64,000 bases of DNA from Clostridium sp. BNL1100. Lineage in GTDB: Bacteria; Bacillota; Clostridia; Acetivibrionales; DSM-1351. Under the pieces are notes generated by a model that saw only the letters and a program-made list of their open reading frames with translations, had not been told where the DNA came from and searched no databases. The stretch's first letter is position 1; every line of letters starts with the position of its first letter. This document shows, piece after piece, positions 1 through 64,000 of this stretch. The position numbers and the translations under genes were made by a program. The stretch lies in NCBI RefSeq assembly GCF_000244875.1, contig NC_016791.1, positions 2,051,001 to 2,115,000 of the forward strand. The letters are read 5' to 3'.

Positions 1-1
1 A

Positions 2-1606
2 GGCGGGGCATATGTAGTTGCTAAGGAGAACCTGGGAATTCTTGCAGGTGTTACAGCCGGTGCTGCATTGTCTGTCGACTATGTAATGACTGTAGCAGTA
101 AGTATTTCTTCAGGAGTTGAACAATTTACAACTGCGTTTAAGGGCTTTAAGCCTTATTCGGTTATCATAGCAGTTGCCATGGTAATTTTGCTTATGATAG
201 GTAATTTAAGAGGAATAAGAGAGTCTTCGAGAGTTTTTGGTATTCCTGCTTATGCATTTATAATAGGTATGGTTGTTATGATAGCTGCCGGTTTCGCAAA
301 GGTAGCGGGAGGATATGTTCCGCCACCGGCACAGGATATGCCTGACATTGTTAAACCTTTGACACTAATGTTGGTGCTGACTGCTTTCTCAAATGGTTGT
401 GCGGCTGTTACAGGCGTTGAGGCAGTGAGTAATGCAGTACCAAACTTCAAGAATCCAAGTACAAAGTATGCTAAAAGAGTCCTGTTTCTTTTGTCCATGG
501 TTATTCTTGTTTTATTCGGGGGAAGTTCTATTATAGCAAATATATACCATGTTAATCCTTCTCATGGTAATGCAATGCTCGTAATGATAGCAGGTGAAAT
601 TTTCCACAATACCAAGTTTGATTTTATGTTTTATTATATAACTGCTACTACATTTATCATACTTGTTCTTGCAGCTAATACGGCTTATTCGGGTTTCCCG
701 ATGCTGATATCAATTATGGCAAAAGACGGATATGCTCCAAGACAGCTCAGTATGAGAGGTGACAGACTGAGTTATGATAATGGAATAATTTTGTTGTCCG
801 TACTTGCAAGCGCCTTAATGATTGTATTTAAGGCAGATGTTTCAAAGTTGATAGGACTTTATGCAATAGGTGTATTTATCTCCTTCACACTGTCTCAAAC
901 GGGTATGTTCATTAAGTGGAAGAAGAGTAAAGAAAAGGGCTGGAAGCACAAAGCTATAATCAACGGAACAGGAGCAGTTGTATCGGGTATTGTTGTTATA
1001 ATCATTGCCTTTACTAAGTTCAGGGAAGGCGCATGGCTGGTTGTAATACTTATTCCGATTCTTATATTGTTAATTTTTAAGGTAAAGAAGCACTATGAAG
1101 CTGTTATGAGACAGTTGAGGCTCAAGCCTGAAGAAATTGCTAACTTTGATATAAATAAGGCTGTTTACAGGAACAGAGTTATTGTTCCAATAGAAAGTAT
1201 TAACAGGTCAAGCCTGAGAGCCCTTCGATATGCAAAAACAATATCGGACAATATAACTGCTTTTAGTGTGGTCATTGATGAAGCAGATGCGAAAAAAATA
1301 AAAGAAAAATATAATGCACTAAATATGGATATTCCTATAGTTGTCAAATATTCGCCTTTCAGAAAAGTTGTTGATCCGATGCTGAAATTTATTGAGTCGG
1401 CTGAGTATGACTATCAGAACGGTGATATGATAACGGTTATACTTCCACAATTTGCAGTTAAGAAATGGTGGCATAGATTCCTGCACAACAATACCAGATA
1501 TTATGTTGAAAAGGAACTTTTAAAGCATAAGCATATAGTTGTATCAGTTATGCCATTACAATTAAGGGACGATGATTTTGTCCTTAACAGTCATAAATAT
1601 GATTGA
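2..1606 (+). CDS. KimA/YdaO-like APC-superfamily permease (5' truncated by window edge)
   Basis: The reading frame is open from base 2 and has no credible start inside the window, so the gene begins upstream; about 534 residues are visible. The first two thirds are a run of hydrophobic helices typical of APC-superfamily transporters. The last ~170 residues are a soluble cytoplasmic tail. The pattern (TGVEAVSNAVPNFKNP, then MAKDGYAPRQLSMRGDRLSYDNG, then a C-terminal domain) resembles KimA/YdaO, a potassium importer of Bacillus subtilis under c-di-AMP control. Function and substrate are inferred from that resemblance; a general amino-acid permease is the alternative. Any c-di-AMP riboswitch would lie outside the window. 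The ROK kinase gene follows after 53 bp on the same strand. Confidence 0.75.
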   Translation, partial: GGAYVVAKENLGILAGVTAGAALSVDYVMTVAVSISSGVEQFTTAFKGFKPYSVIIAVAMVILLMIGNLRGIRESSRVFGIPAYAFIIGMVVMIAAGFAKVAGGYVPPPAQDMPDIVKPLTLMLVLTAFSNGCAAVTGVEAVSNAVPNFKNPSTKYAKRVLFLLSMVILVLFGGSSIIANIYHVNPSHGNAMLVMIAGEIFHNTKFDFMFYYITATTFIILVLAANTAYSGFPMLISIMAKDGYAPRQLSMRGDRLSYDNGIILLSVLASALMIVFKADVSKLIGLYAIGVFISFTLSQTGMFIKWKKSKEKGWKHKAIINGTGAVVSGIVVIIIAFTKFREGAWLVVILIPILILLIFKVKKHYEAVMRQLRLKPEEIANFDINKAVYRNRVIVPIESINRSSLRALRYAKTISDNITAFSVVIDEADAKKIKEKYNALNMDIPIVVKYSPFRKVVDPMLKFIESAEYDYQNGDMITVILPQFAVKKWWHRFLHNNTRYYVEKELLKHKHIVVSVMPLQLRDDDFVLNSHKYD

Positions 1607-1659
1607 TTAGCATGTTATATAGAAATAAATAATATCATTATATAAATGAGGCGTGTTAA

Positions 1660-2637
1660 ATGAAATATACTATTGGTATTGAATTGGGAGTCAAAAATAT
1701 CGTTGCAGGTATACTTGATAAAAATGGTAAATTAATTCGCAGAGATACTGTACCCACGAATAAAGACAGAGAATTTCAAGAAATAATTAAGGATGTTTGT
1801 GCATTAATAAGAAAGATAACTGCAGATGAGGATATTGAAATAAAAAATATAAAATATATAGGAGTAGGATGTCCCGGGGTAACCGATAATAAGAGGGGCA
1901 TTGTTTTAAAAAACTACTCGCTAAATTTCACAAATGCCCATGTCAGGAATGAGATTCAGAAGCACATAAACCTTCCTGTTTTTGTTGAAAATGATGCAAA
2001 CTGTGTAGCTATAGCTGAATATCTGCTTGGTGCCGCATACGGTACTGAAAGTTCACTTACTATTAAAGTAGGAGTGGGTATCGGCGGAGGAATTATTATT
2101 GACGGAAGTATATATAACGGATTTAACTTCGGTGGGACAGAGTTCGGTCATATGGTTATAGAGTATAACGGAAGGCCGTGCAGCTGTGGCAGAAAAGGTT
2201 GTTGGGAGCAGTATGTGTCGGGATCTTCACTTATTAATCAAACCAAACAACTGGCAGCAGAAAATCCGGATTCCATTTTAGGAAAAATGGTTATGAACAA
2301 TGTTGCACAGATAACTGAATTAACAATATTCGAAGCTGCCAAGGCAGGTGATGAAAAGGCCAAAAAACTGTGCTCTGAATTCGTTGAGTATTTTGCTGAG
2401 GGATTAACAAACATTGTAAATATATTAATGCCTGAAGTTGTAATAATCGCAGGGCCTATAAGTAAGCTAGGAAATGCGATTGTAAACCCATTGGTTGAGC
2501 TTTTGAAAGACAGAATATATTCAAAAGAGCTTAATCTTCCGGAATTTAAAATGGCTGAAATGGGTAATGCAGGTATTGTAGTAGGTGCGGCAATGTTAGG
2601 GTCTTTTAAGGACGAAAAACTTGATGACTTGGTATAA
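1660..2637 (+). CDS. glcK: ROK-family glucokinase
   Basis: A 325-residue cytoplasmic sugar kinase that would phosphorylate glucose (from cellobiose or cellodextrin breakdown) with ATP. It starts with the ROK phosphate-binding loop (GIELGVKNIVAGILD) and has the sugar-binding segment FVENDANCVAIAEYLLGAA. The ROK zinc motif is CSCGRKGCWEQYVSG, with GHMVIEYNGRPC just before it. Length matches Gram-positive ROK glucokinases (~315-325 aa). The ATG is preceded by a weak GAGG-like site. The substrate is inferred from family similarity; other ROK hexokinases such as fructokinase or N-acetylmannosamine kinase cannot be excluded. The next gene starts 26 bp later, so the two may be cotranscribed. Confidence 0.85.
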   Translation: MKYTIGIELGVKNIVAGILDKNGKLIRRDTVPTNKDREFQEIIKDVCALIRKITADEDIEIKNIKYIGVGCPGVTDNKRGIVLKNYSLNFTNAHVRNEIQKHINLPVFVENDANCVAIAEYLLGAAYGTESSLTIKVGVGIGGGIIIDGSIYNGFNFGGTEFGHMVIEYNGRPCSCGRKGCWEQYVSGSSLINQTKQLAAENPDSILGKMVMNNVAQITELTIFEAAKAGDEKAKKLCSEFVEYFAEGLTNIVNILMPEVVIIAGPISKLGNAIVNPLVELLKDRIYSKELNLPEFKMAEMGNAGIVVGAAMLGSFKDEKLDDLV

Positions 2638-2663
2638 TATAAATTTTGGGAGGATTGTTATTT

Positions 2664-2885
2664 ATGGCTGAAATAAAGTTTGAAATAACCGAAAATATTG
2701 GTACCCTGTCAGAGTCAGGCAAAGGATGGTACAAGGAACTGAATTTGGTCAGCTGGAATGATCGAGACCCAAAGTATGATATCAGGGATTGGTCTCCAGA
2801 TCACGAAAAGATGGGCAAGGGCGTCACACTCACAAAAGAAGAATTGGTAGAACTTAAAAAACTTTTAAACAGTTTGGATATATAA
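2664..2885 (+). CDS. ydbC: PC4/YdbC-like ssDNA-binding protein
   Basis: A 73-residue protein matching the YdbC (PC4, transcriptional coactivator p15-like) family of Firmicutes, whose Lactococcus member binds single-stranded DNA. Visible family features are an N-terminal strand (EIKFEITENIGTLSES), the central KGWYKELNLVSWNDRDPKYDIRDW block, and a C-terminal helix beginning with GVTLTKEELVELKKLL. The frame is open further upstream from a TTG at 2646, but a strong GGGAGGA site at 2648-2654 sits inside that extension. The ATG at 2664, nine bases after it, is therefore taken as the start. The gene follows glcK by 26 bp. Its role in transcription or DNA repair is not known. Confidence 0.8.
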   Translation: MAEIKFEITENIGTLSESGKGWYKELNLVSWNDRDPKYDIRDWSPDHEKMGKGVTLTKEELVELKKLLNSLDI

Positions 2886-2916
2886 GTTTGGACATATAGT
2901 AGTTCGGGAGTAATAG

Positions 2917-3016
2917 AGCAAATAAAAGCATAATAACCCGTAAAAACCTATTTTAAGCAGGTTTAGGTATGTCGGATTTTTACGGCATAGAGGTTGTTAT
3001 GCTTATTTTATTTGCT
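2917..3016. repeat. Long imperfect inverted repeat (hairpin) after ydbC
   Basis: The arm starting at 2917 (AGCAAATAAAAGCATAATAA) is almost the reverse complement of the arm ending at 3016. A second inner pair (GTAAAAACC with GGATTTTTAC) and a small apical stem extend the fold. The right arm is followed by a short T-rich stretch (attttttacc). It may be a bidirectional terminator, but at ~100 nt it is much longer than the other terminators here, so a small mobile hairpin element or structured RNA is possible. Confidence 0.6.
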
Positions 3017-3133
3017 ATTTTTTACCTAAAATCTTTAATAGTCAAAAATCAAAACAAAAAACGATAAAGGTAGAAAATAAATCTTAATTAAGGCATACAG
3101 TCTCAAATTTAGATACATCAAAATAATAACTTG

Positions 3134-3182
3134 TTGACACAATATCTTGAGAGTGATAGTATAATTGCACCAACATATTGTT
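3134..3182 (+). promoter_or_regulatory. nrdDG promoter with paired NrdR boxes
   Basis: A TTGACA (3134-3139) and a TATAAT (3160-3165) form a promoter with a long 20-base spacer. Overlying it are two NrdR-box-like 10-mer cores: CAATATCTTG from 3140 and CAACATATTG from 3171. Their starts are exactly 31 bp apart, the three-helical-turn spacing typical of NrdR operators. Box 1 extends to ACACAATATCTTG, close to the consensus. NrdR is the ATP-cone repressor of ribonucleotide reductase genes, and the genes downstream are nrdD and nrdG. The repressor gene itself is not in this window. Confidence 0.75.
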
Positions 3183-3397
3183 AAAAGTGATGAATATATA
3201 CATATTCAAAATATAAAATTATTTAGACATAACGGCGTAAACAAATGTCCCAAGCTACTGCCAGGTTGGCTTGTGGTCAGACTTATTGTGCGATTTGATC
3301 TGCACATTTTTATTTGTGCGCATATTTTGCTTTTTGGCAAAAGGCAAATAATTTAATATACTGCAAAAGAAAAAATTTGAGAAGGGTGGCTAGCCAC
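3183..3397 (+). other. nrdD 5' untranslated leader, unclassified
   Basis: About 215 nt separate the NrdR-box promoter from the nrdD ATG. Two small perfect stems are visible: GCACA/TGTGC near 3302-3319 and TTTTGC/GCAAAA near 3327-3344. I do not recognise a known riboswitch. The frame of nrdD is open from 3314 and a separate frame from 3165, but neither has a ribosome binding site, so I treat the stretch as leader. Confidence 0.4.
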
Positions 3398-5710
3398 ATG
3401 ATAACCAAAATCAGAAAGCGTGACGGAAGAGAAGTACCATTTAACATTGAAAAAATTGCTAATGCTATTTTTAAGGCAGCTAGTGCTACCGGAGGTAAGG
3501 ATTACAGGACGGCAATGGAATTGGCAGAAAGGGTTGTTGATTTCATTGAATCAAGTCTTGACAGAAGGGTACCCAGTGTTGAAGAAATACAGGATGCAGT
3601 AGAAAAAGTGTTAATTGAAACAGGCCATGCAAAAACAGCTAAGGAGTTCATTTTGTACAGGGCCGACAGAACAAAGGTACGTGAAATGAACACACGCTTG
3701 ATGAAGGTTTATGAGGAGCTTACCTTTAAAGACGCAAAAGATAATGACTTAAAACGTGAAAACGCAAATATAGACAGTGATACTGCTATGGGAACAATGC
3801 TTAAATATGGTTCGGAGGGTGCAAAACAATTCTACGAAATGTATGTGCTTAAACCGGAGCATGCACAAGCACATAACAATGCAGATATACATATACACGA
3901 CTTGGATTTTTTGACATTGACTACTACCTGCTGTCAGATAGATATTCAGAAGCTGTTCAGAGGTGGTTTCAGTACCGGACATGGATACCTGAGAGAACCA
4001 AATGATATCAGTAGCTATTCAGCTTTGGCTTGTATTGCAATCCAGTCAAATCAGAATGATCAGCATGGGGGTCAGAGTATTCCGAATTTTGATTATGGAA
4101 TGTCAATGGGCGTTGCAAAGACTTTTGAAAAGGGATATAAACAGAATTTGAAAAAATCATTGGAATTACTAATTGGAAATGATTTTTCAAATGAGATTGC
4201 AGAAGCCCGTGAAGAAATATATAAAGAATTCGGTATAAGGCCGGCATTAAATAGAATGGAAGCATATATTAAAGCAGAAAAGAAAATTCTGTTGAAATAT
4301 ATTCCGGACGAATCCTTGCTTGAAAAGGCTCAGACTTTTGCAGTAAAGAAAACTGAAGAAGAGACTGACAGAATAACTTATCAGGCAATGGAAGCATTTG
4401 TTCATAACCTTAACACAATGCATAGCAGAGCAGGAGCACAAACACCTTTCAGTTCCATAAATTACGGAACCGACACTTCTCCTGAAGGAAGGCTTGTGGT
4501 AAAAAATCTTTTACTGGCTACCGAAGAAGGCCTTGGAAACGGTGAAACTCCCATATTTCCCATACATATATTCAAGGTGAAGGACGGAATAAACTATAAG
4601 GAAAGCGACCCCAACTATGATCTTTTCAAGCTGGCCTGCCGTGTCAGCGCAAAGAGATTGTTCCCTAACTTTTCCTTTATTGATGCTCCATATAACCTAA
4701 GATATTACAAGGATGGAGAGCCCAATACGGAGATTGCATACATGGGTTGCAGAACCAGAGTTATCGGAAATACATACGATCCGGACAGGGAAGTAATATT
4801 CGGTAGGGGTAATCTGAGTTTTACAACTATAAATTTACCTAGAATAGCCCTCAGAAGTAATAAGAATCTTAATATTTTCTTTGAAGAATTGGATAAGAAA
4901 ATTGATTTGGTAACTGACCAACTTTACGAAAGATATCTTATCCAAGCAAAGAAAAAGGTTAAAAATTTTCCTTTCCTAATGGGACAGGGCGTATGGATTG
5001 ATTCTGAAAACCTCAACTGGGAAGATGAAGTTGGGGAAGTATTAAAGCATGGAACACTTACAATGGGCTTTATTGGCTTGGCAGAGTGCCTCAAGGCATT
5101 AATCGGAAGACACCATGGCGAATCCGAACAAGCACAGAATCTTGGCCTTGAAATCGTAGGTTATATGAGAAAGAGGATGGACGAAGCAAGTGAGAAATAC
5201 AATATGAATTTTTCTCTTATTGCAACTCCGGCAGAGGGTACGTCCGGCAGATTTGTAAAGTATGATAAAAATGTATTCGGTAATATAGATGGTGTAACAG
5301 ATAAAGAATACTATACGAACAGCTTCCATGTGCCTGTTTATTATAAGATAAATGCAATGGACAAGATTAAAACTGAAGCTCCTTACCATGAGTTAACTAA
5401 TGGAGGACATATAACCTATGTTGAAGTTGATGGTGATCCGCTGAACAATCTTGAGGCCTTTGAAAAGATAATAAGGGCAATGAAAGAGTCAGGAATAGGT
5501 TACGGATCAATAAACCACCCTGTTGACAGAGACCCTGTATGCGGTTATACGGGAATAATAGGCGATACATGTCCTAGGTGTGGAAGAGAAGAAGACGACG
5601 ATAGGCATTTTGAAAGGATCAGGCGTATTACCGGGTATCTTGTGGGAACACTTGATCGGTTTAATGATGCTAAAAAAGCCGAGGTACGAGACAGAGTCAA
5701 ACATATGTAA
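3398..5710 (+). CDS. nrdD: Anaerobic (class III) ribonucleoside-triphosphate reductase
   Basis: A 770-residue glycyl-radical enzyme that reduces ribonucleotides to deoxyribonucleotides without oxygen. An N-terminal ATP-cone (about residues 3-95, beginning ITKIRKRDGREVPFN) provides allosteric control. The body carries class III signatures such as NADIHIHDLDF and GNLSFTTINLPRIAL. The C terminus has a cysteine cluster (PVCGYTGIIGDTCPRCG) and the glycyl-radical site RRITGYLVGTL, with the radical glycine at residue 746. The frame is open 28 codons further upstream, but GAAGGGTGG precedes the ATG at 3398, which also matches the usual N terminus. Activation requires NrdG, encoded just downstream. 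Confidence 0.95.
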   Translation: MITKIRKRDGREVPFNIEKIANAIFKAASATGGKDYRTAMELAERVVDFIESSLDRRVPSVEEIQDAVEKVLIETGHAKTAKEFILYRADRTKVREMNTRLMKVYEELTFKDAKDNDLKRENANIDSDTAMGTMLKYGSEGAKQFYEMYVLKPEHAQAHNNADIHIHDLDFLTLTTTCCQIDIQKLFRGGFSTGHGYLREPNDISSYSALACIAIQSNQNDQHGGQSIPNFDYGMSMGVAKTFEKGYKQNLKKSLELLIGNDFSNEIAEAREEIYKEFGIRPALNRMEAYIKAEKKILLKYIPDESLLEKAQTFAVKKTEEETDRITYQAMEAFVHNLNTMHSRAGAQTPFSSINYGTDTSPEGRLVVKNLLLATEEGLGNGETPIFPIHIFKVKDGINYKESDPNYDLFKLACRVSAKRLFPNFSFIDAPYNLRYYKDGEPNTEIAYMGCRTRVIGNTYDPDREVIFGRGNLSFTTINLPRIALRSNKNLNIFFEELDKKIDLVTDQLYERYLIQAKKKVKNFPFLMGQGVWIDSENLNWEDEVGEVLKHGTLTMGFIGLAECLKALIGRHHGESEQAQNLGLEIVGYMRKRMDEASEKYNMNFSLIATPAEGTSGRFVKYDKNVFGNIDGVTDKEYYTNSFHVPVYYKINAMDKIKTEAPYHELTNGGHITYVEVDGDPLNNLEAFEKIIRAMKESGIGYGSINHPVDRDPVCGYTGIIGDTCPRCGREEDDDRHFERIRRITGYLVGTLDRFNDAKKAEVRDRVKHM

Positions 5711-5731
5711 TTAATTCAATAATAGTGTAAA

Positions 5732-5761
5732 ATATGCCAAATGCCAGTTCATTTGGCATAT
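5732..5761. other. Perfect 12-bp hairpin between nrdD and nrdG
   Basis: ATATGCCAAATG (5732-5743) and CATTTGGCATAT (5750-5761) form a perfect stem with a six-base loop. Only TTTATTG follows, not a long T run. It is therefore more likely a weak terminator or an mRNA-stability element that sets the nrdD:nrdG ratio than a full stop of transcription. Confidence 0.6.
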
Positions 5762-5778
5762 TTATTGTGGTGATAAAA

Positions 5779-6288
5779 ATGAGTAAACAGATAAGAATAT
5801 CAGGAATAATCAATGAATCTATTGTTGACGGCCCGGGAATACGAATGGTAATTTTTGCACAAGGCTGTCGACATAATTGTAAGGGTTGTCACAATCCTCA
5901 AACTCATTCCTTTGATGGTGGTGAACTTATTGAGATTGAAGGAATAGTGGAGAAAATACGTAAAAATCCACTCTTGGACGGAGTCACATTCAGCGGTGGA
6001 GAGCCCTTCGAACAGGCAGATACTTTTGCGGTCCTTGCAAAGGAAATTAAAGAACTCGGACTCAACGTTATGGTTTATTCAGGGTACACATTTGAACAGT
6101 TAATTGAGAATTCAAACTACAGAAAAGGCTGGATGGAACTTCTTAATAATACAAAAATACTGGTTGACGGGCCCTTTATACAGGAACAAAAGGATCTTCT
6201 ACTTAAATTCAGAGGTTCAGCAAACCAACGTATTATTGATATTGAAAAAAGTTTGGCAAGTGGTAATATAGAGCTTGCAGATTTGTAA
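5779..6288 (+). CDS. nrdG: Anaerobic RNR-activating radical SAM protein
   Basis: A 169-residue radical S-adenosylmethionine enzyme that generates the glycyl radical on NrdD. The iron-sulfur motif CRHNCKGC (CxxxCxxC) lies near residue 30, within IFAQGCRHNCKGCHNPQTH, and the SAM-binding GG motif is TFSGGEPFEQ. Length fits the NrdG family. The open frame starts 15 codons earlier, but that extension runs through the hairpin at 5732-5761. GGTG precedes the ATG at 5779, which is chosen as start. The gene lies 68 bp after nrdD, forming the standard nrdDG operon. Confidence 0.94.
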   Translation: MSKQIRISGIINESIVDGPGIRMVIFAQGCRHNCKGCHNPQTHSFDGGELIEIEGIVEKIRKNPLLDGVTFSGGEPFEQADTFAVLAKEIKELGLNVMVYSGYTFEQLIENSNYRKGWMELLNNTKILVDGPFIQEQKDLLLKFRGSANQRIIDIEKSLASGNIELADL

Positions 6289-6412
6289 ATAAAATTATGG
6301 AATAATGGGGCTATTTACAAAGACAATTATTAGACCTAAAATAATATAGGTAAACGTGGAACGGTAGGTTGAATAACGTATTTATTTGTGCTTTCCGGGA
6401 ATGGAGTTAATA

Positions 6413-8299
6413 ATGGTAAATTTATTTTCGGCTAAATCCAAAAAAAAGATTGAATTGGGATATATTTGGACTTTTCTCTTAATAGCTGTTTTTACAGTGT
6501 TTTTAACAGTAACTGGCTTTCTACTTCAGCCAAATGATTTTCATACTATAGCGGCTAATGTACTCAAACATCCTTCTTTATTTATACTTAACGGGTTTCC
6601 TGTTTTTGCAGGCATATTGTTTTTTTACCTTGTATTCAATAATGTGTTTTTTTCAGTTTCACTGGTTTCGACTGTGTTCCATGTAGCATCTCTAATTAAC
6701 CGCTTTAAGATTATTTTCAGAGACGATCCCTTTGTACCCCAGGATGTGTTTCTTGGTGCTGAGGCGGCTAATATAATGTCAGATACAAAGATGAAGCTGG
6801 ATGTTACTTTAATTTCGTTAGTACTGTTTTTTTCTTTAGCCATGTTGGTTTTAGGAGTATTTATAAAGTTTAAAAAGATCAAAGTACCCATCAAAATAGC
6901 AGGATGTGTTGCTATTTTGGGGATAGCAATTTTATCAAATAGCTATGTCTATAGCTCCAGAAAAATATACGACAGAATGCCGTCTAAGTCGAAAGCGTAT
7001 GTAGCAGGTGTCTTTAATGATGTTGGTTTCAATTACTGTTTTTTGTACAATATGAGCGCATATAAGATGGAAGTACCTGAAAACTACAGTAAGTCTGCTG
7101 CAGAAAAGCTGGTTAAAAAATATACAAAAAGTAAAGCTATCCCGAAAGTGAAGGCGAGTGTGATAATCGTTATGAATGAAGCCTTTTCCGATATAAGCTT
7201 GGATAAAGCATTCAAGTTTAGCTCTGACGATGATCCTCTCAAAAATTTCAAGGTTATAAGTAAGGAAAAGAATTCGGTGTCGGGACATCTGGTAGTGCCG
7301 AATTTCGGCGGCGGAACAGCAAATACCGAATTTGATGTAATGACGGGAATGCAGACATTAAACCTAAATACAGTACCTACTTCGTCTTTCAGACTTATTC
7401 ACAGGAATATAAAATCCATAGCCGGATTATTCGGCGGTGATTCATATAAAAAATATTTTATGCATCCCGGTGACAGTTGGTTTTATAACAGGGCAAACGT
7501 ATATAGATTCCTTGGCGTGGAAAACCAGACATTTATAGATCAATTCAAAAAGCCGGAGGACTTAAAGGGTTCGTTGATATCAGATAAAGCAGCAGGTAAA
7601 AAAATAATCAGTCTGTACGAAAAAAATACTGACTCCGGAAAAAATCCGGTATTTAATTACAATGTAACTATTCAGAACCATATGCCATATACGTCGAACA
7701 AGTACAATGGCTTAAAGGTCAAAGAAGTGCCTACAGACAAACAACTTTCTCCTCAGGCCAAGACCCTCTTATCAAATTATTTTGAGGGAGTAAGGGATGA
7801 GGACAAGCTGCTTAAAACTCTCACTGATTACTTCAGAAATAGACAGGAGCCTGTTATCCTTGTATTTTTCGGAGATCACAAGCCTTCATTGGGAGACAGT
7901 TACCTTGCGTACAAGGAAGCAGGTATTGATATAAATGAAAGTGGAACAATTGAACAGGCCATGAACAGCCGTGAAGTACCATATATTATTTGGGCAAATG
8001 AAAGTGCAGGCAATAGTTTAGATTTTGCAAGTTCTGCCCGAAACCTTGGTTTGCCCGAGGATAATACAATTAGTGCCAACTATCTCGGAGCAATTGTTCT
8101 ACAATTAATAGGTTATGACGGATATGATCCTTATTTTGATTTCCTGAATGAATTGAGAAAGGAACTTCCGGTTATAACCAGATACAACTTTAAAACAAAG
8201 AACGGTTATACTGATAAGCTCACAGAGAAACAGCAGGCTATGGTGCAAGACCTCAGAATATGGCAGTATTACAGGATGACCAGTGATAAAGCAGACTAG
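6413..8299 (+). CDS. LTA-synthase-family membrane phosphoglycerol transferase/sulfatase
   Basis: A 628-residue protein with about five N-terminal membrane helices (residues ~15-185) and an extracellular alkaline-phosphatase/sulfatase-fold domain. Recognisable pieces of that domain are VIIVMNEAFSDISLD, the catalytic-threonine region GGGTANTEFDVMTGMQTL, and the metal-binding segment FFGDHKPSLGDSYL. LtaS-like enzymes polymerise or transfer glycerol phosphate onto lipid or glycan carriers at the outer face of the membrane. The exact acceptor here cannot be told from sequence. Start 6413 is favoured over ATG 6401 because GGAG at 6403-6406 is correctly spaced from it. It stands alone and ends at a strong terminator. 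Confidence 0.82.
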   Translation: MVNLFSAKSKKKIELGYIWTFLLIAVFTVFLTVTGFLLQPNDFHTIAANVLKHPSLFILNGFPVFAGILFFYLVFNNVFFSVSLVSTVFHVASLINRFKIIFRDDPFVPQDVFLGAEAANIMSDTKMKLDVTLISLVLFFSLAMLVLGVFIKFKKIKVPIKIAGCVAILGIAILSNSYVYSSRKIYDRMPSKSKAYVAGVFNDVGFNYCFLYNMSAYKMEVPENYSKSAAEKLVKKYTKSKAIPKVKASVIIVMNEAFSDISLDKAFKFSSDDDPLKNFKVISKEKNSVSGHLVVPNFGGGTANTEFDVMTGMQTLNLNTVPTSSFRLIHRNIKSIAGLFGGDSYKKYFMHPGDSWFYNRANVYRFLGVENQTFIDQFKKPEDLKGSLISDKAAGKKIISLYEKNTDSGKNPVFNYNVTIQNHMPYTSNKYNGLKVKEVPTDKQLSPQAKTLLSNYFEGVRDEDKLLKTLTDYFRNRQEPVILVFFGDHKPSLGDSYLAYKEAGIDINESGTIEQAMNSREVPYIIWANESAGNSLDFASSARNLGLPEDNTISANYLGAIVLQLIGYDGYDPYFDFLNELRKELPVITRYNFKTKNGYTDKLTEKQQAMVQDLRIWQYYRMTSDKAD

Positions 8300-8320
8300 A
8301 ATAAATAAGCTATCAATATA

Positions 8321-8358
8321 AAAAAGCAAAATGAGCACAATGGCTCATTTTGCTTTTT
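8321..8358. terminator. Bidirectional terminator between converging genes
   Basis: A perfect 16-bp stem (AAAAAGCAAAATGAGC, 8321-8336, with its complement 8343-8358) and a six-base loop. It has an A run on one side and a T run on the other, so it can end transcription of the LTA-synthase-like gene from the left and of the pantothenate kinase gene from the right. Confidence 0.92.
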
Positions 8359-8372
8359 TAGTATAAGTATAT

Positions 8373-9218
8373 CTACAACACTTCACGCATTGAAATTCCT
8401 TCGGTATTAAAGCATATTGCAGCACCCACTGCAGTTGCATATTCTGCATGTTCTGGTATCTGAAAGTTAACATTATACAATGCGCTAAGCTGATCAAATA
8501 TGTTTTGGGCTTGTGGGACGTTTGTAAGGTTCCCCGTGAGAACAACATCCCTTATATTATCAATTCTTGTATTAAATACAGCTACCATACCTATTGTCTG
8601 AAAAACAAGGTTTATAATGCCCAGTGCTAAATCTGCTTTTGTTACAAGGTCACTTATTTTCCCGAAATTAGATGCAGTGGTTTCGCTGGGTAGGGTTTCC
8701 AGAGCTTCCTTGGATATGTCACCAATAGTTAAGTCAACGTTAGACAAATCGCCTCCGGCGGCTGTCTCAATAAGTTCATCGAAATGTCGCACATTAAGCA
8801 TCCTGTTAGAAAGACCCAGGAGTGTACCTCCGCCGATACCGGTTCCTCCCAGATGTACAGCTGTATTATTTTCGGCTTTAACAAGTGCGGTACCTGTTCC
8901 CATACTTACGATGATGGCCTTCTTCAAATTACTTAGAAACAGGCCGCCCAAACCAATAGCCATAAATTCATCGACTTTAGCTGTTGGGATACCAAAAAGT
9001 CTGCTGTCAACAAACGATGAACCTACACCTGTTACCATAATCTGCTCAATGTCCTCTATTTTAAATGAATTTATACTAAGAAATTTGCCAAAAGCCCCAT
9101 AAACAGATGCAATTGGGTCATTAGCACGAACGAGAAAAGGACTAATCATTGTTTTACCGTCAAAACCCACAATCTTGGTAGTACTTCCCCCAAGGTCAAT
9201 CCCTATTACCTTACCCAC
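8373..9218 (-). CDS. coaW: Type II pantothenate kinase
   Basis: A 281-residue actin-fold kinase of the Fumble/CoaW type, which phosphorylates pantothenate in the first step of coenzyme A synthesis. The N-terminal phosphate loop is IGIDLGGSTTKIVGF. The body has VTGVGSSFVDSRLFG, VSMGTGTALVKAE and HLGGTGIGGGTLLGLS, all typical of CoaW. The frame is open 18 codons further upstream, but AGGAGTGG lies just before the GTG at 9218. That start gives the usual family N terminus (MGKVIGID), so it is used. It lies 22 bp after the OPT transporter gene and is probably cotranscribed with it. Confidence 0.88.
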   Translation of the reverse strand: MGKVIGIDLGGSTTKIVGFDGKTMISPFLVRANDPIASVYGAFGKFLSINSFKIEDIEQIMVTGVGSSFVDSRLFGIPTAKVDEFMAIGLGGLFLSNLKKAIIVSMGTGTALVKAENNTAVHLGGTGIGGGTLLGLSNRMLNVRHFDELIETAAGGDLSNVDLTIGDISKEALETLPSETTASNFGKISDLVTKADLALGIINLVFQTIGMVAVFNTRIDNIRDVVLTGNLTNVPQAQNIFDQLSALYNVNFQIPEHAEYATAVGAAICFNTEGISMREVL

Positions 9219-9240
9219 AAAACCACTCCTCATTAATAAA

Positions 9241-10893
9241 TTATCCTCTTGTAAACATTTTAACCAAAGCAATACCCACGCCTGTTATACCTTCACCGCC
9301 AAGAAGACCGGAGGCCGCAACAGTACCTGTATCATCAGATGATGATTTACTTCTTACACGGTCTGCTATAAACCTTATTACTCCACCTATAAATACTGCA
9401 GATGAGATTGTAAAGGGAAGGAAAACTCCTATACCGAGAGTAGCAGTTGGAAGACCAAAAAGATATAGAACAGCCCCGATGCCCACTGCAATACCAAAAA
9501 CAATGGGATTGCCTATACCATTAATCATAGCTGAGACACCTACTGCCTGAGCAGCGGGTAAAGCAGTCTTCGAACCTACCTCACCAAATTGATTGATAAT
9601 GGCAAACAAGGCAAGGGAAGCTACTACAGTGCCCACAACGCCTCCAACAATCTGAGAAATTAGTTGTGCTTTCGGGTTGGTTCCCAACATTTGCCCTGCT
9701 TTATAATCGTTGAATAAGTCTCCGGAGAAGCCGCTGGCAATTGCAGTACATGCCGCAACCATCAGTGCATCCATGGCATCAATTTTAACAAAAATCCTTA
9801 TAGCCAGAAGAACAATTATTCCGAATATCTCCATGGGATTAATACCTGTCTGCCCCGTAATAGTTGCAGCCATTAGGGAAACAACGTAAATACCTATAAT
9901 CAGTAAAACAGAAGGCAGCACCGGGATTCCGCCGGCAACTGTAAAAATGAAGGCAATAACAGTGCCTGATACAATTAGAATCCTGCTGGGATTGAAAATG
10001 TTATTTTTATTTTTAAAGTTTTCGGCTTTTTCTGAGTAAATACCCTTTTGTCTGCCTTTTAGCTTTTTAACATATGAATATATTATCCCTACTAAAACAC
10101 CGAGGCCCGTACCTACCAGAAGTCCAATACCTGCACTGGTTGTAAATGAGGATGCGGCTGTTTTATCAGTAAATAACCCCAGCTTTGGGCCGAATGGAAT
10201 TATAAATGCGTTGGAGAATAATGCTCCCAGAAACCAAACCCCTGTATAAAGTGTTCCGAGAATGTATCCCATACCCACTGCCATAGGTGAATTCCATACA
10301 CCAAGATTGGAGTTTTTATTAAACATAAACGCATCAGGAACTAGTCTTACCTGATCCCTTAGAAATGTATAAACCGTTGAAATAAGCATTGTTCCAAAAA
10401 GAACAGCGGATTTTTTACCGCCTTCGTCGCCTGCCTTTATAGTTTCTGCCGCAGCTTGTCCGATAGGGAAGGGCAGAGCATTTTTTACAATATATCTGTA
10501 CCGTAGAATGTAGGAAGTAACGCTTCCCAAAAGCATACCGGCAACAGCTATGGCTAATACTTTAATATAGTTTGATGAAAAACCTGCAGACCCTTTCCAA
10601 ATACCCATAATCCATAAACCGGGCAGAGTAAAGGCAAGTCCGCCTGCTACCATTGCACCTGCAGACATTGCTGTCTGTGTTATATTGATTTCATTGTTAG
10701 TCGTTTTTCCAAAAAGCTTAAGAAGGCCCATTGACAATACCGCTACAAAAATTGTTGGCCATGGAAGGGCACTCATTCTCAAAGCAACATACATGGAACT
10801 TGCAGTTATAACACAAGAACCCAGAGAGCCAGTTACCAAACTCCTTAATGATAATTGCTCGACGCCCATAAACTTTCTTTCCTGATTATTCAA
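9241..10893 (-). CDS. OPT-family transporter
   Basis: An integral membrane protein of about 550 residues with some 14 hydrophobic helices, resembling bacterial OPT (oligopeptide/YSL) transporters. Typical segments are GLAFTLPGLWIMGIWKGSAG, QAAAETIKAGDEGGKKSA and ASGFSGDLFNDYKAGQMLG. OPT members move peptides or metal chelates across the membrane by proton coupling; the substrate here is unknown. The start is uncertain. A TTG at 10893 follows a very strong GGGGAGG, while an ATG at 10869 has only GGAAAG. I prefer the TTG. The gene leads a two-gene reverse-strand operon with coaW. Confidence 0.82.
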   Translation of the reverse strand: MNNQERKFMGVEQLSLRSLVTGSLGSCVITASSMYVALRMSALPWPTIFVAVLSMGLLKLFGKTTNNEINITQTAMSAGAMVAGGLAFTLPGLWIMGIWKGSAGFSSNYIKVLAIAVAGMLLGSVTSYILRYRYIVKNALPFPIGQAAAETIKAGDEGGKKSAVLFGTMLISTVYTFLRDQVRLVPDAFMFNKNSNLGVWNSPMAVGMGYILGTLYTGVWFLGALFSNAFIIPFGPKLGLFTDKTAASSFTTSAGIGLLVGTGLGVLVGIIYSYVKKLKGRQKGIYSEKAENFKNKNNIFNPSRILIVSGTVIAFIFTVAGGIPVLPSVLLIIGIYVVSLMAATITGQTGINPMEIFGIIVLLAIRIFVKIDAMDALMVAACTAIASGFSGDLFNDYKAGQMLGTNPKAQLISQIVGGVVGTVVASLALFAIINQFGEVGSKTALPAAQAVGVSAMINGIGNPIVFGIAVGIGAVLYLFGLPTATLGIGVFLPFTISSAVFIGGVIRFIADRVRSKSSSDDTGTVAASGLLGGEGITGVGIALVKMFTRG

Positions 10894-11333
10894 AATAAAA
10901 TTCCTCCCCATTCAGTAAACATGTTACACAAGTTTTATGTCATTTATTCATAGCATAAACAGCATCAAAAATAGAAGTAACAAAAGCTGATACTCCTTAA
11001 AATAATAAATATTGCATTTACACAATTTAGAAAGAAAGATTTAAGTTTGAAAAACAGATATGAAGTACATCATAGAATCAACCCCCGTTCTCATTCCCTA
11101 ATGGGATATAAGTCGAATTAAATGTAATTAATAAAAACATGTCTGGTTTCATAATGAATACCAGCTAATAAGATATGATACCATATAAGAAAAACCAGTG
11201 CAATCTTTAAAAATGAGTAATTATTATTTTTTGGGAAAAATAGAGGCAATAGTCAACTTTATATACAAAACAAGGGCTTAATGTGCTAGTATTAAGTTAA
11301 GTGATTTTATGAATGAAAGGAGTAGAGTGAAAA
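10894..11333. other. Divergent intergenic region, 440 bp
   Basis: AT-rich spacer between the reverse-strand OPT gene and the forward NYN gene; it must hold both promoters. I see no convincing -35/-10 pair, conserved RNA or ORF with a ribosome binding site. AAAGGAG lies just before the NYN start. Confidence 0.5.
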
Positions 11334-12110
11334 ATGAGTCCTGATGAAATGAGGCTTGCAGTATTGATAGATGCAGAAAATGTGCCTTATAGCAATGTTA
11401 AGGGGATTATGGAGGAAATTGCCAGGCACGGTACCCCTACAATAAAAAGGATTTACGCTGACTGGACAAAACCAACCATGTCAGGTTGGAAAAATGTGCT
11501 ACTGGAGAATGCAATAACGCCAATACAGCAGTACAGCTATACATCAGGTAAGAATTCTTCTGATTCGGCTATGATAATTGATGCAATGGATATTTTATAT
11601 TCAGATCAGGTAGAAGGTTTTTGTATTATATCCAGTGACAGTGACTTTACAAGACTGGTTACCAGACTACGTGAAGCAGGTAAAAAAGTATATGGCATAG
11701 GGGAAAGAAAAACCCCCAGTCCTTTTATAGCGGCTTGTGACAAGTTTACATATATTGAAATAATAAGTGCCTCACTTCAAAATAGCAGGACATTTGATAA
11801 TGGGGCCAAAAAAGAGGAAATAACCGAGAAGGAACAAAGGAGCGGTACTATATCCATTGGTAAGGATATAATAAATTTAATATCTGTTTCAATTAATGAT
11901 GTTGAGGATGAGAACGGCTGGGCATTTCTCGGGGATGTAGGTAATCTTATTATCAAGAAGCAGCCTGACTTTGATCCCCGAAACTTTGGTTTTTACAAGC
12001 TGACGCATCTGATAAGAAAGCTAAAAGAATTTGAAATAGAAGAACGCGATACTAATAATTCTAAAATTAAACATATTTATGTCCGAAACAGAAGCAAACG
12101 TACGGACTAG
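11334..12110 (+). CDS. NYN-domain ribonuclease with C-terminal LOTUS/OST-HTH domain
   Basis: A 258-residue protein with two parts. Residues ~6-145 form a NYN (LabA/DUF88, PIN-like) domain with the acidic metal-binding residues in AVLIDAENVPY, YADW, SSDSAMIIDAMD and IISSDSDFTRLV. Residues ~180-252 (LISVSINDVEDENGW through IKHIYVRN) resemble the OST-HTH/LOTUS module thought to bind RNA. NYN proteins are predicted or proven ribonucleases, so RNA degradation or processing is the likely role; the target is unknown. Start ATG 11334 follows AAAGGAG. It stands just upstream of the ylxM-ffh operon but has its own upstream gap. Confidence 0.85.
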   Translation: MSPDEMRLAVLIDAENVPYSNVKGIMEEIARHGTPTIKRIYADWTKPTMSGWKNVLLENAITPIQQYSYTSGKNSSDSAMIIDAMDILYSDQVEGFCIISSDSDFTRLVTRLREAGKKVYGIGERKTPSPFIAACDKFTYIEIISASLQNSRTFDNGAKKEEITEKEQRSGTISIGKDIINLISVSINDVEDENGWAFLGDVGNLIIKKQPDFDPRNFGFYKLTHLIRKLKEFEIEERDTNNSKIKHIYVRNRSKRTD

Positions 12111-12113
12111 ATT

Positions 12114-12186
12114 TGTAAAGTAAAAATACTTGACAATATACTATGATTGTTTTAAAATAAGCTGTAAAGTAAAAATACTTGACAAT
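12114..12186 (+). promoter_or_regulatory. Duplicated 24-bp promoter element ahead of ylxM-ffh
   Basis: An identical 24-base sequence occurs at 12114-12137 and 12163-12186, each ending in CTTGACAAT. The first copy forms an excellent promoter: TTGACA (12130-12135), 17-base spacer, TAAAAT (12153-12158). The second copy also has TTGACA (12179-12184) but no good -10 at the right distance, so it may be a duplicated -35 region or a regulator site. Confidence 0.75.
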
Positions 12187-12225
12187 GAATTTGATTAACC
12201 CCGCATTCAACTAATGGAGGTTAAT

Positions 12226-12582
12226 ATGAATAAAATATACGAAACTTCACTGCTGCTTGATTTTTACGGACAGCTCCTGACAGATCGGCAGTACGAAATA
12301 CTTGATCTGCATTATAACAATGATTTTACTCTGACAGAGATTGCAGAACAGCTGAATATCAGCAGGCAGGGTGTATATGATAATGAAAAGCGCGGAAGGG
12401 CGCTGCTCATAGAGTATGAAAACAAACTGGGACTGCTGGGTAAATTTTCACAGCAAAAACAAAAGGCACAGAATGTGCTTGAGATGATGAAGAAACTTAA
12501 ACATGGTGAATTGGGCAAAGAAAACACAGATATTATTAAAAAAGTAATTACTGAAATAGAAGATTTGGCAAATAATATATAA
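12226..12582 (+). CDS. ylxM: YlxM-family helix-turn-helix protein (SRP-associated)
   Basis: A 118-residue member of the UPF0122/YlxM family, with a sigma-70 region-4-like helix-turn-helix (residues ~20-55: DRQYEILDLHYNNDFTLTEI then ISRQGVYDNEKRG). It is nearly always encoded directly before ffh. In streptococci the homologue binds the SRP complex and stimulates its GTPase, so a role in signal-recognition-particle function is likely. The start is set at 12226 because GGAGG at 12216-12220 falls inside a longer in-frame ATG option at 12214. The gap to ffh is 35 bp, consistent with one operon. Confidence 0.9.
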   Translation: MNKIYETSLLLDFYGQLLTDRQYEILDLHYNNDFTLTEIAEQLNISRQGVYDNEKRGRALLIEYENKLGLLGKFSQQKQKAQNVLEMMKKLKHGELGKENTDIIKKVITEIEDLANNI

Positions 12583-12617
12583 TACAGGCTTTTGTTTAGC
12601 AGATTGGAGGTTTTTAG

Positions 12618-13964
12618 ATGTCAGTTTTTGAGGGTTTGTCAGGAAAGCTCCAGGAAACAATAAAGAAAATTCGCGGACAGGGCAGAGTATCCGAAAAAGA
12701 TGTAAAGGATATGATGAGAGAAATCAAGCTGGCTCTGCTTGAAGCCGATGTAAACTTTAAGGTTGTTAAAGAATTTATAAGCAAAGTATCTGAAAGAGCG
12801 GTAGGTTCTGATGTATTAGAGAGCCTTACACCGGGACAGCAGGTAGTTAAGATAGTTCATGAAGAACTGATAGAATTGCTCGGCAGGGAGCAAAGTAAGG
12901 TTACATTTGCACCAAAACCTCCGACAATTTTTATGATGGCAGGGCTTCAGGGTGCAGGTAAAACCACTACGGCGGGAAAACTTGCAAATCTTTTGAGAAA
13001 ACAGGGTAAAAACCCTTTGCTTGTTGCTTGTGACGTATATCGTCCGGCAGCTATAAAGCAGCTCCAGGTATTGGGAAATCAGTTGAATATTCCTGTATTT
13101 ACACTGGAGAACAATCAGAATCCTGTGCAAATAGCTAAAGAAGCAGTTAGCTTTGCAGAAATGAAACAGCATGATCTGGTTATAATTGATACGGCGGGAA
13201 GACTCCATATTGACGAAAAGCTTATGGATGAACTGTTAAATATAAAGAATTCAGTTAAACCTCACGAAATACTTTTGGTTGTTGACTCAATGACAGGTCA
13301 GGATGCGGTAAACGTGTCTGAAACCTTTAATGAAAAGCTGGGTATTGACGGAGTAGTCCTTACGAAGCTTGATGGTGATACAAGAGGTGGTGCTGCTCTT
13401 TCTGTTAAATCTGTTACAGGTAAGCCCATAAAATTTGCTGCAATGGGTGAAAAGCTCAACGATATTGAGCCGTTTTTCCCTGACAGAATGGCATCCAGAA
13501 TACTTGGAATGGGCGATGTTCTCAGTCTCATAGAAAAAGCTCAGGAAGCATATGACGAGAAAAAGGCTATTGAACTGGAAAAGAAAATGCGTACCATGAC
13601 GTTTACGCTGGAGGATTTTCTAGATCAGATGCAGCAAATAAAGAAAATGGGACCTATCGGCGATTTGCTTGGCATGATGCCGGGTGTGGACTCAAAGGCT
13701 TTGAAGGACATAGATATTGATGAAAAGCAGATGGGACGTACGGAAGCTATTATCCAGTCAATGACAAGAAAAGAAAGACTGGATCCGTCAATTATAAACG
13801 GAAGCCGCAGGAAAAGAATTTCTGCCGGAAGCGGTACTACCATACAGGAAGTAAATGCACTCTTAAAGCAGTTTGAACAGATGAAGAAAATGATGAAAAT
13901 GATGAGTGACATGGGCAAGAAAGGTAAAAAAGGCGGGCTTGGAAAGTTTAAGATGCCTTTTTGA
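12618..13964 (+). CDS. ffh: Signal recognition particle protein Ffh (SRP54)
   Basis: A 448-residue SRP GTPase that binds signal peptides of nascent membrane and exported proteins and delivers ribosomes to FtsY. The N domain (1-85) is followed by the G domain with GLQGAGKTTTAGKLA (G1), DVYRPAAIKQL (G2), DTAGRLHID (G3) and TKLDGDTRGGAALS (G4/G5). The methionine-rich M domain starts about residue 320 and ends in a lysine/methionine-rich tail. Full family length. ATG 12618 has GGAGG upstream. It is followed after 42 bp by rpsP, as in B. subtilis. Confidence 0.97.
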   Translation: MSVFEGLSGKLQETIKKIRGQGRVSEKDVKDMMREIKLALLEADVNFKVVKEFISKVSERAVGSDVLESLTPGQQVVKIVHEELIELLGREQSKVTFAPKPPTIFMMAGLQGAGKTTTAGKLANLLRKQGKNPLLVACDVYRPAAIKQLQVLGNQLNIPVFTLENNQNPVQIAKEAVSFAEMKQHDLVIIDTAGRLHIDEKLMDELLNIKNSVKPHEILLVVDSMTGQDAVNVSETFNEKLGIDGVVLTKLDGDTRGGAALSVKSVTGKPIKFAAMGEKLNDIEPFFPDRMASRILGMGDVLSLIEKAQEAYDEKKAIELEKKMRTMTFTLEDFLDQMQQIKKMGPIGDLLGMMPGVDSKALKDIDIDEKQMGRTEAIIQSMTRKERLDPSIINGSRRKRISAGSGTTIQEVNALLKQFEQMKKMMKMMSDMGKKGKKGGLGKFKMPF

Positions 13965-14006
13965 TAAATGATTTTGATTATAATCCTTTGAAGGAGGTGA
14001 AAATAA

Positions 14007-14252
14007 ATGGCAGTAAAGATTCGTTTAAAGAGAATGGGTGCTAAGAAGAACCCTTTTTACAGAGTAGTTGTTGCTGATTCAAGATACCCAAGAGACGGTA
14101 GATTTATCGAGGAAATCGGTACTTATAATCCTGTTGTAGAACCAGCTCAGATTAAAATTGATGCTGAAAAGGCTCAAAAATGGATAAAGAACGGTGCTCA
14201 ACCAACAGATACAGTTAAGTCACTTCTTAAGAAGCAAGGTATTGTTGAATAA
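14007..14252 (+). CDS. rpsP: Ribosomal protein bS16
   Basis: An 81-residue 30S ribosomal subunit protein beginning with the conserved [26 protein letters not shown]-type segment and continuing with [15 protein letters not shown]. Length and sequence are standard. A strong AAGGAGGTGA site precedes the ATG at 14007. It follows ffh by 42 bp, and a hairpin terminator follows it, which probably allows higher rpsP expression than the downstream genes. Confidence 0.98.
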
Positions 14253-14264
14253 TTATCTAAAGCA

Positions 14265-14299
14265 TAAAACAAAGGGGCTAAAAGGCCCTTGTGTTTTAT
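14265..14299 (+). terminator. Attenuating hairpin after rpsP
   Basis: ATAAAACAAAGGGGC pairs with GGCCCTTGTGTTTTAT across a TAAAA loop. Genes of the same operon continue downstream, so it probably reduces rather than ends transcription. Confidence 0.65.
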
Positions 14300-14399
14300 T
14301 TGGCTGGGTTAGCCTCTTTTATTCTCTTACATACTGAGAATAAAGGAATTCATTTAGTTACAATTCGAAAGCCGCTTTAGGCTCATGGAGGCTAATATG

Positions 14400-14630
14400 A
14401 TGAAGGAATTACTTGAAAGTATTGCAAGAGCCCTTGTGGATTTTCCGGATGAGGTTTTTGTAAATGAAATTCAGAATGAAAAGTCTATAATTCTTGAACT
14501 CAAAGTTGCAAAAGACGATATGGGCAAGGTTATCGGCAAACAAGGCAGAATTGCCAAAGCAATCAGAACTGTTGTCAAGGCTGCTGCAGTCAAGGATAAC
14601 AGAAGAGTAGTTGTTGATATCATTCAGTGA
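14400..14630 (+). CDS. khpA: KH-domain RNA-binding protein KhpA
   Basis: A 76-residue single KH-domain protein (MKELLESIARALVDFPDEV at the start; the KH loop reads VIGKQGRIAKAIRTVV). KhpA, with its partner KhpB/Jag, binds RNA and influences cell division and envelope growth in other Firmicutes; the ancestral name is YlqC. GGAGG at 14387-14391 serves either ATG 14397 or ATG 14400. The latter gives the usual N terminus and an eight-base spacing. A longer ATG at 14385 overlaps the ribosome binding site and is rejected. Conserved position between rpsP and rimM. Confidence 0.94.
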   Translation: MKELLESIARALVDFPDEVFVNEIQNEKSIILELKVAKDDMGKVIGKQGRIAKAIRTVVKAAAVKDNRRVVVDIIQ

Positions 14631-14633
14631 GAT

Positions 14634-14651
14634 AAGGGGCATAAGCCCCTT
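14634..14651 (+). other. Short GC-rich hairpin after khpA
   Basis: AAGGGGC, an ATAA loop and GCCCCTT form a compact 7-bp stem immediately after the khpA stop. There is no strong T run, so it may be a weak attenuator or RNA-stability element ahead of rimM. Confidence 0.5.
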
Positions 14652-14698
14652 TACTTGCGTTTAAAAAGTTATATTTTCAGTAAAGGTAAGGTGACAAT

Positions 14699-15208
14699 AT
14701 GCTGGAATATTTGATTGTAGGACAATTGGTAAATACCCATGGTGTAAAGGGCGAACTAAAGGCAACAGCCCAAACTGATGATCCTCAGAGGTTTAAAAAA
14801 CTAAAATGGGTTTATATAGATAAAAATGGCAGTCTTGAAAAGTACAATATAAGCGGTGTTAAATTTTTTAAGCAGTTTGTTATAATAAAATTTGAGGGCA
14901 TAGACAGTATTGAAGAAGCTGAAAAGCTGAAGGGCTTTTACATTAAAGTGGACAGGGCAAATGCTGTAAAGCTTCCTAAAAACTCATTTTTTATAACAGA
15001 TATTATCGGCCTGAAGGTTTATGACGAAAACAATCAGCTTCTTGGAGAATTAAAGGATGTAATACAGACAGGCAGTAATGATGTATATGTTGTAAGAGAT
15101 TCTGAATCAAAAGAAATTCTCATACCTGCACTAAAGAGTGTCGTGAAAGAAATTTCCATTGAAGAAGGAAAAATTTCAGTTATATTACCGAAAGGACTGC
15201 TTGATTAA
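14699..15208 (+). CDS. rimM: 16S rRNA processing/ribosome maturation factor RimM
   Basis: A 169-residue factor for maturation of the 30S head. It has an N-terminal beta-barrel domain starting with the family signature LIVGQLVNTHGVKGELKA, and a C-terminal PRC-barrel (FFITDIIGLKVYDENNQ and DVYVVRDSESKEILIPAL). Length is normal. An AAGGTGA site precedes the ATG. Its stop codon overlaps the trmD start (TAATG), so the two are translationally coupled. Confidence 0.96.
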   Translation: MLEYLIVGQLVNTHGVKGELKATAQTDDPQRFKKLKWVYIDKNGSLEKYNISGVKFFKQFVIIKFEGIDSIEEAEKLKGFYIKVDRANAVKLPKNSFFITDIIGLKVYDENNQLLGELKDVIQTGSNDVYVVRDSESKEILIPALKSVVKEISIEEGKISVILPKGLLD

Positions 15209-15897
15209 TGAAATTTGACGTACTGACGCTGTTTCCAGAATTATTTGTTAGCGTGATGGGAGAAAGCATTATCGGGCGTGCCCAGAAAAACGGCCTTGTT
15301 GAAATAAATGCGGTAAATATCAGAGATTATTCAAAAGACAAGCATAAGAAAGTGGACGACTATCCTTTTGGCGGAGGCAATGGAATGGTAATGATGTGCC
15401 AGCCTGTTATTGATGCCTACAAAGCCATAACAGAAGGAAGGGAGCAAAAGCCTAAAGTACTATACATGAGTCCACAGGGAAAAGTATTAACTCAGGAAAT
15501 GGCCAAAGAGCTTTCAACCCAAGAACATCTTATTCTTTTGTGCGGACACTATGAAGGTATAGATGAACGCATAATAGAAGAAATAGTTGACGAAGAAATT
15601 TCTATTGGAGATTATGTACTGACAGGCGGCGAGCTGCCGGCTATGGTACTTATTGATTGCGTAAGCAGGCTTATCCCGGGAGTATTGTCAACGGAAGGCT
15701 CTTTCAGTGACGAGTCACATTTCAATGGATTACTGGAATATCCTCAGTATACAAGGCCTGCAGATTACAATGGAAATAAAGTTCCTGACGTATTATTGTC
15801 AGGACATCATGCAAATATAGAGAAATGGCGAATGCAGCAGTCATTGGATAGAACCAGGGAAAAGAGACCTGATTTATATGAGAAATTTAAAAAATAA
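15208..15897 (+). CDS. trmD: tRNA (guanine-N1)-methyltransferase TrmD
   Basis: A 229-residue SPOUT methyltransferase that makes m1G37 in tRNAs and prevents frameshifting. The deep trefoil-knot SAM site is visible: LYMSPQGKVL, LLCGHYEGIDERI and EISIGDYVLTGGELPAMVLID. The C-terminal tRNA-binding helices include LLSGHHANIEKWR. It overlaps rimM by one base. In most Firmicutes rplS follows directly; here about 9.4 kb of other genes lie between trmD and rplS. Confidence 0.97.
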   Translation: MKFDVLTLFPELFVSVMGESIIGRAQKNGLVEINAVNIRDYSKDKHKKVDDYPFGGGNGMVMMCQPVIDAYKAITEGREQKPKVLYMSPQGKVLTQEMAKELSTQEHLILLCGHYEGIDERIIEEIVDEEISIGDYVLTGGELPAMVLIDCVSRLIPGVLSTEGSFSDESHFNGLLEYPQYTRPADYNGNKVPDVLLSGHHANIEKWRMQQSLDRTREKRPDLYEKFKK

Positions 15898-15914
15898 TAT
15901 AATGAAATATATAG

Positions 15915-15945
15915 GCATTCCTTATAATTAAGAGGAGTGCTTTTT
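15915..15945 (+). terminator. Terminator after trmD
   Basis: GCATTCCT (15915-15922) pairs with AGGAGTGC (15933-15940, one wobble), followed by TTTTT. It closes the ffh-trmD operon just before the accessory block. Confidence 0.8.
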
Positions 15946-15968
15946 GTTTGAATAATTTGATATAACTA

Positions 15969-15997
15969 TTGACAAATAATTCAAGTCGTAATATACT
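15969..15997 (+). promoter_or_regulatory. Strong promoter of the YezD/nitrogenase-like block
   Basis: TTGACA (15969-15974), a 17-base spacer and TATACT (15992-15997) form a near-consensus housekeeping promoter. It is followed by an AT-rich leader of about 80 nt to the small gene at 16082. No operator is recognised with confidence. Confidence 0.8.
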
Positions 15998-16081
15998 ATC
16001 AATAACATATCAAACATATATGAATTATAATTTTACTAGGATTTATTATTTTTAAAAGAAATAAAAAAAGGTGGTGCTATT

Positions 16082-16252
16082 ATGAGTCAACAACAGCAAA
16101 GTATTGAGCAATTGAAAGTACCAATCTCAGAACAAGATATCCAAAAGCTATATGATATGGCCAAATCTCTAAGGTATGGCTCAATCACTCTGGTTTTTCA
16201 GGATGGAAATCTGATACAACTGGAAAAAAATGAAAAGGTCAGGGTAAAATAA
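16082..16252 (+). CDS. YezD-family (DUF2292) small protein
   Basis: A 56-residue protein beginning MSQQQQSIEQLKVPIS, with the family core LRYGSITLVFQDGNLIQLEKNEKVR. That core matches DUF2292/YezD small proteins, which in Bacillus and relatives are commonly found near sulfur-assimilation genes. Function is unknown. GGTGG precedes the ATG by nine bases, and the strong promoter at 15969 drives it. A terminator-like hairpin separates it from the NifB-like gene, so it may be expressed more than the genes behind it. Its presence supports a sulfur-related role for the operon. Confidence 0.75.
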   Translation: MSQQQQSIEQLKVPISEQDIQKLYDMAKSLRYGSITLVFQDGNLIQLEKNEKVRVK

Positions 16253-16315
16253 TAGAATAATTTTTCTTACATACTTATTTTTAATGATATAGATTTAGTT
16301 GACTAAAAAAATTAG

Positions 16316-16357
16316 AGGCTAAGTTAAAACCATTGTTGGTTTTGCTTGGCTTTTTTT
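16316..16357 (+). terminator. Terminator/attenuator between yezD-like and nifB-like genes
   Basis: AGGCTAAG and AAAACCA (16326-16332) pair with TGGTTTT (16337-16343) and CTTGGCTT, followed by a T run. The stem is about 15 bp with two wobbles. Because the nitrogenase-like genes lie directly behind it, it is either partly read through or a regulated attenuator. I see no clear promoter in the short remaining gap. Confidence 0.75.
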
Positions 16358-16387
16358 ATTGTATATAAACATAAAGGGGGCGGCACT

Positions 16388-17296
16388 ATGACAAACTGCT
16401 GCAAGGTTGAAATTGAAGAAATTCAAACTGATCAAAAATTTAATCATCTTTTGGGAAAACACCCGTGTTTTAGTGCAAGGGCACATTTTAAATACGGAAG
16501 AATACATTTGCCTGTTAGTCCTACATGTAACATTCAGTGTAAATTTTGCAAAAGATGTATAAATAAAATTGAAAACAGACCGGGTGTTGCAGCAAAAGTA
16601 CTTACGCCCAAGGAAGCGATTAAAATAGTAGCTAAAGCTTTGGAACTTTGTCCTGAAATAAGCGTGGTGGGTATTGCAGGCCCCGGAGAAACACTTGCTA
16701 CAGCTGATGCTCTTGAGACTTTTGAAATGTTGAACACTGAATACCCTGATTTAATTAAATGCCTTAGTACAAACGGTCTTATGCTTGACAAATACTCCGA
16801 GAGAATTATTAATGCAGGTATAAAAATGGTGTCGGTTACAGTAAATGCTGTGGAGCCGGAAATTCTGCAGAATATCTGTTCAGGAATATTTTGGAATGGC
16901 AGTTATTTAAATGGCTATGAGGGGGCTGAAAAGCTCATACAAGAACAAATAAAGGGGATAGAAAAACTGAGCGGTAAAGGCATAGCAGTAAAGGTAAATA
17001 CTGTACTGATACCGGACTTAAATTACGAGCATATCGAAGAAATTGCACGGGTGGTCTTGAAAGCCGGGGCATCCATTATAAATATAATTCCACTTATTCC
17101 GCAGCATGAAATGAAAAGTTTCAGACCACCTGATTGCAATGAATTGAACAATGCCAGAGAGTGGGCAGGAAAATACCTGAATGTTTTCAGACATTGCAGG
17201 CAATGCAGGGCAGATGCATGTGGCATTCCGGGTAAGGGCAAGGAGCTTGGAAATCTACTCTATGATTTTCCCATGGAAACCTTTTCACATGGCTAA
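16388..17296 (+). CDS. NifB-like radical SAM protein (cofactor core synthase)
   Basis: A 302-residue radical SAM protein. The N terminus HPCFSARAHFKYGRIHLPVSP followed by CNIQCKFCKRC and ENRPGV closely follows NifB. The SAM-cluster cysteines are C47, C51 and C54, with a further C57. GIAGPGETLA is the SAM-binding region, and CRQCRADACGIPGKG near the C terminus matches the NifB tail. NifB builds the carbide-centred Fe8S9 precursor of nitrogenase cofactors. This copy lacks the fused NifX domain of long NifB proteins, but a separate NifX-like gene follows after 28 bp. GGGGGCGG precedes ATG 16388. The function is inferred from homology and from the adjacent NifHDK-like genes. Confidence 0.88.
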   Translation: MTNCCKVEIEEIQTDQKFNHLLGKHPCFSARAHFKYGRIHLPVSPTCNIQCKFCKRCINKIENRPGVAAKVLTPKEAIKIVAKALELCPEISVVGIAGPGETLATADALETFEMLNTEYPDLIKCLSTNGLMLDKYSERIINAGIKMVSVTVNAVEPEILQNICSGIFWNGSYLNGYEGAEKLIQEQIKGIEKLSGKGIAVKVNTVLIPDLNYEHIEEIARVVLKAGASIINIIPLIPQHEMKSFRPPDCNELNNAREWAGKYLNVFRHCRQCRADACGIPGKGKELGNLLYDFPMETFSHG

Positions 17297-17324
17297 TGAG
17301 TAAACAACTAATCAGGAGGCTAAT

Positions 17325-17672
17325 ATGGCTTATAAAATAGCAATAGCCAGCAGTGACGGTAAGGTGGTAAATCAGCATTTCGGCCACTGCAGGCAGTTTT
17401 TGATATTTGAGAATGATGAAACGGGTAGATGGAAGTTTGTTGAAAGAAGAAACACGTTTCCTGCTTGCAAAGCGGGAGAGCATAGTGAAGCATCCATGCA
17501 GTATGTTGTCACACTACTTGAAGACTGTAAAGCTGTGGCCGCTGCGCAAATAGGTTTAGGCGCCGTTCAGGCTCTGACGTTGGCGCAAATAAGGGCCTTT
17601 TGTGCTGTAGGTCTTATAGAACAGGTTCTTGAAAAAGTTAATGAAACTTTAAATATAAAGACAGAAAGCTAA
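17325..17672 (+). CDS. NifX/NafY-like cofactor-binding protein
   Basis: A 115-residue protein of the dinitrogenase iron-molybdenum cofactor biosynthesis family (NifX, NafY, C-terminal NifB domain). The family start is KIAIASSDGKVVNQHFGHC, followed by FLIFENDETGRWKFVERR and a C-terminal region with AAAQIGLGAVQAL. Such proteins carry or store metal clusters between NifB and their target. AGGAGG precedes the ATG. It lies 28 bp after the nifB-like gene and 16 bp before the nifH-like gene, so these are surely one transcript. Confidence 0.85.
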   Translation: MAYKIAIASSDGKVVNQHFGHCRQFLIFENDETGRWKFVERRNTFPACKAGEHSEASMQYVVTLLEDCKAVAAAQIGLGAVQALTLAQIRAFCAVGLIEQVLEKVNETLNIKTES

Positions 17673-17688
17673 TATTGGGAGGTTAAAA

Positions 17689-18567
17689 ATGGCTAAAAAA
17701 ATCAAACAAATTGCAATTTATGGTAAAGGGGGCATTGGCAAATCAACTACAACTTCAAATATAAGTGCCGCTCTTTCGGCAGCAGGATACAAAGTAATGC
17801 AGTTTGGTTGCGACCCCAAGAGTGATTCAACAAATACACTGAGGGGCGGAAACTACATCCCCACAGTTTTAGACACTCTTAGAGAAAAAAACACAGTAAA
17901 GGCCCACGAAGTTATTTTTGAAGGATTTAACGGTATTTACTGCGTAGAGGCAGGCGGCCCGGCTCCGGGCGTGGGATGTGCAGGAAGAGGTATTATTACA
18001 GCGGTTCAGCTGTTCAAACAGCAGAATATTTTTGAAGAGCTTGATTTGGATTTTGTTATATATGATGTTCTTGGAGATGTTGTTTGCGGTGGGTTCGCCG
18101 TTCCAATAAGAGAAGGAATTGCGGAACATGTTTTCACGGTTTCATCGGCTGATTTTATGGCAGTTTACGCTGCTAACAACCTTTTTAAGGGAATACATAA
18201 GTATTCCAATTCAGGGGGAGCCTTACTTGGCGGTGTCATAGCAAATTCTATAAATGCACCTTATGCAAAGGATATTATCGACGATTTTGCAAAACAGACT
18301 CATACACAGGTAGTTGAATATGTACCAAGGTCGGTAACAGTTACTCAAAGTGAATTACAAGGAAAAACCACCATTGAGGCTGCCCCTGACTCACAACAGG
18401 CAAAAATATATAAAGCTTTAGCTGCAAAAATTGCAGGACACGAGGAGTCAAAGGTACCATCACCACTGGATGTGAAGGAACTAAGAAATTGGGCTGCAAG
18501 ATGGGGTGATTATTTGCTGGCTCTTGAAACAGGTGAAATCAGAACGGTTGCAGCAGGAAATCTATAA
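17689..18567 (+). CDS. NifH-like ATP-dependent reductase (Fe protein)
   Basis: A 292-residue Fe-protein homologue. The P-loop is YGKGGIGKSTTTSN (residues 11-24) and the switch region is GCDPKSDSTNTL. C97 (GVGCAGRGI) and C133 (DVLGDVVCGGFAVPIR) are the two ligands that share one 4Fe-4S cluster across the dimer. R100 matches the arginine used for ADP-ribosylation in nitrogenase Fe proteins. The sequence differs from true NifH in many places (for example FGCDPKSDSTNTLRGG) and looks like a nitrogenase-like group. It would pass electrons with ATP hydrolysis to the NifDK-like complex encoded next. GGGAGG precedes the ATG; the gap to the next gene is 18 bp. Confidence 0.9.
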   Translation: MAKKIKQIAIYGKGGIGKSTTTSNISAALSAAGYKVMQFGCDPKSDSTNTLRGGNYIPTVLDTLREKNTVKAHEVIFEGFNGIYCVEAGGPAPGVGCAGRGIITAVQLFKQQNIFEELDLDFVIYDVLGDVVCGGFAVPIREGIAEHVFTVSSADFMAVYAANNLFKGIHKYSNSGGALLGGVIANSINAPYAKDIIDDFAKQTHTQVVEYVPRSVTVTQSELQGKTTIEAAPDSQQAKIYKALAAKIAGHEESKVPSPLDVKELRNWAARWGDYLLALETGEIRTVAAGNL

Positions 18568-18585
18568 TAAAGGAGACTGGAAAAA

Positions 18586-20067
18586 TTGAGCAACATAAAT
18601 ATGAAAAGCCCGGAGGTTCAGATAAGAGAGGTGCGGTTAGGTTCCATAACAGGCTTTGAAGGAACTGCCGGGGAGCTTGTAAGGTGTGCCAGAGCAGGTA
18701 ATTTGCAGGATAAATCAAGAAGCTTCAGTCAGTGTATGGGCTGCAGCTCCAGAAATGCATTCTGCCAACTGTCAATGATAAAAGATGCAGTTGTTATTAA
18801 TCATGCACCAGTAGGTTGCTCGGGGGATTTTTTTGGTTTCAATTTCACGTACCGGGTAGGGCAGATGGAAAGAAATCTGCCTCCTGCAATAGGCAGATAC
18901 TTTAATACAAATATCGAAGAAAAGGATACTATTTTCGGAGCTACCCAAAAGCTTGAAGCAACTATAAGGGAGGTATATACAAGGCTTAAACCAAATGCTG
19001 TTTTTATAACTACCTCCTGTGCCTCTTCCATCATAGGGGATGATGTAGAGTCAGTTGCCAACAATTTGACTGATGAACTTGGAATTCCCATAGTAGCTTG
19101 TTTCTGCGAAGGGTTCCGGTCTAAAATATGGACTACGGGTTTTGATTCTGCCTACCATTCTATAGTACGTAAAATAGTAAAACCACCTAGAAAAAAGAGT
19201 AATAAGGTAAACATAATCAACTTCTGGGGTTCTCATATTTTTGACGAGCTTTTAAAGCCCTTGGGCTACGAACCCAACTATATAGTACCGTTTTCAACTA
19301 TTGCCGATTTGGAATACATATCGGAGGCAGCTGCAACTATTCAGATATGCCCTACTCTGGGAACTTATTTCGGGGCTGCTTTAGAGGAGATATACGGGGT
19401 ACCTGAAATTAAGGCACCTCCGGCATATGGTATTAGCGGTACTGACCAGTGGATGAGAGAATTGGGTAAGGTACTGGATAGACAGGAAGAAGTAGAAAAA
19501 ATAATCGTCAAAGAGCATATAAGAGTTATTCTCAAGCTTGAAGAATACAGGGATAAGTTAAAGGGTAAAACAGCTTACGTTACAGCAGGAGCATCCCACG
19601 GTCATGCTTTGATTGCTCTCTTAAGAGAGCTTGGTTTATCTGTACAGGGGGCTGCCATATTTCACCATGACCCTGTTTATGATAATGGTGAGCCTGATTC
19701 TGACACTCTGCTACATACAATAAACACATATGGTGATGTGCATAATTACAATGTCTGCAATAAGCAGGCTTTTGAACTTGTAAATATTTTAAACAGGATG
19801 AGGCCGGATATTATGATTGCAAGGCATGGGGGAATGACGCTCTGGGGGGCAAAGCTGGGAATACCTACATTACTCATAGGAGATGAACAATTTGGCTTCG
19901 GATATCAGGGGGTTCTTAATTATGCTGAAAGAATATTAGAAACACTTGATAACAGAGAATTTGTTTCAAATTTAGCAAAGTACAGCTCAATGCCATATAC
20001 AAAATGGTGGCTTGACCAGAACCCATTTTCATTTCTCGGAGGTAATGTACATGTTGAAGTTTATTGA
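18586..20067 (+). CDS. NifD-like catalytic subunit of a nitrogenase-like reductase
   Basis: A 493-residue nitrogenase component 1 family protein. C50/C53 (SQCMGCSS), C78 (APVGCSG) and C145 (TTSCASSIIGDD) fall where NifD holds its P-cluster ligands. C255, in QICPTLGTYFGAALEEIYG, aligns with the NifD cysteine that binds the FeMo-cofactor. The segment that carries the cofactor histidine in NifD (MHSWDY) is replaced here by LIGDEQFGFGYQG, with no histidine. This argues for an iron-sulfur cofactor held differently and against nitrogen fixation. The TTG start at 18586 follows AAAGGAG. The gene overlaps the nifK-like gene by 17 bp. Confidence 0.87.
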   Translation: MSNINMKSPEVQIREVRLGSITGFEGTAGELVRCARAGNLQDKSRSFSQCMGCSSRNAFCQLSMIKDAVVINHAPVGCSGDFFGFNFTYRVGQMERNLPPAIGRYFNTNIEEKDTIFGATQKLEATIREVYTRLKPNAVFITTSCASSIIGDDVESVANNLTDELGIPIVACFCEGFRSKIWTTGFDSAYHSIVRKIVKPPRKKSNKVNIINFWGSHIFDELLKPLGYEPNYIVPFSTIADLEYISEAAATIQICPTLGTYFGAALEEIYGVPEIKAPPAYGISGTDQWMRELGKVLDRQEEVEKIIVKEHIRVILKLEEYRDKLKGKTAYVTAGASHGHALIALLRELGLSVQGAAIFHHDPVYDNGEPDSDTLLHTINTYGDVHNYNVCNKQAFELVNILNRMRPDIMIARHGGMTLWGAKLGIPTLLIGDEQFGFGYQGVLNYAERILETLDNREFVSNLAKYSSMPYTKWWLDQNPFSFLGGNVHVEVY

Positions 20068-21367
20068 ACAGCCAAGATATTCTTGTGCCATAGGAGCTCA
20101 GCAGACAGTTGTTGCCATCAAAAGAGGTGTTCCCATTTTGCATGCCGGCCCGGGCTGCAGTGCCAAGGTAAGCGATATAATTGGCCAAGGAGAAGGCTAT
20201 GCAGGAGGAAATAACATTCCATGTACAAATACCGGTGAAGCAGATGTGGTATACGGTGGAGAAGAAAGGCTGAGAAATGTAATTGACGGAGCATTAAAGG
20301 TAATGGACGGTGATCTGTATGTTGTACTTACAGGATGTACCTCTGATATTGTTGGTGACGATGTGGGGAGAGTTACGGCAGAGTACCAACAGCAGGGAAA
20401 GCCTATAGTATTTGCTGAAACAGGAGGTTTTAAGAGCAATAATTATGTAAGTCATGAAGTAGTAGTAAATGCAATAATTGACCAGTATGTGGATATCAAT
20501 TATAAAGGGGAAAAGACCCAAAAAAATCTGGTAAATGTTTTTGCAACGGTTCCTTATCAGGACCCATACTGGAATGGCAATCTTGAAGAACTCAAAAGAA
20601 TCCTTGAAGGTATAGGCCTTAAAGTAAATATACTTTTCGGAAATGAATCCAACGGAGTTAGTGAATGGAAAACAATTCCTCAGGCGGAATTTAATATACT
20701 TGCAGGTGCTTGGACGGGCCTTGGAATAGTAAAGCATCTGGAAGAAAAATACGGGACACCCTATTTGCATTTTCCGTATCTTCCTATCGGGGGTATAGAG
20801 ACAACAAGATTCTTACGAGATGTTGCGGAATTTGGGAATCTTGATAAGACAAAGGCAGAGGCCTTTATAAAAAGTGAAGAAGAAAAATACTATTCATTTA
20901 TTGAAAGAACAGCTGATTTTATGCTGGAATTCAGGTATGGCCTTCCAAGGAGGTTCTATACCATACTTGATGCATCATATTCTTTGGGTTTCTCAAAGTT
21001 TCTACTCAATGAGCTTGGAATAATTCCTGCAAAGCAATTTATTATTGATGATACTCCCGAAATATACAGAAAACAGATTGAACAACAGTTTTTAAAAATA
21101 TCTGACTTTAGGACTTCATCAGTAGCATTTTCAATAGACGGGGGCGAAATTCAGAAGGAAATCAGGCAGGAACAACAGAAAAACAGAGCTTTGATTTTGG
21201 GAAGCGGATGGGACAGAGATTTGGCAAACGACATAAAAGCTGATCTCCTTATTGTCAGTGCACCTGTTACATACCGTCTGATTCTGAATTGCGGTTATGC
21301 AGGTTACAGAGGAGGCCTCAGGGCAATTGAGGACATATATGACAGAGTTTTAAACACATACAGGTAA
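20051..21367 (+). CDS. NifK-like subunit of a nitrogenase-like reductase
   Basis: A 438-residue nitrogenase component 1 homologue that would pair with the NifD-like protein. C12 (RYSCAIGAQ), C36 (AGPGCSAK) and C96 (LTGCTSDIVGDDV) sit at the three P-cluster positions of NifK; C58 is extra. GGAGGT at 20038-20043, inside the end of the nifD-like gene, places the start at ATG 20051 with seven-base spacing. A longer frame from 20012 lacks such a site. The 17-bp overlap implies translational coupling for 1:1 assembly. No nifE, nifN or nifV lies in the block. Confidence 0.87.
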   Translation: MLKFIEQPRYSCAIGAQQTVVAIKRGVPILHAGPGCSAKVSDIIGQGEGYAGGNNIPCTNTGEADVVYGGEERLRNVIDGALKVMDGDLYVVLTGCTSDIVGDDVGRVTAEYQQQGKPIVFAETGGFKSNNYVSHEVVVNAIIDQYVDINYKGEKTQKNLVNVFATVPYQDPYWNGNLEELKRILEGIGLKVNILFGNESNGVSEWKTIPQAEFNILAGAWTGLGIVKHLEEKYGTPYLHFPYLPIGGIETTRFLRDVAEFGNLDKTKAEAFIKSEEEKYYSFIERTADFMLEFRYGLPRRFYTILDASYSLGFSKFLLNELGIIPAKQFIIDDTPEIYRKQIEQQFLKISDFRTSSVAFSIDGGEIQKEIRQEQQKNRALILGSGWDRDLANDIKADLLIVSAPVTYRLILNCGYAGYRGGLRAIEDIYDRVLNTYR

Positions 21368-21405
21368 GGTATTTAATTAATGAAACATCTAAAGGGGGAT
21401 TTAAT

Positions 21406-22587
21406 ATGGAAAGCGACATGATAACAGAAGCGGACATGCAGAGCTTAATTAGTACGTTGGTAATACATGGAGGGACAGACGGAGATGAAAGGACCGGTGC
21501 CGTAAGTGTACCCATATATCAGACATCAACATACAGACAGAAGGAGCTCGGTGTACATAGCGGGTATGAATATTCAAGAACGGGTAACCCTACTAGGGAA
21601 TCCTTGGAAATACTTATAAATGAACTGGAAGGTGGAACGACAGGTTTGGCCTTCGCCTCAGGAATGGCAGCTATAACCGCAGTATTAATGCTTCTTAAAA
21701 GCGGTGATAGTGTTATCATACCCAGTAATATCTACGGCGGGACCTTCAGAGTACTTGACAAGATTTTTAAAAATTTCAATATAGAATATGAGATAGTAGA
21801 TACATCTGACTTGGTAGAGGTAGAAAAACGGATTAATCAAAAGGTGAAGGCAGTACTAATAGAAAGTCCTGCAAATCCTCTGCTTACAATAACAGATATA
21901 AGAGGTATTTCAGAAATCGCCCACAGACACGGGGCTCTGGTTATAGTTGATAATACCTTTATGACTCCTTATCTGCAAAGGCCAATTAAACTGGGTGCGG
22001 ACATAGTGCTGCACAGTGCCACAAAATATCTGGGAGGACACAGTGACGTAATTGCGGGGCTGGTTGTAGCAAAGGATAAAGCCACAGGGGAACGTTTAAA
22101 GTTCATACAGAATGCCACAGGTGGTGTCCTCTCTCCATTTGATTCGTGGCTCCTTATTAGAGGAGTAAAGACGCTGACAGTGCGTATGGATAGACATATT
22201 GAGAATGCCCGGTATTTAGTTGAATTTCTGAAAAACCATGCCGGAGTCACAAAAATATATTATCCGGGGCTATCTGAAAATGAGGGGTATTCAGTTCATA
22301 AAAAGCAGTCTTATGGCCCGGGAGCAATGATTTCCTTTGTATTATCAGATGATTATGATATAAAGGAATTTTTCAGAAATATAAAAGTAATAACCCTTGG
22401 TGAAAGCCTGGGCGGAGTCGAATCTCTGGTTAGCCATCCGGCTAGTATGACTCATGCTTCCATTCCTTATGAGGTAAGACAGAAGGTGGGAATCGTAGAC
22501 AACCTTATAAGACTATCTGTTGGGATTGAAGACAAGGAGACACTTATAAACGATCTTGAAAATGCTTTTAAAAAAGCTGGAAAGTGA
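21406..22587 (+). CDS. Cys/Met-metabolism PLP enzyme (MccB/MetB-like cystathionine lyase or synthase)
   Basis: A 393-residue fold-type I pyridoxal-phosphate enzyme. Landmarks are YEYSRTGNPTRESLE, GLAFASGMAAITAVLMLL, the cofactor lysine in LHSATKYLGGHSD and GGVESLVSHPASMTH. This family includes cystathionine gamma-lyase (MccB), cystathionine gamma-synthase and O-acetylhomoserine sulfhydrylase, which cannot be told apart with certainty by eye. The MccA-like gene directly behind it favours reverse transsulfuration (homocysteine to cysteine). The gene lies 38 bp after the nifK-like gene with GGGGGA before its ATG, so it probably shares the transcript. Confidence 0.88.
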   Translation: MESDMITEADMQSLISTLVIHGGTDGDERTGAVSVPIYQTSTYRQKELGVHSGYEYSRTGNPTRESLEILINELEGGTTGLAFASGMAAITAVLMLLKSGDSVIIPSNIYGGTFRVLDKIFKNFNIEYEIVDTSDLVEVEKRINQKVKAVLIESPANPLLTITDIRGISEIAHRHGALVIVDNTFMTPYLQRPIKLGADIVLHSATKYLGGHSDVIAGLVVAKDKATGERLKFIQNATGGVLSPFDSWLLIRGVKTLTVRMDRHIENARYLVEFLKNHAGVTKIYYPGLSENEGYSVHKKQSYGPGAMISFVLSDDYDIKEFFRNIKVITLGESLGGVESLVSHPASMTHASIPYEVRQKVGIVDNLIRLSVGIEDKETLINDLENAFKKAGK

Positions 22588-22595
22588 GGTTGTTT

Positions 22596-23504
22596 ATGAG
22601 ATATTATAATGATATTCGAGAGCTTATAGGTGGAACACCTCTTCTAAAACTTAATCATTCTGATATAAAGGAAAATGTAAATACTTATGCAAAATTGGAG
22701 CTATTTAATCCCGGCGGCAGCGTAAAAGACAGAATGGGAGTTGCACTTATAGAAGATGCAGAGAACAAAGGAATTTTACAAAAAGGTTATACAATTGTAG
22801 AAGCTACAGCCGGAAATGCCGGTATTGGTATAGCTTTAGCTGCATTAAACAAAGGATACAGGATTCTTTTTGCAGTTCCAGAGAAATTTTCACATGAAAA
22901 ATTGGTTATAATGGAGGCTTTAGGAGCTGAAATAATACATACTCCCCTTGAAAAGGGAATGAACGGTGCGTTTGAAAAAGTAGAGGAACTGCTGGCAGAG
23001 GTAAAGAATTCTGTATGCCTTAGCCAGTTTACCAATCCGGTAAATCCAAAGATTCACTATGAAACTACAGGACCTGAAATATACAATGATCTTGACGGAA
23101 AGATAGACTATGTAGTAGCCGGAGCAGGTAGTGGAGGTACAATATCAGGAGTAATGAAGTACTTGAAGGAACAGAATAGAAACATAAAGGGGATACTGGC
23201 TGATCCGGTTGGTTCCACAATGGGCGGAGGATTACCCGGATGTTATTCAATAGAAGGAATAGGAAATACGTTTATGCCTGAAACCATGGACTGTTCACTC
23301 ATTGATGAAGTAATAAAAGTCAATGACAGTCAGGCACTTGAACAGGTGAAACTCCTTGCTAAGCAAGAGGGTTTGCTTGTAGGAACTTCTTCAGGAGCTG
23401 CAATGTATGCTGCAAGAGTAATTGCGCAAAGAGTGGAACATGCAAGTGTGGTAGTAATTTTTCCTGATAGGGGAGACAGGTACATAAGTAAAAATATTTT
23501 TTAA
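22596..23504 (+). CDS. MccA/CysK-like PLP synthase (cystathionine beta-synthase or cysteine synthase)
   Basis: A 302-residue fold-type II PLP enzyme. The PLP lysine lies in NPGGSVKDRMG, the phosphate-binding loop is GAGSGGTISG, and the substrate loop is EATAGNAGIG. CysK proteins usually have EPTSGNTGIG there; the changed loop is closer to MccA (YrhA), the O-acetylserine-dependent cystathionine beta-synthase of B. subtilis. With the MccB-like enzyme it would turn homocysteine into cysteine. GTGAGG precedes ATG 22596; a GTG at 22584 in frame overlaps the previous stop and is rejected. It ends the operon at a strong terminator. Confidence 0.87.
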   Translation: MRYYNDIRELIGGTPLLKLNHSDIKENVNTYAKLELFNPGGSVKDRMGVALIEDAENKGILQKGYTIVEATAGNAGIGIALAALNKGYRILFAVPEKFSHEKLVIMEALGAEIIHTPLEKGMNGAFEKVEELLAEVKNSVCLSQFTNPVNPKIHYETTGPEIYNDLDGKIDYVVAGAGSGGTISGVMKYLKEQNRNIKGILADPVGSTMGGGLPGCYSIEGIGNTFMPETMDCSLIDEVIKVNDSQALEQVKLLAKQEGLLVGTSSGAAMYAARVIAQRVEHASVVVIFPDRGDRYISKNIF

Positions 23505-23526
23505 ATCTAACGTTTACACCCTCCAC

Positions 23527-23567
23527 AAAAAGGGGTATACACGGTTGTAAACCATATACCCCTTTTT
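23527..23567. terminator. Terminator of the nitrogenase-like operon
   Basis: AAAAAGGGGTATA (23527-23539) and its exact complement (23555-23567) form a 13-bp stem that ends in T's. A second small stem (GGTT/AACC) lies in the loop. It can work in both directions. Confidence 0.9.
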
Positions 23568-23604
23568 GAGATTTTTATTATTAAGAATCAAATTTAAGAC
23601 TCAA

Positions 23605-23633
23605 TTGACAATTACTGATATGCCTTGTATAAT
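23605..23633 (+). promoter_or_regulatory. Consensus promoter of the RsgA-like leader unit
   Basis: A perfect TTGACA (23605-23610), a 17-base spacer and a perfect TATAAT (23628-23633). It starts a ~360-nt leader that holds a tiny ORF and two terminators before the first gene of length. Confidence 0.9.
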
Positions 23634-23673
23634 TGGAAATGTACGGATAATAAGTATGAAAGGAGTTGTTTTA

Positions 23674-23709
23674 ATGTCTGTAAAAAATGTTGAGGTGTTT
23701 TTCTATTAA
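23674..23709 (+). CDS. 11-residue leader peptide
   Basis: ATG at 23674 encodes MSVKNVEVFFY and stops at 23707-23709. AAAGGAG lies upstream at good spacing, and the promoter is about 40 nt before. So short a translated ORF ahead of tandem terminators is the layout of ribosome-mediated attenuators, where stalling on the leader ORF changes RNA folding. I infer a regulatory role; the peptide itself is probably not functional. Confidence 0.65.
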   Translation: MSVKNVEVFFY

Positions 23710-23828
23710 TTAAATACTGGCACAGGTATATATTCAAGGGCCTTTTTATAAAATTAAGGTTTAATTGATTTTACCGTGCAGCTTCTTTCGAGCAACCTAT
23801 ATCGTGTATATATGCAGTTATGTGCCGG

Positions 23829-23919
23829 CACGCATTTAAGTAGCGTGTTTTTTTATTACATTTTTTGCATTATTAAATCGCTTTTATACCCGCAGGTGGT
23901 CGTTATCTGCGGGTTTTTT
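23829..23919 (+). terminator. Two tandem terminators in the RsgA-like leader
   Basis: The first stem is CACGC (23829-23833) with GCGTG (23843-23847), then seven T's. The second is CCCGCAG (23889-23895) with CTGCGGG (23907-23913), then six T's. GGCACA near 23719, just after the leader ORF, can pair with TGTGCC at 23821-23826, next to the first terminator. That pairing is a possible switch. Confidence 0.75.
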
Positions 23920-23995
23920 GCGTGCTTTTTAGAGTTGTGAAAAAGTAAGATGGGAAAATAAATTTATTGAAAAATTCAAAAATGGAGTGATGATA

Positions 23996-24145
23996 ATGGC
24001 AAAAAAGAAAACTACTTTTGATTATATGAGAGAAATACGTGGAAGCTGGGTTATAAATCCCAGAACCAGAGTTCAGGAAAACAATATGAGAAATAAAAAG
24101 AAGAGAAGGCAGGAAGAAAAGAAAATAATAAAGGATGGGTACTAA
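23996..24145 (+). CDS. 49-residue basic protein of unknown function
   Basis: Starts MAKKKTTFDYMREIRGSW and continues VINPRTRVQENNMRNKKKRR, then ends in a lysine/glutamate-rich tail. It is very basic and has no membrane segment. GGAGTGATGATA precedes the ATG, and its stop codon abuts the ATG of the RsgA-like gene, so the two are translationally coupled. The lysine/arginine-rich composition and the partner gene suggest binding to rRNA or the ribosome, but this is inference; I do not recognise a named family. Confidence 0.7.
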   Translation: MAKKKTTFDYMREIRGSWVINPRTRVQENNMRNKKKRRQEEKKIIKDGY

Positions 24146-25201
24146 ATGAATATAAATGAATATGGCTGGGACGATTATTTCGAGAGTGAATGGAACAAAA
24201 TGCCCACAAAAGACATGTATCCGGCAAGAATAATAGCAGACTACGGGCAAATGTTGAGAGTTGTTACTGACAAGGGAGAGCTATGTGTCAACAGACCCTT
24301 GAATAAAGATAATAATTATTTACAGCTTGCCGTGGGTGACTGGGTCGGCCTTGAAGAAATTGAAGCTGCGGAATATCCGGTGATACGCTTTGCACTTTCA
24401 AGAAAGACAAAGTTTTCAAGGGCTGCTGTAGGTTTTGAAGCAAAGGAGCAGATAGTTGCCGCAAATGTTGATACGGTTTTCCTTATACAGTCATTAAACA
24501 GGGATTTCAACATGAAACGTCTGGAAAGATACCTTATAGCAGCCTGGGATAGTGGAGCCATGCCTGTTGTTGTACTTACCAAGGCTGACTGCTGTGATGA
24601 CATACCACAGAAGATGGCTATTGCAGCGGCCTCTGCGCCGGGTGTTGAAGTAATCAGTATAAGTAGTAAGACGGGAGAAGGGTTGGAAGAAATAAAAAAA
24701 TTTCTGACACCCGGGAAAACAATAGCTTTGCTGGGTTCATCAGGAGTGGGTAAATCAACACTTTTAAATACACTGGCAGGTAAAGAGCTTCTAAAAACAC
24801 ATGAGGTACGGGAAGACGACAGCAGGGGCAGACACACCACAACCCACAGGGAACTGGTGCTTTTGCCAGAAGGTGGAATACTTATGGATACGCCGGGAAT
24901 GAGAACCCTTTCGCTATGGGAGTCCGAAACGGGTATGGAAATAATGTTCGGGGACGTGGAAAAACTGACAGGCCAATGTCGGTTTTATGACTGTAAACAC
25001 CAAAATGAACCGGGGTGTGCTGTCAGATTCGCCCTGGAATCTGGGGAACTTGACATTACCAGATGGGAAAGCTGGCTTAAACTGCAAAAGGAAATGGCAC
25101 ACCTTGAGGCTAAAAAAGAGGGGAAGCTGAGATTGCAGGAAAAGCAGTGGGGACGACAGATTTCAAAGCTTCAGAAGGAATTCCGAAAAGGAAGGGGTTG
25201 A
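24146..25201 (+). CDS. rsgA: RsgA-family circularly permuted ribosomal GTPase
   Basis: A 351-residue GTPase of the RsgA/YjeQ family, which works late in 30S subunit assembly. An N-terminal OB-fold (to ~residue 90) precedes a permuted G domain in the order G4 (TKAD, 145-148), G1 (GSSGVGKST, 197-205) and G3 (DTPG, 248-251). A zinc site follows with C278, C283, H285 and C291. It is longer than the usual ~290-300 aa RsgA, so it may be a second, paralogous copy. No separate SD gap exists: the GGATGGG site lies in the end of the preceding small gene. The attenuator-like leader upstream suggests induction under translation stress. Confidence 0.88.
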   Translation: MNINEYGWDDYFESEWNKMPTKDMYPARIIADYGQMLRVVTDKGELCVNRPLNKDNNYLQLAVGDWVGLEEIEAAEYPVIRFALSRKTKFSRAAVGFEAKEQIVAANVDTVFLIQSLNRDFNMKRLERYLIAAWDSGAMPVVVLTKADCCDDIPQKMAIAAASAPGVEVISISSKTGEGLEEIKKFLTPGKTIALLGSSGVGKSTLLNTLAGKELLKTHEVREDDSRGRHTTTHRELVLLPEGGILMDTPGMRTLSLWESETGMEIMFGDVEKLTGQCRFYDCKHQNEPGCAVRFALESGELDITRWESWLKLQKEMAHLEAKKEGKLRLQEKQWGRQISKLQKEFRKGRG

Positions 25202-25246
25202 CAATAATTTTGGTCTAAACTAAATATTTTGATTTAGAATTTTTAC

Positions 25247-25276
25247 TTTACAGTATATATTTTATTATGTTATAAT
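25247..25276 (+). promoter_or_regulatory. rplS promoter
   Basis: TTTACA (25247-25252), an 18-base spacer and a perfect TATAAT (25271-25276). It gives rplS its own promoter, which is needed because the accessory block separates it from trmD. Confidence 0.7.
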
Positions 25277-25282
25277 ATCACT

Positions 25283-25345
25283 CGTGTGTAATACGGATGG
25301 TCCTCTGCACTTATGATGCACGAACATCTAGGAGAGGAAGGAGGA
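25283..25345 (+). ncRNA. Candidate L19 (rplS) leader RNA
   Basis: Between the promoter and rplS lies a compact fold: CCTCT (about 25301) pairs with GGAGAGG (about 25331), and TGCA pairs with TGCA inside it. Position and size fit the L19 leader motif described upstream of rplS in Bacillus-type bacteria, which allows L19 to control its own synthesis. I have not matched it to a covariance model. Confidence 0.5.
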
Positions 25346-25353
25346 AACAAATA

Positions 25354-25704
25354 ATGGATATATTGAAGTCAATCGAAAATGAACAAATAAGAACTGACCT
25401 TCCTAAATTGGAAATTGGTGATTTTATCAAAGTTCATGCTAAGATTAAGGAAGGAAACAGGGAAAGAATACAGGTATTCGAAGGTACTGTTATAGCTTTA
25501 AAAGGTTCTGGATTAAAGGAAACTTTTACAGTTAGAAGAGTATCCTACGGTGTAGGTGTTGAAAGAGTATTCCCTGTTAACTCACCAAGAATCGACCATA
25601 TTGATGTGGTTAGAAAAGGTGTTGTTAGAAGAGCTAAGCTGTACTATCTCCGTGATAGAGTTGGTAAGGCTGCTAAAGTTAAGGAAAGACTTGACAGAAA
25701 ATAA
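25354..25704 (+). CDS. rplS: Ribosomal protein bL19
   Basis: A 116-residue 50S subunit protein at the 30S-50S interface. The conserved core includes [47 protein letters not shown] and [15 protein letters not shown]. The frame is open from 25297, but that extension covers the leader RNA, and GGAAGGAGG precedes ATG 25354. It ends at a strong terminator. Confidence 0.97.
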
Positions 25705-25716
25705 GCATTAAGAGAC

Positions 25717-25748
25717 AAAAACCTAGGGGCGACTGTTCCTAGGTTTTT
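25717..25748. terminator. Terminator after rplS
   Basis: AAAAACCTAGG (25717-25727) and its exact complement (25738-25748) form an 11-bp stem with a ten-base loop and flanking A and T runs. Confidence 0.9.
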
Positions 25749-25888
25749 AGTTATATAAAAATATTATATTATATTTATATTATTTATCTAAATCGCATTT
25801 GAAAAAAGTGCTATATTTATATATAATAGTAACGTTCTAAATGGAAATTTGGAAATCTTGATTATATAAATTTTAAGGTGGTGTTTCA

Positions 25889-26590
25889 ATGGAGAACCAG
25901 AATATGGACGATAAGGATCAATTGAACTCGGAAAAAAACATTTCGGAAAATAATGCAGATGGTTCTGATAATGAAGGTGTTAAAGAAGAAGCAGGTACAG
26001 CTAAAAAAAAGAACTCTGTAGGCAGAGAGATTTTTGAGTGGTTTTTGGTGATTGTAGCCGCATTAGTTATATCCATGGTAATAAAGGCTTTCGTATTTTC
26101 AACCTATAAAGTTAATATGGTATCAATGGAAAATACACTTTTTGAAGGCCATAATGTAATAGTTTATAAGACAGGTTATTTTTTCAGTGAGCCAAAACAT
26201 GGGCAGATAATAGTTTTTACACATGAAGAGGGCCAGTTTAAAGGCTTGCTTAAATATTTGCCTGTAGCAAACCCCGGGGAAGTTGATTATATAAAGAGAG
26301 TAATCGGAGTACCGGGAGATGAGATTGACATCAGGGATGGTTACGTTTGGAGAAAATCATCGGGAGATAAGGATTTTGTCAAGTTAGATGAGCCATATGC
26401 AAAGGGGCTTACAGACTCACATGGAATGCAGCTTCCCTATAAAGTGCCTGAGGATAAGTTATTTGTAATGGGTGATAATAGGGAACAGAGCCTTGATTCA
26501 AGGCAAATTGGTCCGGTTGATATTGATTCTGTCATAGGACACGCTGTAGTAAGGATATGGCCTTTTTCGAAATTTGGGGGATTAAAATAA
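25889..26590 (+). CDS. lepB: Type I signal peptidase
   Basis: A 233-residue membrane protease that removes signal peptides from exported proteins, including the cellulosomal enzymes encoded later in the window. An acidic, probably unstructured N terminus (1-45) precedes one membrane helix (~50-70). The catalytic serine is S79 in NMVSMENTLFEG and the general-base lysine is K136 in YIKRVIGVPGDEI. GDNREQSLDSRQIGPV is the conserved box E. AAGGTGG precedes the ATG at 25889. The gene is followed by rbgA after 27 bp, as in B. subtilis-type synteny. Confidence 0.95.
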   Translation: MENQNMDDKDQLNSEKNISENNADGSDNEGVKEEAGTAKKKNSVGREIFEWFLVIVAALVISMVIKAFVFSTYKVNMVSMENTLFEGHNVIVYKTGYFFSEPKHGQIIVFTHEEGQFKGLLKYLPVANPGEVDYIKRVIGVPGDEIDIRDGYVWRKSSGDKDFVKLDEPYAKGLTDSHGMQLPYKVPEDKLFVMGDNREQSLDSRQIGPVDIDSVIGHAVVRIWPFSKFGGLK

Positions 26591-26617
26591 CATAACTTCA
26601 TATACAAAGGAGAAATT

Positions 26618-27496
26618 ATGAACATTCAATGGTTTCCGGGGCATATGGCAAAAACAAGAAGGTTAATAGCCGAGAATTTAAAGCTTGTTGATGTTATTAT
26701 TGAGCTTCTTGACGCGAGAATACCATTTAGCAGCAGAAATCCTGAAATAAATTCATTAATAAATAATAAGCCCAGACTGGTTGCTTTCAATAAATCCGAT
26801 CTTGCAGATGATAGAATATCAAGGCAGTGGATAAAGTGGTATGCTGATCAGGGAATTGATTGTATTCTGATTAATTCCATAAATGGAAAGGGACTTAACG
26901 AAATTAAAGCCAGGGCTAGGGAATTAATGTCTGAAAAAATAGAGCGTAACAAGGCAAAGGGAAAACTATTTACCCCTGTGAGAACCATGGTTGTGGGTAT
27001 TCCCAATGTGGGTAAGTCATCCTTTATAAACAAGATTGTTGGTAAGGCAACAGCGGTTACCGGTGATAGGCCCGGTGTAACCAGAGGTAAGCAATGGATA
27101 CGAATAAACTCAGAAATGGAGCTTCTTGATACACCCGGTATACTATGGCCAAAGTTCGAAGATCAGGAAGTAGGTATGAACCTTGCATTTACCGGAGCCA
27201 TTAAGGATGATATTATGGACACAGGGGAAGTTGCCATGGAGCTTCTCCACAGGTTGTCTAAAACGTACAATACCGAGCTTTGTACCCGATTTAAGCTGGA
27301 TCCAGAAGCTATAAAAGACATGGAACCTCTTGAATTATTGGAGACGGTTGGACGTAAAAGAGGGTGTATTGTTTCAAAAGGTCAAATAGATTATTCGAGA
27401 ATTTCAGCTATAGTTCTGGATGAATTCAGGGGTGGGAAGATAGGACGGATAACCCTTGAGAAGCCAGGTGACAGGGCTGAAACAAAGACTGAATAG
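26618..27496 (+). CDS. rbgA: Ribosome biogenesis GTPase RbgA (YlqF)
   Basis: A 292-residue circularly permuted GTPase needed for late 50S assembly. It begins MNIQWFPGHMAKTRRLI. G4 is FNKSDLAD, the P-loop is GIPNVGKSSFINKI, and G3 is DTPGILWPKF. The C-terminal ANTAR-like helical domain follows. Length is normal. AAAGGAG precedes the ATG. It sits between lepB and rnhB as in many Firmicutes. Confidence 0.95.
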   Translation: MNIQWFPGHMAKTRRLIAENLKLVDVIIELLDARIPFSSRNPEINSLINNKPRLVAFNKSDLADDRISRQWIKWYADQGIDCILINSINGKGLNEIKARARELMSEKIERNKAKGKLFTPVRTMVVGIPNVGKSSFINKIVGKATAVTGDRPGVTRGKQWIRINSEMELLDTPGILWPKFEDQEVGMNLAFTGAIKDDIMDTGEVAMELLHRLSKTYNTELCTRFKLDPEAIKDMEPLELLETVGRKRGCIVSKGQIDYSRISAIVLDEFRGGKIGRITLEKPGDRAETKTE

Positions 27497-27502
27497 AAAT
27501 TT

Positions 27503-27533
27503 AAAAAGGTTGCCCTTTTAGGGCAGCCTTTTT
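27503..27533. terminator. Terminator after rbgA
   Basis: AAAAAGG with TTGCCC pairs with GGGCAG and CCTTTTT across a TTTTA loop; a 13-bp stem ending in T's. Confidence 0.88.
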
Positions 27534-27629
27534 ATGGCAAGAGCCATTTCTTTATAACACTAGTCATTATAAATAATATATAATAAAGTAAATGCATTTA
27601 TTATATTGAATATATTGGAGAATGTAAAA

Positions 27630-28397
27630 ATGGGAAATTTAACACTTAAGCAAATTCAGGAAGAGGCTCAAAAGCTTTCAGTTCAGGAAGCAATTGAGTA
27701 CTTGTCGTCTTTACATAACACAGGTTTTAAAGTAGATAAGCTGTTGGAAAAGTATTACAAACTAAAAGAAAAGCACGGAAAGGAAATGGAACGCCTTCAA
27801 AAAATGCTCTGCTTTGAAAGACAAGCTATAAGTGAAGGCTTTGATTACATCGCAGGCGTTGACGAAGCAGGACGCGGACCTCTGGCCGGCCCTGTAGTTG
27901 CAGCTGCTGTTGTTTTACCTAAGGGACTGACAATAGAAGGTGTAAATGATTCAAAAAAACTTTCAGAGGCTCAAAGAGAAAAATTGTTTGATGAAATAAA
28001 AGATAAAGCCCTTTCTTATGGGATTTCAGTTATTGATGAAAAATACATAGACGAGGTTAATATTTTAAATGCTACCAAAATGGCAATGGCTGATGCATTA
28101 AGCCAGCTTAATCCCATTGCTGATTTTATTCTTTTAGATGCTGTAAGCCTTGATAATATAAGTACAAAGCAAGTTCCTATTATAAAGGGCGATAGCTTGA
28201 GTCTGTCCATTGCAGCAGCTTCAATTCTTGCAAAGGTTACAAGAGACAGGCTTTTAACAGAATATGATGCAAAATATCCCCAATACGGGTTTGCTGCACA
28301 CAAGGGTTATGGAACTCCACAACATATTTCTGCTATTAAAAAATTCGGTCTTTGTCCGATACATAGATTAAGCTTTGTTAAAAATTTCGTGGAGTGA
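27630..28397 (+). CDS. rnhB: Ribonuclease HII
   Basis: A 255-residue nuclease that removes ribonucleotides and RNA primers from DNA. Residues 1-72 are the helical N-terminal extension common in Gram-positive RNase HII. The catalytic domain follows with GVDEAGRGPLAGPVVAA (first acidic pair), ILLDAVSL, KGDSLSLSIAAASILAKVTRD and YGFAAHKGYGT. The frame opens at an earlier ATG (27606), but TTGGAG sits between the two, so ATG 27630 is chosen. Confidence 0.94.
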   Translation: MGNLTLKQIQEEAQKLSVQEAIEYLSSLHNTGFKVDKLLEKYYKLKEKHGKEMERLQKMLCFERQAISEGFDYIAGVDEAGRGPLAGPVVAAAVVLPKGLTIEGVNDSKKLSEAQREKLFDEIKDKALSYGISVIDEKYIDEVNILNATKMAMADALSQLNPIADFILLDAVSLDNISTKQVPIIKGDSLSLSIAAASILAKVTRDRLLTEYDAKYPQYGFAAHKGYGTPQHISAIKKFGLCPIHRLSFVKNFVE

Positions 28398-28453
28398 TAC
28401 ATATTCTTCAGAGATTTGCATAGCAATTTATTGTATGGCTGGAGGATAAGAGA

Positions 28454-30232
28454 TTGAGAATAGATGGGTTAGCAGCAGGTCAAATAAATATTTCAAATAA
28501 CAATACAGATATTCTGAATAAGCTTAAACCGGGTGACGTAATCAGGGCACAGGTACTTGAAAACAGCGGAGAAGAGCTCATCATAAAGCTTTCAGACGGT
28601 TCAGAGGTACATGCAAATGCCTTAACAACCATAAATGCAAAAGAAGGAGACTTTGTCAACTTTGTTTTCAAGGGAACAGAGGGTGGTAAGCTTGTACTTG
28701 AGTCTTTAGGCACTAACATGACGCAGCCTGTTAATGAGGCTCTTGTAAATGCTAAAAGTGCTTTAGCTTTAATTAATGTGCCTATTTCTGACAAAAATAT
28801 AGAAATGGCGATGGCATTACTTAAACAAAATTTACCTGTAACCAATGAATCCTTACTAAAAATAGCAGAATTGATAAGTCCAGACAAAGGGTTAAAAGCG
28901 GATGCAGCTGCTTTTCTTATAGCTTCAAAATTATCTGATAATATAAATAATATAGAAAAGCTTCAAAGCCTGCTTTCCGGTCGTTTAAAAATAACAGATA
29001 ACATAAGTGGTCTTATAAAACTTGTGGAGGGTGCAGGGGAAACTGAACCCCCTAAAACCCCACAAGAAATTGTTAACAGACTTGCAAGTATCGTGAAGGA
29101 AAACAGTGAAAATGTACCTGTAAAAGCAGCTGTTATGGATAATCTCCTTGAAAGGCTTACTTCCGGTATAAAAATGAAGTTTGGAAATGCTGAGGGTATA
29201 GTTGAGGGAAGCAGTGCAAGTAATAGTTCTGCCGTAAAATCAGGGGCAGCACTCTCGACTGTGAATAGTCCCGCTACAGTTGTACAAAGTTCTGATACAT
29301 CTGAAAATCAGGTAAATACGGCAAATACTCAAAACAGTCAGGCTAAAACTGAAACGATTAAGGCATCATTACGTGCAGAGAATGGTTTTGGCACAGATAA
29401 CAGCATAACTCCGGCAGCACTTTCCAAGGCAGACCTGCCTGTACTCAAGGAACTAAGAAACCAACTTCAAACAATTACAGAAGAACAAAAACTTACTCAA
29501 GAACAAATTACTGCTGTAAAATATATTGCCAAGGAAATTAGCAATTCTATTGACAAAATAGGAGTTAGACAGCAGGAATTAGATAACTTCAACTTTGATG
29601 CAGGTAAGCAGCATATTATAAAGGATGCGGTAAATACTCTAAAAAACCTGATTGTCAGAATAGACCGTCAGAACAACGAGGAAATTAATCCTGTAAAGTT
29701 TTACAATGAGTTGGAAAGCTCCTTAACAGTAGTAAAAAATGCCATACAGCATTTGCCTTCCGTAGTTAGGGAAGCAGCCGTAAACATAGTCAATAGTTTG
29801 GAGAGTAATGTTAATTTTATTAACCAACTGAATAATTACAGTTCATATGTTCAGCTTCCTTTGAGTATTTTCAACCAAAACACTACCGGTGAACTTTATA
29901 TGCTTAAAAAAGGTTCCAAGGCAAAAAAGCTGGATCCGTCAAATATAACGGTACTTCTTTCATTGGAAACTAACAATATCGGAAGGATAGATACCTTACT
30001 AAGTATAAAAGAAAAGGATGTCAGCACAAATTTCAGGCTTGAAGACAGCGGAGTTTTCAATATATTAAAGGACAGCCACAAGATGCTGTACAATTCACTA
30101 CTAGAAAAGGGCTATAGGTTAGTAGATTTTACTTACAAGCTCTTAGAAGACCCAATCAGCATTGTAAATTTTGAAGAAGAAGCTAAAAAAGAGTTTATAA
30201 AAACGCCAAATAATATAGATATTTTAGTGTAA
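28454..30232 (+). CDS. YlqG/FliK-like protein with flagellar hook-length C-terminal domain
   Basis: A 592-residue protein. The N terminus has an OB-like stretch (KPGDVIRAQVLENSGEELII, then KLSDGSEVHANA). A long polar, serine/asparagine-rich middle follows. The last ~120 residues (LPLSIFNQNTTGELYMLKKG through RLVDFTYKLLED) resemble the Flg_hook domain at the C terminus of FliK. In B. subtilis ylqG occupies the same place, between rnhB and ylqH. No flagellar operon is nearby, so a direct role in hook length is doubtful. The TTG start at 28454 follows GGAGG at 28441-28445. Its partner ylqH-like gene follows after 40 bp. Confidence 0.72.
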   Translation: MRIDGLAAGQINISNNNTDILNKLKPGDVIRAQVLENSGEELIIKLSDGSEVHANALTTINAKEGDFVNFVFKGTEGGKLVLESLGTNMTQPVNEALVNAKSALALINVPISDKNIEMAMALLKQNLPVTNESLLKIAELISPDKGLKADAAAFLIASKLSDNINNIEKLQSLLSGRLKITDNISGLIKLVEGAGETEPPKTPQEIVNRLASIVKENSENVPVKAAVMDNLLERLTSGIKMKFGNAEGIVEGSSASNSSAVKSGAALSTVNSPATVVQSSDTSENQVNTANTQNSQAKTETIKASLRAENGFGTDNSITPAALSKADLPVLKELRNQLQTITEEQKLTQEQITAVKYIAKEISNSIDKIGVRQQELDNFNFDAGKQHIIKDAVNTLKNLIVRIDRQNNEEINPVKFYNELESSLTVVKNAIQHLPSVVREAAVNIVNSLESNVNFINQLNNYSSYVQLPLSIFNQNTTGELYMLKKGSKAKKLDPSNITVLLSLETNNIGRIDTLLSIKEKDVSTNFRLEDSGVFNILKDSHKMLYNSLLEKGYRLVDFTYKLLEDPISIVNFEEEAKKEFIKTPNNIDILV

Positions 30233-30272
30233 ATACAGCAACAACAGAAAATACGAATGGTGGGGATGTCGG

Positions 30273-30569
30273 TTGAAGGAAGACAACGTAAAAAAACAAA
30301 TAAAACATGCAGCTGCCCTGCAATATTCACCTGAAACTGACGCAGCTCCTAGAATAGTTGCAGCCGGAAAGGGCCAAATAGCAGAGAGAATTATTCAGAA
30401 GGCACAGGAAAGTAATGTTCCATTATATCAGGACAGTAATCTTGCCCAAACCCTCTCCTCTTTAAGCATAGGGGATGAAATTCCTCCGGAAATATATGAA
30501 GTGGTAGCAGAGATACTTATATTTATAGGCTGTGTGGATGAAAGCTATGGAGATTTGTACGATGACTGA
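30273..30569 (+). CDS. YlqH-like, FlhB C-terminal-domain protein
   Basis: A 98-residue protein similar to the cytoplasmic export-switch domain of FlhB/EscU: AAALQYSPETDAAPRIVAAG, KGQIAERIIQKAQESNVPLY and DSNLAQTLSSLSIGDEIPPE. The membrane part and the autocleavage NPTH motif of FlhB are absent. It corresponds to B. subtilis ylqH. Together with the FliK-like neighbour it forms a pair mimicking the FliK-FlhB substrate-switch partners; its actual role is unknown. A TTG start at 30273 follows GGTGGGGA. It overlaps yraN by eight bases. Confidence 0.82.
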   Translation: MKEDNVKKQIKHAAALQYSPETDAAPRIVAAGKGQIAERIIQKAQESNVPLYQDSNLAQTLSSLSIGDEIPPEIYEVVAEILIFIGCVDESYGDLYDD

Positions 30570-30939
30570 TACAAATAAAAGGGAAATTGGAGCAGTCGGC
30601 GAGAAGGAAGCAGCGGAATTTCTTCAAAGAAACGGATACACTATTCTGAAAACAAATTATAGGGTAGGACGTTTGGGCGAAATAGATATAATTGCCAATG
30701 AAAAGGAATACACTTGTTTTATAGAGGTTAAAACAAGAAGAACAAGTACATTCGGAACACCAGGGGAAGCAGTAACACGGACTAAACAGCAGAAGATTCG
30801 TCAAATAGCAACTATCTACCTGACAAACACAAGAAAAATGGATACTAAGGTAAGATTTGATGTTATTGAAATATTAATGGATAAATCCATGGGAAGTGCA
30901 AACGTAAAAAGTATAAACCTTATAAAAAACGCCTTTTAA
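30562..30939 (+). CDS. yraN: YraN-family endonuclease-like protein (UPF0102)
   Basis: A 125-residue protein with the Holliday-junction-resolvase-like fold. Visible are IGAVGEKEAAEFLQRNGYTIL, GEIDIIANEKEYTCFIEVKTR (the D-ExK nuclease motif), and KQQKIRQIATIYL. The cellular role is poorly known. The frame extends upstream to a GTG, but GGAG precedes ATG 30562 inside the end of the ylqH-like gene. The overlap indicates coupled translation. The rnhB-ylqG-ylqH-yraN order is typical. Confidence 0.9.
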   Translation: MTDTNKREIGAVGEKEAAEFLQRNGYTILKTNYRVGRLGEIDIIANEKEYTCFIEVKTRRTSTFGTPGEAVTRTKQQKIRQIATIYLTNTRKMDTKVRFDVIEILMDKSMGSANVKSINLIKNAF

Positions 30940-30979
30940 TTAAGTAAGAAATTTAAATTATTAAAATGGAGATGACAGC

Positions 30980-31918
30980 ATGACTTTTGTTGATGCACAT
31001 TGTGATACCATTACAACTATAATGAAAACAGGTGGAGCCCTGAAAAGTAATACTGGTCATATTGATATAGACAGATTAAAAAAGTATGATAGTTTTGTTC
31101 AGTTTTTTGCAGCATTTATTGCTCCTGAACAGGCAAAAATGGGGGCTTTAAGGCGTACACTTGATATTATTGACAAACTTTACAGAGAAATTGAAATTAA
31201 TAAGAATGATATAATGTTATGTCGTAATTACAACGATATAGTAAACGCAATAAATAGTCGTAAAGTAGCTGCCGTTCTAACCATTGAAGGCGGGGAAGCA
31301 CTTGAGGGAAGCTTATCTGTATTGCGTATTCTCTACCAACTGGGTGTAAGGGCAATAACTCTTACTTGGAACTTTAGAAACCAGATTGCTGACGGTGTAG
31401 CTGACTCTGTTACAAATGGAGGTCTTACACCCTTCGGCAGGGAAGTAGTTGCTGAAATGAACAGACTGGGAATGATGGTAGATGTATCCCACTTGTCAGA
31501 ACCAGGATTTTGGGATGTAATAAATCTTTCGTTGGTACCCATAATAGCTTCCCATTCCAATGCTAAAAAGATTTGCGGTCACAGTAGAAACTTAACCGAC
31601 GAACAGCTTCTTGCATTGAAAAAAAACGGAGGAGTAACAGGTATAAACTTATACCCATTTTTTATAATAAATGATGGGAAAGCTGAAATGAAACATGTCA
31701 TATCTCACATTGAACATATTGTAGGACTTACAGGTGAGGATACTCTTGGACTTGGAGCTGATTTTGACGGAATAGATAAAACGCCAGTAGGCCTTGAAGG
31801 AGTACAGTGCTTCTCGGATTTAATCAATGAACTGCTGAAATTAAATTATAGTGAATCACTTATAAATAAAATCACAGGAGAAAATTTTTTAAGAGTGATA
31901 AAAACAGTTGTTAAGTAA
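30980..31918 (+). CDS. Membrane dipeptidase family (renal dipeptidase-like) metallopeptidase
   Basis: A 312-residue zinc peptidase of family M19. The metal ligands are visible in VDAHCDTITT (near residue 6), LTIEGGEALEG, VDVSHLSEPGFWDV and IIASHSNAKKICGHSRNLTD, with LGLGADFDGID near the C terminus. Such enzymes hydrolyse dipeptides, sometimes containing D-amino acids; the substrate here is unknown. There is no signal peptide, so it acts in the cytoplasm. ATG 30980 follows TGGAGATGA. It is followed by a strong terminator. Confidence 0.9.
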   Translation: MTFVDAHCDTITTIMKTGGALKSNTGHIDIDRLKKYDSFVQFFAAFIAPEQAKMGALRRTLDIIDKLYREIEINKNDIMLCRNYNDIVNAINSRKVAAVLTIEGGEALEGSLSVLRILYQLGVRAITLTWNFRNQIADGVADSVTNGGLTPFGREVVAEMNRLGMMVDVSHLSEPGFWDVINLSLVPIIASHSNAKKICGHSRNLTDEQLLALKKNGGVTGINLYPFFIINDGKAEMKHVISHIEHIVGLTGEDTLGLGADFDGIDKTPVGLEGVQCFSDLINELLKLNYSESLINKITGENFLRVIKTVVK

Positions 31919-31928
31919 AATAATTTAC

Positions 31929-31973
31929 AAGCCGCTAATCTCAGCTGGACAGAAGGGGGAGTATTAGCGGCTT
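31929..31973. terminator. Terminator after the dipeptidase gene
   Basis: AAGCCGCTAAT (31929-31939) and its exact complement (31963-31973) form an 11-bp stem with a 23-base loop; only a modest T content follows. Confidence 0.75.
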
Positions 31974-32519
31974 ATATTATTATTCTTGAAAATGCCCTTT
32001 GAAGGCATTCATGTCTGATGTGGAAGCCTTACAGGCTTCTTTATTTTTCAGAAATAAGATGGAAGGTTTCTTAAAATACTTCTGTTTCCAGCTGATTCAG
32101 CCTAAAAAATTAAGGCACAGGTTACGCTGGCACCTATGTAAGATAACCAAACCTGAGCTTATGTCCTTATATCGGTTTACATAATATTATAATCTGTAAA
32201 TTATTATATAAAGTACATAGAGTAATGTCAATTAACAAAATATATGTAATATCTGTATTTGTTGCTGTATTTCCCCTTCAAATAAAGAGGTGGTATAATA
32301 GCCTTTTATTGCTATATTTCAACATAAAAAGCCATTTAGAAAACTAACTGCAGTTTGTTTTTTGAATTCCTGCATAATTTCTAAAAAAAGTCTTTTAAAG
32401 AATATTGGAGGTTATATTTTTTGAATTGGTAAGAACATAAAACTTGCAAATATTAATAATATGTATTAAAATTTAAATATGTTTGTTACAGGTCAAAATG
32501 GCAATCGGAGGAGATAATT
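31974..32519 (+). other. Non-coding region with several hairpins upstream of the aminotransferase
   Basis: Two perfect short stems follow each other: AATGCC/GGCATT (31991-32009) and GAAGCC/GGCTTC (32023-32039, then TTTATTTTT). Further along are a TATAAT (32294-32299) with a poor -35, and AAACT/AGTTT followed by GTTTTTT (32341-32362). A GGAGG near 32406 precedes TTG AAT TGG TAA. No real gene is visible. It may be a small RNA or a leader. Confidence 0.45.
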
Positions 32520-33797
32520 ATGAAGAGCTATAAAGATTTTTCCAAAGAAGAATTAAAAAATGAAATTGAAATATTAGAAAAAAGATATAATGAATTTAAA
32601 GCACAGAATCTTAAACTCGATATGACCAGAGGTAAGCCCTGTGCTGAACAGCTTGATATAAGCATGGATATACTTGATATACCAGCAAAAGAACTCAGAA
32701 AGGCTGCAGATGGCACAGATTGCTTCAATTATGGGGTTCTTGACGGTATTCCTGAAGCAAAAGCTCTTTTTGCTGAAATGCTGGAAGTAAGTACAGATGA
32801 AATTATGGTTGGAGGTAATTCCAGTCTGAACTTAATGTATGATACTATTGCAAGAGCTATGTCATTAGGTATCTTGGGAAGTACTCCATGGTCAAAGCTG
32901 GACAGTGTAAAATTCCTTTGTCCGAGTCCCGGATATGACAGACATTTTGCTATATGTGAATTATTTGGAATAGAAATGATTACCGTAGATATGAAACAGG
33001 ACGGACCAGATATGGATGCCGTTGAAAAACTTGTTTCTGAAGACGAAAGTATAAAAGGTATATGGTGCGTTCCCAAATATAGCAATCCTGACGGAATCAC
33101 TTATACTGACGAGGTTGTTACAAGATTTGCAAACCTGAAACCAAAGGCAAAGGATTTCAGAATATTCTGGGATAACGCTTATTGCGTACATCATCTGTCA
33201 GAAAGTCCTGACAAATTAAAGAACATACTTAAAGCATGCAAGGATGCGGGAAATGAGAATATGGTATATATTTTCAGCTCAACATCAAAGATAAGCTTCC
33301 CTGGTGCAGGGGTTGCGGTAATGGCAACCAGTACTGAAAATTTAAAAGGAATCAAAAAGAGTCTTACTATACAGACAATTGGACACGATAAGATAAATCA
33401 ATTAAGACATGCAAAGTACTTTAAAGACCTTGAGGGTATTAATACTCACATGAAAAAGCATGCCGACATATTAAAACCAAAATTTAATACAGTTCTTGAA
33501 ATTCTAGATGAAGAACTCGGAGGCAAGGACATTGCTTCCTGGAATAAGCCAAACGGCGGATACTTTGTCAGCCTCAATACTATGGACAATTGTGCAAAAG
33601 AGGTTGCTAAGCTTGCAGGCGAGGCAGGTGTGGCATTAACTAAAGCGGGTGCTACATTCCCATATGGTAATGACCCAAGGGATAGGAACTTGAGAATAGC
33701 TCCAACAATGCCTCCGGTTGAGGAATTGAAGAAAGCAATAGACGTTCTGGCAATATGTGTTCAGCTTGTAAGTGCTACTAAACTGTTAAATCAATAA
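32520..33797 (+). CDS. Class I aminotransferase (aspartate aminotransferase-like, PF12897 type)
   Basis: A 425-residue fold-type I PLP enzyme. The N terminus KNLKLDMTRGKPCAEQLD-like segment, GVLDGIPEAKALFAEML, CPSPGYDRHFAICE, WCVPKYSNPDG, FWDNAYCVHHL and the PLP lysine in FSSTSKISFPGAG mark the subgroup that includes the actinobacterial AspT-type aspartate aminotransferases. It probably interconverts aspartate and oxaloacetate with 2-oxoglutarate; other amino acids are possible. CGGAGGAG precedes the ATG at 32520. It is a single-gene unit between a long leader region and a terminator. Confidence 0.88.
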   Translation: MKSYKDFSKEELKNEIEILEKRYNEFKAQNLKLDMTRGKPCAEQLDISMDILDIPAKELRKAADGTDCFNYGVLDGIPEAKALFAEMLEVSTDEIMVGGNSSLNLMYDTIARAMSLGILGSTPWSKLDSVKFLCPSPGYDRHFAICELFGIEMITVDMKQDGPDMDAVEKLVSEDESIKGIWCVPKYSNPDGITYTDEVVTRFANLKPKAKDFRIFWDNAYCVHHLSESPDKLKNILKACKDAGNENMVYIFSSTSKISFPGAGVAVMATSTENLKGIKKSLTIQTIGHDKINQLRHAKYFKDLEGINTHMKKHADILKPKFNTVLEILDEELGGKDIASWNKPNGGYFVSLNTMDNCAKEVAKLAGEAGVALTKAGATFPYGNDPRDRNLRIAPTMPPVEELKKAIDVLAICVQLVSATKLLNQ

Positions 33798-33899
33798 TTA
33801 TTTTATAAATAGCTTGAACAGGTGCATTTTTCAAGCTATAATAATCCATGAGTTAGAATTGTAATGTCAATTACAATCTCATATTCATAAATGTCTAAA

Positions 33900-33926
33900 G
33901 CGGGATAAAATCCCGCACTTTTTTTT
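33900..33926 (+). terminator. Terminator between the aminotransferase gene and purB
   Basis: GCGGGAT, an AAA loop and ATCCCGC (33900-33916) are followed by ACTTTTTTTT. A second 8-bp stem (ATTGTAAT/ATTACAAT) lies just upstream. Confidence 0.9.
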
Positions 33927-33934
33927 GCAACTTT

Positions 33935-33990
33935 AAAATCCGAACATTTTTAAATTTATTGATGCAAATATTCGGCATATGTTGTATAAT
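33935..33990 (+). promoter_or_regulatory. purB promoter with paired PurBox-like sites
   Basis: AAAATCCGAACATT (33935-33948) matches the Bacillus PurR operator core (CCGAAC flanked by A/T). An inverted second copy, AATATTCGG (33967-33975), has one change from it. Two inverted PurBoxes about 17 bp apart is the arrangement used by Bacillus-type PurR. A TATAAT lies directly after (33985-33990); the best -35 (TTGATG, 33959) gives a 20-base spacer. Control by guanine/adenine supply through PurR is inferred; no purR gene is in the window. Confidence 0.62.
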
Positions 33991-34048
33991 ATTTGAGTGA
34001 CATGAGATATGATTAAATTAAATATTTTGTTAGTTGGGGGATTGTTGA

Positions 34049-35476
34049 ATGAAAAACGTCTATGAAAGTCCTTTTAATGCAAGATATGCAAGCAGTGAAA
34101 TGCAGCAGATTTTTTCACCGGACATGAAATTTACTACCTGGAGAAAACTCTGGATTGCACTGGCAGAAGCTGAAAAGGAACTGGGATTGAATATAATCGA
34201 TGCTCAAATTGAGCAAATGAAGAAAAATCAAGATAACATTAATTATGAAGTTGCCGAAAAGTATGAAAAAGAGTTCAGACATGATGTTATGTCTCATGTT
34301 CATGCTTTTGGTGAGCTTTGTCCCGACGCAAAGCCTATAATTCATCTTGGAGCAACATCCTGTTATGTAGGAGATAATACCGATATTATAGTAATGAACG
34401 AAGCATTGAAGCTTGTAAAAAGTAAAATGCTCATTCTTATTAAGAAACTTTCTGACTTTGCAATGGAGTATAAGGATCTGCCGACGTTAGGTTTCACGCA
34501 CTATCAACCTGCACAGTTGGTTACAGTAGGTAAAAGAGCTACCTTGTGGATTCAGGAACTTCTGATGGACATGGAAGATTTAGAGCATGTAATTGAAAAC
34601 ATGAAACTCCTTGGCTCAAAGGGTACAACCGGTACACAGGCAAGCTTTTTGAACTTGTTTGACGGTGATCATGAAAAGGTTAAGAAACTTGAAAAACTAA
34701 TCGCTGAAAAGATGGGCTTTAAAAATGTATTTGCCGTTTCCGGACAGACTTACCCAAGGAAGCTTGACAGCAGAGTTCTTGGTGTATTAAGTGCAATTGC
34801 TCAAAGCGCTTACAAATTCAGTAACGATATGAGACTGTTGCAGAGTATGAAGGAAATAGAGGAACCTTTTGAGGAAAAACAGATAGGTTCGTCAGCAATG
34901 GCATACAAGCGTAATCCTATGAGATGCGAGAGAATTTCTTCCCTTGCTAGATATGTTATAGTTGATGCTTTAAATCCGGCTATTACAGCGTCAACACAGT
35001 GGTTTGAAAGAACACTGGATGACTCGGCAAACAAGAGAATTTCCGTACCTGAAGCTTTTCTTGCAATAGATGCAATACTTAACATATATATTAATGTAGC
35101 AAGCGGACTGGTAGTATATCCTAAGGTAATTACAAAGCACGTTTTGGATGAACTTCCTTTTATGGCTACTGAAAATATAATGATGGAAGCCGTTAAGCGT
35201 GGGGGAGACAGACAAGAACTCCATGAATTGATAAGGACTCATTCAATGGAAGCCGGTAAGCGTGTTAAAGTTGACGGTGAGAAAAACGATCTCATCGAAA
35301 GAATTGCCGGAGATGCACGTTTTGGAATGACACTTGAAGAACTGAATTCCGTGCTGGAACCAAAGAACTATATAGGAAGAAGTCCGGAGCAGGTTGTTGA
35401 ATTCATAGCGAATGAAGTTACCCCGATACTCGATACAGAACGCTTAGCTGATATTCAGGTTGATTTGAAAGTTTAG
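34049..35476 (+). CDS. purB: Adenylosuccinate lyase
   Basis: A 475-residue fumarase/aspartase-superfamily enzyme that acts twice in purine synthesis, splitting fumarate from SAICAR and from adenylosuccinate. The superfamily signature is GSSAMAYKRNPMRCERISSLAR (two pieces either side of residue ~290). HVHAFGELCP, HLGATSCYVGDNTD and GFTHYQPAQLVTVGKR are the other conserved regions. Length matches the longer eukaryote-like PurB type. GGGGGA precedes the ATG at 34049. It stands alone, apart from other pur genes, behind PurBox-like sites. Confidence 0.95.
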   Translation: MKNVYESPFNARYASSEMQQIFSPDMKFTTWRKLWIALAEAEKELGLNIIDAQIEQMKKNQDNINYEVAEKYEKEFRHDVMSHVHAFGELCPDAKPIIHLGATSCYVGDNTDIIVMNEALKLVKSKMLILIKKLSDFAMEYKDLPTLGFTHYQPAQLVTVGKRATLWIQELLMDMEDLEHVIENMKLLGSKGTTGTQASFLNLFDGDHEKVKKLEKLIAEKMGFKNVFAVSGQTYPRKLDSRVLGVLSAIAQSAYKFSNDMRLLQSMKEIEEPFEEKQIGSSAMAYKRNPMRCERISSLARYVIVDALNPAITASTQWFERTLDDSANKRISVPEAFLAIDAILNIYINVASGLVVYPKVITKHVLDELPFMATENIMMEAVKRGGDRQELHELIRTHSMEAGKRVKVDGEKNDLIERIAGDARFGMTLEELNSVLEPKNYIGRSPEQVVEFIANEVTPILDTERLADIQVDLKV

Positions 35477-35517
35477 AATATTTATGTTGAAGTTTAATAT
35501 TATGTTGTTATAATTAT

Positions 35518-35550
35518 AAAGATAGGATGTCTATACATCATCCTATCTTT
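35518..35550. terminator. Terminator after purB
   Basis: AAAGATAGGATG (35518-35529) and its exact complement (35539-35550) form a 12-bp stem ending in T's. Confidence 0.88.
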
Positions 35551-35573
35551 TATCACATTCTGGGAGTGATTCA

Positions 35574-36314
35574 ATGATAAATAAATTTAGCAGCATACCG
35601 CTATATTTGCAATTAAAAGATCTATTAATTAAAAAAATAGAAAACAATGAATTTCCTGCAAATTCCCAAATACCTTCCGAACAGGATTTATGCCAGATGT
35701 ATGACATAAGCAGGCCTACTGTGAGACAAGCTGTCAGTGAGCTGACTAACAGCGGTTATCTTTATAAGGAAAAGGGAAAGGGAACATTTGTATATGGAAG
35801 AAAAAACGTAATTGATATTAAAGATTACAGCGGGTTTACAGATTCAGTACTTGACTGCCAGACTCCTGCAGAAAAAAATATTATTGACTTGAAAGATATA
35901 GGGAGTTCATCTATAGGTCAACTTAATGAAATATTTAACTTTAATTCAAGTATGGCAATTGCAGAAATAACGTATTTATCATTTATAAATAATCAGAGAA
36001 ATGAAGTCTATTCTCTTAATAAGTCGTACATATCTCTAAGTCTTTTCCCTGACATTATTTCCCAATTAAAAGATGGAAAATCTTCTATAGATATTTTAAG
36101 GGGGAAATACCCTTTAATTCCTGATAAGAGCAGGAGTATACTGGAAATAGTGTTTGCAGACCAAAATGATTCGCCACTTCTGAGAGTTCAGCCTGGTCAG
36201 CCACTTATTAAGCTTCAGAATACACTATTTTCAAAAAGCGGTCAGCCTGTTGAATATATAATATCAAAATACAGGGCAGATAACTGCAGATTATTGTTTG
36301 AAAATAGTAAATAA
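35574..36314 (+). CDS. GntR/HutC-family transcriptional regulator
   Basis: A 246-residue regulator. The N-terminal winged helix (residues ~5-75) shows PLYLQLKDLLIKKIENNEF, SQIPSEQDLCQMYDISRPTV and KGKGTFVYGRK, the GntR pattern. The C-terminal ~160 residues form a UTRA ligand-binding domain, as in HutC-type members. The effector is unknown. GGGAGTG precedes the ATG. The following beta-lactamase-like gene lies 74 bp away and could be a target, but there is no direct evidence. Confidence 0.9.
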   Translation: MINKFSSIPLYLQLKDLLIKKIENNEFPANSQIPSEQDLCQMYDISRPTVRQAVSELTNSGYLYKEKGKGTFVYGRKNVIDIKDYSGFTDSVLDCQTPAEKNIIDLKDIGSSSIGQLNEIFNFNSSMAIAEITYLSFINNQRNEVYSLNKSYISLSLFPDIISQLKDGKSSIDILRGKYPLIPDKSRSILEIVFADQNDSPLLRVQPGQPLIKLQNTLFSKSGQPVEYIISKYRADNCRLLFENSK

Positions 36315-36388
36315 CAGATATATTTTACAGATTACATTAATACTACTATAATGATAGAAGCAAATGTAATCTTATACGGAGGATAAAA

Positions 36389-37468
36389 ATGAGTTCTTAC
36401 TACTTTAAAAATGAAAAAAAGTATAAAAAAAGACGTGCACTTATTACTACAATAGGTGTGTTAGGAATAATAGCTATAGCTATGGCAGCTTACCTGTTCA
36501 TGAATAAGGGGGAAACAGCGGCTACTTCTCCCACGGCTTCATCAAAGTCTGCTGCTGCACAAACCAGTATATCCACAACTACACCAACGCCATCTGATTC
36601 CACTGCAGCAACAGCGACAACATCAACTTCCGATACCACACTAAACGGAGCCAATACAAAGGATCACGGCTTTCTTCCTAATATAGGATCTGTTAAAAAA
36701 AGCGGTAAGATGGATGGATTAAAAAAATTAATAACTGACTATACTGCAGGGCTATCAGGAAAGTACGGAGTTACATTTATTGATCTGGCTACCGGAGAGA
36801 TGGTCAATGTTAATGATACTGACCGATATATAGCAGCAAGTACTTCGAAGCTTCCTATCAATGTTCTTTTGTATAAAAATGTTGAGGCCGGAAAAGTTAA
36901 TTTGGACGATATGCTTACTTATCAGAAGGAAGACGTTGAACCCGGTACGGGAATAATACAGAAATCTGCTTTCGGAACCCAGTATACCGTTCGTGAAACA
37001 TCAAAGCTGGCAATAAGAAAAAGCGATAATTGCGGTGTTAATATGTTAATCAGGCTTCTGGATATACAAAATGTCCGTCAATATCTGGTTGATCTTGGTG
37101 GAAAGGTCTATTATGATAATCGCCATCGATCATGTCCATACGATATGGCATTGGTAGCACAGGATTTGTACAAACACTATCTTAAAAATCAAGATGTTTA
37201 TGGGGAACTTATAAATAACCTTGAAAATACAGATTGGCATGACAGGATTGATGCACAGCTTACAGGTGTAAAAGTTGCTCATAAAATAGGTAATCAGGTA
37301 AAAACTGCCAATGATGTAGGCATAGTATTTGCATCGCATCCATATGTACTTTCGATTATGACAGATAATGTGGATTTTGGAACAGCCTGCAAGAATGAAG
37401 CTACATTATCAAAAAAGATTTACGATTATGTAGAGAATTACGCAGGGAAAGACGAATTACAAAAATAA
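36389..37468 (+). CDS. Membrane-anchored class A beta-lactamase-like serine hydrolase
   Basis: A 359-residue protein. One N-terminal membrane helix (residues ~17-35) precedes a serine/threonine-rich linker (~40-85). A beta-lactamase2-type domain follows with the catalytic SxxK motif in AASTSKLPINVL, an SDN motif in RKSDNCGVNMLI, and HKIG in place of KTG. It would sit outside the cell on the membrane. Whether it destroys beta-lactams or acts on peptidoglycan is unclear; many such clostridial proteins have no shown lactamase activity. CGGAGGA precedes ATG 36389. It ends at a strong terminator. Confidence 0.85.
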   Translation: MSSYYFKNEKKYKKRRALITTIGVLGIIAIAMAAYLFMNKGETAATSPTASSKSAAAQTSISTTTPTPSDSTAATATTSTSDTTLNGANTKDHGFLPNIGSVKKSGKMDGLKKLITDYTAGLSGKYGVTFIDLATGEMVNVNDTDRYIAASTSKLPINVLLYKNVEAGKVNLDDMLTYQKEDVEPGTGIIQKSAFGTQYTVRETSKLAIRKSDNCGVNMLIRLLDIQNVRQYLVDLGGKVYYDNRHRSCPYDMALVAQDLYKHYLKNQDVYGELINNLENTDWHDRIDAQLTGVKVAHKIGNQVKTANDVGIVFASHPYVLSIMTDNVDFGTACKNEATLSKKIYDYVENYAGKDELQK

Positions 37469-37485
37469 TACAAAAAATACAAATT

Positions 37486-37527
37486 GCAAAAAGCTCATTC
37501 ACAAGTCATGTGCAATGAGCTTTTTGC
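37486..37527. terminator. Terminator after the beta-lactamase-like gene
   Basis: GCAAAAAGCTCATT (37486-37499) and its exact complement (37514-37527) form a 14-bp stem. Confidence 0.9.
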
Positions 37528-37596
37528 CTTTTTCAGACAAACTATGAGTTATTGGGTATAATAGATATATGTTTACCAAGGAGGCTCCTAAAAATA

Positions 37597-38238
37597 ATGC
37601 AAAATTTTATTTTTAATTTAATACATCATGTAATAAATAATAATGTTATAGTTACATATTTATTTTTCTTTTTAACCGGAATTCTTCAGTTGGTTTTTCC
37701 GCCTTTTCCTTCAGATGTTATCATTGTATTTGAAGGTTATCTGACAACACTGGGAGGGCAATTCCATTTTGCACCGGTATTAATTAATTCAATATTGGGG
37801 AGCCTTGTGGGTTCAATTCTTGTTTATTGGTTCGGGTATAAAAAGGGTAATGAAGTTTTAAGGTATAAGATAGTATTAAAATATATTGACGAAAAACATA
37901 TAAAACGTTCCGAAAAGGTATTTCATAAATATGGTAAATATGGATTAATACTAAGTAAGTTCATACCGGGGACAAGCACCATAATGGTTTTATTTTCAGG
38001 AGTTTTTCGGGTTAAAAAGAGAGTTTATTTTTCGTATATATTTATCTCAATATTATTACAGCAGGCTATATATATGGTTATAGGACGTCTTATAGGTAAT
38101 AATATTTCTGCGGTAAACAGATTTTTGTCATACTTTAATATTCTTTCTGTAATAGTTTTAGCTTGCTTGATTATAGTAGGATTTATCCTCTACAAAGTTA
38201 AAAAGTCCAAAAAGAGTGTAAGTACAGATAACGAGTAA
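37597..38238 (+). CDS. DedA-family membrane protein
   Basis: A 213-residue polytopic protein of the DedA (SNARE-associated) family. The family pattern is visible in FPPFPSDVIIVFEGYL, SILGSLVGSILVYWFGYKKG, FHKYGKYGLILSKFIPGTST and a final membrane helix with a basic tail. Some DedA proteins flip undecaprenyl-phosphate or phospholipids; the role here is not known. The frame opens at 37552, but AAGGAGG at 37578-37584 precedes ATG 37597, which is chosen despite its 12-base spacing. Confidence 0.85.
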   Translation: MQNFIFNLIHHVINNNVIVTYLFFFLTGILQLVFPPFPSDVIIVFEGYLTTLGGQFHFAPVLINSILGSLVGSILVYWFGYKKGNEVLRYKIVLKYIDEKHIKRSEKVFHKYGKYGLILSKFIPGTSTIMVLFSGVFRVKKRVYFSYIFISILLQQAIYMVIGRLIGNNISAVNRFLSYFNILSVIVLACLIIVGFILYKVKKSKKSVSTDNE

Positions 38239-38340
38239 TTTTATTAATGTTAAAAATTCCTTAGTTTAATTATTTATAATGTGAAAATAATATCTTTTAG
38301 TACAGCATTACAGAAAAATAATACTGGGAGGTGATTGTGA

Positions 38341-38502
38341 ATGGATGCACCTTGTATGAAAGTTAAGTGTGGCGTCACAAACTGTGCCTACAATGAAGGT
38401 CAAATGTGCTATGCCAATGCACTTGAAGTTAACTCAATGGATGGAGCCAAAGCCAGTATAAGTGATGAGACATGCTGCACAACATTTAAAGATAAAACTT
38501 GA
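38341..38502 (+). CDS. DUF1540 cysteine-rich small protein
   Basis: A 53-residue protein beginning MDAPCMKVKCGVTNCAYNEG and continuing with MCYANALEV and DETCCTTF. Six or more cysteines in the CxVxNCxYN pattern mark DUF1540, a small family common in clostridia and often presumed to bind metal. Function unknown. GGGAGGTGA precedes the ATG, and a strong terminator follows. Confidence 0.85.
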   Translation: MDAPCMKVKCGVTNCAYNEGQMCYANALEVNSMDGAKASISDETCCTTFKDKT

Positions 38503-38516
38503 TATAGTATAACCTT

Positions 38517-38556
38517 GAATAGGATAATCGGTTTAGCACTGATTATCCTATTCTTT
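38517..38556. terminator. Terminator after the DUF1540 gene
   Basis: GAATAGGATAATC (38517-38529) and its exact complement (38541-38553) followed by TTT; 13-bp stem, 11-base loop. Confidence 0.88.
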
Positions 38557-38591
38557 AGAAGGAATAAATATATTAAACAAGGAGAATTTAA

Positions 38592-39947
38592 TTGAGCAGT
38601 AAATCTATAAAAAAAGGATTTAGCAGAAATCATCTAATTATAATGGCACTTGGGAATATAATCGGCTCCGGTATATTTCTCGGTAGCGGGACAGTAATTT
38701 CAATTGCTGGCCCTGCGGCAATTCTGGCCTACATTTTTGGTGGGATTATTATGGTAATGGAAGTAATGTTTATAACTGAAATGACTATTATTAATCCTGC
38801 ACCGGGGTCTTTCAGGGTACATGCATCAGAAATATTCGGACCATGGATAGGTTTTGTAAACGGTTGGATGTTTTGGTTCAGCGGTGTCCTTGGAATGGCC
38901 AGTGAAGTTGCTGCTGCGGCAATTTTTACAGGTTTGTGGTTTCCCGGTATTCCACTATGGGTGTTCTGCGTTATTTATGCATTAGTAATGACGGGAATAA
39001 ATCTAAAGGATGCCAGGGGATTGAGTATAATTGAAAGTTTTCTTGCTTCGATTAAAGTTTTGTCTCTTATTGTTTTTATTATATTTGGTCTTACTACTAT
39101 AGTTGGTATAACATCCTTTGGCGGAATTAAGCCACTTCCTGTTTTCCAATCTGTCAATAGTTTTATGCCAAACGGATTAAGAGGCATTTTTGCGTCTATG
39201 ATTATGGTAATGTTTTCCTTCACGGGTACCGGTATCATAGGACTTTCAATTGCCGAATCAGAAAATCCTGAAAAGGATGCACCTCCTGCTATTTATACAA
39301 TAACCATTACAGTAATAGTTCTCTATACATTTTCAATACTTTTTATTATTTGTTTAATGCCCTGGGGAGCATTCTCAACTTCAGAAAGTCCTTTTGTTCA
39401 AATTTTAAACAGGGCAGGGGTGCCTTTTGGCAGTGATATTTTAAACTTCGTTGTGTTGACAGCGGCACTATCCGGACTTAACTCATCAATGTACAGTGCT
39501 TCAAGGATGCTGAACTCACTAAGTTTGGGGAAACAGGCTCCAAAGACCTTTTTAATAAAAAATAAAAACGGTGTTCCTGTTTATGCACTTGGACTCAGTA
39601 GTATCGTTCTACTTTTGACTGCTGTTATTTCATATATAGTACCATCAAAGGTATTTGAAATTCTGGCGGCAGCCAGCGGGTTTACTGCACTTGTTAACTG
39701 GCTTACAATTTCAATTACACATTTATTCTATAGAAGGAAGACACTAAAAGAGAAGCCTGACAGACTTAAATATAAAGTCCCCGGATGGCCTTTAATAAAT
39801 TTTATAGCGATAACATTTATAGTAATAGTATTTGCCACATCACCTTTATATCCCGGACAGATATCAGGGCTGATAGGAAGTATAATTTTGTTTGTGTTTT
39901 TAGTAATTATTTATACTATACTGAAAAGTAAAAAGCTAATAAATTAA
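38592..39947 (+). CDS. APC-superfamily amino acid permease
   Basis: A 451-residue transporter with about 12 membrane helices. It begins with the amino-acid permease pattern FSRNHLIIMALGNIIGSGIFLGSG (two pieces around residue 20), followed by GPAAILAYIFGGIIMVM and SFTGTGIIGLSIAESENPEK. It resembles the GabP/ProY/AAT branch, which imports amino acids with protons or sodium. The exact substrate is unknown. The TTG start at 38592 follows AAGGAGA. It is the last gene before the ~1-kb control region of the cellulosome cluster. Confidence 0.88.
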   Translation: MSSKSIKKGFSRNHLIIMALGNIIGSGIFLGSGTVISIAGPAAILAYIFGGIIMVMEVMFITEMTIINPAPGSFRVHASEIFGPWIGFVNGWMFWFSGVLGMASEVAAAAIFTGLWFPGIPLWVFCVIYALVMTGINLKDARGLSIIESFLASIKVLSLIVFIIFGLTTIVGITSFGGIKPLPVFQSVNSFMPNGLRGIFASMIMVMFSFTGTGIIGLSIAESENPEKDAPPAIYTITITVIVLYTFSILFIICLMPWGAFSTSESPFVQILNRAGVPFGSDILNFVVLTAALSGLNSSMYSASRMLNSLSLGKQAPKTFLIKNKNGVPVYALGLSSIVLLLTAVISYIVPSKVFEILAAASGFTALVNWLTISITHLFYRRKTLKEKPDRLKYKVPGWPLINFIAITFIVIVFATSPLYPGQISGLIGSIILFVFLVIIYTILKSKKLIN

Positions 39948-40260
39948 TTATGTTGATATCATGTAAAGAAGTAATTACATGTAAAACTTATTAAAAGCGA
40001 CAAAAAAATCATAAATTTTAGTTTGTTCATTCAACTTATAACTGTGGACAAGTTATAAAAGTATGTTTTAATATTGCATATTATTATTATTTATGATAAT
40101 TTTATATCTAGAAAATTACAAAAGAGGTAGATAATTAACATAAAATAGTAATTATTTACTTTACGGTATGTAGAAAAATAGCACAAAAAACCAAAAAATA
40201 GAAGGACTAAGTTTATAAAAAATTACCAAAAATCCTGTTGAAAAAATGTTAAAAAAGTAC

Positions 40261-40289
40261 TTGTCATTTAATTACATAAATGGTAATAT
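40261..40289 (+). promoter_or_regulatory. Candidate main promoter of the cip-cel cluster
   Basis: TTGTCA (40261-40266), a 17-base spacer and TAATAT (40284-40289). Transcription would start near 40296, leaving a leader of about 655 nt. An unusually long leader is also described for the cip-cel operon of C. cellulolyticum. Confidence 0.65.
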
Positions 40290-40747
40290 GAATTTAAAGC
40301 ATTTATGGCTATACGAAAAATATGAAAAAAGCGTTTAAAGGGGTAATGTATTATTAATTATTAAAACAAAAAATGATAAAATTTGATAATGGTAAGCACC
40401 TAAGGTAAACGGCTTAAACATATTCATTTCAAATATCTGTAAGATTCGCTTTTATAAGTATTAATTCTCTAAGTTATATTCTTTCTAACTATCATTATAT
40501 CTTATTTTCAATTACGTCTACGAACCATTTGGTTATATTAGCTGTAAGCATTATGACAGAATAGTACCTTCTTTTCAGAAAAAGTTATCGTTATTTAAAA
40601 ATCTAATAAAAAGTGATTATAAAAAGTATCAAAATAATCGTAATAGATAACTACGGTAATGCGGTTATGTTTTGAGAATTTTTATAAACAGTTGAAGCAT
40701 TTCTGAATTAATTTAAATTATGAAAAACCACTTAGCCAATAAAGATT

Positions 40748-40789
40748 AAGGAGGTGAAAATATTTATTCAGTTATATCAGTGTGCCTAA
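40748..40789 (+). other. Orphan Shine-Dalgarno and possible 11-codon leader ORF
   Basis: AAGGAGGTGA (40748-40757) is a full-strength ribosome binding site with no ATG behind it. The only nearby ORF starts at the GTG inside it (40754) and reads MKIFIQLYQCA before TAA. The site is too close to that GTG for normal initiation. It may bind idle ribosomes, be a relic, or be part of regulation. Confidence 0.4.
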
Positions 40790-40808
40790 AAATGAAACAT
40801 TTTTAAGT

Positions 40809-40862
40809 AAGGCGGTTTAAAAGCATCTTTTTTTAAAAAGTACCTTTTATTATAACTGCCTT
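40809..40862 (+). other. Hairpin in the scaffoldin leader
   Basis: AAGGCGGTT (40809-40817) pairs with AACTGCCTT (40854-40862, one wobble), with an inner A/T stem. It lies 90 nt before the scaffoldin ATG and could stabilise the mRNA 5' end. Confidence 0.5.
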
Positions 40863-40864
40863 AA

Positions 40865-44965
<4,101 letters not shown>

Positions 44966-44982
44966 TTATTGAATTTAAATTT

Positions 44983-45053
44983 TCCATACTTTATGGCTGC
45001 AAGGCCATAAAGTATGGAGTTTTAAAAAGCTTATGGCAGTTTTACTGCCATAA
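44983..45053 (+). other. Two perfect hairpins between scaffoldin and cel48F genes
   Basis: Stem 1: TCCATACTTTATGGC (44983-44997) with its exact complement (45004-45018), six-base loop. Stem 2: TTATGGCAGT (45031-45040) with its exact complement (45044-45053), three-base loop. Neither has a T run, so they fit mRNA processing/stabilising elements rather than terminators. Such intergenic stems set cellulosome subunit ratios in C. cellulolyticum. Confidence 0.85.
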
Positions 45054-45079
45054 AATTCAAATAATAAGGAAGGTGTAAA

Positions 45080-47242
45080 ATGAGTAAGAATTTTAAAAGA
45101 GTAGGAGCAGTTGCAGTTGCTGCTGCAATGTCATTATCAATAATGACAACAACAAGCATAAATGCAGCAGCAAGTCCTGTAAACAAGGTGTACCAGGATC
45201 GTTTCGAATCCATGTACAGCAAGATTAAAAATACTTCAAACGGATATTTCAGTCCTGAGGGAATTCCGTACCACTCAGTAGAAACATTAATGGTAGAAGC
45301 TCCTGACTATGGACATGTTACCACAAGTGAAGCTATGTCCTACTATATGTGGTTGGAAGCAATGCATGGAAGATTTTCCGGAGATTTTACAGGCTTTGAT
45401 AAGTCTTGGTCAGTTGCTGAAAAGTATTTGATCCCGACAGAACAGGATCAACCTAATGTAAGTATGAGCAAGTATGATCCTAACAAGCCTGCTACATATG
45501 CTCCAGAATTCCAAGACCCAAGCAAATATCCTTCTCCGTTGGATACAAGTCAACCTGTTGGTAAAGATCCAATTAATTCACAATTGACTTCAGCATACGG
45601 AACCAGCATGATGTATGGAATGCACTGGATTTTGGACGTTGATAACTGGTATGGATTTGGTCAAAGAGGAGACGGTACAACTAGACCGTCCTACATCAAT
45701 ACTTTCCAAAGAGGTGAGCAGGAGTCAACTTGGGAAACCATACCTCAACCGTGCTGGGATGCACATAAATTTGGTGGACAGTACGGATTCCTGGATCTCT
45801 TTACAAAGGATACAGGTACTCCGGCAAAACAATTCAAATACACAAATGCTCCAGATGCTGATGCTCGTGCAATTCAAGCAACTTACTGGGCTGACCAGTG
45901 GGCAAAAGAACAAGGTAAGAGCGTAAGCACAGACGTAGGTAAGGCATCAAAGATGGGTGATTACCTCAGATATTCATTCTTTGATAAGTATTTCAGAAAG
46001 ATCGGACAACCTTCACAGGCTGGTACCGGATATGATGCAGCACATTATCTGCTTTCATGGTATTACGCATGGGGTGGTGGAGTTGACTCCAACTGGGCTT
46101 GGATAATCGGTAGCAGTCATAACCATTTCGGTTACCAGAATCCATTTGCAGCTTGGGTACTTTCAACGGATGCAAGCTTCAAGCCTAAGTCATCAAATGG
46201 TGCAACTGACTGGGCAAAGAGTTTGGACAGACAGCTTGAATTCTATCAGTGGTTGCAGTCATCAGAAGGTGCTATTGCCGGTGGTGCTACAAACTCATGG
46301 AATGGACGCTATGAATCAATTCCTGCAGGTACTTCAACATTCTACGGAATGGGTTATGTAGAAAACCCTGTATATGCTGATCCAGGCAGTAACACTTGGT
46401 TTGGTATGCAGGTATGGTCAATGCAGCGTGTAGCTGAATTGTACTATAAGACTGGCGATGCCAGAGCTAAGACACTCTTAGACAAATGGGCAAAATGGAT
46501 TAACGGCGAAATCAAGTTTAATGCTGACGGAACATTCCAGATTCCTAGTACAATTGACTGGGATGGACAGCCGGATACTTGGGATCCGACAAAAGGATAT
46601 ACTGGAAATGCAAACCTGCATGTTAAGGTTGTTAACTATGGTACTGACCTTGGTTGTGCTTCTTCACTTGCAAACACATTGGCTTACTATGCTGCTAAAT
46701 CAGGAGATACAACTTCTAGAGATAATGCTAAGAAGCTTCTTGACTCAATGTGGACTAACTATAGCGATTCAAAGGGTATATCAGTTGTTGAACAACGTAA
46801 TGATTACCACAGATTCCTTGACCAGGAAGTTTATGTACCGGCTGGTTGGACTGGAAAAATGCCTAACGGAGACGTAATCAAATCTGGTGTTAAATTCATA
46901 GACATTCGTTCCAAGTACAAGCAGGATCCTGAATGGCAGACAATGGTTGCTGCATTGCAGGCAGGACAGGTTCCTACACAGAGATTACACCGTTTCTGGG
47001 CTCAGAGTGAATTTGCAGTTGCAAATGGAGTATATGCAGTACTCTTCCCAGGTGGTGAAGAGCTTCTTGGAGATGTAAACGATGACAAAACTGTAGACGC
47101 TCTTGACCTTGCTTTACTTAAGAAATATCTTTTAAACAGTAGTACTACAATAAATACTACAAATGCAGATATGAATAAGGATAGTGCAGTTGACGCTATT
47201 GACTATGCTCTTTTAAAGAAAGCGCTCTTGTCTAATCAATAG
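45080..47242 (+). CDS. cel48F: GH48 processive cellulase with C-terminal dockerin
   Basis: A 720-residue secreted enzyme, the major processive cellulase of this type of cellulosome. Signal peptide ~1-29; GH48 (alpha/alpha)6 barrel ~33-650; type I dockerin ~655-720 with two calcium-binding repeats ([20 protein letters not shown] and [20 protein letters not shown]). The acid residue corresponding to mature E55 of Cel48F is E84, in [13 protein letters not shown]. The dockerin carries the Ala-Leu/Ala-Ile recognition pairs typical of this group. GGAAGGTG precedes the ATG. It is the first enzyme after the scaffoldin, as in all known cip-cel clusters. Confidence 0.97.
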
Positions 47243-47273
47243 TATTTAGTGCTATAACGCATATGTAACCTTA

Positions 47274-47329
47274 AAGTCCGGACGGTATTTGATGTGATTA
47301 AATTATTCATTCTTGTACTGTCCGGGCTT
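47274..47329 (+). other. Hairpin between cel48F and cel8C
   Basis: AAGTCCGGACGGTA (47274-47287) pairs with TACTGTCCGGGCTT (47316-47329), with two wobbles and a 28-base loop. No T run follows; the likely role is mRNA processing or 3' end protection of cel48F. Confidence 0.75.
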
Positions 47330-47373
47330 ATGAGTTACAAAGAAAAATAAGAAAAAAGGATTAAGGTAAGAAC

Positions 47374-48756
47374 ATGATCAAAAGTTCAAGCTTAAAAAGA
47401 ATTAAATCACTTGTAATGGTGGCTATATTCAGTGTTTCAATAATCTCAACTGCTATCGTTTCAAGTGCAGCTGATCAAATTCCTTTCCCATATGACGCAA
47501 AATATCCAAATGGAGCTTATAGTTGCCTGGCGGATAGTCAATCAACCGCAGATAATTTAGTTCGCAGTGAATGGGAACAGTGGAAAAGTGCACATATTAC
47601 ATCAAATGGAGCAAAGGGCTACCGCAGGGTTCAGAGAGACGCATCTACAAGCTATGATACGGTTTCTGAAGGCCTTGGATACGGTATGCTGCTTGCAGTT
47701 TACTTTGGAGAACAACAATTATTTGACGACTTATATCACTATGTTAAATTATTTTTAAATACCAATGGACTTATGTCCTGGCATATAGACTCCAGTGGAA
47801 ATATAATGGGAAAAGACAGTGTTGGTGCCGCTACAGATGCAGATGAAGATATTGCAGTATCCCTCGTGTTTGCTCACAAAAAGTGGGGAACAAGTGGTGG
47901 ATTTAATTACCAATCTGAAGCTAAAACTTACATAAGTAATATATACAATAAAATGGTAGAACCGGGTACATATGTAATAAAGGCAGGAGATATGTGGGGT
48001 GGGTCAGATGTTACTAATCCATCATATTTTGCCCCCGCTTGGTATAGAATCTTTGCTGATTTTACAGGTAATTCCGGATGGATCAATGTAGCAAATAAAT
48101 GTTATGAAATAGCGGATAAAGCAAGAAACAGCAATACAGGACTTGTTCCTGATTGGTGTACGGCAAATGGTACCCCAGCTACAGGACAAGGCTTTGATTA
48201 CAAGTATGATGCTGTTCGTTATCAATGGAGAGCAGCTATTGATTACAGTTGGTACGGGACTGCAAAAGCTAAAACACATTGCGACGCTATCTCAAACTTC
48301 TTCAAAAATATTGGGTATACTAACATAAAGGATGGCTACACAATATCAGGAAGTCAGATAAGTGCAAATCATACCGCTACATTTGTCAGTTGTGCTGCTG
48401 CTGCTGCAATGACAGGTACTGACGCTACATATGCGAAGAACATCTATAATGAGTGTGTTAAAGTAAAAGACTCAGGTAACTACACCTATTTCGGTAATTC
48501 TTTAAGGATGATGATTCTTCTGTATACTACAGGTAACTTCCCAAATCTATACAACTACAACTCTCAACCACAAACAGGTTTAAAAGGCGATGTCAATAAT
48601 GATGGTGCTATAGATGCACTTGACATTGCTGCACTCAAGAGGGCTATTTTAACTCAAACTACTTCTAATATTAATTTAACAAATGCTGATATGAACAGTG
48701 ACGGAAATATTGATGCCATTGATTTTGCTCAGCTCAAAGTTAAACTGCTTAATTAG
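47374..48756 (+). CDS. cel8C: GH8 endoglucanase with C-terminal dockerin
   Basis: A 460-residue secreted endo-beta-1,4-glucanase. Signal peptide ~1-33; GH8 domain ~35-385; dockerin ~395-460 ([20 protein letters not shown] and [20 protein letters not shown]). The catalytic acid is E99 in [13 protein letters not shown], and [12 protein letters not shown] carries the conserved aspartates. AAGGTAAG precedes ATG 47374. It follows cel48F by 131 bp containing a hairpin. Confidence 0.96.
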
Positions 48757-48812
48757 ACCTTAACTATTTTAAAGGAAATATGTCAAATTTAATTTTAGGG
48801 AGTGATTGCAAA

Positions 48813-50990
48813 TTGCTTAAGACTAAAAGAAAATGGACAAAAGCTATTGGTGTTGCATTATCGATTTCGGTTTTGTCTTCTTTGGTTTCGTTTATACCTC
48901 AAACAAACACATATGCTGCAGGAACATATAATTATGGAGAAGCACTGCAGAAATCAATAATGTTTTACGAATTCCAGCGTTCAGGTGACCTTCCAGCTGA
49001 TAAGCGTGACAACTGGAGAGGCGATTCCGGTATGAAAGACGGTTCTGATGTAGGAGTTGATCTTACAGGCGGATGGTACGATGCAGGTGATCATGTAAAG
49101 TTTAACCTACCTATGTCATACACATCTGCAATGCTTGCATGGTCTTTATATGAGGATAAAGATGCCTATGATAAAAGCGGCCAGACCAAATATATCATGG
49201 ACGATATCAAATGGGCTAATGATTACTTTATTAAATGTAATCCCACAGCGGACGTATATTACTACCAGGTAGGAGACGGAGGCAAGGACCACTCTTGGTG
49301 GGGTCCGGCAGAAGTATTACAGATGGAAAGACCGTCGTACAAAGTTGACGCTTCTCATCCCGGTTCTGCAGTATGTGCTTCCACTGCAGCTTCTCTGGCA
49401 TCTGCAGCAGTAGTCTTTAAAAACAGTGATCCTACTTATGCTGAAAAGTGCATAAGTCATGCTAAAAACTTGTTTACAATGGCTGACAAAGCAAAGAGTG
49501 ATGCCGGCTATACAGCTGCTTCAGGCTTCTACAGCTCAGGCGGATTTTATGATGATCTTTCATGGGCTGCAGTATGGTTATATCTTGCAACAAATGACAG
49601 TGCATATCTGGACAAAGCAGAATCCTATGTACCGAATTGGGGTAAAGAACAGCAGACAGATATTATATCCTACAAATGGGGACAGTGCTGGGATGATGTA
49701 CATTATGGCGCTGAACTTCTCCTTGCAAGGCTTACTAACAAACAGTTATATAAGGACAGTATAGAAATGAACCTTGACTTCTGGACAACCGGTGTAAACG
49801 GCACACGTGTTTCTTACACACCAAAAGGTTTAGCATGGTTATTCCAATGGGGTTCATTAAGACATGCAACAACTCAGGCATTTTTAGCAGGTGTTTATGC
49901 TGATTGGGCAGGCTGTACGCCATCCAAAGTATCTGTGTATAAGGATTTCCTTAAGAGTCAGATTGATTATGCACTTGGAAGTACCGGAAGAAGTTTTGTT
50001 GTCGGATATGGAGTAAATCCTCCTCAACATCCGCATCACAGAACTGCTCATAGTTCATGGACAGATCAAATGACTTCACCAACATACCACAGGCATACTA
50101 TTTATGGTGCGTTGGTAGGAGGGCCGGATAATGCGGACGGCTACACTGATGAAATAAACAATTATGTAAATAATGAAATAGCTTGCGACTATAATGCCGG
50201 ATTTACAGGTGCACTTGCAAAAATGTACAAGCAGTTTGGCGGAGATCCGATTCCTAACTTCAAGGCTATCGAAAAAATAACCAACGATGAAGTTATTATA
50301 AAGGCAGGTTTGAATTCAACCGGCCCTAATTATACTGAAATCAAGGCTGTTGTGTATAACCAAACTGGATGGCCTGCAAGAGTTACAGACAAGATATCAT
50401 TTAAATATTTTATGGACTTGTCTGAAATCGTAGCAGCAGGAATTGATCCTTTAAGCCTTGTAACCAGTTCAAATTACTCTGAAGGTAAGAATACTAAGGT
50501 TTCCGGCGTATTGCCATGGGATGTTTCAAATAATATTTACTATGTAAATGTTGATTTGACAGGAGAAAATATCTACCCAGGCGGTCAGTCTGCTTGTAGA
50601 AGAGAAGTTCAGTTTAGAATTGCAGCACCACAGGGAACAACCTACTGGAATCCTAAGAATGACTTCTCATATAATGGATTACCAGCCACCAGTACTGTAG
50701 ATACAGTTACCAACATACCTGTTTATGATAACGGTGTAAAAGTATTCGGTAACGAACCTGCCGGTGGATCTGGAAACCCTGATCCTGTAATTTTGTATGG
50801 CGATGTAAACAGCGACAAGAATGTAGATGCGTTGGACTTAGCTGCATTAAAGAAATATTTACTGGGCGGCAGTTCCAGTATAGATGTTAAGGCTGCAGAT
50901 ACATATAAGGACGGAAATATTGATGCCATAGATATGGCTACTTTGAAAAAATTCTTATTGGGGACGATTACTACATTGCCCCAGGGTTAA
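48813..50990 (+). CDS. cel9G: GH9 cellulase with CBM3c and dockerin
   Basis: A 725-residue secreted cellulase. Signal peptide ~1-36 ([13 protein letters not shown] start); GH9 ~37-480 with [20 protein letters not shown], the [11 protein letters not shown] motif and the catalytic acid region [18 protein letters not shown]3c ~490-640, which helps processivity; dockerin ~660-725. The frame also opens at ATG 48780, but GGGAG at 48798-48802 sits inside that extension. The TTG at 48813 then gives a normal signal peptide, so it is preferred. Only 56 bp separate it from cel8C. Confidence 0.94.
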
Positions 50991-51084
50991 GAAGGACCTT
51001 TTGTAAGTATAAGAAGTTTTTAATGCTTGCTTTACTTTTAAATGCGAGCTTTAAAAAATAAAAAATTTTTACTAGGAGGTAAAT

Positions 51085-53742
51085 ATGAAAAAAAGGTTAG
51101 TGAAGAAAATTGCGATGGTTATCGCAATCGTGCTGGTTCTATCTTCTTCAATAGGACAAGCATTTGCCCTGGTTGGGGCAGGAGACATAATTCAGAACCA
51201 TACCTTTGACAACAGAGTAGGTCTTCCATGGCACGTGGTTGAATCATACCCTGCAAAGGCAAGTTTTGATATTACATCTGACGGTAAGTACAAAATAACT
51301 GCTGAAAAGATCGGCGCAGCAGGAACAGGTGAAAGATGGGATATTCAGTTCCGTCACAGAGGACTCTCATTAGTGCAGGGACATACTTATACAGTGCAGT
51401 TTACTGTTACTGCCAGCAGAGCCTGCAAAATCTACCCTAAAATAGGTGATCAGGGTGACCCATATGATGAATACTGGAATATGAATGATCAATGGCAATT
51501 CCTTGAATTACAGGCTAATACTCCGAAAACTGTAACACAGACATTTACACAGAAAAAGGGAGACAAGAGCAACGTTGAATTTGCTTTCCATCTTGCTCCT
51601 GATAAAACTACATCTGAAGCACAGAATCCTGCAAGTTTTCAACCTATAACATATACTTTTGATGATATTTACGTAAAGGATCCACAGTTTGCAGGATATC
51701 CAGATCCTATCCCTGAACCTACTAATGTTGTACGTTTAAATCAGGAAGGATTCTATCCTAATTCTGATAAGATTGCAACAGTAGCTACAAGTTCAACAAC
51801 TCCAATTAACTGGCAGTTGGTTAATAGTGCTGGAACAGCCGTTTTAACCGGTAAATCAACCGTTAAAGGTGCTGACCATGCATCAGGTGACAATGTTCAT
51901 ATCATTGATTTCTCAAGTTACAAAACAGTTGGTACCGGCTATAAGATAGTAACAGATGTTTCTGTAACCAAAGCCGGAGACAATGAAAGTATGAAGTTCA
52001 ATATTGGAAATGACATTTATACACAAATGAAATACGATTCAATGAAGTATTTCTATCACAACAGAAGTGCTATTCCAATAGAAATGCCATACTGTGATCA
52101 ATCACAATGGGCTCGTCCTGCAGGACACACAAGTGATATACTTGCTCCAGATCCTTCAAGGGATTACAAGGCTAACTACACACTTGACGTTACAGGTGGT
52201 TGGTATGATGCCGGTGACCATGGCAAGTATGTTGTTAATGGTGGTATTTCAACATGGACTGTAATGAATGCATATGAGCGTGCACTTCACTTGGGAGGAG
52301 ACATGTCAGTTGCTCCATTTAAAGATGGTTCATTGAAAATACCTGAAAGCGGAAATGGCTATCCAGACATACTGGATGAAGCTCGTTATAATTTGAAAAC
52401 ATTATTAAATATGCAGGTTCCAGCAGGAAACGAATTAGCAGGTATGGCTCATCACAAAGCTCATGACGAACGTTGGACAGCTCTTGCTGTACGTCCTGAC
52501 CAGGATACAATGAAGCGTTGGTTGCAGCCTCCAAGTACAGCTGCTACATTAAATCTTGCTGCTATGGCTGCACAAGGTTCACGTCTATGGAAACAGTATG
52601 ATTCTGCTTTCGCAACTAAGTGTTTAACTGCAGCAGAAACTGCATGGGATGCAGCTGTAGCTCATCCTGCAATATATGCAACAATGGAACAGGGCCCTGG
52701 TGGTGGAGCATACGGTGACAACTATGTTGGCGATGACTTCTACTGGGCAGCATGTGAATTGTATGCTACTACAGGCAGCGACAAGTATTTGAACTACATA
52801 AAGAGTTCAAAGCATTACCTCGAAATGCCTACAGAATTAACAGGCGGTGAAGACAATGGCCTTACAGGAGCTTTTGACTGGGGTAATACAGCAGGTATGG
52901 GTACAATAACACTTGCTCTTGTTCCTAACAAACTTCCAGCTACTGATGTTGCTAAAGCTAAAGCTAATATTCAAGCAGCAGCTGACAAGTTTATTACAAT
53001 AGAAAAAGCTCAGGGTTATGGTGTACCAATAGAAGAAAAAGTAATTTCTTCACCATTTGATCAATCTACTGTTTCAGGTTTCCCATGGGGATCAAACTCA
53101 TTCGTAGTTAATGAAGCAATTGTTATGTCATATGCTTATGAATTCAGCAATGTTAACGGAACAAAGAATAATAAATATATCAATGGTGCTATAACAGCAA
53201 TGGATTACATCCTCGGACGTAACCCAAATGTTCAGAGCTATATTACCGGTTATGGTGACAACCCACTTGAAAATCCTCATCACCGTTTCTGGTCATATCA
53301 GGCAAACAACTCATTCCCGAAGCCACCTGCAGGATGTTTGTCAGGTGGACCTAACTCCGGTTTACAGGATCCATGGGTTAAGGGTTCAGGTTGGCAGCCA
53401 GGTGTAAGACCTGCTGAAATGTGCTTCATGGATAATATCGAATCTTGGTCAACAAACGAAATAACCATCAACTGGAATGCTCCTCTTGTATGGATGTCTG
53501 CTTACCTTGCTGAAGCAGGACCAAAGATTGGCGGTACAACTCCTCCTCCAACCGATTTAGGAGATGTTAACGCTGACGGTAACAAGGATGCATTGGACTT
53601 CGCAGCATTGAAGAAAGCTCTGTTAACTCAGGACAATTCTACAATAAATGTTGCAAATGCTGATATAAACAAAGATGGTGCTGTTGACGCTGTTGACTTT
53701 GCATTACTCAAATCATTCTTGTTAGGAAAGATAACACTGTAA
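51085..53742 (+). CDS. cel9E: GH9 cellobiohydrolase with CBM4, Ig-like domain and dockerin
   Basis: An 885-residue secreted enzyme, the largest catalytic subunit of the cluster. Signal peptide ~1-28; CBM4 ~30-205 ([20 protein letters not shown] onward); Ig-like module ~215-305; GH9 ~310-815 with [31 protein letters not shown] and the catalytic [14 protein letters not shown]; dockerin ~825-885 ([20 protein letters not shown]). The architecture equals Cel9E of C. cellulolyticum. Start ATG 51085 follows AGGAGG. A perfect hairpin lies after its stop. Confidence 0.96.
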
Positions 53743-53758
53743 TTTAGAAGTAATATAT

Positions 53759-53795
53759 GGAACAATAGGAATGCTTTATGCATTCCTATTGTTCC
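53759..53795 (+). other. Perfect 16-bp hairpin between cel9E and orfX
   Basis: GGAACAATAGGAATGC (53759-53774) and its exact complement (53780-53795) with a five-base loop and no T run. It is the strongest stem in the cluster, and probably marks a processing or stability boundary before orfX. Confidence 0.85.
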
Positions 53796-53904
53796 TATCC
53801 TATTATAGTTTCAAGTGTTTAAACGGATATGTTATTTCCTTTAATTAAAATGTCTATAGTCATTTTATAGTAATAAATATATTGAATAAACAAGGAGAAA
53901 AGCC

Positions 53905-54585
53905 ATGAAAAAAGTAATATTGGCAATATTAATAATTGTTTGCGTGACTGCTGCAGTAATATTTGGGGTAAACCATTTTTCATCTGATTCAGAAACATCA
54001 ACTTCAACAATAAGTAGTACAGCTCCATCATCATCTTCTTCATCTGCTTCGGTATCCACATCTTCACCAGCAAAAAGTTCAGATTCCAAATCTACTAAAT
54101 CAACAGCCGCCAAGGATAGTAATGATACAAAGAGTAATCCAAAAGACAAAACTCCGGGCGGAGAGGCAGAAATATCGATCGGAAAAGCAAGCGGAGCTAC
54201 AGGTTCAACTGTAACAATCCCTGTAAAGCTTAATAACTTACCTGAAAAAGGTATTGGAAGCTTTAATTTTAATATTAAATATGACACAGATGCTCTTGAA
54301 GTTGTTGAGGTAAAACCAGGTGAAATTTTTGGAAGTAACAATTCCAATTTTGATTATACAGTTATTGATACAACCGGTCTGGTCAGTTTTCTCTATACAA
54401 GCAGTAATAGTGGAAAGGATGCTGTAACTAAGCCGGGAGTTATCACAAATATCACTTTCAAAATAAAGAGTAATGCTAAGAAAGGTTCAATTAAAATTTC
54501 ACAAGGTACTTCAGGTGCATTTGGAGATACTGCACTCAAGAAGATTAATCCTGTATTCTCAGAGGGTGAGATAACAGTTAAATAA
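53905..54585 (+). CDS. orfX: Membrane-anchored single-cohesin protein OrfX
   Basis: A 226-residue protein. One N-terminal hydrophobic helix (residues ~3-22, probably an uncleaved anchor) precedes a long serine/threonine/lysine linker (~25-85). One cohesin of ~140 residues follows (EISIGKASGATGSTVTIPVK to the end). It can hold a dockerin-bearing enzyme at the cell surface during secretion or cellulosome assembly, as proposed for OrfXp of C. cellulolyticum. It has no dockerin and no catalytic domain. CAAGGAG precedes ATG 53905. It is followed by cel9H after 26 bp. Confidence 0.92.
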   Translation: MKKVILAILIIVCVTAAVIFGVNHFSSDSETSTSTISSTAPSSSSSSASVSTSSPAKSSDSKSTKSTAAKDSNDTKSNPKDKTPGGEAEISIGKASGATGSTVTIPVKLNNLPEKGIGSFNFNIKYDTDALEVVEVKPGEIFGSNNSNFDYTVIDTTGLVSFLYTSSNSGKDAVTKPGVITNITFKIKSNAKKGSIKISQGTSGAFGDTALKKINPVFSEGEITVK

Positions 54586-54611
54586 CTGATTAATGCATGG
54601 AGTGTGTAAAT

Positions 54612-56825
54612 ATGGATAAAATGAAAAGAGTAAGTATATATGCCCTTATCGTTGCCATAGTAATAACCATAACTCAATTTAATTTTCAGTATGAATGTTC
54701 TTCTGCAACAGCCGCTTTTAACTATGGAGAGGCTTTGCAGAAATCTGTTTTATTTTATGAAGCACAGAGGTCAGGTTCATTATCTACATCAAATATTCCG
54801 ACCAGATTATTATGGCGTGGAGATGCTCAATTAACAGACGGGCAGAAGGAAGGTTTAGACCTTACCGGAGGCTGGGTAGATGCAGGTGATAATATCAAGT
54901 TTGGTGTTACATGTGCTTATACAACAAGTTTACTCGCTTTTGGTGCTATAGAATATAAAGATGCATATGAAAAAAGCGGTCAGATGAAATGGCTTCAAAA
55001 CCAGTTAAAATGGATAAATGATTATTTTATAAAGTGTCATCCGGAGCCAAATGTTTTTTGGGCTCAGGTTGGAATGACTGCAAATGATCATAACAACTGG
55101 GTTCCCATTGAAGTTACACATTTAATGAACGACAGGGCAGCAATAAAGCTGGATGAACAGCATCCGGGAACGGAAGTAGCCATGGGAACAGCTGCGGCAA
55201 TGGCTGCTTCATCTATTGTTTTCAGAAACACCGATCCGACATATGCTGATAAATTGCTTGAGCATGCAAAGCAGTTATATGTATTCGGAGATAAATACAG
55301 AGGTGTTTTTTCTGATGTAATAAGTAAAGTTGACCCCCAAGGTGCAGCTGCTTATACCTCACACAGCGGTTATAATGATGAATTGGTATGGGGTTCAATC
55401 TGGCTTTACAAGGCTATGGAAGCTAAGTCTTCAGGAAGCGGTTCTGATTACCTTGCAAAAGCAAAAGAATATTATAATGGTATTGGTAAAGAAGCAAATC
55501 AACAGGTTCATAAGTATAAGTGGGCACACTGTTGGGATGACCAATCATTTGGATGTTATATTCTAATGTCTCAGATTGACCCTGAAACAAGCTTGTACAG
55601 GGAAGATGCAGAACGTTGGTTAAACTGGTGGACTGTTGGCGGTACCGAGAACAATGCCGACGGCACCAAGATTTCTTATACTCCTGGCGGACATGCCAAG
55701 TTGGACAGCTGGGGTTCTTTCAGATATGTTTCCACAACGGCATTATTTGCTTTGGTTTATTCCGATAAACTAAGTGATACTGTAAAAAAAGCACGTTACC
55801 ATGACTTTGCAGTAAAGCAAATAAATTATATCTTAGGTGATAATCCTCGTAAAGCAAGCTATATCGTAGGCTTTGGCCAGAATTATCCTCAACATCCTCA
55901 CCACCGTACAGCTCACAGCTCATGGGGACAGAAGATGGACAACCCGACGGAACATCGTCATATTTTATACGGTGCACTGGTTGGGAGTGTTGATTCAACA
56001 GATGGATTCAATGATGCCATAAGTGATTACGTTAGCAATGAAGTAGCCATAGACTATAATGCCGGTCTTACCGGGGCTCTTGCAAGAATGTATTCTGAAT
56101 TCGGCGGAACTCCTATACCGGACAGCAGTTTTCCATTACCTGATAAACCTTATCAGCCTAAAGATGAATGGCCTGTATTTGCAAACACATATTTTAATGG
56201 TACAAGTGGTACCCAGTTTACATTAACAGTAGAAAACCGTTCTGCATGGCCGGCCCGTCCAAGTAACAAATTAAAAATTCGTTACTTCTTTACCCTTGAT
56301 GCCAAGGATATAAGTGATATAAGCATAAAGGCTCCTACCTGGGTTAAAGTAACAGGCCCAACAGCGTGGGATACGGAGAAAAAAGTTTATTACTATACAC
56401 TTGATTTGTCAGGTAAAAATATCTATCCCGGTTATGGCTGGGATGCAGGAGGACCTGAACTTGATTTTACAATAAGTTCAGCTTCTAATACATGGAATGT
56501 GTCAAATGATTGGTCCTATGAAAATTGGGATGCAACATACATAAACGGTACAAGAAAATATGCTCCGAATATTCCAATATATGAAGGTGACAGTTATAAA
56601 AAACTGGCCGGAAATGAGCCGTCAGGTGGAAGTGAAGAACCTGTTATTATACCTGGTGATATTAATAAAGATGGAAATATTGATGCATTGGATGTTGCTC
56701 TTTTAAAAAAATATTTGCTGGGTAACACATTGGAATATGATATCTCTGCAGCAGACATGAATTCTGATAAAAATATTGATGCTCTAGATTTTGCACTACT
56801 CAAGAAAGCTCTTCTGTCCCAATAA
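54612..56825 (+). CDS. cel9H: GH9 cellulase with CBM3c and dockerin
   Basis: A 737-residue secreted cellulase. Signal peptide ~1-34; GH9 ~35-490 with [32 protein letters not shown] and the catalytic NEVAIDYNAGLTGALA; CBM3c ~500-655; dockerin ~672-737 (GDINKDGNIDALDVALLKKY). Note DAGDN instead of the usual DAGDH in the first motif. An in-frame ATG at 54597 overlaps the GGAG site, so ATG 54612 is chosen. It follows orfX directly. Confidence 0.94.
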   Translation: MDKMKRVSIYALIVAIVITITQFNFQYECSSATAAFNYGEALQKSVLFYEAQRSGSLSTSNIPTRLLWRGDAQLTDGQKEGLDLTGGWVDAGDNIKFGVTCAYTTSLLAFGAIEYKDAYEKSGQMKWLQNQLKWINDYFIKCHPEPNVFWAQVGMTANDHNNWVPIEVTHLMNDRAAIKLDEQHPGTEVAMGTAAAMAASSIVFRNTDPTYADKLLEHAKQLYVFGDKYRGVFSDVISKVDPQGAAAYTSHSGYNDELVWGSIWLYKAMEAKSSGSGSDYLAKAKEYYNGIGKEANQQVHKYKWAHCWDDQSFGCYILMSQIDPETSLYREDAERWLNWWTVGGTENNADGTKISYTPGGHAKLDSWGSFRYVSTTALFALVYSDKLSDTVKKARYHDFAVKQINYILGDNPRKASYIVGFGQNYPQHPHHRTAHSSWGQKMDNPTEHRHILYGALVGSVDSTDGFNDAISDYVSNEVAIDYNAGLTGALARMYSEFGGTPIPDSSFPLPDKPYQPKDEWPVFANTYFNGTSGTQFTLTVENRSAWPARPSNKLKIRYFFTLDAKDISDISIKAPTWVKVTGPTAWDTEKKVYYYTLDLSGKNIYPGYGWDAGGPELDFTISSASNTWNVSNDWSYENWDATYINGTRKYAPNIPIYEGDSYKKLAGNEPSGGSEEPVIIPGDINKDGNIDALDVALLKKYLLGNTLEYDISAADMNSDKNIDALDFALLKKALLSQ

Positions 56826-56865
56826 AATCCTTTTAACTAATCAACATAAATACTCTAAAGTCATT

Positions 56866-56903
56866 GTCTATTGCCCGACAAATGTATTTGCCGGGTAATG
56901 ACA
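56866..56903 (+). other. Hairpin between cel9H and cel9J
   Basis: ATTGCCCG (56870-56877) pairs with CGGGTAAT (56892-56899), extended by GTC/GAC on the outside and CAAA/TTTG on the inside. No T run follows. Confidence 0.65.
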
Positions 56904-56968
56904 TTGCTGAAGCAAGTCTATATTCAACATACTTAATTCACCAAAACTATAAAAAAGGGGGTATTATT

Positions 56969-59242
56969 TTGAATTTTAGGAAGTACGTCAGAAAATCAAC
57001 GGCTTTTGCTACAGCATTGGCGGTTGTATCATCAGTGTTTTTGAGCAGCAGTGTTTATGCAGGCTCAACAACACCTCCTTTCAACTACGCAGAAGCATTG
57101 CAAAAATCACTGTATTTTTATGATGCTGAAAAATGCGGCCCTGGTGTAACAGGTGGTAAGATCGAATGGAGAGGTGACTGTCATGTTGAAGACTGTCAGC
57201 TTCCACTAGTTCCTATGAAAGACCATGTAGGAACTAATATGTCACAGACTTTTATTGATAAAAATAAGGCTTTTCTTGACCCGGACGGGAACGGAAGCCT
57301 TGATCTCCATGGGGGATTCCACGATGCGGGAGACCATGTCAAATTTGGTTTGCCCCAGGGCTATGCTGTTTCAACACTGGGATGGGGATTCTATGAATTT
57401 AAGGATTCCTTTACAAAAATCAACGAAGAGGATCACATGAGAGATATACTCAGGTGGGGAAATGACTATTTCTTACGTTCCACATTTATGGATAATAACG
57501 GGGAAGTAGTTGCATTTTGTTTCCAAGTCGGTGACGGAACTGTGGACCACGCATGGTGGCAGCCACCGGAACTGAATAAAAAGCAAGATGTACCAAGGCC
57601 TGCGTACTTTGCAACCTCCGAGACTCCTGCCAGTGACCAATGCGGAGAAGCGGCAGCTTCATTGGCAATAAATTACTTGAATTTCAAGGATTCTGATCCA
57701 ACATATGCAAAGAAATGCTTGGACACAGCAAAAGCTTTATACAGGTTTGCCGTAAAGAACCGTGGCTTGGGTGATTCAGGCGGGTTCTACGGTTCGGCGT
57801 ATGATGAGGATGAATTGTCATGGGCAGCTGTATGGCTGAATATTGCAACAGGAGTACAATCATATATAAATGATATTACTGCTGTTACTGACGGTAAATA
57901 TACCGGTTATATGAGTAAGATTATAAAATCAACTCAAGACAATTGGCAGAATATATGGGTACATTCATGGGATGTAGTATGGGGAGGAGTCTTTGCAAAG
58001 TTGGCTCCAATAACAAATGATCCTATGCATTGGTATTTATTCAGATGGAACCTTGAATATTGGTCAGGTATACCTCATGAAAATACTACCGATCAAACAT
58101 TTATGGCTGCAACTCCCGGAGGATTCAAGGTTGTAAACACATGGGGTTCTGCAAGATATAATGCGGCAGCTCAACTGTGTGCGGTTGTGTATACAAAATA
58201 TAAAGATAAAATGGATGTTACTGAATGGGCAAAGTCACAAATGGATTACATTCTGGGTGATAACCCCATGAAGAGAAGCTATGAAGTAGGGTTCTCCGAT
58301 ATCTCTGCAAAGCACCCTCACCACCGTGCGGCACACGGATCAAAAACTCTCAGCATGAATGATCCTGTTGAACACAGGCATACTTTATGGGGAGCATTGG
58401 TAGGAGGCCCTGATGCAACAGATAATCACAATGACGAAACTACGGACTTTGTTTCCAACGAGGTTGCAATAGATTACAACGCAGGCTTTGTAGGTGCACT
58501 TGCTGGATTGTACAAATACTACGGCGAAGGCATGAAACCATTGGAGAATTTCCCTCCAAAGGAACCGGCTTCCGATGATTTCTATGCTGAATCAAAGCTT
58601 GAACAGGAGAACACAGAAAGAACTCAGGTTACAGTTAATATTCATAACGAAACAAGCAGACCGCCTCAATTTGTTGATGGTATTAAAGCCAGATATTTCT
58701 TTGACATTTCAGAAATGCTTGCGGCAGGCCAGACCATAGATGATATAACTGTTGCGGTTATGTATGACGAAGGTAAAGCCAGCGACGGCAAGGAAACAGC
58801 AATCAAGGGACCATTTGCTTGGGATGCAGAAAAGGGAATTTACTACGTTGAAATAGACTGGACAGGAAATGCCTTTTATGGAGACAAAGAATTCCACTTC
58901 GGATTGGTTTCATCTCTTGATTCCAACTGGAAGTCCCACTGGGATCCAACCAATGACTGGAGCAGAAAAGATATAGGAAAGGAATATTCTATAAACAAGA
59001 ATATTTCTGTATACAGGGGGGATGTAAAAGTGTATGGAAATGAACCGCCAAAAGGTATCGTAGGAACAAAACTGGGAGATCTGAACGGTGATGGAAGCGT
59101 TGATGCTCTCGACTATGCAATAATGAAAAAATACATTCTATTGCCGACAGGAGACGTTAACCTCAGCGTATGGGATATGAACCAAGATGGTGAAATAAAT
59201 GCTCTTGACCTTGCTTTATTAAAGAAGACTTTACTTGGTTAA
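56969..59242 (+). CDS. cel9J: GH9 cellulase with CBM3c and dockerin
   Basis: A 757-residue secreted cellulase. Signal peptide ~1-33 (NFRKYVRKSTAFATALAVV region); GH9 ~37-505 with [30 protein letters not shown] and NEVAIDYNAGFVGALAG; CBM3c ~515-675; dockerin ~692-757 (GDLNGDGSVDALDYAIMKKY). The GH9 part belongs to the branch shared with Cel9M (YDAEKCGP motif). The frame is open from 56864, but this covers a hairpin. GGGGG at 56957-56961 and a TTG at 56969 give a proper signal peptide, so that start is used. Confidence 0.93.
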   Translation: MNFRKYVRKSTAFATALAVVSSVFLSSSVYAGSTTPPFNYAEALQKSLYFYDAEKCGPGVTGGKIEWRGDCHVEDCQLPLVPMKDHVGTNMSQTFIDKNKAFLDPDGNGSLDLHGGFHDAGDHVKFGLPQGYAVSTLGWGFYEFKDSFTKINEEDHMRDILRWGNDYFLRSTFMDNNGEVVAFCFQVGDGTVDHAWWQPPELNKKQDVPRPAYFATSETPASDQCGEAAASLAINYLNFKDSDPTYAKKCLDTAKALYRFAVKNRGLGDSGGFYGSAYDEDELSWAAVWLNIATGVQSYINDITAVTDGKYTGYMSKIIKSTQDNWQNIWVHSWDVVWGGVFAKLAPITNDPMHWYLFRWNLEYWSGIPHENTTDQTFMAATPGGFKVVNTWGSARYNAAAQLCAVVYTKYKDKMDVTEWAKSQMDYILGDNPMKRSYEVGFSDISAKHPHHRAAHGSKTLSMNDPVEHRHTLWGALVGGPDATDNHNDETTDFVSNEVAIDYNAGFVGALAGLYKYYGEGMKPLENFPPKEPASDDFYAESKLEQENTERTQVTVNIHNETSRPPQFVDGIKARYFFDISEMLAAGQTIDDITVAVMYDEGKASDGKETAIKGPFAWDAEKGIYYVEIDWTGNAFYGDKEFHFGLVSSLDSNWKSHWDPTNDWSRKDIGKEYSINKNISVYRGDVKVYGNEPPKGIVGTKLGDLNGDGSVDALDYAIMKKYILLPTGDVNLSVWDMNQDGEINALDLALLKKTLLG

Positions 59243-59281
59243 GGTAAGTCTGTTGAATCAAAAGAAGTAGGAGGATTTACT

Positions 59282-60556
59282 ATGAAAAAGATTGTTAGCC
59301 TGACAATTTCTGCAGCAATCGTATTCCTGACAGCATTGCCGTTGCCTGCTTCGGCTGCAACTACATACAAACTTGGTGATGTTGATAATGATACTCAAAT
59401 TTCAGCGCTTGACTTGGCAACTGTTAAGCAACATCTGCTTGGCATCAAAACCTTGACGGGAGATGCTCTTAAAGCAGCTGATGTAAATGCTAACGGAGAA
59501 ATTGAAGCATTAGATTTATCTGAAATAAAGCAATATCTTCTCGGAAAGATTACAAAATTCTCCGGTGAAGGACAACAACAACCGTCTGGAGTCGGAATAA
59601 CTTGGATGGACGGTAATACCCTGTACCCTGTTGGAGTTAACTATGCATGGTATAACTGGTCATATGAATTTTCCGATAATAACTGGACTTCCAACTTTAC
59701 AAGAATTAAGAGTGACTTAGACACAATGTCCACAAAGGGAATTCATTCACTAAGGTGGTGGGTATTCCCAGACTTGGCGTATGGTCCGCTATGGTCAGGT
59801 GCTAATGAAGGTAGCCTTTGTACAGGTCTCCCCGCAAAATGGGTTGACCATATGAAGGAAACTTGCGATTATGCATATTCAAAGGGTATAAAGATTTACT
59901 GGACAATAACCAGCTTTGATTGTGCAAGAGCAGATGATTCCGTTGACCATGACGATATCATTGATAATCCTACAGTACTTCAAAGTTTCCTTGACAATGC
60001 CATGAAGCCAATACTGCAAACATTAGGTACACATCCGGGCGTACTGGGCTGGGATATTATCAATGAACCGGAATGGATTATTAACAAAGAAGACAACGGT
60101 GAGCCAAACAATAAGGGAGAAAGCTTCCCACTTTCCGCAATGAGGAACTACATAAAAACTACATGTGAATTTATACACCAGTATGCAAAGCAGCCTGTAA
60201 GCTTCGGAAGTGCAAATATGAAGTGGCTGGGTGCACAGTATGATTTATGGGACGGATTGGGTCTTGATTTCTACGATTTTCACTGGTATGACTGGGCGAC
60301 TCCATATTTTAACCCTGTTACAACACCAGCTTCAAGTTTGAAACTGGATAAACCGGTGATAATAGGTGAGATGATGCCTGACACCCAGGGTTCTTCACTA
60401 AAAATGACACACAAGCAGGTGCTGGATGCCATATATAAGAACGGTTATGCCGGATATATGCTTTGGTCATGGAATGATGGCGCATTTGACTGCAAGCCTT
60501 ACGTTGGAAACAACTTTATTGATTTTGCAGTAGAACATCCGGATGTCGTGAGATAA
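59282..60556 (+). CDS. man5K: GH5 beta-mannanase with N-terminal dockerin
   Basis: A 424-residue secreted hydrolase. Signal peptide ~1-25; the dockerin lies at the N terminus (~30-92: GDVDNDTQISALDLATVKQH and DVNANGEIEALDLSEIKQYL). A GH5 (beta/alpha)8 barrel follows (~105-424), with the acid/base glutamate in WDIINEPEWI and the nucleophile in VIIGEMMPD. N-terminal dockerins are rare, but Man5K of C. cellulolyticum, a mannanase, has the same layout and position. AGGAGG precedes ATG 59282. Confidence 0.93.
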   Translation: MKKIVSLTISAAIVFLTALPLPASAATTYKLGDVDNDTQISALDLATVKQHLLGIKTLTGDALKAADVNANGEIEALDLSEIKQYLLGKITKFSGEGQQQPSGVGITWMDGNTLYPVGVNYAWYNWSYEFSDNNWTSNFTRIKSDLDTMSTKGIHSLRWWVFPDLAYGPLWSGANEGSLCTGLPAKWVDHMKETCDYAYSKGIKIYWTITSFDCARADDSVDHDDIIDNPTVLQSFLDNAMKPILQTLGTHPGVLGWDIINEPEWIINKEDNGEPNNKGESFPLSAMRNYIKTTCEFIHQYAKQPVSFGSANMKWLGAQYDLWDGLGLDFYDFHWYDWATPYFNPVTTPASSLKLDKPVIIGEMMPDTQGSSLKMTHKQVLDAIYKNGYAGYMLWSWNDGAFDCKPYVGNNFIDFAVEHPDVVR

Positions 60557-60577
60557 ATTTAATACAGTACTGGTAAC

Positions 60578-60608
60578 CTGTCCGGTAGAGGACATTTCTG
60601 CCGGACAG
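60578..60608 (+). other. Hairpin between man5K and cel9M
   Basis: CTGTCCGG (60578-60585) and CCGGACAG (60601-60608) form a perfect 8-bp GC-rich stem without a following T run. Confidence 0.75.
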
Positions 60609-60642
60609 AATTTTACATATATAAAAAAGGGAGGGATAGTTT

Positions 60643-62223
60643 TTGAAAAATAAGTTAAGTAAATTAGGTGCTTTGATGATTTCTGGAGTTATGTTAACAA
60701 CTTCGTTTGTTAGCACAGGTACTACATTTGCCGCAGGTACACATGATTATTCAACTGCATTAAAGGACTCAATTATTTTTTATGATGCAAATAAGTGTGG
60801 TCCTAAAGCAGGAGAAAATAATGTATTTGATTGGAGAGGTGCATGTCACACAACTGACGGAAGCGATGTAGGTATTGATTTAACAGGTGGATATCATGAT
60901 GCAGGAGATCATGTAAAGTTTGGCCTGCCTCAAGGCTATTCGGCAGCAGTTTTAGGTTGGTCACTGTATGAATTCAAGGATTCCTTTGATGCAACTGGAA
61001 ACACTACCAAAATGCTGCAACAGCTAAAATATTTTACAGACTACTTCCTTAAGTCACATCCGAACTCAACCACATTCTACTATCAGGTTGGAGAGGGAAA
61101 TGCCGATCATACATATTGGGGTGCACCAGAGGCGCAAACAGGTGAAAGACCTTCTTTATACAAGGCTGATCCAAGCCATCCTGCTTCAGATATTCTTGGA
61201 GAGACAACTGCTGCACTTACTCTGATGTATCTCAATTACAAGAATATTGATTCCGCTTATGCGACAAAGTGCCTTAACGCAGCAAAAGAATTGTATGCAA
61301 TGGGTAAGGCAAATCAAGGTGTTGGAAACGGTCAGTCATTTTATCAGGCTACCAGCTTTGGTGATGACCTGGCTTGGGCAGCTACATGGTTGTACACTGC
61401 AACTAATGATAGTGCTTACATTACTGACGCTGAACAGTTTATAACATTGGGAAATACAATGAATGAAAACAAGCTGCAAGACAAATGGACCATGTGCTGG
61501 GATGACATGTATGTCCCTGCTGCTTTGAGATTGGCTCAAATTACTGGAAAGCAGATATATAAGGATGCTATACAATTTAATTTCAACTACTGGAAAACTC
61601 AGGTAACAACTACTCCTGGAGGTCTAAAGTGGCTTTCCAACTGGGGTGTCCTCAGATATGCAGCAGCAGAATCCATGGTTATGCTTGTTTACTGCAAGCA
61701 AAACAATGATCAATCACTTTTGGATTTAGCTAAAAAACAGGTAGACTATATTCTAGGTGATAATCCTGCCAATATGTCTTATATAATTGGCTATGGAAGC
61801 AATTGGTGTATTCATCCTCATCACAGGGCAGCAAACGGTTACACTTATGCAAACGGAGACAATGCAAAGCCGGCTCAACACTTATTGACTGGTGCATTGG
61901 TAGGCGGTCCTGATCAGAATGACAAATTCTTTGACGATGCAAACCAGTATCAGTACACAGAGGTAGCCCTTGACTATAACGCAGGTCTTGTTGGTGTACT
62001 TGCAGGAGCTATTAAGTTCTTTGGGGGTACAATTATTACTCCTCCTGCTAAAAAAGGTGATTTGAATAATGATACATTTGTAGACGCTATTGACCTTGCA
62101 CTTTGTAAGAACTATATTCTTACTCAAAACGGAAATATTGATAAAAATAATGCAGATATGAACGGTGACGGCTCCATAGATGCAATTGATTTTTCTCTAT
62201 TAAAGAAGGCTTTATTGGGATAA
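60643..62223 (+). CDS. cel9M: GH9 endoglucanase with dockerin
   Basis: A 526-residue secreted endoglucanase with no carbohydrate-binding module. Signal peptide ~1-30; GH9 ~34-450 with [30 protein letters not shown] and TEVALDYNAGLVGVLAG; dockerin ~463-526 (GDLNNDTFVDAIDLALCKNY and DMNGDGSIDAIDFSLLKKAL). One cysteine is present in the first dockerin repeat. The TTG start at 60643 follows GGGAGGG. Position and architecture equal Cel9M of C. cellulolyticum. Confidence 0.94.
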   Translation: MKNKLSKLGALMISGVMLTTSFVSTGTTFAAGTHDYSTALKDSIIFYDANKCGPKAGENNVFDWRGACHTTDGSDVGIDLTGGYHDAGDHVKFGLPQGYSAAVLGWSLYEFKDSFDATGNTTKMLQQLKYFTDYFLKSHPNSTTFYYQVGEGNADHTYWGAPEAQTGERPSLYKADPSHPASDILGETTAALTLMYLNYKNIDSAYATKCLNAAKELYAMGKANQGVGNGQSFYQATSFGDDLAWAATWLYTATNDSAYITDAEQFITLGNTMNENKLQDKWTMCWDDMYVPAALRLAQITGKQIYKDAIQFNFNYWKTQVTTTPGGLKWLSNWGVLRYAAAESMVMLVYCKQNNDQSLLDLAKKQVDYILGDNPANMSYIIGYGSNWCIHPHHRAANGYTYANGDNAKPAQHLLTGALVGGPDQNDKFFDDANQYQYTEVALDYNAGLVGVLAGAIKFFGGTIITPPAKKGDLNNDTFVDAIDLALCKNYILTQNGNIDKNNADMNGDGSIDAIDFSLLKKALLG

Positions 62224-62282
62224 ATGTCTTATTTATCAGCTCAAAAGATGTTTTTACTTTATAATTAGTTATATTAGCTGAC

Positions 62283-62322
62283 TCAATGTTTTGCATATTC
62301 TAAAAGAATTGCAAAGCATTGA
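62283..62322 (+). other. Hairpin between cel9M and the last GH5 gene
   Basis: TCAATG followed by TTTTGCA on the left pairs with TGCAAAG and CATTGA on the right (62283-62322), with inner ATATTC/GAAT. No T run follows. Confidence 0.65.
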
Positions 62323-62373
62323 CCCGGCTATTTGAGTCTTATAACTGTACCTGCCGATTGGAGGGTATAAAAA

Positions 62374-63741
62374 ATGAATAAAAAATCATTTATAATCTTA
62401 TCTTTTATTTTTATATTCCAGATAGTGTGCTTTATCCCAAGTATGAAAACCAATGCAGTTTCCACAACAATAAGCGGTATTGTAACAACAAACGGAACTT
62501 CTTTTATTCTTGACGGAAAAGTATTTCGCTTTGCCGGATGCAATAATTACGATTTGTTTACGTATGGAGACGGGTCAAATGATGCCACTCCAGATGATAT
62601 TGAAACAAAATTTATGAACAAGGCCAGAATTGATGAAATGATGAGTAATATGGCTTCTGACGGAATAAAGGTTGTAAGGACATGGGGCTTTTCTCATGAA
62701 ACCTGGCATGGATTTGAAAGCCAGAAAGGTGTTTATAATGAAGCACAATTCATGCTATTTGACTATATACTGGAATCTGCAAAGAAGCACAATATCAAAG
62801 TAATTATTGTATTGGAAAACTATTGGGAAGCTTACGGCGGAATTGACACAAGGTTAAAATGGGAAGGGCTTCCGGGAATAACTCATCCCAACCGTGCTGC
62901 ATTCTTTACAAATGCAGGTTGTAAGGAACAGTACAAAAATTATGTAAAGCATTTTGTAACAAGAATAAATCATTATACAAATGAACCATATAAAAATGAC
63001 CCGGCAATTTTCTCGTGGGAACTGATGAATGAACCAAGATATCAGGATGTAAGCGAGGAAGAAAATTTAAATGGAACAACACTAAGGGCGTGGGTAGATG
63101 AAATGGGTAAGCTTATAAAGGAGCTTGATCCAAACCACATGGTTAGTACCGGGCTGGAAGGTCAGGCTGCGAAATACGGTTATGGTGCCAATGCCGGTAA
63201 TCCATTTGTATATATACATCAGTCTCCATACATTGATTTTACCACCGCTCATCCTTATCCGGATGAAGGCTGGGCAGGGTTAAATCCTGACCAGGCAGCG
63301 AAACTTGTTGCAACATGGATTGATGAATCTCACAACATAGTTAAAAAGCCTTTCGTTATGGAGGAATTTAATACCCATAACAATAAAGAGCAGTACTGGA
63401 ACGCAATGTATGGGCAGATTGAGAAATTAAATGCTTCCGGTGACTTATTCTGGGCTTATGCTTCTTATTCGGGGGGATTCTACCTCACCCATGGTGATCC
63501 GTTGCTAAAAAGTGTATTTGCACCTCATGCGGCAAAAATGGCGCAAGATATTCCGATAATACCTGTCACTCCGGGTGACCTTAACGGGGATGGAAGTGTG
63601 GATGCACTTGATTTTGCAAAAATGAAGGTGTATTTACTTAATCAGAGTGGTTCCACTGATATGAATATTTGGGATCTGAATAATGATGGACAGATTGATT
63701 CCCTTGATCTTGTAACATTAAAGAAAATTCTGCTTATATAA
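62374..63741 (+). CDS. GH5 (mannanase-like, subfamily 7 type) hydrolase with dockerin
   Basis: A 455-residue secreted enzyme. Signal peptide ~1-27; GH5 barrel ~30-385; dockerin ~392-455 (GDLNGDGSVDALDFAKMKVY and DLNNDGQIDSLDLVTLKKIL). FRFAGCNNYDLFTYG, VVRTWGFSHETWHG, FSWELMNEPRYQ (acid/base glutamate) and KPFVMEEFNTHN (nucleophile) resemble endo-beta-mannanases of GH5 subfamily 7. In C. cellulolyticum the gene after cel9M is rgl11Y, followed by cel5N; this enzyme does not look like Cel5N, so it is a local difference. TTGGAGG precedes ATG 62374. Confidence 0.9.
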   Translation: MNKKSFIILSFIFIFQIVCFIPSMKTNAVSTTISGIVTTNGTSFILDGKVFRFAGCNNYDLFTYGDGSNDATPDDIETKFMNKARIDEMMSNMASDGIKVVRTWGFSHETWHGFESQKGVYNEAQFMLFDYILESAKKHNIKVIIVLENYWEAYGGIDTRLKWEGLPGITHPNRAAFFTNAGCKEQYKNYVKHFVTRINHYTNEPYKNDPAIFSWELMNEPRYQDVSEEENLNGTTLRAWVDEMGKLIKELDPNHMVSTGLEGQAAKYGYGANAGNPFVYIHQSPYIDFTTAHPYPDEGWAGLNPDQAAKLVATWIDESHNIVKKPFVMEEFNTHNNKEQYWNAMYGQIEKLNASGDLFWAYASYSGGFYLTHGDPLLKSVFAPHAAKMAQDIPIIPVTPGDLNGDGSVDALDFAKMKVYLLNQSGSTDMNIWDLNNDGQIDSLDLVTLKKILLI

Positions 63742-63774
63742 AGGGGAAAATTCAAATTGAAGGAGGTATTTATT

Positions 63775-63937
63775 TTAAAAAAGTTTTTTATCTTTACTGG
63801 GAGTTTTTTTAGTAACAATGCTTACTATTAGTGTTGTTCTGCCAGCTCAAACTTATGCTGCCGTTCCTCAGCAGTCATATAACTGGCGTAATGTAACAAT
63901 AGGAGGTGGCGGAGGATTTATTCCCTTTATGAAATAG
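63775..63937 (+). pseudogene. Decayed 5' remnant of a PL11 rhamnogalacturonan lyase gene (rgl11Y-like)
   Basis: AAGGAGG (63759-63766 region) precedes a signal-peptide-like sequence: LKKFFIFTGS, then after a frame change FLVTMLTISVVLPAQTYA, then AVPQQSYNWRNVTIGGGGGF. That last part is the typical start of mature family PL11 lyases. Three lesions are seen: the start codon is TTA (63775) where TTG is expected, a seven-T run (63804-63810) shifts the frame by one base, and the frame stops after FIPFMK at 63935-63937. The catalytic body is absent within the window. rgl11Y follows cel9M in C. cellulolyticum, which supports the identification. Confidence 0.75.
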
Positions 63938-64000
63938 TAAGCATATAGACCTTGTATTACTAAAAGTAAGTTTGCTTTCGTAGTTTTAAATTAAAATAAA

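Follow-up and report, generated by a model that had tools for sequence, protein, structure and literature searches.

A nitrogenase-like operon with sulfur amino acid genes in Clostridium sp. BNL1100: a candidate relative of methylthio-alkane reductase

Genes and regulatory signals of the operon

The window analyzed here is a 64,000-nucleotide stretch of the genome of Clostridium sp. BNL1100, a plant-degrading bacterium. A block of eight genes, YezD, NifB, NifX, H, D, K, MccB, and MccA, occupies positions 16082–23504 of its plus strand. The gene calls and family matches bear out the names and order given in the initial annotation. The host was taken as Ruminiclostridium from its nearest relative, and the counts for the genus refer to Ruminiclostridium. 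The features are as follows:

15969..15997, + strand: promoter-like site TTGACA-17-TATACT (11/12 match)
16001..16023, + strand: conserved 23-bp element AATAACATATCAAACATATATGA, candidate operator
16082..16252, + strand: YezD-like DUF2292 small protein (Pfam, 54.3 bits; cut-off 22)
16388..17296, + strand: NifB/MarB-like radical SAM enzyme (family models and motifs)
17325..17672, + strand: NifX-like protein (Nitro_FeMo-Co, 71 bits; cut-off 26.3)
17689..18567, + strand: Fe protein (H), MarH-like reductase component (TIGR01287 and solved-protein matches)
18586..20067, + strand: catalytic alpha subunit (D), probably sister to MarD (PF00148, 270 bits; cut-off 28.6)
20048..21367, + strand: catalytic beta subunit (K), related to MarK (PF00148, 208 bits; cut-off 28.6)
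21406..22587, + strand: MccB-like cystathionine gamma-lyase (best NCBIfam match PRK07671, 554 bits, under the cut-off of 594)
22584..23504, + strand: MccA-like protein of the cysteine/cystathionine beta-synthase family (TIGR01136, 337 bits, under the cut-off of 344.15)
about 23526..23568, + strand: intrinsic terminator hairpin with a T-rich tail

The spacing of the genes is small, as originally described; however, there are two overlaps instead of the single one mentioned, D/K at 20048–20067, where K starts with ATG, and MccB/MccA at 22584–22587, where MccA starts with GTG. The alleged fusion to mccBA is only co-direction in one block, with no gene fusion. The block does extend from a promoter-like site beginning at 15969 to the hairpin that closes it 3' of MccA, and the eight genes are presumably transcribed together. 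The hairpin is absent from the output of the scan that yielded the promoter-like site. This site is kept in loci L040, L136, L041, and L042; sites of such quality are about equally common in the actual and shuffled sequences (37 seen, 31.9 expected).

The 23-bp element lies directly 3' of the -10 box and might serve as an operator. It fits a one-N consensus exactly in the window and in loci L040, L041, L042, L086, and L136, and its 20-bp core has a single exact copy in the genome, at the operon. Control of a genome-wide regulon through this element was considered and rejected, as 23 sites with up to three mismatches to the core were found in the genome versus 20 for the reversed control pattern, i.e., without enrichment. 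As a post hoc lead, one three-mismatch core site, at 4304962, is located upstream of a second MccA/CysK-like gene (match from 4305152). Sites of the palindromic form with up to five mismatches numbered six, in 6 of 53 loci of the clade to which the window D belongs (hereafter, the window clade), against 0.7 expected from first-order Markov shuffles. There was one in seven Mar-clade loci (expected 0.1), none in seven other Nfl loci (0.1), and none in eight nif loci (0.0); with up to six mismatches, 18 sites were found versus 4.4 expected in the window clade and one versus 0.9 in the nif loci. Four of the six sites are Ruminiclostridium yezD promoters, one precedes D (L116), and one precedes MccB (L117). 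The signal is weak, because the consensus was drawn from some of the same loci and the sites are mostly yezD promoters. CymR was also considered as a possible regulator, but the literature yielded no usable motif for it. An Rfam search of the whole window at the gathering threshold revealed only a pan motif at 11082–11167 and no riboswitch ahead of the operon.

Metallocluster proteins and phylogeny of D and K

The window NifB matches TIGR01290 with 273 bits over 268 residues, under the cut-off of 343.65, and Radical_SAM with 62 bits, above the cut-off. Its sequence contains CxxxCxxC, HPC, ENRPG, AGPG, and CxxCRADACG, which we take to be motifs of NifB-like proteins, and the enzyme may produce the [Fe8S9C] precursor. 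The NifX-like protein, whose score with the TIGR02663 nifX model is 42 bits (under the cut-off of 112), is a probable cluster carrier. The H protein scores 355 bits with the CfbC model, under the cut-off of 402, and 414 bits with TIGR01287, the NCBI nifH model, above the cut-off of 394.35; this model does not separate H of the window clade from NifH. On a Chlorohelix plasmid, nifH and nifB of a relative are annotated as "nitrogen fixation".

The best solved relatives of D and K are 9fmg/9d9u (472 and 439 bits; next matches 135 and 72), and that of H is 9fmg (9fmg_D; 501 bits), followed by a nitrogenase Fe protein with 289 bits. PDB 9FMG is the methylthio-alkane reductase (Mar) complex of Rhodospirillum rubrum (PMC12552129), so the best match of all three subunits is the enzyme that had been named as the nearest characterized one.

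Across the 43 window-clade D rows, the residues C66, C73, Q74, C91, C158, W195, F199, C270, H375, R428, and H429 (numbering of the MarD paper) are invariant. Of these, C66, C91, and C158 were assigned as P-cluster cysteines from the alignment, and the others are published sites. Cysteines 13, 37, and 97 of K are invariant in the 54 K rows (48 distinct), and all six P-cluster cysteines are, thus, present. The cluster ligands Cys270 and His429, together with Arg428, are found in every one of the 43 D rows. Among the S2B-near residues His194, Trp195, and His375, the clade keeps the last two, whereas His194 is present in 11/11 Mar rows and 0/43 window-clade rows. The positions of nitrogenase Gln191 and His195 are occupied by Trp and Phe. 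In genome G010, the frame of the window-clade D is interrupted by two stops.

These residues bear on the possibility that the operon encodes an isethionate reductase (Isr), which is likewise a nitrogenase-like BHDK system for organic sulfur; in addition, some relatives have sulfonate-type importer genes nearby. However, only one of the three P-cluster cysteines, and no cofactor ligand, is reported to be present in IsrD, while the window D has all of them, and the Isr hallmarks (one P-cluster Cys in D, no equivalent of Cys275) were not found in it. IsrB is reported to match NifB in the radical SAM motif only, whereas the window NifB fits the NifB model, albeit below the cut-off, over 268 residues. 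This assignment has a nearly negligible probability.

For phylogenetic analysis, 108 D rows were found; after near-duplicate and partial loci were dropped and the window and R. rubrum sequences were added, 92 remained, of which 89 entered a quick tree and 46 were chosen from these for a careful one. The K tree is a quick version with 83 rows. Both quick trees gave long-branch warnings, and the trees set the window clade against Mar and nif proteins. The careful D tree recovers the window clade (100/100) and the Mar clade (100/100) as sisters with a support of 94/89, just short of the star mark of the tool, and the nif proteins lie beyond a long branch. In the K tree, the window clade and Mar are also apart, with the fork between them left open. 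The window D clade is, on this sequence evidence, distinct from Mar and probably sister to it. One Treponema D (L100_11995) fell with Mar in the quick D tree and was excluded from the careful one. A placement inside the true nitrogenases was looked for in the D and K trees and did not occur, as D does not group with NifD/NifE, nor K with NifK. The tree and the active-site residues agree with the earlier view that this is not a usual nitrogenase.

Sulfur genes and other nitrogenase-like genes

The sulfur setting suggested for the operon was supported by a neighborhood survey: a cysteine/methionine metabolism gene is present at 36 of 49 window-clade loci and at none of eight nif loci. When methionine- and sulfonate-type importer genes are also counted, the values are 42/49 and 0/8. 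Many, though not all, of the 13 loci with no cysteine/methionine gene in the DNA covered are on short contigs. Mar-clade loci have such a gene nearby in 2/7 cases and an importer gene in 0/7, so even a Mar-type enzyme cannot be recognized reliably from its neighborhood. The initial proposal that the released sulfur passes to cysteine via MccBA is best kept as a hypothesis. MetY is the usual partner (31 of the 49 loci), while MccB was found at 11 and MccA at five. In the sister species G009, nifX, H, D, and K are gone and nifB is mostly gone, but mccBA is retained, and this pair is apparently useful without the reductase. The tie of the operon to reverse transsulfuration is, therefore, loose. 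The window MccB is at most 44% identical to the other family members detected in its own genome.

As previously noted, nifE, nifN, and nifV are absent from the block; a nif cluster holding nifEN and nifV is located 0.88 Mb away. N2 fixation by group IV-A enzymes without NifEN has been predicted for Heliophilum NflDK1 and reported for Endomicrobium proavitum, and the window D/K might do the same. The gene order D, K, H at locus L052 agrees with the consecutive gene numbers of Heliophilum NflDK1 and NflH, and NflDK1 was published in one clade with E. proavitum NfaDK (PMC9147875), to which the window clade is tied indirectly, via this grouping. According to another paper, the group IV enzyme of the Endomicrobia is a functional nitrogenase, and the reported 15N2 uptake by E. 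proavitum is left unexplained by a sulfur function. Against this stand Trp and Phe in place of Gln191 and His195, as in Mar, the cluster histidine in a Mar-type loop, the sulfur genes around the clade D/K, and the separate nif cluster of the window genome. Mar itself did not reduce 15N2 (PMC12552129). The nifHDK-like genes of Paenibacillus sabinae, which may lie outside the clade, are described in a further report as not complementing nif mutants. Nitrogen fixation by the window enzyme is, overall, very unlikely.

The genome also encodes a second MarDK-type pair, from the R. rubrum Mar clade, 0.22 Mb from the operon. MarDK is present in 7 of 11 Ruminiclostridium genomes, and all seven have a window-clade D with 83–100% identity. 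Neither H nor NifB was detected in the 18–20 kb of DNA covered at each MarDK locus in the five examined of the seven in the genus. In the window genome, two NifH-family proteins exceed 270 bits, and the two strong NifB homologues are the window NifB and a nifN-B fusion. The H and NifB of the operon probably also serve the distant MarDK pair.

This co-occurrence, together with the linkage to NifB and NifX, would also fit a D/K that is not an enzyme and acts as a NifEN-like assembly scaffold for MarDK. However, D/K retains the full set of six P-cluster cysteines along with the two cluster ligands. Moreover, a Rhodobacter capsulatus host with nifD and anfHDGK disrupted yielded active Mar when given MarH, D, K, and B (PMC12552129), i.e., with no scaffold-type partner supplied. 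We regard a scaffold role as extremely improbable.

A closer alternative is a second methylthio-alkane reductase acting on the Mar substrates (DMS, ethyl methyl sulfide, and methylthioethanol), with methanethiol converted to methionine and then to cysteine via MccA/MccB. It agrees with the identical cofactor ligands, the adjacent tree position, and the fact that the thiol-accepting MetY is the commonest cysteine/methionine neighbor. On the other hand, the absence of His194 distinguishes the window clade from Mar, and the genome already retains an R. rubrum-type MarDK, which suggests a division of labor with the window D/K. This alternative deserves consideration but seems unlikely.

Proposed function and relation to known systems

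We propose, with a probability of about 0.77, that the operon encodes a Mar-type, ATP-driven [Fe8S9C] C–S reductase for sulfur scavenging, which is not Mar itself. Its substrate probably differs from those of Mar because the pocket is changed (no His at MarD position 194). The gene content, sequence homology, conserved residues, position in the trees, and neighborhood are observed, and from them we infer the identity of the cluster, the C–S cleavage, the flow of sulfur, and the sharing of H and NifB. NifB, with NifX as a carrier, would build the [Fe8S9C] cluster without Mo or homocitrate. The cluster would be held in D between the Cys and the His of the Arg–His loop, with the P-cluster at the D/K interface. 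H would pass electrons while hydrolyzing ATP, and D/K would reductively cut the C–S bond of a small organosulfur compound. The freed thiol or sulfide would then be taken up by enzymes of cysteine/methionine metabolism, MccB/MccA here and MetY or CysK elsewhere.

A bolder version, to which we give slightly less than an even chance, is that the enzymes of the window clade form a second family of [Fe8S9C] C–S reductases with its own substrate other than methylthio-alkanes (e.g., imported plant thioether amino acids); in Ruminiclostridium, they would share a single H/NifB module with a distinct MarDK. In that case, Heliophilum NflDK1, and possibly further "group IV-A nitrogenases", would scavenge sulfur instead of fixing N2. 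This would be a second kind of enzyme cutting C–S bonds with a large nitrogenase-type cluster, and would point to an undescribed sulfur source for anaerobes of soil, rumen, and plant-fiber habitats. The published prediction of N2 fixation by a heliobacterial enzyme of the window clade becomes directly testable. Given that the window H exceeds the NCBI nifH cut-off, caution is needed in scoring such genes as nitrogen fixation.

When the operon is compared with R. rubrum MarBHDK (9FMG, PMC12552129), H, D, K, a NifB-type maturase, and the named cluster ligands are common to both, and the window D shares Arg428–His429, Trp195, Phe199, and His375 with MarD. Unlike MarD, it belongs to a separate, probably sister clade, has His194 replaced, and lacks a short N-terminal stretch; the window K has an extra Cys59 where MarK has Ser, and the operon adds NifX, YezD, and mccBA. 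NflDK1 of Heliophilum fasciatum is a member of the window clade with a D 76% identical. It was classed in group IV together with the NfaDK proteins of Endomicrobium and Paenibacillus riograndensis and predicted to fix N2 (PMC9147875), whereas a sulfur role is argued here from residues and neighbors. The IsrBHDK operon of R. capsulatus (PMC11423573) is likewise nitrogenase-like and serves the use of organic sulfur; however, the cofactor ligands and two of the P-cluster cysteines are reportedly missing from IsrD, and IsrB is reportedly dissimilar to NifB. In contrast to Mo-nitrogenase, the window operon has no nifEN or nifV, and Gln191/His195 are replaced by Trp/Phe. Unlike CfbCD of F430 synthesis, which consists of H and D only, it has K, and its H is below the CfbC cut-off. 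In clostridia, mccBA also occurs in the ubiG-mccBA arrangement. The MccB–MccA pair resembles the mccAB reverse transsulfuration genes of B. subtilis, but here it lies downstream of a nitrogenase-like reductase.

Operon layout and flanking elements

The initial annotation described an eight-gene block running from promoter to terminator, and this layout is borne out by the gene calls and family matches and by sites at both ends. The window (2051001-2115000 of a 4.61-Mb genome in a single contig) contains the following features:

15208-15897, gene bounding the block, which we take from its translation to be trmD-like
15969-15997, promoter-like site
yezD, nifB, nifX, H, D, K, mccB and mccA, in this order, in one block
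about 23526-23568, terminator hairpin
24146-25201, gene bounding the block on the other side, presumably rsgA-like from its translation
25297, gene that we assume, again from its translation, to be rplS-like

A 23-bp element directly 3' of the -10 is identical, save one free base, in the window and in L040 (Ruminiclostridium papyrosolvens C7), L041, L042, L086 and L136 (the locus of genus genome G009), L041 and L042 being from the same species; much of the region around it has diverged among these loci. A site search of the own genome found no clear regulon for this element.

Downstream of the block, the stretch 23514-24150 is conserved in L040 (92%) and L136 (86%). At 23605-23914 (+), a promoter-like site matching at 12 of 12 positions is followed by some 250 bases that contain no ORF of 60 aa, and then by a strong terminator hairpin. 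Rfam gave no match there at the gathering threshold; judging from these signals, this is a candidate small RNA or leader. A 52-aa reading frame at 23987-24145 (+), within the same conserved stretch, lies immediately 5' of the rsgA-like gene. Elsewhere in the window, a pan RNA motif at 11082-11167 (-) scores above the Rfam gathering score.

Relationship to methylthio-alkane reductase

In a search of PDB chains, the best matches were methylthio-alkane reductase (Mar) entries for D (472 bits; next 135), K (439 bits; next 72) and H (501 bits; next 289) alike, in agreement with the initial annotation, which had named Mar as the nearest characterised enzyme. Its question of whether D falls inside the true nitrogenases is answered in the negative by the careful D tree (46 selected rows), in which a long branch separates NifD/NifE from Mar and the D/K relatives of the operon (the window clade). 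The window clade and Mar each have 100/100 support in this tree and are sisters at 94/89, slightly below the tool's star. In the quick K tree (83 rows), support is 92 for the window clade and 99 for Mar, and the node uniting them with a Treponema K is an unsupported fork. The D/K sets "inter" and "far" branch between Nif and the window clade with Mar, "far" not being a single clade. The D/K trees, including the quick D tree of 89 rows, contain no CfbD, Bch, Isr, Anf or E. proavitum sequences. Within this sampling, the window clade is a neighbour of Mar and probably its sister.

The R. rubrum Mar complex (PDB 9FMG) contains a P-cluster and an [Fe8S9C] cluster with Cys270 and His429 as ligands, and the Arg428-His429 pair is proposed as a possible hallmark (PMC12552129). 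In our use of MarD numbering, all eight tested chain positions carried the residue stated in that paper or by the alignment. C66, C73, Q74, C91, C158, W195, F199, C270, H375, H376, R428 and H429 are kept in all 43 aligned window-clade D rows; four deeper rows (L018, L019, L020 and L065_943) have Met at position 74. Cysteines 13, 37 and 97 of K are kept in 54/54 window-clade rows (48 distinct). Position 194 is Ile (37), Leu (3), Val (2) or Gly (1) in the 43 D rows and Val in the four deeper ones, never His, whereas His194, described as lying near the S2B site (PMC12552129), is kept in 11/11 Mar rows. The operon enzyme is not classed as Mar proper because it departs from Mar in two of the tested features, lying outside the Mar clade and missing His194. 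A Mar-like mode of action is nevertheless the most likely prediction for window-clade D/K.

K (20048-21367) has an additional cysteine, Cys59, in 54/54 window-clade rows, where R. rubrum MarK has Ser. Another D/K group (L045_6575, L047_3709, L062_1729 and L099_2481) shares loci with window-clade genes; its D proteins keep Cys66, 91, 158 and 270 and have Asp or Glu opposite Mar His375 and His429.

Sulfur-gene neighbourhoods and natural variants

A scan of named genomes gave 49 relatives at 60-97% identity (4-22 kb of DNA per locus) in Ruminiclostridium, Clostridium, Sporomusa, Paenibacillus, Heliophilum, Syntrophomonas, Coriobacteriales, rumen Clostridia and others; a further relative, 71% identical, is on a Chloroflexota plasmid. 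The D protein of the window and its counterpart in R. papyrosolvens C7 share 97% identity, by which the host is judged to be a Ruminiclostridium. Of 391 genomes drawn from the class, 16, the own genome counted, gave a match at E <= 1e-150.

The initial annotation had linked the operon to sulfur, and the neighbourhood survey agrees with it: a Cys/Met-metabolism gene (> 150 bits) is present in 36 of the 49 loci, a set with many near-identical rumen loci and several short contigs, versus 0/8 nif loci of the own genome and clostridial relatives. These genes are MetY (31), MccB (11), MccA (5), CysK (4) and CBS-type (2). They lie on the same strand as D within 7 kb in 30/49 loci and within 2 kb in 18/49. 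When MetI/MetQ or SsuA/SsuC-type importer genes (> 80 bits) are also counted, the numbers are 42/49 and, for the nif loci, still 0/8. Four extra clade loci (L099, L116-L118) gave 3/4 for enzymes and 4/4 for enzymes or importers; Mar-clade loci gave 2/7 for enzymes and 0/7 for importers. L099, a Candidatus Chlorohelix plasmid, has an O-acetylhomoserine sulfhydrylase gene between two nitrogenase-like clusters, and its nifH and nifB are annotated with the note "nitrogen fixation".

Two genus genomes are natural variants. In G009, the promoter, yezD and mccBA are as in the window, including MccB of the same 393 residues, while the span between window positions 16818 and 21335 is deleted (junction at about 7682 of L136). 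The deletion truncates nifB to 156 codons and removes nifX, H, D and K entirely; G009 has a single NifH-family match at E <= 1e-40. G002 (locus L137) has no match to window 15887-25235. Its flanking matches are ~20 bases apart (about 5910-5930), so that the trmD side joins the rplS side directly, with neither the operon nor the rsgA-like gene between them. Taken together, the partial deletion and the empty site show the operon behaving like an island whose mccBA section can exist apart from the rest.

The operon, nif and MarDK within a single genome, and published counterparts

The own genome carries the operon, a nif cluster (L009) and a MarDK pair (L008).

Proteins of the nif cluster L009, with scores and cut-offs
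H: 465 bits, cut-off 394
D: 650 bits, cut-off 653.55 (below)
K: 418 bits, cut-off 427 (below)
E: 618 bits, cut-off 505
Fused N-B: nifB part 407 bits, cut-off 344
Two partial homocitrate-synthase-like proteins: 290 and 123 bits with the NifV model, cut-off 463 (below)
Molybdate-binding ModA: 215 bits, cut-off 62.5

The MarDK pair, at about 2291-2294 kb, clusters with R. rubrum Mar in the quick and careful D trees. MarDK of this type occurs in 7/11 genus genomes, all seven of which have window-clade D (83-100% identity; in G010 the frame is interrupted by two stops); G002 and G009 gave no D match at E <= 1e-60. No H or NifB was found within 18-20 kb around the pair in any of the five carriers examined (L008, L119-L122). 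Two NifH-family proteins score > 270 bits in the own genome, which also encodes two strong NifB homologues. This isolation, the few homologues and the co-occurrence suggest that H and NifB of the operon probably serve both catalytic pairs, operon D/K and MarDK. Divergent Mar-like pairs are found in G003 and G007, the former adjoined by H and NifB (L139). G004 has 28 PF00148 matches, pieces counted, an unusually big nitrogenase-like D/K set for one genome.

The literature search, which left out figures and most subscription papers, found no account of the window clade with mccBA or MetY; an earlier notice is therefore possible, and Figure 3A of PMC9147875 may show such genes. In that paper, Heliophilum NflDK1 and NflH have consecutive gene numbers in the same order (D, K, H) as our Heliophilum locus L052 and in an overlapping contig region; by this correspondence, NflDK1 is a member of the window clade. 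N2 fixation was predicted there for NflDK1 from a clade shared with E. proavitum NfaDK (PMC9147875), and citing papers report a 15N2 result for E. proavitum, which the sulfur reading leaves unexplained. The active-site residues and the sulfur-gene neighbours argue against N2 fixation by the window clade: Trp195 and Phe199 stand in place of nitrogenase Gln191 and His195, whose absence could account for the inability of Mar to reduce N2 (PMC12552129). IsrBHDK resembles the operon in being a nitrogenase-like sulfur enzyme, but IsrD reportedly does not have the ligands that window-clade D keeps (PMC11423573).
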